A stretch of 36,647 nt of DNA, from contig JAFVXO010000039.1 in NCBI GenBank assembly GCA_017501105.1, forward strand, positions 1 through 36,647, given 5' to 3'. Source of the stretch: Clostridia bacterium (lineage in GTDB: Bacteria > Bacillota > Clostridia > RGIG7378). The notes under the pieces were generated by a model. It was not told the DNA's origin. It did no database searches and saw only the letters and a program-made list of their open reading frames with translations. Every line of letters begins with the position of its first letter. Within the stretch, counting starts at the first letter, position 1. The position numbers and the translations under genes were made by a program. Positions 1 to 36,647 of this stretch are shown piece by piece.

Positions 1-1103
1 ACGGTTTGGGCTTTGCCTATGACGACTCCGTAACTATGGAGCAGATTTTCGGATACAACTACGGCGCATTTATCATGGAACTGGCCGATGGACAGGCAGT
101 TCCTGCAGGCACAATCGTCCTGGGCACACTTACAGACGACAGTGCTATGACATACAAGGGCCAGTCTGTTTCTACTAAGGAAGCAGAGGAGGCCTACGAG
201 TCAAAGTTGGAGTCTGTGTATGCTACCAAGGCTGGCGACGTTAAGCTCTATGACAAGATTGGCTGTACCACCAGATCTACAGCAAAGCCTGCTGTGTCTA
301 TTGCCAAGCCCAGAGTGCTGATTCCCGTATTCCCCGGAACAAACTGCGAATACGACAGTGCCAGAGCCGTGGAGAGAGCAGGTGCTGAGGCCGAAATCTT
401 TGTTATCAACAACCTGACTCCTGCAGCAGTAGCTGAGTCTGCAGCTGAGTTTGCAGCCAAGATTGGCAAATCTCAGGCCATATTCATTCCCGGAGGATTC
501 TCCGGAGGCGATGAGCCCGACGGATCAGGCAAGTTTATTACTGCAGTATTCCGCAACCCTGCCATCAAGGATGCAGTGCATGAGCTGCTGAATAACAGGG
601 ACGGATTGATGCTGGGTATCTGTAACGGATTCCAGGCTTTGATTAAGTTAGGTTTGGTGCCCTACGGCGAGATTCGCGACACAGATGAGAACTGCCCCAC
701 TTTGACCTTCAACACCATCGGCAGACACCAGTCCAAGTTGGTAAGGACACGTGTGGCATCATCTAAGTCTCCTTGGCTGACAAAGGTGAACGTAGGCGAT
801 ATAATTACAGTTCCGATTTCCCATGGCGAGGGACGCTTCTATGCACCCGAGAGCGTGGTTAAGGAGCTGATTGCCAACGGTCAGGTGGCAACTCAGTATG
901 TAGACCTGAACGGCAACCCCACATCAGATATCGAGTTCAACCCCAACAACTCCGCAATGGCTATCGAAGGCATTCTGTCTCCCGACGGCAGGGTTTTGGG
1001 CAAGATGGGCCACTCCGAGCGCGTCAGCAACGGCGTCTACAGGAACGTGCCCGGCAACTTCGATATGGGTCTCTTTGACTCACTGGTTGAGTATTATAAG
1101 TAA
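1..1103 (+). CDS. purL: Phosphoribosylformylglycinamidine synthase, C-terminal part (5' end outside window)
   Basis: This is the end of single-chain FGAM synthase, which makes FGAM from FGAR, glutamine and ATP in purine synthesis. The frame is open from base 3, so the gene is truncated by the window edge; the family is usually about 1200-1300 aa and roughly 366 remain. The first 95 or so residues are the end of the synthase domain. A class I glutamine amidotransferase domain follows, beginning near PRVLIPVFPGTN (base 310). The nucleophile cysteine is in GICNGFQ (codon at 621). The terminal HSE motif (codons 1011-1019) matches the catalytic His/Glu pair of PurL. SHGEGRF is also conserved. No strong GC-rich terminator follows. 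Only an AT-rich inverted repeat (GTTAAAAA/TTTTTAAC) lies just past the stop. Confidence 0.95.
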   Translation, partial: GLGFAYDDSVTMEQIFGYNYGAFIMELADGQAVPAGTIVLGTLTDDSAMTYKGQSVSTKEAEEAYESKLESVYATKAGDVKLYDKIGCTTRSTAKPAVSIAKPRVLIPVFPGTNCEYDSARAVERAGAEAEIFVINNLTPAAVAESAAEFAAKIGKSQAIFIPGGFSGGDEPDGSGKFITAVFRNPAIKDAVHELLNNRDGLMLGICNGFQALIKLGLVPYGEIRDTDENCPTLTFNTIGRHQSKLVRTRVASSKSPWLTKVNVGDIITVPISHGEGRFYAPESVVKELIANGQVATQYVDLNGNPTSDIEFNPNNSAMAIEGILSPDGRVLGKMGHSERVSNGVYRNVPGNFDMGLFDSLVEYYK

Positions 1104-1172
1104 AACAATCTGTTAAAAAATGTTCGAATAGTGACAGCTTTTTAACTTGACCAAATTATGGATTTTAATTTA

Positions 1173-1201
1173 TTGACAGGTGTGATAGGTAAAATTATTA
1201 T
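1173..1201 (+). promoter_or_regulatory. Sigma-70 type promoter for gdhA
   Basis: TTGACA (1173-1178), a 17-nt spacer and TATTAT (1196-1201), about 50 nt ahead of the gdhA start. It is a near-consensus housekeeping promoter. A weaker TTGACC...TTATTG pair lies about 26 nt upstream. Confidence 0.7.
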
Positions 1202-1235
1202 TCAACCTGTTAGAACGCATCACGCATTTTGATGA

Positions 1236-2606
<1,371 letters not shown>

Positions 2607-2628
2607 TTACAATTTGATTTTAACGAGG

Positions 2629-2656
2629 GCCCACGGCGTATGTCGTGGGCTTTTTT
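2629..2656 (+). terminator. Intrinsic terminator after gdhA
   Basis: GCCCACG (2629-2635) pairs with CGTGGGC (2644-2650) around an 8-nt loop, followed by six T. Confidence 0.9.
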
Positions 2657-2859
2657 GTGTGCCGTATAAGTGTCAAGATGGGAGTTTTTGCCGAATTATT
2701 AGACAAAGATTAAGATGCTATTCCAAAGACCTCCAAAATTGTAAAAAATTTGTTATTCCAATGTAATATTCTGCCAAAAGAGAACATAAGATTTAATAGA
2801 AGTGGTTAGGGGAATTGGTAACCCTGCCATACAAACTATATATAATTTGGAGGAGAATT

Positions 2860-4845
2860 ATGACTAAAAGGCTTTTTACCAAAACAATGTCGGTGCTATT
2901 AGTTTTAGCCATGGTTATGTCAGTGTTTATGGCATTCCCCACAATGGCTGCATCCACAACAGGTTACGTGTTGTCTCAAAACATGGACATGCTGCCTACA
3001 ATTTCATCCACCACAGGGAATACATCCCATGGCGTATGGAGTTCAGAGTATAGCAGCTCTATGGCTACGAATCATGTAACATTTTCTCAGTACACAAACA
3101 GCTCCGGTGCAACGTCTATGAAGCTTAGTATTGCAGACGGCAGATATACTATTGGCGTATATTGCGGATTCAATGGAGCAACATCATCATCCAAGCTTAC
3201 ATTTAAGGTATGGGTTCCCGAGGGATCCACTGTTACCAAAATTAACTCAATTGAGATTGGCAGCACTGTAATTCTTGGTGAGACAGAATTGACAGCAAAT
3301 GCATGGAACACAATAGAGACAAGCTCTTTCGGCAGCAGGACTTCAGGTGCAATTAGCATTGAGTTCTATAGCGATACAGCAACCTCCGGTCAGAGCCTCT
3401 ATATTGACGACTTCCAGATTTCCAATGGAACATCAGCAGACGCAACTAACTATGTTATTAATGAGCAGTTTGAGAGCGGTATTCCAACCAGTTCCACACC
3501 AAAGACCACAACCAATGGCGTATGGAGCTCCGAATACAGCAGTTCTCTGGGAATTGATCACGTAACATTCTCCCACAGCAGCAGCGGTTACAACGGAACC
3601 AATGCTCTTAAGGCAAATGTTGGTAATGGCAGATACACCATTGATTTTTATCTTGGTTTCCAGAATGCAGATACCGACAGCACATTGACATTCAAGACCT
3701 TCGTCCCCAGCGGAAGCACAATTACTTCCATTAATAAGATAGCCGTTAACGGTGTTGAGATTATGGGAGAGACTGCTATCACTCAGGGTCAGTGGGTTGA
3801 GATTGAGGCAGGAGAACTGGGTGATACAGATGGATACATTCACATCGAGTACTACAGTGCCACTGCGTGCTCTGGTCAGTACTTCTACATCGACGACGTC
3901 AGGGTTACCGGCACAGCTTCCGGTTCCGATGCAGACGATGACGACACCAGCTCTGTTTCCGGATATGTAAATGTAGGTTACCTGCCTTACTACAGAACAG
4001 ACTGCTATGAGGATCTGGATTATGATGCACTTACACACCTGTGCCTGGCATTCTTTAATCCCGATACATCCAGCCTTGAAATTACTCACAGGTTCGACTC
4101 CGATTCTGAGGTGGAAGACATTATCGACCTGGCTCATGACAATGGAGTTAAAGTAATGGCATCCTACGGTGGATCCTCCGGCAAGACAATCTATACACAG
4201 ATTCTGCCCAGCTCCTCCAAGAGATCCCAGTTGGTCGAGAATATGATCGAGCATGCTCTGGACAACGACCTGGACGGTATCGACATTGATATTGAGGCTT
4301 CCACCAGCTACACAGACATTTGGAACTACTATTCATCCTTTATATCTGAGCTGAGAGAGCGCTGCGACGAAGAGGGCCTTATCCTGACAACTGCTGTTGC
4401 AGAGTGGTACGGTGATGCAATTTCTTCATCAACCCTCAAGAAGTTCGACCTGGTTATGGTTATGGCATATGACAACAGCGGTGCAAACCACTCTACCTAT
4501 GATGACTCCGTAGATATGTGCCAGTACTTTGTTGGCAGAGGCGTATCCAAGTCCAAGCTGGTTATGGGTGTTCCCTTCTACGGATATATTGCAAACACAT
4601 CAATGGAAGGCTCAGCAACCTACAAGTCAATCCTTGCAGCAGATCCATCTGCATACAACAAGGACTTGAGTAATGGCATTGCCTACAACGGCATTCCCAC
4701 TATCCAGAGAAAGTGTCAGTACGTCATGAACAATGACTATGCAGGCATCATGATCTGGGAGCTTGGCCAGGATACAGATATTCAGCAGTATTCTCTTCTT
4801 CGTGCAATCAAGCTTGAGTTGTACGGTTCTGAGGGCGCAAGATAG
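2860..4845 (+). CDS. Secreted GH18 family glycosidase with two tandem N-terminal modules
   Basis: A 661-aa exported protein. The start is the ATG after TTGGAGGAGAATT; an upstream in-frame TTG at 2815 lacks a ribosome site. Residues 1-31 form a signal peptide (MTKRLFTK, hydrophobic core, cleavage near MAA-ST). Two homologous beta-rich modules follow, roughly residues 37-189 and 198-350. Each contains GVWSSEYSSS, HVTFS, GRYTI, GETxxTxxxW and a closing (L/F)YIDD(F/V). An acidic linker with DADDDDTS leads to the catalytic domain, about 367-655. There the GH18 signature DGIDIDIE (472-479) supplies the predicted catalytic acid E479. LVMVMAYD and a late IMIWELGQD also fit GH18. There is no LPXTG or other anchor. 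The substrate is unknown: chitin-like or peptidoglycan glycans are possible. The tandem modules may bind carbohydrate (inference). Confidence 0.88.
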   Translation: MTKRLFTKTMSVLLVLAMVMSVFMAFPTMAASTTGYVLSQNMDMLPTISSTTGNTSHGVWSSEYSSSMATNHVTFSQYTNSSGATSMKLSIADGRYTIGVYCGFNGATSSSKLTFKVWVPEGSTVTKINSIEIGSTVILGETELTANAWNTIETSSFGSRTSGAISIEFYSDTATSGQSLYIDDFQISNGTSADATNYVINEQFESGIPTSSTPKTTTNGVWSSEYSSSLGIDHVTFSHSSSGYNGTNALKANVGNGRYTIDFYLGFQNADTDSTLTFKTFVPSGSTITSINKIAVNGVEIMGETAITQGQWVEIEAGELGDTDGYIHIEYYSATACSGQYFYIDDVRVTGTASGSDADDDDTSSVSGYVNVGYLPYYRTDCYEDLDYDALTHLCLAFFNPDTSSLEITHRFDSDSEVEDIIDLAHDNGVKVMASYGGSSGKTIYTQILPSSSKRSQLVENMIEHALDNDLDGIDIDIEASTSYTDIWNYYSSFISELRERCDEEGLILTTAVAEWYGDAISSSTLKKFDLVMVMAYDNSGANHSTYDDSVDMCQYFVGRGVSKSKLVMGVPFYGYIANTSMEGSATYKSILAADPSAYNKDLSNGIAYNGIPTIQRKCQYVMNNDYAGIMIWELGQDTDIQQYSLLRAIKLELYGSEGAR

Positions 4846-4873
4846 TATTTTTACCCACAATACAGCAATTAAT

Positions 4874-4909
4874 AAACTGTCGCATCGTTATACGGTGCGG
4901 CAGTTTTTG
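4874..4909 (+). terminator. Intrinsic terminator after the GH18 gene
   Basis: AACTGTCGCATCGT pairs with ACGGTGCGGCAGTT across a tiny loop, with two G-U wobbles, followed by TTTTTGTTT. Confidence 0.85.
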
Positions 4910-4910
4910 T

Positions 4911-4940
4911 TTGAGAAGGAGGAGTAGACTGTGGTAAAAT
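4911..4940 (+). promoter_or_regulatory. Possible promoter for nfo
   Basis: TTGAGA (4911-4916), an 18-nt spacer and TAAAAT (4935-4940), placed directly after the terminator and about 23 nt before the nfo start. Confidence 0.4.
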
Positions 4941-4962
4941 CTAGAAATAAACGGAGGTAATT

Positions 4963-5793
4963 ATGTTTTATATAGGTTGTCATTTGTCTGCATCCAATGG
5001 CTACTTGGCTATGGCCAAAACTGCCGAATCTATAGGAGCGAATACGTTTCAGTTCTTCACCCGTAATCCCAGAGGAGGCCAGGCAAAGGCCATAGATCCC
5101 AGAGATACTGAGGCCTTTGGCAAATACGCCAAGGAACTGGCGTTTGGTCCCATATTGGCCCATGCGCCATATACACTCAATCCATGTTCTGCAGATCCCA
5201 GAGTACGGGAGTTTGCCAATATGGTATTTACAGATGATTTGCAAAGGTTAGAGTATACCCCAGGTGCCATGTACAATTTCCATCCCGGCAGTCATGTGGG
5301 GCAGGGTGTAGATGTAGGTATAGGACTTATTGTGGATCAACTTAACCAGGTTTTGCGCCCGGAGCAGACTACTACTGTGTTGCTCGAGACCATGGCGGGC
5401 AAGGGGTCCGAGATTGGCGGCAACTTCCGGGAGCTAAGAGAGATAATCGACGGAGTAGAGTTGCAGGACAAGATGGGAGTATGCCTGGACACATGCCATG
5501 TAAATGATGCGGGTTACGATGTAGTTGGAGATCTGGATGGTGTGCTCACTGAGTTTGACAATGTGGTGGGACTCCATAGACTCAAGGCTATCCATATCAA
5601 TGACTCTATGAATCCCCTGGGAGCTCACAAGGACCGCCACCAGAAGATTGGCCAGGGATACATCGGAACGGAGGCCTTTGCCAGAATTATTAATCACCCG
5701 GCACTAAGGGATTTGCCCTTCTATCTGGAAACTCCCAACGAGATCCAAGGGTATGCAGATGAAATTGCCATGCTTAAGGCGCTGCGCAGTTAG
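4963..5793 (+). CDS. nfo: Deoxyribonuclease IV (AP endonuclease, EndoIV family)
   Basis: Base-excision-repair enzyme that cuts the phosphodiester bond 5' of abasic sites, using a trinuclear zinc centre in a TIM barrel. The 276-aa length is typical. All family zinc-ligand motifs are present in order: [51 protein letters not shown] and ETPNE. These correspond to the ligands described for E. coli Nfo. The start follows ACGGAGGTAATT. It stands alone between the GH18 terminator and the convergent dus operon. The 137-bp gap to dus has no convincing strong terminator; a 4-bp GGCC/GGCC hairpin is the best seen. Confidence 0.95.
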
Positions 5794-5930
5794 GCCAGAG
5801 CGGGGAATAGGACGTCGAGAGCGATTGGGGATATATTGTAACAGAAAAAAGACTAGCGACTATAATTAGACTTAAGACGACCAAATGCCCTAAAAGGCCA
5901 AAACGGCCGCAAGACATTGAAGATACAGGA

Positions 5931-6956
5931 TTATAGGATGGGGTGCTTTCTCAGTAGGGAGAGCACCTCTTGTTCTGTAGTGGCTTTGAAGGCTGCGTCT
6001 CTGAGCTTGGCTGCACCGGGGCGCCCCTTGATATACCAAGCAATATGCTTGCGCATCATCAGCAATCCTCTTTCTCCATATTTGTCAGTTAGCATGGTGA
6101 GGTGCCTGCAGGCGGTGTCATATAGCTCGTCCTCAGTGGGGAGATAGTTGTTGTCGTATTGGTAGATGTCAAATGTGCTGGCATAGCCTGAGTTGGCGGC
6201 TGCTACATAGTCGGAGAAGATCCGGCTCAGGCCTCTGAATATCCAGGGGTTGCCCTGGGCTCCGCGACCTACCATGACTGCATCGCATCCGGTGTGTTGC
6301 ATCATGCGCACACCGTCAGAGGGGCGGGTAATGTCTCCGTTGCCTATAACAGGGATGTCCACAGACTCCTTGACCTTGGCAATAATGTCCCAGTCAGCCT
6401 TGCCGGAGTAGAACTGTTCTCTGGTACGTCCGTGGACAGTTACAGCAGCAGCGCCTGCCTCTTGAGCCATCTGAGCAAACTCGACGCAGTTGATGTGGTC
6501 TGCGTCCCAGCCCTTGCGGAACTTGACTGTGACAGGGGTTCCGGCGGCTGCGTCTATCACGGCCTCGATAATGCGGGAGGCCAGGTCGGGGTTGCTCATG
6601 AGGGCGCTGCCTGCGCTGCCCTTGGTTACCTTGGGGGCGGGGCAGCCCATGTTTATGTCGATAATGTCTCCGTTGCCGGCTGCAGCCAGTCTGGCGGCGG
6701 TGCGGGCCATAGGCTCCGGTTCTCCGCCAAATATCTGCAGAGCCACAGGATGTTCGTCAGATAGGGTTTCTGTGATCTCGTAACTCTTGGCGCAGTTATA
6801 GTCTATGCCCTTGGCGCTTGCCATCTCAGTGTAAATAAGTGCAGCGCCCTGTTCGCGGCACAGCTTGCGGAAGGGCATGTCGGTAATGCCCGCCATAGGA
6901 GCTAAAAAGGCCAGACCATCTACTCTGAAACTGCCAATATCTACAAAGTTGTTCAT
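5931..6956 (-). CDS. dus: tRNA-dihydrouridine synthase (Dus family)
   Basis: FMN- and NADPH-dependent enzyme that reduces uridines in tRNA D-loops. The 341-aa product starts MNNFVDIG. This start is preceded by AAAGGAGGTCCAATCC and overlaps the upstream HAD stop codon by 4 nt (ATGA). Family motifs are LAPMAGITDMPFR (FMN phosphate region), the catalytic-cysteine segment NMGCPAPKVTKGSAGSAL, VKFRKGWD, VHGRTREQFYSGKADW, VIGNGDI and GRGAQGNPWIF. Length and motifs fit the DusB-like group of Bacillota, but the exact tRNA positions modified cannot be read from sequence. It is the second gene of a two-gene minus-strand operon and is convergent with nfo. Confidence 0.94.
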   Translation of the reverse strand: MNNFVDIGSFRVDGLAFLAPMAGITDMPFRKLCREQGAALIYTEMASAKGIDYNCAKSYEITETLSDEHPVALQIFGGEPEPMARTAARLAAAGNGDIIDINMGCPAPKVTKGSAGSALMSNPDLASRIIEAVIDAAAGTPVTVKFRKGWDADHINCVEFAQMAQEAGAAAVTVHGRTREQFYSGKADWDIIAKVKESVDIPVIGNGDITRPSDGVRMMQHTGCDAVMVGRGAQGNPWIFRGLSRIFSDYVAAANSGYASTFDIYQYDNNYLPTEDELYDTACRHLTMLTDKYGERGLLMMRKHIAWYIKGRPGAAKLRDAAFKATTEQEVLSLLRKHPIL

Positions 6957-7534
6957 GGATTGGACCTCCTTTGCCTGAAAATCCAGGGGCTGACATCTTC
7001 TCCTCGTACCATATAGGCCTGGACGGCAATGCGTGCCATAGGCTCGTCCTTGTAGGAGTCTGAATAGAAGGCCTGGGGCACAGTGTCTCCGTAGACCTCT
7101 CTGTAGCGGGAAACCTTGTTGATACCGTGGCAATTGGGGCCGGAAAACCTGCCCGTCCGAGGGTCCACCTTAGATGCAATGAGGTTGCTAATGCCCAGGC
7201 GACGGCAAATGGGCTGTAGTAGGAATTCTGGAGAGGCGGATATGACCAAATCATCCTCCTGGTGTGCATCAAGGTACCACCGGTGTATGCTGCAGCGGCC
7301 GCTGTCCCAAAAGTCCTCCACGGCCTGCTCTACATTGGGAATATGGCGCAAAAAGCGGAACATGTACTCCTTGAATTGCGTCTTGGAAATGATTCCCATA
7401 GCCATGCCAAGAGCAGCTACGCCGGTTCCGGGCATAGTGAGCAACACCTTGGGCTGTAGTCCAACGCAATACTTGATAAAAGCTACAGTGCTGTCTCCAT
7501 GAGATATGGTGTTGTCAAAGTCGTATACGTTCAT
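6953..7534 (-). CDS. HAD superfamily phosphatase (HAD-IB, phosphoserine-phosphatase-like)
   Basis: A 193-aa soluble HAD hydrolase. Motif I is VYDFDNTIS (nucleophile Asp and acid Asp), motif II is VISASP, and the C-terminal metal motif appears as FYSDSYKDEPM. SD-SYKDxP plus a small helical cap (residues about 15-90) is the pattern of the HAD-IB/SerB-like group. The substrate is unknown. The ATG at 7534 is chosen because GAGGT precedes it at good spacing; a GTG two codons upstream would sit too close to that site. Its stop overlaps the dus start (ATGA), so the two genes are probably translationally coupled. Confidence 0.85.
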   Translation of the reverse strand: MNVYDFDNTISHGDSTVAFIKYCVGLQPKVLLTMPGTGVAALGMAMGIISKTQFKEYMFRFLRHIPNVEQAVEDFWDSGRCSIHRWYLDAHQEDDLVISASPEFLLQPICRRLGISNLIASKVDPRTGRFSGPNCHGINKVSRYREVYGDTVPQAFYSDSYKDEPMARIAVQAYMVRGEDVSPWIFRQRRSNP

Positions 7535-7689
7535 ATGCACCTCGCCGTAAATGATAATTGATTATGGCCAAAAGGACAAGGGCAATGAGCATTTCGCAGA
7601 AAAATAGACAAAGAACCTGACGTAATATAAAATAGGTAGCGGTACTTTGGGGTTTTCCGGGAGACCAATACGTTATCGAGGTAACAGCT

Positions 7690-8250
7690 ATGAAATTATT
7701 GGTGGCATCCGACATTCACGGAGCAGCAGAATATATGGAACACTTGTTTAACCGTATCAAGGAAGAGCATCCTGACAGAGTGATTTTGCTGGGAGATCTG
7801 TTGTACCACGGCCCCAGAAACAACCTGCCCGACAGCTACAACACCATGTATGTAGCCGCAATGCTCAATAGTATTGAAGTTCCCATTATATGTGTCAGGG
7901 GCAACTGCGATGCCGAGGTTGATCAGGTTATGGTCGAATTCCCCATTATGGCCGAATACGCCGTTGTGGATGATGGCAACCGCACAATTTTCGCCACCCA
8001 CGGGCATAGCATGGACTGGTCCCGCAAGTTGCTCAAGGACCCCAGCCAGATCCTGCTGAGCGGACATATTCATATCCCTGGTATATGGTATGAGGAGAAC
8101 TGCACCCGGATTAATCCCGGTTCAGTGTCACTGCCTCGCAATAACATTCCCCACAGCTATGCAGTACTGGAGGACAACTTGGTAATCTGGAAGGACGTGA
8201 CCAACGGTCAGGAGTATGACCGCGTGGACCTGTCAATAGCAAAGGAATGA
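7690..8250 (+). CDS. yfcE: YfcE-type metallophosphodiesterase
   Basis: A 186-aa calcineurin-like phosphoesterase of the YfcE/MJ0936 family, which hydrolyses phosphodiesters using two metal ions. Metal-binding motifs run in order: DIHG (near residue 8), GDLLYHGP, GNCD, THGHS and GHIHIP. The final INPGSVSLPR segment is also typical. The start follows TATCGAGGTAACAGCT. The gene is divergent from the HAD-dus operon and lies 7 nt upstream of the cysteine-desulfidase-like gene, so those two are probably co-transcribed. The 155-bp divergent region has AT-rich -10-like sequences (TAATATAAAATA) but no clear -35. The physiological substrate is unknown. Confidence 0.92.
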   Translation: MKLLVASDIHGAAEYMEHLFNRIKEEHPDRVILLGDLLYHGPRNNLPDSYNTMYVAAMLNSIEVPIICVRGNCDAEVDQVMVEFPIMAEYAVVDDGNRTIFATHGHSMDWSRKLLKDPSQILLSGHIHIPGIWYEENCTRINPGSVSLPRNNIPHSYAVLEDNLVIWKDVTNGQEYDRVDLSIAKE

Positions 8251-8257
8251 CGAGACC

Positions 8258-9526
8258 ATGACGCAGATAGAAAAGGATTTCCTGGCCATATTACAGGAGG
8301 AACTAATCCCGGCCATGGGTTGCACAGAGCCCATTGCTTTGGCCTACGCAGCAGCTGTGGCCCGGCGAGAGCTGGGAGAACTTCCCTGCAGGATAGAGGC
8401 CAGGTGTAGCGGCAATATAGTCAAGAACGTTCACAGCGTTTCCATACCCAACTCGGGAGGCATGGTGGGCATCGACGCCGCTATTGTTCTGGGAGCTGTA
8501 GGAGGTAACCCGGACCTGCTTATGGAGGTGCTGGAGAGCGTTACGCCCCAAGATATAAACATCACACAGCAGTTGCTCGAGGAGCAAATATGCAAAGTGG
8601 ACTTTTTGGATTCGGACATCCCCCTTCATTTTGAAATTACAGTTTTTAGCAAAGAGCACAGCGTTACAGTGGAGGTTCGATGCAGCCACACAAACATTGT
8701 CCGTATCGATCGGGACGGGGAGAACCTGTTTCTTGCAGATGCAGAGGGGCAGCGAGGAGGTGGCACTGCAGATCGTAGTGGCCTTAGTATTTGCAGCATC
8801 AAGGACTTTGCAGACAACGTGGACATTGAGTTGATCAGGCCCCTGTACGACAAACAGATCAGGTGCAACATGGCCATAGCAGAGGAGGGCATGACAGGTA
8901 GGTATGGCCTGGGTATTGGCAGGGTACTGCTGTCGGCGTATTCCGAGGGCGTTGTACAGATGATGAAGGCCTACGCCGCTGCTGCGTCTGAGGCTCGAAT
9001 GGGCGGCTGTGATATGCCGGTTATTATCACATCAGGCAGCGGCAACCAGGGCATTGCATCATCAGTTCCGGTGATTATATACGCCAGAGAGAAGAACATC
9101 TCCACGGAAAAATTGTACAGGGCGTTGGCGTTTTCCAGCCTGCTAACAATATTCCAAAAGGAATTTATTGGCAAATTGTCTGCGTTCTGCGGAGCAGTAT
9201 CTGCCACATGCGCTGCGGGAGCGGCTATCACCTATTTGGAGAACGGATCCCTCAAGGCCATCGAGGATACAATTGACAACACACTGGCGAACTGCCCGGG
9301 AGTAATATGCGATGGAGCTAAGGTGTCCTGCGCCGCCAAGATTGCTTCATGCCTGGATGCGGCTATATTGGGCCACTATTTGGCCATGCAGGGAAAGGCC
9401 TACGCTGCCAATGAGGGTATATTGATGCAGGAGGCAGGCGATACCATCAGTTGTGTAGGTTACATCGGCAAGGTTGGCATGAGGCAGACAGACCGGGAAA
9501 TAATCAAACTGATGCTGGGAAGGTAA
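8258..9526 (+). CDS. cyuA: L-cysteine desulfidase / UPF0597 (CyuA/YhaM) family protein
   Basis: A 422-aa cytoplasmic protein of the UPF0597 family. Members act as iron-sulfur-dependent L-cysteine desulfidases, giving pyruvate, ammonia and sulfide, and are related to the serine dehydratase alpha chain. The N-terminal signature IPAMGCTEPIALAYA carries the first conserved cysteine (about C22). The C-terminal block CDGAKVSCAAKIASCLDAA holds further cysteines expected to bind the cluster. A glycine-rich region, VIITSGSGNQGIASSVPV, is also characteristic. The start is 7 nt after yfcE; the ribosome site is weak (AAAGGAATGACGAGACC), which suggests coupling with yfcE. No CyuP-like transporter is adjacent. 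L-serine as a substrate is an alternative. Confidence 0.87.
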   Translation: MTQIEKDFLAILQEELIPAMGCTEPIALAYAAAVARRELGELPCRIEARCSGNIVKNVHSVSIPNSGGMVGIDAAIVLGAVGGNPDLLMEVLESVTPQDINITQQLLEEQICKVDFLDSDIPLHFEITVFSKEHSVTVEVRCSHTNIVRIDRDGENLFLADAEGQRGGGTADRSGLSICSIKDFADNVDIELIRPLYDKQIRCNMAIAEEGMTGRYGLGIGRVLLSAYSEGVVQMMKAYAAAASEARMGGCDMPVIITSGSGNQGIASSVPVIIYAREKNISTEKLYRALAFSSLLTIFQKEFIGKLSAFCGAVSATCAAGAAITYLENGSLKAIEDTIDNTLANCPGVICDGAKVSCAAKIASCLDAAILGHYLAMQGKAYAANEGILMQEAGDTISCVGYIGKVGMRQTDREIIKLMLGR

Positions 9527-9540
9527 TATGTAACAGAAAA

Positions 9541-9569
9541 AACGTCATCCCGAATTGGAATGACGTTTT
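9541..9569. terminator. Bidirectional terminator between convergent genes
   Basis: AACGTCAT (9541-9548) pairs with ATGACGTT. A-run on the left and T-run on the right let it serve both cyuA and the convergent minus-strand gene. Confidence 0.8.
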
Positions 9570-9616
9570 GTTATGGCTAATGACTGTAATTTTGATACAA
9601 ATTTCGAAGTTTCACA

Positions 9617-10099
9617 TCAAGCGATAAGCGTAATAATCAAAAGTGCCAAAGCGAACGCAATTAACACGGTCACTACAAACGCACCTATTCCGATCAACAG
9701 CTTGGCTATTAACGATTTGGCGTTCTTCATAAGAAACAGCGAGGTTATTGAACCAATGCCGCCTAAGGCACCGCCGATTGCACCGCCAACAACTGGGAAA
9801 ATAGAACAAAGAGCTACACTATTGCCCCAAGTTAACAAAAAGATAAGCGGAAGAACAGCAAAAACAATTTCATACCACTTCGGTTTTGGAGAAACTTCAA
9901 TAGCAACATTGTTAATAAGTATTTTTATACCCACAAGATGACTTCCAACTATAACAACTTTTTTTCCTTCCACCGTAAACTCATTTTTCGAAACCGGTTG
10001 AGCGTCAACTCCGTTTATCGTCAACGTCTTTTTCCCGGTCAAAAAGCTTTCGTTGTAAACGATCTCACCATAAATGGGGTGTTGAACAAACTCTTTCAT
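9617..10099 (-). CDS. Hypothetical membrane protein with cytoplasmic beta-type head
   Basis: A 160-aa protein I do not recognise. The start MKEFVQHP follows AAAAGGAGAACACA. An open frame continues upstream but has no ribosome site. The first 75 or so residues are polar and look beta-rich (IYGEIVYNESFLTGKKTLTI, then a VEGKKVVIVGS turn). They are followed by about three hydrophobic segments: WYEIVFAVLPLIFLLTW, a glycine-rich FPVVGGAIGGALGGIGS stretch, and a very hydrophobic C-terminus ending LLIITLIA. The arrangement suggests an inner-membrane protein with a soluble N-terminal domain. It lies downstream of tRNA-Ser on the same strand but behind that gene's terminator, and shares a terminator with cyuA. 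Confidence 0.7.
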   Translation of the reverse strand: MKEFVQHPIYGEIVYNESFLTGKKTLTINGVDAQPVSKNEFTVEGKKVVIVGSHLVGIKILINNVAIEVSPKPKWYEIVFAVLPLIFLLTWGNSVALCSIFPVVGGAIGGALGGIGSITSLFLMKNAKSLIAKLLIGIGAFVVTVLIAFALALLIITLIA

Positions 10100-10191
10100 T
10101 GTGTTCTCCTTTTTATGTTGTAAATTGAACAACATTGCCGTATTTGCTAATTTTATTGTACCACAAACAAGAATATTTGCCGATATAAAAT

Positions 10192-10227
10192 AAAAAAACC
10201 GCAATCCCTTGTATCAGAATTGCGGTT
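10192..10227 (-). terminator. Terminator of tRNA-Ser
   Basis: On the minus strand AACCGCAAT pairs with ATTGCGGTT (9 bp), followed by a run of T (the A-run at 10192-10198 on the plus strand). Confidence 0.8.
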
Positions 10228-10233
10228 TATGTT

Positions 10234-10326
10234 TGGCGGAGAAAGAGGGATTCGAACCCTCGAGACGCTTTTGACGCCTACACGATTTCCAGTCGTGCGC
10301 CCTCGACCAGACTAGGCGACTTCTCC
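10234..10326 (-). tRNA. tRNA-Ser (anticodon GGA)
   Basis: A class II tRNA with a long variable arm. The acceptor GGAGAAG pairs with TTTCTCC, followed by discriminator G and an encoded CCA. The anticodon stem CACGA/TCGTG encloses loop CTGGAAA, so the anticodon is GGA (UCC/UCU codons). The T-arm contains GGTTCGAATCC. It has its own promoter and terminator. Confidence 0.95.
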
Positions 10327-10361
10327 ACACGACATATGATGCGCAAAAACAGCGCCTAAAC

Positions 10362-10390
10362 AATATAACCTGTCGTTCTCCATTTGTCAA
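10362..10390 (-). promoter_or_regulatory. Promoter of tRNA-Ser
   Basis: On the minus strand TTGACA (10390-10385), a 17-nt spacer and TATATT (10367-10362), about 36 nt from the tRNA 5' end. Confidence 0.8.
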
Positions 10391-10536
10391 CATAAAAAGG
10401 AAAAAACCTATTGCGACTTCCGGGCACGATGAACAGCGGGAGTGGTATGTGCAGAGCTGGAACGGGGCGCCTTTTCTCAGATTTGCAAAATCCTTTTGAA
10501 AATGTATACAAAAACGAGAGCTAAAAGGACGAAAAT

Positions 10537-10577
10537 CCCCAAAGCTCCTTGATTTTCAAGGCTTTTTGGGCGCTTTT
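10537..10577 (+). terminator. Terminator-like hairpin with no gene upstream on its strand
   Basis: An inner CCTTG/CAAGG stem with loop ATTTT is enclosed by CCAAAG/CTTTTTGG and followed by CGCTTTTTG. No plus-strand gene precedes it between the tRNA-Ser promoter and here. It could end a small RNA from 10391-10536 or insulate the hup promoter, which begins 3 nt later. Apart from this hairpin and the promoters, I see nothing definite in the 335-bp gap from 10327 to 10661. Confidence 0.45.
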
Positions 10578-10579
10578 TG

Positions 10580-10608
10580 TTGACTCCGCAAGGTTGTTGA
10601 GGTATTAT
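10580..10608 (+). promoter_or_regulatory. Promoter of hup
   Basis: TTGACT (10580-10585), a 17-nt spacer and TATTAT (10603-10608), about 54 nt before the HU start codon. Confidence 0.8.
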
Positions 10609-10661
10609 TTAAGTGGATTTTTCCAAACTATATATCATTCAGCTTTTATTTGGAGGTAAAC

Positions 10662-10937
10662 ATGAATAAGAACGATTTAGTGTCTTCTGTAGCAGCCAAG
10701 ACAGGACTTAGCAAGAAGGCAAGCGAGTCCGCTGTTAACGCTCTTCTGGCAACAGTTGAGGAGACATTGGTTCAGGGAGAGAAGGTTGTTCTCGTTGGTT
10801 TCGGAACTTTCGAGGTTAAGGAGAGACCTGCAAGACAGGGCAGAAACCCTAAGACAATGCAGACAATCACCATTCCTGCATCCAAGAACCCTGTATTCAA
10901 GGCAGGCAAGGGCCTTAAGGACAAGGTTAACGGCTAA
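10662..10937 (+). CDS. hup: DNA-binding protein HU
   Basis: A 91-aa histone-like nucleoid protein that bends DNA as a dimer. The start MNKNDLVSSVA follows TTTGGAGGTAAAC. The family signature VGFGTFEVKERPAR is followed by QGRNPKTMQ, the flexible DNA-binding arm region, then PASKNPVFKAGKGLKDKVNG. Codon use is highly biased, as expected for an abundant protein. It has a near-consensus promoter and a strong terminator. That terminator abuts the next gene, so some transcripts may read through into the RNA methyltransferase gene. Confidence 0.97.
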   Translation: MNKNDLVSSVAAKTGLSKKASESAVNALLATVEETLVQGEKVVLVGFGTFEVKERPARQGRNPKTMQTITIPASKNPVFKAGKGLKDKVNG

Positions 10938-10962
10938 TTCAATCTTTGATTAACTAATTCGT

Positions 10963-10993
10963 TTCGGCACTTCACTTGAGGTGCCGAATTTTT
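10963..10993 (+). terminator. Terminator after hup, abutting the next start
   Basis: TTCGGCAC (10963-10970) pairs with GTGCCGAA (10981-10988), followed by TTTTT. The next start codon is only 11 nt downstream. Confidence 0.85.
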
Positions 10994-11004
10994 ATGGAGA
11001 CAAG

Positions 11005-12207
11005 ATGCAGTACGAACTAATTGCCACATCCACCTTTGGTATTGAGGGTGTTTTGGCAGAGGAACTGGACAACAATGGATTTAAGCGCATTCGCAACGAA
11101 AACGGTCGCGTGGTGTTTGGCGCGGAGGATGACAATCTGACTGAAACCATAGCCAGGGCAAACATGGTGTTGCGAACCGCGGACAGAATACTGGTTCATG
11201 TGGCGTCCTTTGAGGCACATACATTTGACCAGCTATTCGATGGAGTAGCTGCAATTCCCTGGGAGTCGTGGATTTGCCAAGACGCCAGGTTCCCCGTAGA
11301 GGGCCGCTCTCAGAAGAGCGACCTGTTCAGCATATCGGACTGTCAGGCGATTACTAAAAAGGCCATTGCTACCAGATTGAGTAAGGCCTACCACATTGAC
11401 TGGTTGCCGGAAAGCGGGCCGTTGGTCAAGGTAGAGGTGGCAGTTACCAAAAATGTTGTAACCTTGACTCTGGACACCAGCGGAGAGGGCCTGCACAAGC
11501 GTGGCTATCGTCCCGAGGTGTCACAGGCTCCAATTCGGGAGACCTTGGCCGCTGCAATTATCATGTGCTCCAAGTGGAATCCCAAGAGGCCTTTCATGGA
11601 CCCTTGTTGCGGATCCGGTACGTTTCCCATCGAGGCGGCCATGATAGCGGCAAACATTGCTCCAGGCATCAATCGCAGTTTCATTGCAGAACAGTGGCCT
11701 TGTTTGGATAGTAGCGTATGGCAGCGGGTTCGTCAGGAACTCAAGGATGCAGTGATAGAACCTGAGGATTTGCACATAATAGGAACTGACATAGACGACA
11801 GCGTGGTTCGCAGAGCCAGAAACAACGCCGCCAGGGCCGGAGTGGGACAATATATCCACTTCCAGAGGAGCGACCTGAGAGATGCCAAATCTCGTTTTAG
11901 TTACGGCACAATGATTTGCAACCCTCCCTACGGAGAGAGAATAGGAGAGCAGAGGGATGCGGAGTTGTTGTACAAACGCCTTGGCAAAGTTTTTGCAGCA
12001 GAGTTCGGCACCTGGTCCTGTCACGTTATTACGCCTTGCAGTACTTTCGAGAAACTGTTTGGCAGACAGGCCGACAAGAAGCGAAAGCTTTTCAACGGCC
12101 GTATCAGATGCGATTTGTACCAGTTCTTTGCCCCCAAGCTGAGGCGTCCTGCAACTGCAGTGAAACCTGAGAAACCACAGGACGGAAATGATGTCGAAAA
12201 AGTGTAG
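11005..12207 (+). CDS. rlmL: THUMP-domain class I RNA methyltransferase (RlmL/YpsC type)
   Basis: A 400-aa SAM-dependent RNA methyltransferase, probably making m2G in 23S rRNA. The N-terminal part (about 1-60 plus THUMP to about 155) begins YELIATSTFGIEGVLAEEL, typical of this family. The methyltransferase domain has motif I DPCCGSGTFPIEAAMIAANIAPG, an acidic GTDIDDSVVRRARNNA and the catalytic NPPYGERIGE (N-P-P-Y). ATG at 11005 is preferred: it has GGAGA upstream and gives the usual N-terminus, whereas GTG at 10981 lies inside the terminator stem. The second RlmK-like domain of the E. coli fusion is absent, as in most Bacillota. Its exact site is not deducible. Confidence 0.9.
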   Translation: MQYELIATSTFGIEGVLAEELDNNGFKRIRNENGRVVFGAEDDNLTETIARANMVLRTADRILVHVASFEAHTFDQLFDGVAAIPWESWICQDARFPVEGRSQKSDLFSISDCQAITKKAIATRLSKAYHIDWLPESGPLVKVEVAVTKNVVTLTLDTSGEGLHKRGYRPEVSQAPIRETLAAAIIMCSKWNPKRPFMDPCCGSGTFPIEAAMIAANIAPGINRSFIAEQWPCLDSSVWQRVRQELKDAVIEPEDLHIIGTDIDDSVVRRARNNAARAGVGQYIHFQRSDLRDAKSRFSYGTMICNPPYGERIGEQRDAELLYKRLGKVFAAEFGTWSCHVITPCSTFEKLFGRQADKKRKLFNGRIRCDLYQFFAPKLRRPATAVKPEKPQDGNDVEKV

Positions 12208-12269
12208 TCACAGGGGAAAAAGTGTGCTACTATACACATTGAAATTTTAGCCATAGGGAGGATATTTGT

Positions 12270-12470
12270 ATGGCAAAGGTTACTAAAGATATGATCGTTG
12301 GCGATGTAGTCGCTATGAACCCTAATATGCCCATGGTATTTATTGCAAACGGACTGTTCTGCTATGGATGCCCTTCTGCTTCGGGGGAGACCCTGGAGGA
12401 TGCCTGCGCAGTTCACGGTATCGATTGCGACAAACTTTTGGCAGATATTAACGCATCTTTGGAGGAGTAA
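12270..12470 (+). CDS. DUF1858 hybrid-cluster-associated redox disulfide protein
   Basis: A 66-aa cytoplasmic protein of the DUF1858 / TIGR03980 family, related to the N-terminal domain of ScdA iron-sulfur repair proteins. The diagnostic feature is the Cys pair in GLFCYGCPSASGETLEDAC, replacing the usual HGMxCxGC form; a third and fourth Cys lie downstream (DAC, DCDK). It probably acts in thiol/disulfide or NO-stress chemistry with hybrid cluster protein, but no such partner is in this window. The start follows AGGGAGGATATTTGT. Its last codons (GGAGGAGTAA) form the beginning of the 71-bp repeat that recurs at 13492. Confidence 0.88.
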   Translation: MAKVTKDMIVGDVVAMNPNMPMVFIANGLFCYGCPSASGETLEDACAVHGIDCDKLLADINASLEE

Positions 12471-12529
12471 TCCTCATCACTTTAGGCATAACGTTACTAC
12501 AGAGAGCTGGGGCTAGTGCCCTGGCTCTT
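12459..12529 (+). repeat. Direct repeat R1 (71 bp): DUF1858 3' end plus terminator hairpin
   Basis: Identical at 70 of 71 positions to 13492-13562; the single difference is A at 12479 versus G at 13512. It covers the last bases and stop of the DUF1858 gene, a 32-nt spacer and the hairpin AGAGCTGGGGC/GCCCTGGCTCT (12503-12528, stem with two G-U pairs). In this copy the T-run is broken (CTCTTGCTTTATG), so termination is probably weaker than at R2. Confidence 0.9.
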
Positions 12530-12949
12530 GCTTTATGTGGAGCGTGGCCCTGTTGAGCAGCAAAGCGAGCGAATATAAAACCACCCGCCATACGGAAGCA
12601 GGTTATTGTTCTTCGATTAGTGGGATGAGAAAAAATACCTGAACATCATCGAATTAATGAAATTCGGGGGTGTTTTGTGTGGCGAGGTGAGGGGCAGAAA
12701 AATTTACAATTTGTTTGCCCACCAGAGCCTATGCATATTTAAATTTATATGATATAAATATATTGTAAACTAAAGGACACATAGGCGATAGGTGATTAAT
12801 CTACTTTGCAGAGGTATGGCCTCTACCACCTAGGTCTAATCTGTAACATAATGACCTAATTTGGAGCGTCATACTCTGTTTGAAGAGTATAGGCGCTCTT
12901 TGTGTTTTTAAGACCCAGTAAATTACGGAACTAGAATAAGGAAGGCGTT
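12530..12949 (+). other. Gene-free 420 bp between R1 and the 123-aa protein gene
   Basis: I see no credible protein gene here. A 35-codon frame at 12535 has no ribosome site. The stretch holds a hairpin at 12692-12720 (GGGCA...TGCCC, 12 of 13 pairs, 3-nt loop), a perfect AT palindrome TTTATATGATATAAA at 12744-12758 that could be an operator, and the structured leader at 12786-12908. Confidence 0.6.
12786..12908 (+). ncRNA. Structured leader RNA / attenuator candidate
   Basis: Three hairpins occur in succession. The first is AGGTG (12790) with CACCT (12827), enclosing AGAGG/CCTCT with loop TATGG. The second is AGGTC (12832) with GACCT (12853). The third is an intrinsic terminator, GAGCG...CGCTC enclosing ATACTCT/AGAGTAT, ending in TTTGTGTTTTT. 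The terminator stops 41 nt before the next start codon, which is the usual layout of a riboswitch or attenuator. It matches no riboswitch class I can recognise. A free-standing small RNA is the alternative. Confidence 0.5.
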
Positions 12950-13321
12950 ATGAAAAGGAACCCTTTTAAAAATTTACTACGCTGTTTTGTATTCTTACTT
13001 GCGGTATACCTTCTGCTTGCGTCTTTTTTTCTATACTATCTCTTTGAAGCTCCAGATTTAAGAGTTAGACTGATTCGAATAAACGAAGAAGATGTTATTG
13101 GACTTACGTCTCTTGAGATTGAAGAGAAATATGGTGATTTTAATATATATAACCATATAACAGACGCAAAAATTAGAGGAGAAGATGGCCTGTATAGGAG
13201 CAAAAAGAATGGATACGTTGTAAAGAAGGAAACATCTGGAAAGTGGGCGGTATGGTTCGTTATTCATTTTGATGAAAATGGAGTGGCAGTAGAAGCTTAT
13301 GAGCGTACTAGGCCAGAATAA
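12950..13321 (+). CDS. Small membrane-anchored extracytoplasmic protein, unknown function
   Basis: A 123-aa protein. MKRNPFKNLLR is followed by one strong membrane segment (about 12-34, FVFLLAVYLLLASFFLYYLF), then a soluble outer domain of about 88 aa. That domain begins RLIRINEEDVIGLTSLEIEEKYGDF and ends WFVIHFDENGVAVEAYERTRPE. The 'GLTSLEIEEKYG' helix followed by a C-terminal FDENGxV strand is reminiscent of BamE/SmpA-like small domains. That is a pattern impression only. The start follows ATAAGGAAGGCGTT. It lies inside the repeat-flanked island and behind a leader terminator. Its base composition is AT-richer than the surrounding housekeeping genes. Confidence 0.65.
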   Translation: MKRNPFKNLLRCFVFLLAVYLLLASFFLYYLFEAPDLRVRLIRINEEDVIGLTSLEIEEKYGDFNIYNHITDAKIRGEDGLYRSKKNGYVVKKETSGKWAVWFVIHFDENGVAVEAYERTRPE

Positions 13322-13349
13322 TATGAGCATTTAGAGTTGAAAGGTAAAA

Positions 13350-13484
13350 ATGAACAAGGAAAAATTAAAATCGTTCATAAAGACTGTAGGCATGGTTGTG
13401 GTCGCAGTTGCATGTCTAGTCTTAATTGCCAATATTTACGTATTGGTTTATGTAATTTGCAAAACCGTTTTTGCAATAATATGA
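13350..13484 (+). CDS. 44-residue single-span membrane peptide
   Basis: Short gene starting MNKEKLKSF with a ribosome site GAAAGGTAAAA. It has a basic N-terminus, then one long hydrophobic stretch (about residues 12-44, including MVVVAVACLVLIANIYVLVY), and ends AII. It starts 28 nt after the 123-aa membrane protein stop and ends 7 nt before repeat R2, so the two genes probably form one transcript ended by the R2 terminator. I recognise no family. A role as partner subunit or regulatory peptide is speculation. Confidence 0.55.
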   Translation: MNKEKLKSFIKTVGMVVVAVACLVLIANIYVLVYVICKTVFAII

Positions 13485-13491
13485 CGAGGCA

Positions 13492-13562
13492 TTGGAGGAG
13501 TAATCCTCATCGCTTTAGGCATAACGTTACTACAGAGAGCTGGGGCTAGTGCCCTGGCTCTT
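13492..13562 (+). repeat. Direct repeat R2 (71 bp), second copy of R1
   Basis: 70/71 identical to 12459-12529, including the GGAGGAGTAA that is coding in R1 but non-coding here. It ends with the same terminator hairpin, followed by an intact T8 run. Confidence 0.9.
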
Positions 13563-13568
13563 TTTTTT
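13536..13568 (+). terminator. Terminator at the end of R2
   Basis: AGAGCTGGGGC pairs with GCCCTGGCTCT (two G-U pairs), 4-nt loop, then eight consecutive T. Confidence 0.9.
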
Positions 13569-13726
13569 GTAAAAATTAGGTTTTAGGTGGTCTCTTAGAA
13601 AAATCTTTCAAATTCTGCAAAACAGTGAAACCAAACTAAATAAATTACGGGATATATAGTGAAGGCATAAAAGGGCGCCTATAAAAAAGCAATATTGCAC
13701 AAGTTTTATAGAATAAGGAGGAACCG

Positions 13727-14419
13727 ATGAAAAAGAAACTGATAATGATCATTTCAATTTTAGTTTTAATTATTGCTGTGGCTACCATATTTTTGATTAA
13801 GGGGGATGAGCCTGAACCATATGACTTGTTGACTTCACAGACTCGGTACGTTGAGTCGGATTTGGAATACCACGAGGAGACATCCAAGACAAACGATGGA
13901 ATAATAATTGAGGTGGCAATCGATAGAATTTCAACATCTCAGCCACTTTATATCGAGGATTTGATTAACAAAAGCTCGTACGTTGTTAAGGGCAAAATCG
14001 TTTCTATAGACTATGAGTTTAGAAACAGATATGACTATAAAAAATACAACAGATTAGCTTTTGGAGATGAGAAAAAGGATCTGCTTCAATGGATGATATA
14101 CACTGTCTACACAGTGGAGGTAGAGGATTCTCTTAGAGGAGATACAAAGAAAACAATTACTGTGACCAGGAGCGGCAATACAGGAGATTTTCAGTTTGAC
14201 AAGCAGAAAGCAGCAGCAGAGAGGTGTGGCTTTGCAAGGATCCATGGAGGCACGTTTATCCTGCCGGAAAGGTATATTAAGGTAGATGTGGGAGAAGAGT
14301 ACACGTTCTTGATAAAAGAAAGGCTGGACGATGGCACTTATTTGCTTACATATAAGGGCGTGTTTCCTGAGGACTCAAAAAATGGGATCAATGTGGATTC
14401 GTTGTTAAAGGCGGAATGA
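13727..14419 (+). CDS. Membrane-anchored extracytoplasmic protein (paralogue A), unknown
   Basis: A 230-aa protein. MKKKLIMIISILVLIIAVATIFLI is an uncleaved signal anchor, followed by a soluble outer domain. The core runs from YIEDLINKSSYVVKGKIVSI through YTVYTVEVEDSLRGDTKKT, then VTRSG and VDVGEEYTFLIKE. The same order of motifs occurs in the next gene, so the two are paralogues. The TVEVEDSLRGD part looks like the beta-sandwich seen in many clostridial exported proteins of unknown role. The start follows ATAAGGAGGAACCG. A 164-bp upstream gap contains TAAATTACGG, also found before the 12950 gene. Likely part of the sigma-factor island. Confidence 0.7.
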   Translation: MKKKLIMIISILVLIIAVATIFLIKGDEPEPYDLLTSQTRYVESDLEYHEETSKTNDGIIIEVAIDRISTSQPLYIEDLINKSSYVVKGKIVSIDYEFRNRYDYKKYNRLAFGDEKKDLLQWMIYTVYTVEVEDSLRGDTKKTITVTRSGNTGDFQFDKQKAAAERCGFARIHGGTFILPERYIKVDVGEEYTFLIKERLDDGTYLLTYKGVFPEDSKNGINVDSLLKAE

Positions 14420-14434
14420 ATCCTATAAAAGTCC

Positions 14435-14461
14435 AGCACTATGAGGCATTGCGTGCTTTTG
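14435..14461 (+). terminator. Weak terminator-like hairpin
   Basis: AGCAC (14435-14439) pairs with GTGCT (14453-14457), followed by TTTTG. The stem is only 5 bp and the loop long, so read-through to the paralogue is likely. Confidence 0.35.
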
Positions 14462-14506
14462 TTATAACTTGAACAGATAGGTTTGCGTAAAAGGGGAGAC
14501 TACTTC

Positions 14507-15154
14507 ATGAAGAAAGTTTTCAAAATAATTGTAATAGCCATTGCAGTACTTGGCATGATATGCGGTTTGCTTTACGCCACAAGAAAAATTTGGCGAGACG
14601 AATATGCCTCTTGGCTGAGAAAAACGGAATATAATCATATATCTCAAAGTTTTTTGGATGAGACATATATTCCTCCCGAGGATGTTATTAATGAGACTTT
14701 TACTAGAAGTTGGAGGAGCTATAAACTAGCTACTAAAATTATTTCTAAATCTAAATACATATATGAAGGTGTAGTCACCGACATATCATATAAAGTTTTA
14801 GAAAATAATGAAATTGTGACCGTATATACCGTATCAGTAAAAGAGAGTTATAAGGGCGAAACTCCGAAAGAAACCTATGTTGTCAGGGGAGGTGTAATTG
14901 AAGAAGATATAGATAAATGGAAAAAACTTGCAATAGAAACAGATAATCCTAAGGTGGATATTGGAAGCTACATAAATCTTGAAATTGGAGAGGAATATCT
15001 GTTTTGCATAAAATCGAGAGATGATTCAAATTATGATCAAATCCTAAATTCAACACAGTTTGCATTTAAGACAGCTCATTCAGAAGAGTATAGTTCCATG
15101 ATGATTTGGATGGGTATGTGGGAGTTAAATGTGCTAGTTCAGTGGTCAGATTAG
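14507..15154 (+). CDS. Membrane-anchored extracytoplasmic protein (paralogue B), unknown
   Basis: A 215-aa protein with signal anchor MKKVFKIIVIAIAVLGMICGLLYA. Its outer domain shares ordered motifs with the preceding gene: SKYIYEGVVTDISYKV, VTVYTVSVKESYKGETPKET, VVRGG and LEIGEEYLFCIK. This start has AAGGGGAGA at good spacing and gives a clean signal anchor; an in-frame ATG eight codons upstream is less likely. It probably precedes the ECF sigma gene in the same transcript or stress regulon. The function is unknown. The closely spaced, divergent pair suggests old duplication rather than a recent one. Confidence 0.7.
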   Translation: MKKVFKIIVIAIAVLGMICGLLYATRKIWRDEYASWLRKTEYNHISQSFLDETYIPPEDVINETFTRSWRSYKLATKIISKSKYIYEGVVTDISYKVLENNEIVTVYTVSVKESYKGETPKETYVVRGGVIEEDIDKWKKLAIETDNPKVDIGSYINLEIGEEYLFCIKSRDDSNYDQILNSTQFAFKTAHSEEYSSMMIWMGMWELNVLVQWSD

Positions 15155-15249
15155 ATAAGGTTATAGAGTAGGGCGTTTAGCTCTTTATTCTCATATCCAA
15201 CAGGCCTGATGACTTAAATTCCTTTAACAAAACTGATAGAATTAAAATA

Positions 15250-15264
15250 TCTGCTATATGCAGA
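15250..15264 (+). promoter_or_regulatory. Small palindrome ahead of the sigma gene
   Basis: TCTGCTATATGCAGA is a perfect 5-bp inverted repeat around TATAT, 9 nt before the ribosome site of the sigma gene. It could be an operator or an mRNA hairpin. Confidence 0.3.
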
Positions 15265-15285
15265 AATACACTCAAAGGAAATGTG

Positions 15286-15846
15286 ATGACGGACGAATTT
15301 ATTGTAAATCTTTATTGGAATAGGGACGAGGATGCTATCAAAAGGACTGAGGAAAAATACGATGGCTATTTGAACAAGGTGTCCTTTAACATTCTTGCCG
15401 ACCTGGAGGATTGCAGGGAGTGTGTTAATGATACATATTTAGCTACATGGAATTCTATTCCGCCTCATAGGCCTAACAATCTTCTAACATACTTGGGAAA
15501 GATAGTAAGGCAAATTTCCATAGACGTCTTTAGAAAAAAGAATGCACAAAAGAGGTATGCATCTGAGTATGCAAGCTCCTTAGAAGAATTAGGAGAGTTG
15601 TTTTCTAGTAATGATAACCTGGAGACAATAGCAGGTGGTAAAGAGTTGATAGATTCGATCAACAGATTCCTGAATGGAGTTTCTAAGGAAAAAAGACGCC
15701 TATTTGTGGGTAGATATTTCTATTTTGATAGCATAAAAGAGGTTGCTGGATATTGTGGAGTTAGCGAAACCAAAGCTAAAAGCACCTTATTTAGGGTTCG
15801 TCAACAATTAAAGGAATTCTTGAGAGAGGAGGGGTTTGGAGTATGA
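15286..15846 (+). CDS. ECF-type RNA polymerase sigma factor
   Basis: A 186-aa sigma-70 family protein with only regions 2 and 4. Region 2 (about 5-85) contains ADLEDCRECVNDTYLATWNSIPPHRPNNLLTYL and a basic VRQISIDVFRKKNAQKR. Region 4 (about 125-180) has the helix-turn-helix IKEVAGYCGVSETKAKSTLFRVRQQLKEFL. This is the clostridial ECF pattern. The start is the ATG at 15286 after AAAGGAA; a GTG one codon upstream is possible. Its stop overlaps the next gene's ATG (ATGA), a typical sigma/anti-sigma coupling. It probably transcribes its own operon and the exported-protein genes nearby, but no ECF promoter motif could be confirmed. Confidence 0.9.
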   Translation: MTDEFIVNLYWNRDEDAIKRTEEKYDGYLNKVSFNILADLEDCRECVNDTYLATWNSIPPHRPNNLLTYLGKIVRQISIDVFRKKNAQKRYASEYASSLEELGELFSSNDNLETIAGGKELIDSINRFLNGVSKEKRRLFVGRYFYFDSIKEVAGYCGVSETKAKSTLFRVRQQLKEFLREEGFGV

Positions 15847-16298
15847 ATGTAGATGTGCTAGTGGATGCAATTGGACAGGTGGATGATGAATTCCTTGGGG
15901 ATGTAGACGACCTGCGGAAAGAGAAGAGGGCGGTTGTGATTTATAGGCCATGGCTGGTGGCAGCATCCATTGTGTTGATTATGGCAATTGGCATAGTTGC
16001 TGGGCTTATAAAAGGTGACTTAGGATTAAATAAAATGGACATAACCTTTGCTGGTGATACAGTAGAGCAAGGGATTTATGTTGATGGAGAGTTGTATAGT
16101 TTAGGATATCGCGTGTATTTCGATGCCCTGCAGGAGTACTCTGGAAAAGTAATTGGACGGGTATCATTTGACGGTAGTGTTTATTATGATGCGTTCTTAT
16201 ATGAATATGGAGCGGATGGTAAGCAAATTGATAAAATACTGGTTGCGTACGAAGGTGATTATTATTTATTTGTTTTGAATAAAAGCATACAGGAATAG
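15843..16298 (+). CDS. Putative membrane anti-sigma factor
   Basis: A 151-aa single-pass protein. The N-terminal cytoplasmic segment MNVDVLVDAIGQVDDEFLGDV matches the '(A/F)(I/F)GxI(D/V)D' opening common in clostridial proteins encoded after ECF sigma genes. A membrane helix follows (about 41-60, PWLVAASIVLIMAIGIVAGL). The outer domain of about 90 aa (VEQGIYVDGELYSLGYRVYF... ending KSIQE) is probably the sensor. There is no HxxxCxxC zinc motif. Overlap with the sigma gene (ATGA) and the layout support an anti-sigma role by inference. The operon ends in the third copy of the island's terminator. Confidence 0.72.
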   Translation: MNVDVLVDAIGQVDDEFLGDVDDLRKEKRAVVIYRPWLVAASIVLIMAIGIVAGLIKGDLGLNKMDITFAGDTVEQGIYVDGELYSLGYRVYFDALQEYSGKVIGRVSFDGSVYYDAFLYEYGADGKQIDKILVAYEGDYYLFVLNKSIQE

Positions 16299-16302
16299 CG
16301 AT

Positions 16303-16334
16303 AGAGCTGGGGCTGGTGGCCCTGGCTCTTTTTT
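16303..16334 (+). terminator. Terminator R3, diverged third copy of the island hairpin
   Basis: AGAGCTGGGGCTGGTGGCCC... closes with GGCTCT and T6. It matches the R1/R2 hairpin in about 26 of 28 positions, but the upstream 40 nt of the repeat are not shared. Confidence 0.85.
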
Positions 16335-16408
16335 GTATTAAAAAGAATTAAAAATTAAAACCGAGTTAAAATATCTTAAAAGTAATTTTAATTTAATTTA
16401 GAATTGTG

Positions 16409-16436
16409 TTGACAATTGTTGTAATTGGCATAAACT
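16409..16436 (+). promoter_or_regulatory. Promoter of the DUF2089 operon
   Basis: TTGACA (16409-16414), a 16-nt spacer and TAAACT (16431-16436). A TTTTAATTTA decamer occurs on both sides (near 16386 and 16450) and might be an operator. Confidence 0.6.
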
Positions 16437-16469
16437 AAAGGTATAGATAGTTTTAATTTAGGAGGGCAT

Positions 16470-16856
16470 ATGTCACATACGATTTCATGTAAATGTCCAG
16501 CTTGTAATAATAAACTGACGATTACCAGGATGTCCTGCAAGAAGTGCGGCACTTCCCTTGATGGAGAGTTCGAGATTGGCAGGTTTTCCAGGTTGGACAA
16601 GGAGCAGATTGCTTTTTTGGAGTGCTTTGTCCGTTGTCGTGGCAGCCTTAAGCTTATGGAGGGAGAGTTGGGCCTTAGCTATCCCACCCTCAAGAACAAA
16701 TTGGACGAGGCAGCTATGGCCATGGGGCTTGAGGCTGTAAGGCCTGTTGCTAAGGAGGCCCGTGAGGAGCGGACCAAGCTCAGGATGGATATTTTAGATA
16801 AGTTGGAGCGAGGAGAGATTACCGCATCCCAGGCCAAGGACATGATGAGAGAATAG
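16470..16856 (+). CDS. DUF2089 family zinc-ribbon / HTH regulator-like protein
   Basis: A 128-aa cytoplasmic protein of the DUF2089 family. The N-terminal zinc ribbon is CPAC...CKKC. The central DUF2089 helix block, IAFLECFVRCRGSLKLMEGELGLSYPTLKNKLDEA, contains a helix-turn-helix-like LSYPTLKNKL. The C-terminus, LDKLERGEITASQAKDMMRE, resembles a SHOCT-like short helix pair. The start follows TTAGGAGGGCAT. The family often sits beside DUF4097/GIN-type proteins and is presumed to regulate them. Here the next gene begins 12 nt after the stop, so they are co-transcribed. A DNA-binding role is inferred. Confidence 0.85.
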   Translation: MSHTISCKCPACNNKLTITRMSCKKCGTSLDGEFEIGRFSRLDKEQIAFLECFVRCRGSLKLMEGELGLSYPTLKNKLDEAAMAMGLEAVRPVAKEAREERTKLRMDILDKLERGEITASQAKDMMRE

Positions 16857-16868
16857 GAGGAGCACGGT

Positions 16869-17894
16869 ATGTCAATGGAGAAGAGTAGGATTCTTGACCT
16901 GTACAAGAGAGAGATTATTACCCTGGAGGAGGCAGTAGATCTGCTGGATGCCATGGATGAGGAGATGCCAGAGGAGGAGATTCGCCAGGAAGACAAGGTC
17001 CGCAGAGATGCAAACAACAGGGCCAGAAACTTCACAGAGAATCTTAAGGCCAGCACCGATAAGATAATCAACGACACCAGAGATTTTCTCCGCAGCGAGA
17101 AGGTCAGGAATGCCACAGAGAAGACGGCCAGTACAGTCAAGGAAGTCTGCGGCACCATATTTGCCGCCATTTCAGAGGATATAAACAGCATTTACAATTC
17201 CGCAAAAAAGACTATCGACAAGCTGGACATGAGCATTGTTCCTGCAGAGGATGGACAGATCAGCATCGATGGATATGCAGGAGATACCGGCGAGACAGAG
17301 CACCTGATACAGCATCAGACTCTGGGGTTAGCTGACAACCATATCAAAATCGACGACAGGACTATCTCCTCAGAGGAGGGCATTACACTTTCTAGGGATG
17401 TTGAGCGTATTGTAATTGCCGTTCCGGAGAATGTGTCCCTGGAGCTTACCCGAAGGAGAGCTGGTAGGACCACCTTGGCTATTGCAACCAGTGAGTCCAA
17501 GGTGGTTTTGAGCGGAGCAACATCCCTGCATGGAGATGTGGTTATGGCCAACACAGACATGGATTTGTCCGGCGCAACGTCGGTGCACATTGGTGGCATT
17601 GCCGGGGATTGCAAAATTACAACCTCGGGGGCATCGGATTTTAAGGCTGGCGACGCACAGTGTGTACATCTTAAGATTGTAAGTAGTGGCGCATGCAGCA
17701 ATACAGTGGAGGCAGGACAGGTTGAGACGATGGATGTCAAGGTTAGCGGAGCATCGTCTGCAGTAATCAGATGCGTTATCGAGAGAGGAGCAGCAGAGGC
17801 TAGCGGAGCGTCGTCTATACACGTATCTAAGGTAAACGGCGAGTTTGTACAGAAGGCCTCGGGGGTCAGCTCCATCAGCTCGGCTGCAAATTAA
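16869..17894 (+). CDS. SHOCT-like plus GIN/DUF4097-like beta-repeat protein
   Basis: A 341-aa protein. Residues about 1-30 (LDLYKREIITLEEAVDLLDAM) form a SHOCT-like module similar to the tail of the preceding protein. A charged helical, probably coiled-coil region follows to about residue 120. From about 170 to the end the sequence is a series of beta strands with repeated SGA(T/S/C)S turns: LSGATSLHGDVV, LSGATSVHIGG, TSGASDFKAG, SSGACSNTVEAG, VSGASSAVIRC, ASGASSIHVSK. This is the pattern of GIN / DUF2807-DUF4097 right-handed beta helices, as in LiaX/YvlB-type envelope-stress proteins. No signal peptide or membrane span is present. The start follows AGGAGGAGCACGGT. Confidence 0.78.
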   Translation: MSMEKSRILDLYKREIITLEEAVDLLDAMDEEMPEEEIRQEDKVRRDANNRARNFTENLKASTDKIINDTRDFLRSEKVRNATEKTASTVKEVCGTIFAAISEDINSIYNSAKKTIDKLDMSIVPAEDGQISIDGYAGDTGETEHLIQHQTLGLADNHIKIDDRTISSEEGITLSRDVERIVIAVPENVSLELTRRRAGRTTLAIATSESKVVLSGATSLHGDVVMANTDMDLSGATSVHIGGIAGDCKITTSGASDFKAGDAQCVHLKIVSSGACSNTVEAGQVETMDVKVSGASSAVIRCVIERGAAEASGASSIHVSKVNGEFVQKASGVSSISSAAN

Positions 17895-17919
17895 ATTAAC
17901 AATCTGACAACTTGCTTGG

Positions 17920-17965
17920 ATAGCACCTGGAGGGTGGAGACAACGCCCTGGCAGGTGCTATTTTT
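17920..17965 (+). terminator. Terminator after the DUF2089 operon
   Basis: ATAGCACCTG pairs with CAGGTGCTAT, extended inward by GGG/CCC, followed by TTTTT. Confidence 0.9.
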
Positions 17966-18014
17966 GTGGTCGGAAAGCTGGTCAGAGAATATATGTGCCG
18001 TAATCCTTGGCAAG

Positions 18015-18043
18015 TTGTATAACATGGGGAAAGGTGTTATACT
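18015..18043 (+). promoter_or_regulatory. Promoter of metK-fhs
   Basis: TTGTAT (18015-18020), a 17-nt spacer and TATACT (18038-18043). The leader to metK is only about 37 nt, leaving no room for a SAM riboswitch. Confidence 0.6.
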
Positions 18044-18086
18044 TTAATGGACTTTGTAATGTACTATTATTATTTTAGGGGAATAT

Positions 18087-19271
18087 ATGAAGAGACTATT
18101 TACTTCCGAATCTGTAACAGAAGGACATCCCGACAAGATATGTGATCAGCTGTCAGATGCAGTTCTTGATGCGATTTTGACAGAGGATAAGACGGCCCGT
18201 GTTGCCTGCGAGACAATGGCATCTACAGGAACCATCGTTGTGGTGGGAGAGGTTACCACTTCTGCATATGTAGATATACAGTCCATTGTTCGCAAGACAG
18301 TAGTTGACATTGGCTATGATCGTGCAAAGTATGGGTTTGATGGTCACACCTGTGGCATTTTGACATCCATTCATGAGCAGTCTCCCGACATTGCAATGGG
18401 CGTAGACAAGGCCAAGGAGCAGCGCGATGGAGATGCAGACAGATATTCAGAGACAGGTGCAGGAGACCAGGGCATGATGTTCGGATATGCCTGCAACGAG
18501 ACTCCCACATATATGCCCATGACAGCATACTACGCTCACCGTCTGTGCATGAAACTGGCTGAGACACGAAAGAACGGCCAGTGTGCATGGATGAGACCTG
18601 ACGGCAAATCCCAGGTTACAGTGGAGTACGACGAACAGGACAAGCCTGTACGTATCGACACAGTGCTGATTTCTACGCAGCATTCTCCCGACGTTACCCA
18701 GGAGTTCATTCGACAGGAGATCATTGACAAGGTTATCAATCAGGTTATTCCCGCAGAGCTCATGGATGCAGACACCAGAATATTGGTCAACCCCACAGGA
18801 CAGTTTGTCCAGGGCGGTCCCGGCGCAGATTCCGGACTTACAGGACGCAAGATTATCGTAGACACATACGGTGGTTGCGGAAGACACGGCGGCGGTGCAT
18901 TTTCTGGTAAGGACCCCACCAAGGTGGACCGTTCAGCAGCATATGCAGCCAGACATGCAGCCAAGAATATCGTTGCTGCAGGACTGGCATCCAAGTGCGA
19001 GATCCAGCTGGCATATGCCATCGGCGTGGCTAAGCCCGTATCTATCAGAGTGGACACATTTGGCACAGGAGTTAGGTCCGATGAGGATATTGCAGACATG
19101 GTGGCACAGCTCTTCGACATGAGACCGGCTGCTATCATCGACAGATTGGACCTTCGCAGGCCTATTTACAAGAAAACTGCCGCCTACGGACACTTTGGCA
19201 GAGAGGATGCAGATTTTACATGGGAATACCTGGATATGGTCGATTCTATTAAGCAGTATTTCAACATATAA
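18087..19271 (+). CDS. metK: S-adenosylmethionine synthase
   Basis: A 394-aa cytosolic enzyme that makes SAM from methionine and ATP. Motifs are [13 protein letters not shown] at the N-terminus, the ATP-binding [13 protein letters not shown], and the glycine-rich loop [28 protein letters not shown] near the C-terminus is also typical. The start follows TTTAGGGGAATAT. Length and all key residues are normal. fhs begins 24 nt later with its own ribosome site, so both are probably one transcript. This links SAM supply with one-carbon folate charging. No SAM-I-type riboswitch is visible upstream. Confidence 0.97.
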
Positions 19272-19295
19272 GATACACAAACAGGGGGACGCAAA

Positions 19296-20966
19296 ATGTA
19301 CAAGTCAGATATTGAGATTGCTCAGTCAATTGAAATGAAACCTATTGGCGAGATTGCCCAGGTAGCAGGTATCGAGGATCGCTATTTGGAGCAGTATGGC
19401 AGATACAAGGCCAAGATTGATCTCAAGCTCCTAAAGGATAGCTCCCGACAGGAGGGCAAGCTGATATTGGTTACTGCTATTACTCCAACTCCCGCGGGAG
19501 AGGGCAAGACAACTACCACCATCGGATTGGCAGACGGACTCAAGCAGTTGGGCAAGAACGTAGTTGTTGCTCTGAGAGAGCCTTCTCTAGGGCCTGTGTT
19601 CGGAGTTAAGGGTGGAGCCGCTGGAGGCGGATACGCACAGGTAGTTCCCATGGAGGACATCAACCTCCACTTTACAGGTGACTTCCATGCAATTGGAGCC
19701 GCAAACAACCTGCTGGCAGCTATGTTGGACAACCACATCTTCCAGGGCAACCAGCTGGGCATCGATCCTGAGCGCATAACATGGCACCGCTGCGTGGATA
19801 TGAACGACAGACAGCTCAGATTTGTACAGGATGGATTGGGCGGAGGCAAGAACGGCGTTCCCAGATCAGACAGCTACGATATTACAGTTGCATCTGAGAT
19901 TATGGCAGTGCTCTGTTTGTCCACATCCATCTCCGACCTTAAGGAAAAGCTTTCCAACATTATTGTAGGATATACATATGACAACAAGCCCGTTACCTGC
20001 GGACAGCTAAAGGCTGCAGGAGCCATGACAGCACTGCTCAAGGACGCCATCAAGCCCAACCTGGTACAGACTCTGGAGGGTACACCGGCCATTGTTCACG
20101 GTGGACCTTTCGCAAATATTGCCCACGGTTGCAACTCCATAATGGCAACCAAGATGGCTATGAAGTTGGGCGACTATGCAGTAACAGAGGCAGGCTTTGG
20201 CGCAGATCTGGGAGCGGAGAAGTTCCTGGACATCAAGTGCCGCAAGGCAGGACTCACCCCCTCTGCTGTAGTTGTAGTAGCTACTGTGCGTGCACTTAAG
20301 ATGCACGGAGGACTTGCCAAGACAGAATTGGGTAACGAGGATTTGGCAGCACTCAAGGCCGGCATTCCCAACCTGCTGCGCCATGTATCTAACATCAAGA
20401 ACGTATACAAGCTGCCATCGGTTGTGGCAGTTAATAGGTTCCCCACAGACACAGATGCTGAAATCGAGCTGATTATCTCCGAGTGCCGCAAGCTGGGCGT
20501 AAACGTGGTTCTCTCCACAGTTTGGGCTGACGGAGGCAAGGGTGGCATAGAGTTGGCAGCTGAGGTGGTCAGACTCTGCGAACAGCCTAACGACTTTACT
20601 TTCAGCTATGAGCTGGACTGTTCCATCAAGGACAAGATAAATGCAATTGTGACCAAGGTGTACGGTGGCGACGGAGTAGAGTACACTCCAGAGGCAGAGG
20701 AGCAGATTGCCAAGCTTACCGAAATGGGATTTGATAATGTCCCCGTATGTATTGCCAAGACACAGTATAGCTTCTCCGACGACCAGACCAAGCTGGGAGC
20801 TCCCACAGGATTTAAGGTAACTGTCCGCAACGTCAGAGTTTCTGCAGGAGCTGGTTTTGTGGTTGTATTGACAGGTACAATTCTCACAATGCCCGGCCTG
20901 CCCAAGAGCCCCGCTGCAGAGCGCATCGACGTATCTGAGGATGGAGTTATTTCAGGACTGTTCTAA
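19296..20966 (+). CDS. fhs: Formate--tetrahydrofolate ligase
   Basis: A 556-aa enzyme that joins formate to tetrahydrofolate with ATP, giving 10-formyl-THF for purine synthesis or the acetogenic methyl branch. The P-loop [18 protein letters not shown] is near residue 65. [22 protein letters not shown] follows, then [22 protein letters not shown]. The C-terminal [25 protein letters not shown] is also diagnostic. The start follows CAGGGGGACGCAAA. The gene is full length and has a strong terminator. No folD, mthfs or acs genes are in the window, so its presence does not by itself prove acetogenesis. Confidence 0.97.
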
Positions 20967-21000
20967 GGTATCCAGTAGTATTTTCTCTCAATAATATAGT

Positions 21001-21039
21001 AAAACCTGCCATCTCATATGAGGTGACAGGTTTTGTTTT
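21001..21039 (+). terminator. Terminator after fhs
   Basis: AAAACCTG pairs with CAGGTTTT, extended inward by CA/TG and CTCA/TGAG, followed by GTTTTGTT. Confidence 0.85.
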
Positions 21040-21105
21040 GTTGTCCTTAACCAATTTCTGAATTAAATCATATTTTATGGTATAACGCCTTGTTGGGATG
21101 TACTT

Positions 21106-21237
21106 ATGGTAGAGATACTGCTGTCTATGCTTTTTGCGGTCAGTTTCGTTTTTTCGGTTGTGATGTCTTTTAGAATACTCTTTTGGGAAGATCGCTTTGG
21201 GGAAGAGGGTCCCGACAGAATAGTGGATATTGACTGA
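21106..21237 (+). CDS. Possible 43-residue membrane peptide
   Basis: Short frame beginning MVEILLSMLFAVSFVFSVVMSF and ending in a charged tail (WEDRFGEEGPDRIVDID). This gives one membrane span and an acidic cytoplasmic-type tail. The ribosome site is poor (GTTGGGATGTACTT). It lies alone between the fhs terminator and the convergent TelA-like gene. The clear hydrophobic/charged division supports a real product, but the evidence is modest. Confidence 0.4.
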   Translation: MVEILLSMLFAVSFVFSVVMSFRILFWEDRFGEEGPDRIVDID

Positions 21238-21248
21238 TATTCGTAGAT

Positions 21249-22121
21249 TCAGGAGCGAATTTGCCCTGCGTTCTTGCCGGCCTCAGCAATGCACTTGGTG
21301 GTTGAGGCAATCTCCTGAGACAATGTTCTGGTGGCATCTGCAATAGTGTTAAATGCACCCGTAGCAGATAGTTGACTCTCGGAAATACTGCTGACGCCTA
21401 AAGCTAATGCAACCTGTGTGGTCCAGAGAGGCACTACGGATTCGCTAATGCTGTTAATCCTGTCCAACAGTGAATAGGCAGAATCTCTGAGAAGGAAAAT
21501 CTGCACAGCAGTCTGGCGGCAAACCATACGTGAGGTATTCAGGTCGCTCAGCTTGAGTTCCAGGCGGTGAATGTGGTCCTCATAGCCCACGGGGGCGTTA
21601 TGCAGTGCGGCCAGCTTGATGTTTCCGGCCTCAATAATAACTCCCAACTCCTGATAAATTTCTAAATTAGCCCTGTGAGTGTCCTCTAGCAGGGAAATGC
21701 TGCGGATAAGGTTCCGGCGATCCCTTTCCAGCTCTCCGGAGACACGCAACAGCTCTACCTTGAGCAGGTCATAACTGTCCATGAGTCGAGCTTTGGCACG
21801 GGGGCGGGCCAGAGACTTTGCGCTTCTAAGCATGGAACCAAATCGGGAAACCTGTTTGGCAACCTTAGTAATCTGCTTAAGTGCAGGGGCCATGTCGCTA
21901 TCTATGGCGATATCCAGCAATTCCGTAGAGACGCTTGACATACGAGAACGAGTCTCATTGCCCAGAGATAAAATACCCTCCGGAGAAAACACATCCATCT
22001 GGTCCGCCATAATCTGGGCGGCGTTCTGCATGTCCGGCGAGAGATTTTCTGTATATATTGAAATGTCGGTAGAATTAAACATATATCCCATCTCATAAGG
22101 TAGTTCTGTAAATTTTAGCAT
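21249..22121 (-). CDS. TelA-like (toxic anion resistance family) protein, short form
   Basis: A soluble, mostly helical protein of 290 aa (or 277 from the in-frame ATG at 22082). The segment SLLEDTHRANLEIYQELGVIIEAGNIKLAAL matches the TelA/YceH signature of a paired-helix N-x-x-x-Y...L...I-x-A-G-x-x-x-L. Further helices end ASTTKCIAEAGKNAGQIRS. Usual family members are about 360-400 aa, so the N-terminal part is short. The usual XpaC partner is not adjacent. The first ATG has no ribosome site and overlaps a TATGCT that could be the -10. The ATG at 22082 has GATGGGA close by, so it may be the true start. Members are linked to envelope stress and tellurite/antibiotic tolerance; here the role is inferred. 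Confidence 0.75.
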   Translation of the reverse strand: MLKFTELPYEMGYMFNSTDISIYTENLSPDMQNAAQIMADQMDVFSPEGILSLGNETRSRMSSVSTELLDIAIDSDMAPALKQITKVAKQVSRFGSMLRSAKSLARPRAKARLMDSYDLLKVELLRVSGELERDRRNLIRSISLLEDTHRANLEIYQELGVIIEAGNIKLAALHNAPVGYEDHIHRLELKLSDLNTSRMVCRQTAVQIFLLRDSAYSLLDRINSISESVVPLWTTQVALALGVSSISESQLSATGAFNTIADATRTLSQEIASTTKCIAEAGKNAGQIRS

Positions 22122-22127
22122 AAAACA

Positions 22128-22145
22128 ATTCGTATGTACACGAAT
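22128..22145. promoter_or_regulatory. Palindromic operator candidate in the divergent region
   Basis: ATTCGTATGTACACGAAT is an 18-bp inverted repeat (7 of 9 pairs). It lies between the divergent TelA-like and PHP-phosphatase genes, where the -35 regions of both should be (TATGCT for the minus gene, TATGGT for the plus gene). It may be bound by a shared regulator. Confidence 0.4.
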
Positions 22146-22169
22146 GAGAGGTTATGGTAAATTAACAGT

Positions 22170-23006
22170 ATGAGAGATTATATTAAGACAAACTATCACG
22201 TACATTCTGACTTTTGCGATGGCCGAGGTGCGCCCGAGGAATACGTCCGCGCAGCCATAGACTGCGGGATTCAATCTATGGGTTTCTCTTCCCACGCTCC
22301 AATGGCATCTGATCCAGACAGTTCCTGGCTCATGCACATGGATAGGGTAGAGGACTATAGAAATACAGTATTAGGGCTCAAGGCTAAGTATGCTGATCAG
22401 ATCCAGATTTACCTGGGTATGGAGTGCGACTACATGGGCGTTCCGCCGGTAAACCACCGACAGGAGTACGGATTGGAGTATACCATTGGCAGCGTTCACT
22501 CCTTGCTGGACAAGGAGGAGGGACGCTATTACTCAATAGACGGATCCGTGGCAGCATTTGCTGAGGCTATCAATAATATGGGGCCTAAGAGACTGGTTAA
22601 AGCCTTCTATGAGCAGAGCATCGACATGATTGATGCCATCAAGCCGGACATGGCAGGACACATGGACCTGTGCCGCCGCAACAATTTCGACAAAGCCTTC
22701 TTCGATTGGGATGAGGCCTGGTACAAGCCGTTGGTTATGCCGTATATTGAGAAGCTGGCAGAATCAGGTACCATTGTTGAGATGAATGTCAGCAAGGTTA
22801 GGCCCGGTGTAGAGCAGTACCCCTCTGACGACTTGCTGAAGGAGTGCTTTATCCGCAAAATACCTATGACAGTCAACAGCGATAGCCATGTTCCTACCAG
22901 CATTGACTACATGCACGATTTTGGCATACAGAAGATGATTTCCGTGGGTTACAAATCCGCCATGGCCATTATAGATGGCAAGTGGGAAGAAATCGCTTTA
23001 GTATAG
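22170..23006 (+). CDS. hisJ: PHP-domain histidinol-phosphatase family protein (HisJ-like)
   Basis: A 278-aa PHP-fold metal-dependent phosphoesterase. Metal-binding residues appear in NYHVHSDFCDGRG, FSSHAP, GMECDYM, GSVHSL, MAGHMDLCRR and VNSDSHVPTSI, in the order expected for HisJ/HisK enzymes. These remove phosphate from histidinol phosphate in histidine synthesis. No other his gene is nearby, so another sugar- or nucleotide-phosphate substrate is possible. The ATG used has no ribosome site: the upstream sequence is GGTAAATTAACAGT, and a -10-like TATGGT lies only 11 nt away, so the message may be leaderless. A strong terminator follows. Confidence 0.88.
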   Translation: MRDYIKTNYHVHSDFCDGRGAPEEYVRAAIDCGIQSMGFSSHAPMASDPDSSWLMHMDRVEDYRNTVLGLKAKYADQIQIYLGMECDYMGVPPVNHRQEYGLEYTIGSVHSLLDKEEGRYYSIDGSVAAFAEAINNMGPKRLVKAFYEQSIDMIDAIKPDMAGHMDLCRRNNFDKAFFDWDEAWYKPLVMPYIEKLAESGTIVEMNVSKVRPGVEQYPSDDLLKECFIRKIPMTVNSDSHVPTSIDYMHDFGIQKMISVGYKSAMAIIDGKWEEIALV

Positions 23007-23023
23007 ATTTATAATTGGCATCG

Positions 23024-23058
23024 ATTCCGACACTCCTCGGCGGAATGTCGGAATTTTT
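23024..23058 (+). terminator. Terminator after the PHP phosphatase
   Basis: ATTCCGACA (23024-23032) pairs with TGTCGGAAT (23046-23054), followed by TTTTTG. Confidence 0.9.
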
Positions 23059-23106
23059 GTGTTGAAATAATCCTTGTCGCAGGAGTAGGATGACTGCGGA
23101 GGGGTT

Positions 23107-23382
23107 ATGGATGTGTTGATGTACAGACAGGTTCTGGAAGGAGACGGAGCTAAGTATGCACTGCTCTACTATCTGCGGGAGACAGAGGAGGGATACGGCA
23201 TACGGGTCAGTGCCATATGCTCCGACGGCACCCAGCGCACGGCCATATGGTCCGGAGTGTTTGGAGAGTATATTAGCTGCCTGAGATGTCTGCACCGATT
23301 GTTTAGGTGGGGCGTTACCCCTATGGGATTGTTCGACACCCTGGAGGACATGGCTCAATCTGAACCATATTGTTCCAGGTGA
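23107..23382 (+). CDS. DUF6514-like small protein
   Basis: A 91-aa soluble protein. An early beta hairpin (ALLYYLRETEEGYGIRVSAICSDG) is followed by a helical C-terminal half (FGEYISCLRCLHRLFRWGVTPMGLFDTLEDM). The YGI-V pattern and the closing 'L...G.(T/V)P..L.D.LED' resemble DUF6514 proteins of clostridia, whose role is not established. The assignment is by pattern only. The start follows GGAGGGGTT. It is a single gene between the PHP phosphatase terminator and the mscL promoter. Confidence 0.6.
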   Translation: MDVLMYRQVLEGDGAKYALLYYLRETEEGYGIRVSAICSDGTQRTAIWSGVFGEYISCLRCLHRLFRWGVTPMGLFDTLEDMAQSEPYCSR

Positions 23383-23391
23383 TAGTTTTTG

Positions 23392-23420
23392 TTGCACAAT
23401 GTAGATATTTGAACTATTAT
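23392..23420 (+). promoter_or_regulatory. Promoter of mscL
   Basis: TTGCAC (23392-23397), a 17-nt spacer and TATTAT (23415-23420), about 39 nt before the mscL start. Confidence 0.7.
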
Positions 23421-23458
23421 TTACTAAGTAATCATTGTTATATAGGGGGATATACCAC

Positions 23459-23914
23459 ATGTTTAAAGAGTTCAAGAAGTTTGTCATGAGAGGCAACATG
23501 ATTGACTTGGCAGTAGGTATGATCATCGGCACTGCATTTACCGGTTTGGTGAATTCTTTGGTCAATGACATTTTTATGCCTGTTCTCAGCCTTGTTACCG
23601 GCAAAATCGATTTCAACAACCTGTTCGTTGCATTGGACGGCAATGAGTACGCTACTCTCGAACTGGCCAAGGAGGCAGGAGCTGCTTGCCTGGCTTACGG
23701 CAAGTTTGTTTCCGGCATTATCAACTTCATCCTGATGGCATTCGTTGTATTTATGTTCGTTAAGTTCATCAACAAGCTTAAGGATGTCAACAAGAAGGAG
23801 GAGGCACCTGCTGCACCCACAACCAAGGTTTGCCCCTTCTGCAAGAGCACTATTGCTATCGATGCTACTCGCTGCCCTTCCTGCACATCCGAACTGGAGG
23901 TTGTCACCGAATAA
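23459..23914 (+). CDS. mscL: Large-conductance mechanosensitive channel with C-terminal zinc ribbon
   Basis: A 151-aa inner-membrane channel that opens under osmotic downshock. The N-terminal amphipathic helix is MFKEFKKFVMRGN. TM1 is IDLAVGMIIGTAFTGLVNSLVNDIFMP, with the small glycine/alanine constriction. TM2 is FVSGIINFILMAFVVFMFVKFIN. A proline/alanine linker leads to a C-terminal CPFC...CPSC zinc ribbon (about 122-143). Such zinc-ribbon tails occur in several clostridial MscL proteins in place of the usual helical bundle. The start is the ATG after TAGGGGGATATACCAC. It has its own promoter and terminator. Confidence 0.95.
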   Translation: MFKEFKKFVMRGNMIDLAVGMIIGTAFTGLVNSLVNDIFMPVLSLVTGKIDFNNLFVALDGNEYATLELAKEAGAACLAYGKFVSGIINFILMAFVVFMFVKFINKLKDVNKKEEAPAAPTTKVCPFCKSTIAIDATRCPSCTSELEVVTE

Positions 23915-23939
23915 GTTCAGCATATCTTGCTTGACCTAC

Positions 23940-23969
23940 AGAGACTCGATTTTGTCGGGTCTCTTTTTT
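23940..23969 (+). terminator. Terminator after mscL
   Basis: AGAGACTCGA pairs with TCGGGTCTCT across TTTTG (one G-T pair), followed by TTTTTT. Confidence 0.85.
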
Positions 23970-24028
23970 CGTCCGGCATTGCCAAGACTTTGGGACGGTG
24001 GTATGGTGAACATGCAAAGGAGAGAAAT

Positions 24029-24925
24029 ATGGCACAGCTAGATAGTAATTTGCTCAAAACAGGTACCGTTTTTCCAGAGTATCCTGGCATCAAGGACACC
24101 GACGAAAGGCATGTGGTGAAGTGCAATCAGGACAATATGTATGCACTGGAGCTGGAGGATGTTACTGTGCCCATCACCAGGGCCAGAGAGTACAGGATAA
24201 ATATGAATCCCTTTGGCCAGAGGACTGTGGTCAAGCAGGAGTTCCTCTATGACACGGAAAAGTGTGAAGCGGTGGGAGAGAAATACAGATTTGTGCCCAA
24301 TGGAAACGCCAGGGAGATTGACGTGGATAAGTTGGCGGGCTTCAAATGGGAGCCTTTGGCCAAGGGAAACTACGGCAAGAGCCAACTGTTTAAGTTTGCT
24401 GTCAGGATAGCGGCTGTGGTGCTGTTTTTGTTCCTGGTTTCCACCGCATTTAATTGGTTTATTCAAGGTGCTTGGGGAGCCAAATTTCTGTACAATCAGA
24501 CGCTGAAGTCATATCAGGGTATGGAGTACCAGGAGATTCAGCCCACTACGAATATGGCAGAGCAATTGGTATCCAAGATGATGCAGCAGGAGTATTTTGT
24601 TCTATATGACTACGCTAATGACGTCACTGTGCAAAAGCGTGGAGATATGTTGCTGTTTGACATGGGAGAACATGGCAGGTTTACATATCACCTGTCTTCG
24701 GATGGCGAGGCAGATGTCCCCGACAAGGTCCTGGAGCACATGCCAGAACAGTATTTTGTGCAGGATACATATTTTAAACAGAGGGTTATCCATCAGGATT
24801 CTGGGGAGGTATACATACTGCAGGGAGAGGCAGTGTTGCTTTATTATCCTGATGGCGCATTTATATCCAAAGGGGATAGCATAGTTAAGGTCCTGTTTCA
24901 GGAGATGGAGCCGATATTCGAATAG
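24029..24925 (+). CDS. Single-span membrane protein, unknown function
   Basis: A 298-aa protein I do not recognise. The start MAQLDSNL follows AAAGGAGAGAAAT; an upstream in-frame extension overlaps the mscL terminator and is rejected. Residues 1-118 are polar and beta-rich, probably cytoplasmic. One membrane span follows at about 121-145 (KFAVRIAAVVLFLFLVSTAFNWF). The outer domain of about 150 aa has a KRGDMLLFDMGEHGRFTYHL strand and a late VYILQGEAVLLYYPDG hairpin. It has no signal peptide. It is the last plus-strand gene before the convergent ychF. Confidence 0.7.
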   Translation: MAQLDSNLLKTGTVFPEYPGIKDTDERHVVKCNQDNMYALELEDVTVPITRAREYRINMNPFGQRTVVKQEFLYDTEKCEAVGEKYRFVPNGNAREIDVDKLAGFKWEPLAKGNYGKSQLFKFAVRIAAVVLFLFLVSTAFNWFIQGAWGAKFLYNQTLKSYQGMEYQEIQPTTNMAEQLVSKMMQQEYFVLYDYANDVTVQKRGDMLLFDMGEHGRFTYHLSSDGEADVPDKVLEHMPEQYFVQDTYFKQRVIHQDSGEVYILQGEAVLLYYPDGAFISKGDSIVKVLFQEMEPIFE

Positions 24926-24946
24926 GACAAAAGTGTTGCAGATAGC

Positions 24947-24982
24947 AAAACACCGTCACTCAATGGGGGTGACGGTGTTTTT
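24947..24982. terminator. Bidirectional terminator between convergent genes
   Basis: AAAACACCGTCAC pairs with GTGACGGTGTTTT; A-run and T-run on the two sides make it usable from either strand. Confidence 0.85.
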
Positions 24983-24998
24983 AATATTCTTGTCGCAA

Positions 24999-26093
24999 TT
25001 ATACGTTAAACCTAAACAGTGTAACGTCGCCATCTTTCATGACGTATTCCTTGCCCTCGCTGCGGACCAAACCCTTCTCCTTGGCAGCGGCCATGGATCC
25101 GGATGCCACCAGGTCGTCAAAGGCCACAATCTCGGCGCGGATGAAACCGCGCTCAAAGTCCGAGTGAATTTTGCCGGCAGCTTGGGGAGCCTTGGTTCCT
25201 CTGACAATTGTCCATGCGCGAACCTCCTTGGGTCCTGCAGTCAGGTAGCTGATGAGCCCCAGGAGAGCATAGCTCTTCTTAATCAGCACATCCAGTCCAG
25301 TCTCAGTGATGCCCATCTCTTCCATGAACATGGCACATTCCTCCTCATCCAAGGCGATAATATCTGCCTCGAACTTGGCACAAATAACCATAACGTCGGA
25401 ATTCTCCGCTGCTGACAGTTCCTTGAGCCTCTTAACATAGTCGTTGTCAGGCTGTCCGATCTCGTCCTCGGAAATGTTTGCGGCGTAGAGTACAGGCTTG
25501 TCTGTCAGGAACATAATCTGATTGACAATGAATTGTTCTTCGGGAGTGAACTCCATGCTGCGAACGGGCAAACCGCCCTCCAAAACGGCATAGATGCGCT
25601 TGCACAGCTCAATCTCGGGCATAGCCTTCTTGTCACCACCCTTGGTAGTCTTCTGCAGGCGGTCAATGCGGCGCTCCAGCATTTCCATATCTGAGAGAAT
25701 CAGCTCCAGATTGATGGTGCCGACGTCGCGGATGGGGTCAACATTGCCATCTACGTGGGTGATGTTTTCGTCGTCAAAGCAGCGAACAACGTGCAAAATG
25801 GCGTCTACCTCGCGGATGTTGCTGAGGAACTTGTTTCCCAGTCCCTCGCCCTTGCTTGCACCCTTAACCAGACCTGCGATGTCCACAAACTCTACAATTG
25901 CAGGGGTGAACTTGTCGGGATTGTACATCTGGGCCAGATAGTCCAATCTGGTGTCAGGAACGGTAACAACGCCTACGTTAGGGTCTATGGTGCAAAAGGG
26001 GTAATTGGCCGCCTCGGCAGACTCCGCCTTGGTCAAGGCGTTAAACAGCGTACTCTTGCCAACGTTGGGCAGACCTACGATACCTATTTTCAT
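24999..26093 (-). CDS. ychF: Obg-family ATPase YchF
   Basis: A 364-aa translation-associated ATPase of the Obg family that binds ribosomes and responds to redox stress. G1 is GIVGLPNVGKSTLFNAL, followed by NYPFCTIDPNVGVV. G3 is VDIAGLVKGASKGEGLGNKFL. A helical insertion follows, and the C-terminal TGS-type domain begins near LTAGPKEVRAW and ends VEDGDVTLFRFNV-like (MKDGDVTLFRFNV). The family has ATP rather than GTP preference. The start has AGGAGATAAACGAGC upstream and a consensus promoter (TTGAGA-17-TATAAT). The gene is full length and alone in its operon. Confidence 0.96.
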   Translation of the reverse strand: MKIGIVGLPNVGKSTLFNALTKAESAEAANYPFCTIDPNVGVVTVPDTRLDYLAQMYNPDKFTPAIVEFVDIAGLVKGASKGEGLGNKFLSNIREVDAILHVVRCFDDENITHVDGNVDPIRDVGTINLELILSDMEMLERRIDRLQKTTKGGDKKAMPEIELCKRIYAVLEGGLPVRSMEFTPEEQFIVNQIMFLTDKPVLYAANISEDEIGQPDNDYVKRLKELSAAENSDVMVICAKFEADIIALDEEECAMFMEEMGITETGLDVLIKKSYALLGLISYLTAGPKEVRAWTIVRGTKAPQAAGKIHSDFERGFIRAEIVAFDDLVASGSMAAAKEKGLVRSEGKEYVMKDGDVTLFRFNV

Positions 26094-26141
26094 GCTCGTT
26101 TATCTCCTAAAAGAATTGTCGGATTTTTTTGGTTTCGGTTC

Positions 26142-26170
26142 ATTATATTACATCGGTGTCGACTTCTCAA
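26142..26170 (-). promoter_or_regulatory. Promoter of ychF
   Basis: On the minus strand TTGAGA (26170-26165), a 17-nt spacer and TATAAT (26147-26142), about 49 nt before the start. Confidence 0.75.
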
Positions 26171-26256
26171 ACAATTTGTCAAAAAGGTCTCCAAAACCAT
26201 CGATAATCTTACATTGTTTTGCCTGTCCAAGACTGTTAGATTTTGGAGGAAGGGCG

Positions 26257-26541
26257 GTGAGATTTATGCTTTTTGGGATGATGGGAGAGAGGGGGTCTGC
26301 CACAGTTGAGGCTGTAATAGTCAGCGTGGTGATTTTGGCTTGTAGTTTGTGGGGGTATACGGGGTTGCTTAGCCAGGTAAAAACCTTGCTAAGCGTTGCG
26401 GCTAACGGAGATGGTAGGGATGCTGAGTTTACGGAGCCATGTAAGTTCTGCCACGCCCTGTACAAGGCAGATAAATTTGGTGATTTATTTTTGGAAGGCA
26501 TTGACTTGTTTGTAGACGAACTAAAGGGTAAGAACCAATGA
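26257..26541 (+). CDS. Short TadE/prepilin-like membrane protein
   Basis: A 94-aa protein starting with GTG, chosen because TTGGAGGA lies 6 nt upstream; an ATG three codons later is possible. The N-terminal RGSATVEAVIVSVVILACSLWGY has the G-x-x-T-V-E-A form of TadE-type pilins and pseudopilins: a glycine-adjacent cut site, glutamate near +5, then a hydrophobic helix. The rest is a short polar tail with one CxxC (CKFC). It overlaps the next gene by 4 nt (ATGA). It is probably membrane-inserted and pilin-like. The tail is too short for a full TadE. Confidence 0.65.
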   Translation: MRFMLFGMMGERGSATVEAVIVSVVILACSLWGYTGLLSQVKTLLSVAANGDGRDAEFTEPCKFCHALYKADKFGDLFLEGIDLFVDELKGKNQ

Positions 26542-27743
26542 ATCTGCTGACACGGAGAGACGGCACTGTGACGTTGTTTGCTACAGTAGTCATATTGCCT
26601 GTGGTGATAGTTGCACTGGTTGTGGCAGAGATTGGAGGAGGTGCACTGGAGACTGCCAGGCTCAGGTCCAGCTTGCTCAGGTATGTCATGTCTGTAGCTG
26701 CAGGATATGACCAGAATCTATTGTCCGATTATGGGCTATATGGCATAACTCGGGAACAATCCGGTTTTTGGGCTGGGGCAGAGATATCGCCGGACATTAC
26801 ACTGACTCAATCCTTGGCAGACAGCCAGGTGCTGGAGGACGCTATAGTTTCTGCGGGCATGGGCCTATGGGACTACGTGGCCGTAGAAAGGGTGGTCTCA
26901 AAGGTGATTACTCTAGGGGAGTATTTTGGCCTGGTAGGGGCAGAAGAAATGCTGGAGGATGCGTCAAAACATGCCGCTGAGATTACGGCCCAGGCAGCAG
27001 GAGAGATTATCCTACAGAATCTGCCTCACATAGATCTGGAGGAGATATTCGATGCGATTTGTAACATGGCATCTGCTCTGGGAGATAACTGGGTTGCAGT
27101 GGGTGGAGAGTGGCTATGGAATAATGGGGACAAGGGGTTATCTCTAAATTTCTCGGGAATTGTAGCAGAGGCAAAGTGCTGGATACGGGAATTTGTGCAC
27201 GCAGACCTGGTTGAAAGAGTACGGGAAGGAGTAGGATGTACCTCGTATATCCTTTTCTACATGACGGCATACAATCGAACATTAGATAGGCACAGTGTAT
27301 TAAGGAGCGCTGAGACAGAGTATTGCATATTTGGGTATAACGTAGGATCTCTCAATATTATGGAGAGCTATCAGCGGATTTTTAAGATGCGACTGGCGAT
27401 CAATTTGGTGGACTATTTGATAAACACAGATATTCCGGAGATAGATACCAGGATTGTCTGTGCATGTATTTTAGCAGTGGTTGCCACATTGTCGGATGTG
27501 GTTTCCCTTATGGCAGGGGAAGCTGTTTCTCTGGCTCCTCATCTTGATATGGTAGATACCGATTATACGGATTATCTTGCTGTAATGCTGCTGACTACAA
27601 ATGGAACGCTATTACTTGCCAGGATAGGCGATATTATCAATATGAATTTGGCGACTAATAACCAGAGATCAGGCCTGGAGGACTACTTTACATGCATTAC
27701 GGCAACTATGGATAAAGAAAAATTTACATATGAGTACAAATAA
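26538..27743 (+). CDS. DUF5702-like / TadG-like membrane-anchored protein
   Basis: A 401-aa protein. The N-terminus, RRDGTVTLFATVVILPVVIVALVVAEIGGGALETARLR, is a single hydrophobic anchor typical of TadG/DUF5702 proteins. The next block, SLLRYVMSVAAGYDQNLLSDYGLYGIT, matches the characteristic 'AxYD..LL..YGLY' of DUF5702. The remainder is mostly helical and outside, with a hydrophobic segment near 300-325 (IVCACILAVVATLSDVVSLM). In related bacteria such proteins lie within Tad/Flp-type loci between TadE-like genes. It overlaps both neighbours (4 and 14 nt), so the three are translationally coupled. Confidence 0.72.
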   Translation: MNLLTRRDGTVTLFATVVILPVVIVALVVAEIGGGALETARLRSSLLRYVMSVAAGYDQNLLSDYGLYGITREQSGFWAGAEISPDITLTQSLADSQVLEDAIVSAGMGLWDYVAVERVVSKVITLGEYFGLVGAEEMLEDASKHAAEITAQAAGEIILQNLPHIDLEEIFDAICNMASALGDNWVAVGGEWLWNNGDKGLSLNFSGIVAEAKCWIREFVHADLVERVREGVGCTSYILFYMTAYNRTLDRHSVLRSAETEYCIFGYNVGSLNIMESYQRIFKMRLAINLVDYLINTDIPEIDTRIVCACILAVVATLSDVVSLMAGEAVSLAPHLDMVDTDYTDYLAVMLLTTNGTLLLARIGDIINMNLATNNQRSGLEDYFTCITATMDKEKFTYEYK

Positions 27744-28425
27744 TAGAGGCAGTATTACTGTGGAGGCAGCAATTGTGGTGCCAATAGTGTTAATCGTGAT
27801 AGTGTCTGTGACCTTGTCGGTGTTTGGAATAACTGTTTCAATTGCCCTTACAAACCTAACAGCTGATGTGACTAACACGCTTGCAGCAAGGTCCACGCTC
27901 TACAATATGCGGGGGACAAACTCTACAGACAGGAGCATAGTAGAGGCTACAGTAGATGAGTGTCTCGGAGGAACAGTGCTGGAGCGGGACAGGATAGTTG
28001 TCAAAAGGGTAGTGCTTCCGTATGCAGGATCAGGAGAGACCATTGAGCTGTCACTGGAATATGACTTGGGGTTAAACGGATTTATGGGAGGACTCCTGAA
28101 CAATCCCGTATGTTTTGCACTACAGAGGGCCTGGATAGATCAGCGCATATCCGTAGAAGATATATTAGCTAAACTGGGATCACATGCATATCGATGGGCT
28201 ATGAGTACAGGCTATCCAGGGGTATTATCGGAAAATTCGCCAGACAGGGAGAGTATTGTCTGTGTAACAGATACAGGAAACAAATACCATAGGTCATGGT
28301 GTAACTGCCTTAGATATTCCTGCCAGGAGATAACTTTTGGTGAAGCGATTAAGAAGGGATATACCCCATGTGAATTTTGTGTACTTATGACTGCGGAAAT
28401 TATTGGTTATCCGTTACAAAAATGA
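27730..28425 (+). CDS. TadE-like protein with C-terminal KYHxxxC...PCxxC domain
   Basis: A 231-aa protein. NNRGSITVEAAIVVPIVLIVIVSVTLSVFG is a textbook TadE-type N-terminus. An outer domain of about 130 aa follows. The C-terminus, VCVTDTGNKYHRSWCNCLRYS...GYTPCEFC, is a four-ligand Cys/His motif resembling the Ada-type metal-binding module that caps many clostridial surface proteins. It may bind zinc outside the cell (inference). The start overlaps the preceding gene by 14 nt and its own ribosome site is weak, so coupled translation is likely. No tadA, tadB, tadC or prepilin peptidase is nearby. Confidence 0.75.
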   Translation: MSTNNRGSITVEAAIVVPIVLIVIVSVTLSVFGITVSIALTNLTADVTNTLAARSTLYNMRGTNSTDRSIVEATVDECLGGTVLERDRIVVKRVVLPYAGSGETIELSLEYDLGLNGFMGGLLNNPVCFALQRAWIDQRISVEDILAKLGSHAYRWAMSTGYPGVLSENSPDRESIVCVTDTGNKYHRSWCNCLRYSCQEITFGEAIKKGYTPCEFCVLMTAEIIGYPLQK

Positions 28426-28437
28426 GTAGTAGAAAAT

Positions 28438-28452
28438 AAGGAGGATATGTAA
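28438..28452 (+). other. Ribosome-site plus start-stop (ATG TAA)
   Basis: AAGGAGG at 28438-28444 is followed at 28447 by ATG and immediately by TAA. It is either a degenerate remnant of a gene start or a ribosome-stalling minimal frame. An AT palindrome (AAAAAATATTTTTT) follows. Confidence 0.35.
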
Positions 28453-28540
28453 ATAAAAAATATTTTTTCCTGTAGGCCCTGACTTATGGGGCTAGACACT
28501 ATATAGACGTCAATCGACTTTTTTTGCCAACATTCATTGG

Positions 28541-28568
28541 TTGTCAACAAAATTCTTGGTGTTATAAT
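28541..28568 (+). promoter_or_regulatory. Promoter of the MetH-like gene
   Basis: TTGTCA (28541-28546), a 16-nt spacer and consensus TATAAT (28563-28568). The expected RNA start (near 28575) coincides with the perfect hairpin GCACCA-TTCA-TGGTGC (28575-28590). Confidence 0.75.
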
Positions 28569-28621
28569 TGGGAAGCACCATTCATGGTGCGTATATAGAC
28601 ACAGATTTTTGGGGGATAGCC

Positions 28622-29905
28622 TTGAACATTTTACAGGCAATGAGAGAGAGAGTTTTATTGTACGATGGCGCCAAGAGCGCTTTTGTCGTTTCGCTATCTT
28701 CTGCCTCTGTAGATGTGCCGGATATCCACAATATCAGCAACCCCAGTGTAGTCAGAGAGGTCTACAGGACCTATTATCAGGCAGGCAGCGATTGTCTGCA
28801 GACCCTTACATACAACAGCAACCGAGTCAAACTCCACGAGTGCGGCATGGAGGACAAGCTCCGTGAGATTATCGACAGGAGTATTGGCCTTGCCAGAGAG
28901 GTGGTAGGCGACAAGTGCTATGTTATCGGTACTGCGGGCCCCCTTGGCAAGTTGTTGCGTCCCATCGGAGATTTGACAATCGAGAGAACATACGAATTGT
29001 TTGCAGAGCAATTGGCTTTGTTTGAGGAGTTCGGTGCAGATGCCATTCACTTGGATGGTTTCAAGAGTATGAAGGAGCTCAAGGTAGCTCTTATGGCAGC
29101 TAAGGAAAATACCAAGTTGCCTGTTATCTGCGGTGTCTCTGTAGAAAAGAACGGCAAGACTCTGATGGGCGAGGATATTTGCTCCATGGCGGTTACGATG
29201 AAGTCTCTGGGAGCAGATGTTATTTCCCTTAGTGATGGCGACGGAGCAGCATCTATGGTAAGAACCTGTGCAGCAGCAGCACAGAGCGGACAGATGCTTT
29301 GCGTAAGGCCCAATGCAGGCACCCCATATATTGTTGGCGACAGATTAGTCTCTCCAGACAGTGATGATGCCATCAGCCAGTTTTGCGAGGAATATATTCA
29401 CTCGGGAGCCAGATTAATTGGAGGCACATTTGGCACGTCTCCCAGGACTATTGAGATTATCAGGGAGACTCTGGGCAACTTATCTGTACCTGCTTGGACG
29501 ACCAATGATGACAGGCTGCATCCGTGGCTGACGGGAGGCAATTCCCGGGTGCGCATTGACAGAAGTTTCCATCCTCTGTCGGTACATGAGGTTATTGGAC
29601 CTGAGCCGGTTATTGATCTGGATGACATGTTCGATGTAATCAGGGAGATTGCCGGACGCAAGTGTGACGTTCTATATTTAGACGTAGATAAGGCTATGGA
29701 TGAGGAGCTGCCTATCGAGTATGTTCTCGGTGATATGCAGACATATATCAAGAGGCCAATTGTATTCAGGTCTTCCAACGCAGGAATGTTGGAGAAGGCT
29801 GTGCGCAGCTACAATGGCAGACCCGGTATAGTTACAGATAGCGATATTTCGGCTGGGATTGCTCGCAAGTACGGCTGTTTGGAGTTTTCTAACTCTCTTT
29901 GCTAA
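28622..29905 (+). CDS. MetH-like homocysteine methyltransferase-fold protein lacking zinc cysteines
   Basis: A 427-aa protein built as a homocysteine S-methyltransferase domain (about 1-290) followed by a truncated pterin-binding-like segment (about 310-425). The fold is recognisable from ERVLLYDGA (cf. ERIL-DGAMGTM), CYVIGTAGPLGKLLRP, GADAIHLDGF, LPVICGVSVEKNGKTLMGED, VRPNAGTP and the final LPIEYVLGDMQ...RPIVFRSSNAGMLEKAVRSYNGRPGIVTD. The catalytic zinc ligands are absent. The GLNC cysteine is replaced in ISLSDG (D205), and the vicinal GGCCGT pair reads GGTFGT (T269, F270). Methyltransfer by the usual mechanism is therefore unlikely. TTG at 28622 is preferred (GGGGGATAGCC upstream). ATG at 28640 is the alternative. 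Confidence 0.82.
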   Translation: MNILQAMRERVLLYDGAKSAFVVSLSSASVDVPDIHNISNPSVVREVYRTYYQAGSDCLQTLTYNSNRVKLHECGMEDKLREIIDRSIGLAREVVGDKCYVIGTAGPLGKLLRPIGDLTIERTYELFAEQLALFEEFGADAIHLDGFKSMKELKVALMAAKENTKLPVICGVSVEKNGKTLMGEDICSMAVTMKSLGADVISLSDGDGAASMVRTCAAAAQSGQMLCVRPNAGTPYIVGDRLVSPDSDDAISQFCEEYIHSGARLIGGTFGTSPRTIEIIRETLGNLSVPAWTTNDDRLHPWLTGGNSRVRIDRSFHPLSVHEVIGPEPVIDLDDMFDVIREIAGRKCDVLYLDVDKAMDEELPIEYVLGDMQTYIKRPIVFRSSNAGMLEKAVRSYNGRPGIVTDSDISAGIARKYGCLEFSNSLC

Positions 29906-29925
29906 ATCTCTGATATGACTACCAC

Positions 29926-29952
29926 AGGACGCGATAATTACGTGTCCTTTTA
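29926..29952 (+). terminator. Terminator after the MetH-like gene
   Basis: AGGACGCG pairs with CGTGTCCT around ATAATTA (one G-T pair), followed by TTTAT. Confidence 0.75.
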
Positions 29953-29961
29953 TATTTATAG

Positions 29962-29990
29962 TTAACAGCAAGCAAAATTAGTGATACAAT
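29962..29990 (+). promoter_or_regulatory. Promoter of thrS
   Basis: TTAACA (29962-29967), a 17-nt spacer and TACAAT (29985-29990). The leader is too short for a T-box. Confidence 0.6.
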
Positions 29991-30035
29991 ACTTAGAATT
30001 GTTTTAGCAATAGATCTCACAAAGGGGTATTTGAT

Positions 30036-31940
30036 ATGAATATAAAATTACTGGACGGTAGCATTATCGAGGTAGAGCAGGGTACTGCTGTTATTGATAT
30101 TGCAGCATCTATCAGCAAGAGCCTGGCCAAGGCCGCCTGTGCAGCCAAGGTCAACGGAGAGGTTGTGGACCTTAGGACTGTCATAAACGATGATTGCGAG
30201 CTGGCCATCTTGACCTTCAATGATCCCGAGGGCAGGCATGTATACTGGCACACCTCAGCTCACATTATGGCTCAGGCAGTCAAGAGATTGTTCCCTGGTG
30301 TCAAATGCGCCATTGGCCCTGCATTGGAAAATGGATTCTATTACGATTTCGATACACCTCAACCCTTTACTCCCGACGATCTGGCAGCCATTGAAAAGGA
30401 AATGGAGAAGATCATCAGAGAGAACATCGCCATCGAGAGATTTACTCTGGAGAGACAGGAGGCTATTGCATATATGCAGAGCCTCAACGAGATATATAAG
30501 GTACAGCTCATCGAAGAACTGCCCGAGGATGCAGTTATTTCCTTCTACAGGCAGGGAGACTACACCGATCTGTGCGTAGGTCCTCACCTCATGAGCACAG
30601 GTCGCGTCAGGGCATACAAGATTACCCAGGTGGCCGGCGCATACTGGAAGGGAGATCAGGCTAACCAGCAGTTGCAGAGAGTATACGGCATATCCTTCAC
30701 AGACAAGAAGGACATGGACCAGTACTTTGCACGTCTGGAGGAGGCCAAGAAGAGAGATCACCGTAAGATTGGCAAGGAGCTGGGCCTCTTTATGATTACA
30801 GACGAGGGCCCCGGTTTTCCATTCTTCTTGCCCAAGGGCACTGTGCTTAAGAATACCCTTATCGATTATTGGAGAGAGATTCATAAGAGATATGGTTATG
30901 TGGAGGTTTCCACTCCCATGATTCTTAACAGACAGTTATGGGAGCGCAGCGGTCATTGGGGCCACTACAAGCAGAACATGTATACCACTGTTATCGACGA
31001 GCAGGACTTTGCTATCAAGCCAATGAACTGCCCCGGCGGCATGCTTGTTTACAAGTCTGAGCCCCACTCATACAAGGAGTTGCCTCTGAGAGTGGGAGAA
31101 CTGGGTCTGGTTCACAGACATGAGCTGTCAGGTGCGCTCAACGGACTTTTCCGCGTGCGCTGTTTCACTCAGGACGACGCCCATATCTTCATGTCATGGG
31201 ATCAGATGAGAGACGAGATTAAGAGAGTTGTAACCCTCTTTGACGAGGTCTATTCTACATTTGGTTTGCCCTATACCATCGAGCTGTCCACTATGCCCGA
31301 CGACCACATGGGAGATGAAAAGGATTGGGAGTTCGCACAGGAGACACTTAAGGCGGCCATTACAGACATGGGCAAGACCTATCAGGTTAACGAAGGTGAC
31401 GGCGCATTCTATGGTCCTAAGCTTGACTTCCACCTGGAGGATTCCATGGGACGTACATGGCAGTGCGGAACCATTCAGCTGGACATGCAACTGCCTGAGA
31501 GATTCGAACTGGAATATACAGGAGCAGATGGAGAGAAGCATCGCCCCGTTATGATTCACAGAGTTGTATTTGGATCTATCGAGCGTTTCATTGGCGTTAT
31601 TACAGAGCACTTTGCAGGCGCATATCCCACATGGCTGGCACCTGTGCAGGTCAAAGTAATCACAATTGCAGAAAAGCACAGAGAGTACGCCCAGAGCGTC
31701 ATGGATAAGCTGAACGCGGCAGGTATCAGAGCTGAGCTGGACGACCGCAACGAAAAGGTGGGCTACAAGATCCGCGAGGCACAGCTTAGCAAGATTCCCT
31801 ACATGTTTGTAGTTGGAGACAAGGAGGCTGAGGAAGGTGCTGTGGCCGTTCGCTCCCGCAAAGAGGGCGACAAGGGCGCTATTCTCCTGGATGAGGTTTT
31901 GGAAAATATCAAGGGCGAAATTACCTCTCGTAGCCTGTAA
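30036..31940 (+). CDS. thrS: Threonyl-tRNA synthetase
   Basis: A 634-aa class II synthetase that charges tRNA-Thr. Domain order is normal: TGS domain (1-60), the N2 editing domain starting near HVYWHTSAHIMAQAVK with the H-x-x-x-H motif, the catalytic core, and the C-terminal anticodon-binding domain (from about WLAPVQVKVITIAEKH). Zinc-binding Cys is in KPMNCPGGM, with the partner histidines downstream. The class II motif 2 region is RVGELGLVHRHELSGALNGLFRVR, and motif 3 is PVMIHRVVFGSIERFIGVI. The start follows AAAGGGGTATTTGAT. The upstream region of about 45 nt holds a promoter but no T-box. Confidence 0.98.
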   Translation: MNIKLLDGSIIEVEQGTAVIDIAASISKSLAKAACAAKVNGEVVDLRTVINDDCELAILTFNDPEGRHVYWHTSAHIMAQAVKRLFPGVKCAIGPALENGFYYDFDTPQPFTPDDLAAIEKEMEKIIRENIAIERFTLERQEAIAYMQSLNEIYKVQLIEELPEDAVISFYRQGDYTDLCVGPHLMSTGRVRAYKITQVAGAYWKGDQANQQLQRVYGISFTDKKDMDQYFARLEEAKKRDHRKIGKELGLFMITDEGPGFPFFLPKGTVLKNTLIDYWREIHKRYGYVEVSTPMILNRQLWERSGHWGHYKQNMYTTVIDEQDFAIKPMNCPGGMLVYKSEPHSYKELPLRVGELGLVHRHELSGALNGLFRVRCFTQDDAHIFMSWDQMRDEIKRVVTLFDEVYSTFGLPYTIELSTMPDDHMGDEKDWEFAQETLKAAITDMGKTYQVNEGDGAFYGPKLDFHLEDSMGRTWQCGTIQLDMQLPERFELEYTGADGEKHRPVMIHRVVFGSIERFIGVITEHFAGAYPTWLAPVQVKVITIAEKHREYAQSVMDKLNAAGIRAELDDRNEKVGYKIREAQLSKIPYMFVVGDKEAEEGAVAVRSRKEGDKGAILLDEVLENIKGEITSRSL

Positions 31941-31982
31941 AAACAAGGCGAAATTTGTTTAAAAAACAATGAATTTTGGTGC

Positions 31983-32011
31983 TTGACAGACTTGGTGCAT
32001 CAGTGTATTAT
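31983..32011 (+). promoter_or_regulatory. Promoter of tRNA-Glu
   Basis: Consensus TTGACA (31983-31988), a 17-nt spacer and TATTAT (32006-32011), 8 nt before the tRNA 5' end. Confidence 0.85.
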
Positions 32012-32019
32012 AGTCGCAC

Positions 32020-32095
32020 GGCCCATTGGTCAAGCGGCCTAAGACTCCGCCCTCTCACGGCGGCAACAGCGGTTCGAATCCGCTATGGGTCACCA
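32020..32095 (+). tRNA. tRNA-Glu (anticodon CTC)
   Basis: A 76-nt tRNA with encoded CCA. GGCCCAT pairs with ATGGGTC (one G-U). The anticodon stem CCGCC/GGCGG encloses CTCTCAC, giving anticodon CTC for GAG codons. The T-arm contains GGTTCGAATCC. GAG is by far the more common Glu codon in the flanking genes. Confidence 0.95.
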
Positions 32096-32100
32096 ATATG

Positions 32101-32137
32101 GACGCCTAGGCAAATAGCCTGGGCGTTTTCTTTTTTC
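32101..32137 (+). terminator. Terminator of tRNA-Glu, abutting the next start
   Basis: ACGCCTAGGC pairs with GCCTGGGCGT (10 bp with one G-U), followed by TTTTCTTTTTT. The next ATG is 11 nt downstream. Confidence 0.85.
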
Positions 32138-32148
32138 AAGGAACGCAC

Positions 32149-32982
32149 ATGACAGACGCACATAACATTCGACTTGTAGTTGCAGACATGGATGGGACTT
32201 TTCTGCGTCGGGATAAGTCTATGTCTCCACGCAACAAGGAGGCTGTTCGTCTGCTACACAGTCATGGTATAGGGTTTACTTTTTGTACTGGAAGAATAGC
32301 CACGCAGACCTTTGTGTATTGCAAGGAACTGGAGCAACAGACTCCCATACTCACGTCCCAAGGAGCGGTGGTTTGGGATCCTGTAGAAAACAGGCCCATT
32401 CATGCCAAATACATGGACACAGATGAGGCTGTCCGGGTGGCAGACTTTTGTCATGAGGGCAATTATGATAACGTGGTGCTTACTCATGGGCCGGTGTATT
32501 GTACGCCAGACAGCGGCAGACTCTGGAACTACCGTCGCAACAATGAACTTGCCAGTGCTATTGGAGTACCTCTCATGGACCTGCGGGAGCTGTCGACTGA
32601 CCATGAGTTTTTCCGGGATTTGCAGATATCAAAAATGCTTATTTATGAGCATGACCAGGTGAAATTCCATAGGGCCCGACAGTTTTTGGACAGTTTGGAG
32701 TTTTCTGGTTATACAGTATCGGATCCGGGACTGTTGGACATAACCGTGGCAGGGGAGAATAAGGGAACGGGAGTCCTGCACTTGTCTGAAATTATGGGTG
32801 TTTCTCCGGAGGAAATATGTGTGTTTGGCGACTACTACAACGACCTCGACATGTTCAGGGAAGCTGGCCTGTCAGTGGCCATGGGCAACGCTCCTGAAGA
32901 GGTCAAGGCTGCGGCAGATATGGTTGCTCCAACCAACGAGGAGGATGGCTTTGCCATAATGGTGGAGAGCTTTTTTGATTGA
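32149..32982 (+). CDS. Cof-type HAD superfamily phosphatase
   Basis: A 277-aa HAD hydrolase of the Cof/YbjI-type (subclass IIB). Motif I is VVADMDGTFL (nucleophile and acid Asp). Motif II is FTFCTGR (Thr at the phosphate site). The C2-type cap follows, about 85-195. Motif III/IV is CVFGDYYNDLDMFREAG, followed by SVAMGNAPEEVKAAA. The substrate is unknown; sugar phosphates or pyridoxal phosphate are common in the family. The start follows AAGGAACGCAC and lies 11 nt after the tRNA-Glu terminator, with no room for its own promoter. The tRNA-Pro promoter overlaps its stop codon. Confidence 0.93.
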   Translation: MTDAHNIRLVVADMDGTFLRRDKSMSPRNKEAVRLLHSHGIGFTFCTGRIATQTFVYCKELEQQTPILTSQGAVVWDPVENRPIHAKYMDTDEAVRVADFCHEGNYDNVVLTHGPVYCTPDSGRLWNYRRNNELASAIGVPLMDLRELSTDHEFFRDLQISKMLIYEHDQVKFHRARQFLDSLEFSGYTVSDPGLLDITVAGENKGTGVLHLSEIMGVSPEEICVFGDYYNDLDMFREAGLSVAMGNAPEEVKAAADMVAPTNEEDGFAIMVESFFD

Positions 32983-33007
32983 CAGCGTCATAGGGGTGAA
33001 ATATAAT
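32979..33007 (+). promoter_or_regulatory. Promoter of tRNA-Pro
   Basis: TTGACA (32979-32984), a 17-nt spacer and TATAAT (33002-33007), both consensus. The -35 overlaps the HAD gene stop codon TGA. Confidence 0.85.
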
Positions 33008-33024
33008 GATGACTGCTTTATTTT

Positions 33025-33101
33025 CGGGGTGTGGCTCAGGTAGGTAGAGCGCTTGGTTCGGGACCAAGAGGTCGCCCGTTCGAATCGGGTCACTCCGACC
33101 A
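33025..33101 (+). tRNA. tRNA-Pro (anticodon CGG)
   Basis: A 77-nt tRNA with encoded CCA. CGGGGTG pairs with CACTCCG (one G-U). The anticodon stem CTTGG/CCAAG encloses TTCGGGA, giving CGG for CCG codons. The T-arm contains CGTTCGAATCG. Confidence 0.95.
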
Positions 33102-33103
33102 AG

Positions 33104-33137
33104 ATCGACAAGTTTCGGTAGAAGCTTGTCGATTTTT
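33104..33137 (+). terminator. Terminator of tRNA-Pro
   Basis: ATCGACAAG pairs with CTTGTCGAT, extended by TTC/GAA, followed by TTTT. Confidence 0.85.
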
Positions 33138-33176
33138 AATGCAGACCAAACTGGTGCACTTTCGCCGGATACTTTT

Positions 33177-33292
33177 CTTCTAACCCCTAACCTCCTAACC
33201 TCTTACCTCTCACTTCTTACCTCTCACTTCTTACTTCTTACTTCTAACTTCTAACTTTCCCCTCCTGCCTCTTCCTCATTTCTCCTTCCTGT
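33177..33292 (+). repeat. Pyrimidine-strand heptamer tandem repeat
   Basis: Eleven imperfect units of the form C(T/C)TCT(T/A/C)A run from 33177 to 33254 (one unit is 8 nt). They are followed by about 37 nt of C/T-rich sequence. The other strand is strongly purine-rich. It lies between the tRNA-Pro terminator and the promoter of the nucleotidyltransferase gene. Confidence 0.85.
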
Positions 33293-33321
33293 TTGCAATA
33301 AATTGCCATAGGAGCTATAAT
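33293..33321 (+). promoter_or_regulatory. Promoter of the nucleotidyltransferase operon
   Basis: TTGCAA (33293-33298), a 17-nt spacer and TATAAT (33316-33321), immediately after the pyrimidine repeat. Confidence 0.75.
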
Positions 33322-33384
33322 CTTAGGTATTATTATGGATGTGTGCGCCATGTTGGTGATTTCGCGATAATCATGGAGGATGTG

Positions 33385-34350
33385 ATGGATACAACACTTG
33401 TTGTCTTGGCAGCCGGTCTGGGGAGCAGATTTGGCGGAGACAAACAAATGTCCCAGGTGGGACCTGGAGGCCAGATGCTCATGGAGTATTCGGTCTACGA
33501 TGCTATCAGAGCAGGTTTCACAAAGGTGGTATTTATCCTTAAGAGGGAGATGATCCCCAGCGTAAAGGAGACAATAGGAGACAAGATTTCTGACCTGATT
33601 CAGGTAGAGTATGCCGTTCAGGATTTTACAAAGATGCCCCATTGGTACCGTGTGCCCGAGGAGAGAACCAAGCCGTTCGGTACGGTTCACGCGGTTCTTT
33701 GCGCAGCAGAGTACATACAGGAGCCATTTGCTACCATAAATGCAGACGACTACTATGGCCCCAGAGCATTTGAACTTATGCATAGCATGCTAATCAAGTT
33801 GTCTGCCTCTACAGAGGGGGCTATGGTACCCTACATTCTCAAGAATACCCTCAACCCGTCAGGTGGAGTTACCCGCGGAATATGCAGGATGGTGGCTGGG
33901 GACCTCCAGAGCGTGTGTGAGACCAGAAACATCGTATATGATGTTTCTACTGATACAATTCTGGCTGACGCCTCAGGCAATGCCGCCATTAGCACAGGTC
34001 ATGAGGATGTTAATAAAGGCAAGCAGATTCTGTCTCCAGAGGAAGTTGTCTCCATGAATTTCTGGGGATTCAGGCAGGACTTTATGCCTATTATGGGTGA
34101 ATATTTTGATCAGTTCCTGAGGGGGCTTGATACCACCGCCATCAAGGCCGAATGTCTGCTTCCAATTATGGTTAATGATATGTTGTCTCAGAATCTTCTG
34201 CGGATACAGGCAATGGCATCTGAGGAAAAGTGGTTCGGCATGACGTATAAGGAGGACAGGGATACCGTGATGTCCAACCTCAGGGGCATGGTGGACAGAG
34301 GACTGTATCCGGAGGATTTGTGGGCTCAGAATCAATGGGCTACGATCTAA
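33385..34350 (+). CDS. Nucleotidyltransferase (NDP-sugar synthase type)
   Basis: A 321-aa nucleotidyltransferase. The N-terminal LVVLAAGLGSRFGGDKQMSQVGPGGQMLMEYSVYDA is the Rossmann-like GT-A signature (A-G-x-G-S-R-x-G-x-x-K). FATINADDYYGPRAF carries the metal-binding Asp. The C-terminal part is mixed alpha/beta with MNFWGFRQDFMP. Likely product is an NDP-activated sugar; the exact sugar cannot be told. The start follows GGAGGATGTG (33385); an upstream in-frame ATG has no ribosome site. The CapD-like gene starts 25 nt later, so both probably serve the same surface-polysaccharide pathway. Confidence 0.85.
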   Translation: MDTTLVVLAAGLGSRFGGDKQMSQVGPGGQMLMEYSVYDAIRAGFTKVVFILKREMIPSVKETIGDKISDLIQVEYAVQDFTKMPHWYRVPEERTKPFGTVHAVLCAAEYIQEPFATINADDYYGPRAFELMHSMLIKLSASTEGAMVPYILKNTLNPSGGVTRGICRMVAGDLQSVCETRNIVYDVSTDTILADASGNAAISTGHEDVNKGKQILSPEEVVSMNFWGFRQDFMPIMGEYFDQFLRGLDTTAIKAECLLPIMVNDMLSQNLLRIQAMASEEKWFGMTYKEDRDTVMSNLRGMVDRGLYPEDLWAQNQWATI

Positions 34351-34375
34351 GGGAACAAAGTGACAGGAGATAGTA

Positions 34376-36307
34376 ATGAAGGTTAAATTGTTTGGACGCA
34401 GACTAGTGCTGGTTTTTGTGGATGCTCTCATCCTTCTGTTAAGCACCATGGGAGTTCTGCTTATAGGCTCTATACGCTCTGCAGGAGGGGTAGACGTTAC
34501 CCGTATATTGGTCAATTGCGCTATACAAGTTGTGGTGGTTTTTGCCTGCAGATTTGCTTTTAGACTGTATTCCATAGTTTGGAGGTACGCCAATCCCCAG
34601 GCTTATCTTTTGTTGATTATCAGTGATGTTCTTAGCTGTGCGATTTCTATACTTGTGCTAAGATTTACGCCTTATTATACAGGAGCACTGTCAGCGGTGG
34701 CTGTCAATGCAGTGGGAGCATTCCTTGTTTTGGCCTCCCGAATGATATATCAGCAGATATACAGTCACTTGCAGCCCGGCAGCCAGGATATGAGTAAAAT
34801 TAACATAGCCATTGTTGGCGCAGGAATGGTAGGTTCTCTGCTTGCTCAGGAATTGATATATAACGAAAAATCTCAGTACAAGCCAATGTTCTTTATAGAC
34901 AAGGATCCTACTAAAGTTGGCAATTATGTTCATGGTATCAAGGTTCTACCGGAGAATGAAGAGACGGCGGAACATATCAATCACCTTCCTATACAGGAGG
35001 TGCTGATTGCCCTGCCAAACATTTCGGCGGATGATCTCCAGAGGTTGTTCAAGCGCTATGGAAAGTCTAATTGCAGGGTCAAGGTATATGATTCCTATGG
35101 TTCCAAGGGCAATGGACATGCCAAGGCTATTCGAAATATCAACATCGAGGACCTGTTATACAGAGATAATGTAACCCTCTATAACCGCAAGACCATGGAT
35201 ACCTACAGAGACAAGGTGGTGCTGGTAACAGGTGGTGGAGGTTCCATAGGCAGTGAGATATGCAGACAGATTGCTGCTCTGCATCCCAGACAGCTGATTA
35301 TATTCGATATTTACGAGAACAACGCATACGACATTCAACAGGAGCTGGTAAGGAAATACGGTGCCAATCTAAATCTTGCGGTGGAAATAGGCTCTGTCAG
35401 AGACAAAGTTCGTCTGGAGACAATATTCGATGAGTATAGGCCTCAGATAGTTCTCCATGCCGCAGCACACAAACACGTACCACTCATGGAGCATAGTTCC
35501 TGCGAGGCGATTAAGAATAACGTGGTTGGCACATATAACACTGCAAACATGGCAGAGAAGTATGGAGCAGACAGATTTGTATTGATTTCTACGGACAAGG
35601 CTGTAAACCCCACTAATATTATGGGAGCATCCAAGCGAGTATGTGAGATGATTGTTAACTGTCGCGGGGATAGCAATACCGTATTTTCTGCAGTTCGATT
35701 TGGAAACGTGCTTGGTTCCAACGGTTCAGTAGTGCCTCTGTTTATGAAACAGATTGAGGAAGGTGGCCCGATTACCATTACAGACAGGCGAATTGTTCGT
35801 TTCTTTATGACTATCAAGGAGGCAACACAGTTAGTCATGGAGGCTGGTTCCATAGCCAATCAGGGCGACTTGTTTGTGCTGGATATGGGCAAGCCAATAT
35901 GCATTCTGGATTTGGCAGAGGATATGATAAGGCTGGCTGGACTTAAGCCCTACGAGGACATTGACATTATGGAGATTGGTCTGAGACCTGGAGAGAAACT
36001 CTACGAGGAGTTGTTGGCCAACGGACAGGACCAGTTCGCCACCTCTAACAACAAGATCTTTATTGAGAAGAAGGAATCCTTTACACGGGCCCAAGTAGAC
36101 GAATACATAGAGATGCTAATGGAGGCTGTTGCCAATGAGGAACAGGGAGTCGGAACCATCAGCGTCAAGGAAGTTCTCCGAAAGGTAGTTACTACATATA
36201 GGGATCCAGAGGAGGTCAACAGAAATACAGATGTATACGAGATGAAGTGTGCAGAGGAGAAGCATCAGGAGATTGGCGCTAGAGAGAAGTCGGTCATTAA
36301 GGTGTGA
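34376..36307 (+). CDS. Membrane CapD/FlaA1-type nucleoside-diphosphate sugar dehydratase
   Basis: A 643-aa inner-membrane protein. The N-terminal part (about 1-120) has four hydrophobic spans, as in WbpM/CapD proteins. Next is a CoA-binding-like Rossmann segment (NIAIVGAGMVGSLLAQEL) and then a short-chain dehydratase domain starting VVLVTGGGGSIGSEICRQI. The catalytic T-D-K is in LISTDKAVNPTNIMGASKR. HAAAHKHVPLMEH, VRFGNVLGSNGSVVPLF and LRPGEKLYEELL also fit UDP-GlcNAc 4,6-dehydratases. It probably makes a keto-sugar for capsule, teichoic acid or glycan modification. The start follows GACAGGAGATAGTA. Confidence 0.92.
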   Translation: MKVKLFGRRLVLVFVDALILLLSTMGVLLIGSIRSAGGVDVTRILVNCAIQVVVVFACRFAFRLYSIVWRYANPQAYLLLIISDVLSCAISILVLRFTPYYTGALSAVAVNAVGAFLVLASRMIYQQIYSHLQPGSQDMSKINIAIVGAGMVGSLLAQELIYNEKSQYKPMFFIDKDPTKVGNYVHGIKVLPENEETAEHINHLPIQEVLIALPNISADDLQRLFKRYGKSNCRVKVYDSYGSKGNGHAKAIRNINIEDLLYRDNVTLYNRKTMDTYRDKVVLVTGGGGSIGSEICRQIAALHPRQLIIFDIYENNAYDIQQELVRKYGANLNLAVEIGSVRDKVRLETIFDEYRPQIVLHAAAHKHVPLMEHSSCEAIKNNVVGTYNTANMAEKYGADRFVLISTDKAVNPTNIMGASKRVCEMIVNCRGDSNTVFSAVRFGNVLGSNGSVVPLFMKQIEEGGPITITDRRIVRFFMTIKEATQLVMEAGSIANQGDLFVLDMGKPICILDLAEDMIRLAGLKPYEDIDIMEIGLRPGEKLYEELLANGQDQFATSNNKIFIEKKESFTRAQVDEYIEMLMEAVANEEQGVGTISVKEVLRKVVTTYRDPEEVNRNTDVYEMKCAEEKHQEIGAREKSVIKV

Positions 36308-36317
36308 GAATAGTCTG

Positions 36318-36647
36318 GTGAACAGAATTTATATTAAGAGACTAATATTATTGACATTGGTGATTGCCTGGATGGCAGTCATCTTTGTTTTCTCTGCGCA
36401 AACATCCGCCGAGTCTTCTGACTTAAGTACAGGTGTGACCAGGGTGGTATGCAGCATTTTCGTAAGTGGATTTGACAAAATGCCGGATGAGGAGAAAATG
36501 AATGTAATCATGGAAGCGGAGGAAGTCATCCGTACCATGGGACATGGCCTGGAGTTCTGTGGACTGGCTGTGCTGCTGGCAGTATTAATTGGTACATATG
36601 AGAGAATTGGTATACTCAGTATCAACGGATACAGCAATTGGGCATTG
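36318..36647 (+). CDS. VanZ-like membrane protein, 5' part (runs off window)
   Basis: An open frame of 110 codons to the window edge. A GTG start gives VNRIYIKRLILL; the ribosome site is weak. The N-terminus has a membrane segment (LTLVIAWMAVIFVFSAQTSAESSDLS) with the F-x-F-S-x-Q-x-x-x-x-S motif of the VanZ family. A later RTMGHGLEFCGLAVLLAVLIG matches the family's H-x-x-E-F/Y helix. The family is linked to cell-envelope glycolipid and teicoplanin-resistance phenotypes. The gene begins 10 nt after the CapD-like stop and probably belongs to the same operon. Confidence 0.78.
   Translation, partial: MNRIYIKRLILLTLVIAWMAVIFVFSAQTSAESSDLSTGVTRVVCSIFVSGFDKMPDEEKMNVIMEAEEVIRTMGHGLEFCGLAVLLAVLIGTYERIGILSINGYSNWAL

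Follow-up and report, generated by a model that had tools for sequence, protein, structure and literature searches.

What defines MetH, BHMT and MmuM is a zinc ion, held by three cysteines, that activates a thiolate; what, then, might a member of this family be for when all three cysteines are gone? A gene in a 36,647-nucleotide stretch of DNA (the window) from a gut bacterium of the Clostridia raises this question. The initial annotation described a clear homocysteine S-methyltransferase fold stripped of its zinc ligands, encoded by an intact frame with a consensus promoter and a terminator, in a window that also carries metK and fhs. The genetic elements are all there: metK at 18087-19271, fhs at 19296-20966, and an unbroken frame of 427 codons that runs from a TTG at 28622 to a stop codon ending at 29905, with a promoter and a terminator that are also present in a second species of the same genus. 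The features of the locus are these:

28541 to 28568, plus strand: sigma-70 promoter, TTGTCA-16-TATAAT with an extended -10 (TG), 11 of 12 matches
28575 to 28590, plus strand: 5'-end hairpin, GCACCA-TTCA-TGGTGC, with weak folding z-scores (-0.6, -1.4)
28622 to 29905, plus strand: zinc-less short homocysteine-methyltransferase-like protein, 427 aa, TTG start
28622 to 29479, plus strand: (beta/alpha)8 homocysteine-methyltransferase-like barrel, residues ~1-286 (PF02574; Foldseek)
29234 to 29236, 29426 to 29428 and 29429 to 29431, plus strand: former zinc positions D205, T269 and F270 (triad alignment)
29489 to 29902, plus strand: linker and first half of a pterin-binding-type domain, residues ~290-427 (hhalign)
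29926 to 29948, plus strand: intrinsic terminator, kept in the sister species

With a promoter and a terminator of its own, the gene forms a single-gene unit. An alternative upstream TTG at 28568 overlaps the -10 box, and the sister-species orthologue (locus L033) begins with a GTG at the residue equivalent to the TTG start of the window protein. The promoter block, TTGTCAACAAAA..CTTGGTGTTATAATTGG, is kept in the sister species, where a hairpin of other sequence (CCACTTT..AAAGTGG, L033 ~4959-4975) occupies the equivalent position just past the -10 box; the paired hairpins are at most suggestive of a 5'-end stabiliser or an attenuation element. No riboswitch or T-box was found at the gene by Rfam search. 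The block ACACTATATARACG (28494-28510), roughly 35-50 bases ahead of the -35 box, is conserved in both species within an intergenic region that has otherwise diverged between them; it is possibly a regulator site. DUF5702 and TadE-like genes (26538-28425) precede the zinc-less gene, as they do in the sister species, and in another genome (G158, locus L066) Tad-pilus genes directly precede a zinc-bearing homologue, a hint that the Tad-linked position reflects positional orthology.

The fold itself is as clear as had been claimed. PF02574 (S-methyl_trans) matches residues 25-283 with 139.7 bits against a curated cut-off of 22, which places the protein in the family. The closest protein in the PDB is T. 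maritima MetH, both by sequence (E 2.9e-44, residues 5-401) and by fold, its structures 3bol and 3bof coming first (E ~1e-24) when an AF2 model, whose confidence is modest (mean pLDDT 62.9, pTM 0.59), was run through Foldseek. Which kind of family member is it? The MetH equivalog TIGR02082 scores 98.6 bits against a cut-off of 1010.85, and the protein has half a pterin module and no B12 module of the MetH set. The bifunctional HMT/MTHFR model (PRK08645, NF006396) scores 201.8 bits against 453, and its match covers residues 1-288 only, stopping short of the C-terminal MTHFR domain that membership requires. The tail had been described as the end of a pterin-binding domain without its N-terminal part, but the reverse is the case: its ~138 residues are the first half of the domain, and it is the second half that is missing (hhalign against the MetH linker/pterin region, probability 99.3, E 2.5e-20, columns 11-158 of 299).

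How thoroughly has the active site been altered? D205, T269 and F270 stand where the three zinc cysteines would be, exactly as first reported, and the triad is Cys-Cys-Cys in all 83 other homologues, a set made up of Bacillota loci from class-wide and phylum-wide searches plus one homologue on an IMG/VR viral contig (L086, from a family-alignment scan), which also deepened the AF2 alignment. Among the loci fetched from those searches, which are the stronger matches, there is no further zinc-less homologue; the scan of genome contigs for close relatives returned the sister-species MAG only, and from these sequences zinc loss appears to be private to the window's genus. The orthologue in the sister species reads D-N-F. 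A conserved family with the same D, T and F residues had been proposed as a sign of new function, and such a family exists in a weak form: the D and the F are common to two species of one genus, but the sister species has N in place of T269.

The changes extend beyond the zinc ligands. The zinc-bearing set has 48 near-invariant positions, with conservation of 88% or more; both zinc-less proteins depart from it at 16 of these, at 12 of them with an identical residue in the two species, and keep the other 32. The changed positions lie mostly at active-site strand ends, in the zinc/homocysteine site, and include G19S, N62L/M, E145D, T146G, G202S, N204S, C205D, S206G, C269T/N and C270F; structural residues (D15, G16, G106-P107, P230-N-A-G, G267-G, G271, P274) are kept. 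The DGAMGTM segment is indeed altered, to DGAKSA, in the company of N204S, E145D, T146G and N62L. In published structures of MetH, three cysteines bind zinc, and the first of them lies where strand 6 ends; conserved carboxylates contact the amino group of homocysteine, and its carboxyl group is contacted by backbone amides from the point where the beta1-alpha1 extension begins (PMC539065). D15 and E145 probably correspond to these amino-group carboxylates; in the window protein, D15 is kept, and E145 and the DGxxGT backbone site are changed; the zinc cysteines at the end of beta6 and in the pair after beta8 are gone. Could ligands be placed elsewhere in the fold, as the initial annotation had asked? 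The cysteines common to both species (58, 99, 170, 187, 227, 255, 348, 419 and 427) were checked as substitutes, and none lies at the beta6 or beta8 strand ends. With 16 near-invariant positions changed and 32 kept, the pattern is one of coordinated dismantling of the zinc/homocysteine site on a preserved fold, not of scattered decay, and it is very likely, judging from these residues, that the protein would not activate homocysteine as a zinc thiolate and would have no zinc-dependent homocysteine methyltransferase activity.

The origin of the protein is clear from its relatives. Widespread in Bacillota is a clade of short (410-460 aa), zinc-bearing homocysteine methyltransferases (e.g. L034, L039-L042, L087 and L091), which share with the window protein the barrel, the half pterin-like tail and ~30-35% full-length identity; all of these carry NC[SG]...GG-CC-GT and the ETF glutamate, whereas in the window protein these read SDG...GG-TF-GT and LDGF. 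In a maximum-likelihood tree, the zinc-less pair is nested inside this clade with support 99/100, and common ancestry and the 410-460 aa architecture together make it a member. Because the zinc-bearing proteins have the same build, the half-pterin tail is ancestral; of the novelty initially claimed, the zinc loss stands and the odd tail does not. The stem leading to the pair measures 1.87 changes per site, versus 0.24 between the two species, and this burst of change was followed by strong purifying selection: the orthologues are 80% identical, with dS saturated and dN/dS <0.05. For the same species pair, thrS and ychF are 92% identical and other neighbours 42-67%, and the barrel of the zinc-less protein differs at 20.3% of positions versus 31.9% for the genus's own MetH (p=0.0016).

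Where does this constraint sit? For the one zinc-less pair, with 56-58 differences placed on the secondary-structure map of the same AF2 model, mouth and core (strands and beta-alpha loops) hold 52% of the differences versus 27-42% in 18 zinc-bearing pairs (p=0.005-0.009); the enzyme-like constraint pattern is thus gone. The catalytic face as a whole is no more conserved than the helices (20.0% versus 18.6% differences), a result that speaks against an active site simply retained. Relative to the zinc enzymes, the beta8-beta1-beta2 loops are under less constraint and the beta3-beta7 loops under more: only 4 of 51 beta3-beta7 positions differ, at a loop-difference share of 0.21 versus 0.58 (p=0.0017, for a split picked post hoc), and the beta4-beta6 loops are unchanged (0/19). 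On this model, constraint reads as having shifted across the barrel mouth, away from the zinc side (beta8-beta1-beta2) and towards the beta3-beta7 side, and the protein as one that gave up zinc and homocysteine and still uses one side of its mouth together with its outer surface.

The window genome also has a canonical MetH with zinc cysteines, in a metF/MetH-activation-like/metH set on contig C124, whose metH probably ends on contig C68. In two other genomes (G260 and G311), the short zinc-bearing form, which has neither cobalamin nor full folate modules, is the only PF02574 protein, and for that reason it may be the working homocysteine methyltransferase there; methionine synthase of the MetH type may exist in both genomes in a core or split form. 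Zinc-bearing short relatives often adjoin a DegS/DegU-like pair and an AMP-forming ligase, these neighbours being assigned by sequence and genomic pattern with no profile scan. The DegS/DegU-like pair is found beside the short HMT at L056, L059, L060, L064, L065, L067, L068, L069 and L071, from several Clostridia families, and many of these nine loci also have an AMP-forming acyl ligase. At L060, the order is HMT-DegS-DegU with gaps of a few bases only, and at L056 and L059, a 5-formyl-THF cyclo-ligase-like gene adjoins the short HMT. In both genomes of the window's genus, DegS is absent and the AMP-ligase is represented by weak paralogues only; the neighbourhood appears to be ancestral and missing from this genus.

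What, then, does the protein do? We favour, at a probability of roughly 0.55, a non-catalytic binding or regulatory role, which we rank ahead of new chemistry. The ancestor was a short (410-460 aa) zinc-dependent homocysteine methyltransferase that, in a lineage with a full canonical MetH, lost its Cys3-zinc site and homocysteine pocket; the altered protein would then have been fixed for another role, giving a genus-specific pseudo-methyltransferase. Another ligand or a protein partner would be bound by the mouth on its beta3-beta7 side, together with outer helices whose conservation is unusually high, with D145, G146, E184/D185, S204-D205-G206-D207 and R229-P-N231-A-G as proposed contact residues. 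The protein might thereby act as a sensor or regulatory subunit, most plausibly in one-carbon/methionine metabolism, the partner being a guess. The original suggestion of a zinc-less, non-decaying regulatory or ligand-binding derivative, or of new chemistry, is carried forward in part, with support from selection, from loss of the zinc and homocysteine sites and from the separate MetH. Against a binding or regulatory role, the tight beta3-beta7 loops would suit a new active site as well, the analysis brought up no partner, ligand or regulator site, and the gene has no companions.

A new zinc-free enzyme, which we consider rather unlikely, would have a carboxylate-rich pocket (D15, D145, D205, D207) in which a hard divalent metal, or an amine or other amino-acid-like substrate, might be bound. 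The new acidic residues are identical in both species, D15 and N231/G233 are retained, and the beta3-beta7 loops, beta4-beta6 above all, have scarcely changed; however, residue 269 varies between the species, the beta1/beta2/beta8 loops show weaker conservation than their counterparts in the zinc enzymes, mouth and core are as variable as the outer helices, and no operon partner points to a pathway. Could the protein still methylate homocysteine or another thiol, with other zinc ligands or none? This we think very improbable: the fold, D15 and nine cysteines are conserved in both species, but the homocysteine determinants E145, T146, N204 and G19 are gone, no new cysteine has appeared at the beta6/beta8 strand ends, and Cys170 and Cys227, because they are also present in relatives with a normal triad, are not new ligands. 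Slightest of all is the chance of a relaxed or decaying gene or an assembly artefact; the long stem branch would suit it, but the changes recur at the same place in an independent MAG, that of the sister species, the frame, promoter and terminator are intact, dN/dS is very low, and the within-genus rate is below that of MetH.

Annotation pipelines would label this gene a homocysteine methyltransferase, which is a warning. Ready controls for the role of the retired barrel are at hand in the zinc-bearing sister clade and in the canonical MetH that the same cell carries. As a tentative proposal, the homocysteine barrel may have been rebuilt, with a zinc-free beta3-beta7 site for either the regulatory sensing of a one-carbon/sulfur metabolite or the catalysis of a new reaction. 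We found no description of a zinc-less protein of the MetH/BHMT branch in the literature searched, which lay mostly outside subscription journals, and to our knowledge this is the first free-standing, selectively maintained member of that kind.

Among known systems, the N-terminal modules of T. maritima MetH (1q7m/3bof) are the best PDB match, by sequence and by fold; unlike them, the window protein has no equivalents of Cys207, Cys272 and Cys273, only half of the folate barrel and no cobalamin module. A parallel in history is the N-terminal barrel of MetE: after gene duplication, its zinc and homocysteine sites were obliterated and the fold was kept for other use (PMC539065). The window protein likewise has lost these sites on a kept fold, but the MetE barrel is fused to an intact one, whereas the window protein is free and of the MetH/BHMT branch; a conserved, free-standing zinc-less member means that this barrel, too, can be kept for another purpose. 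The MesB-like proteins of Chloroflexales, in which the zinc ligands are non-conserved (FSHG, YCDQ, YREQ) (PMC7857596), are, like the window protein, free-standing methionine-synthase homologues, but they belong to the MetE superfamily and the window protein to the MetH/BHMT branch.
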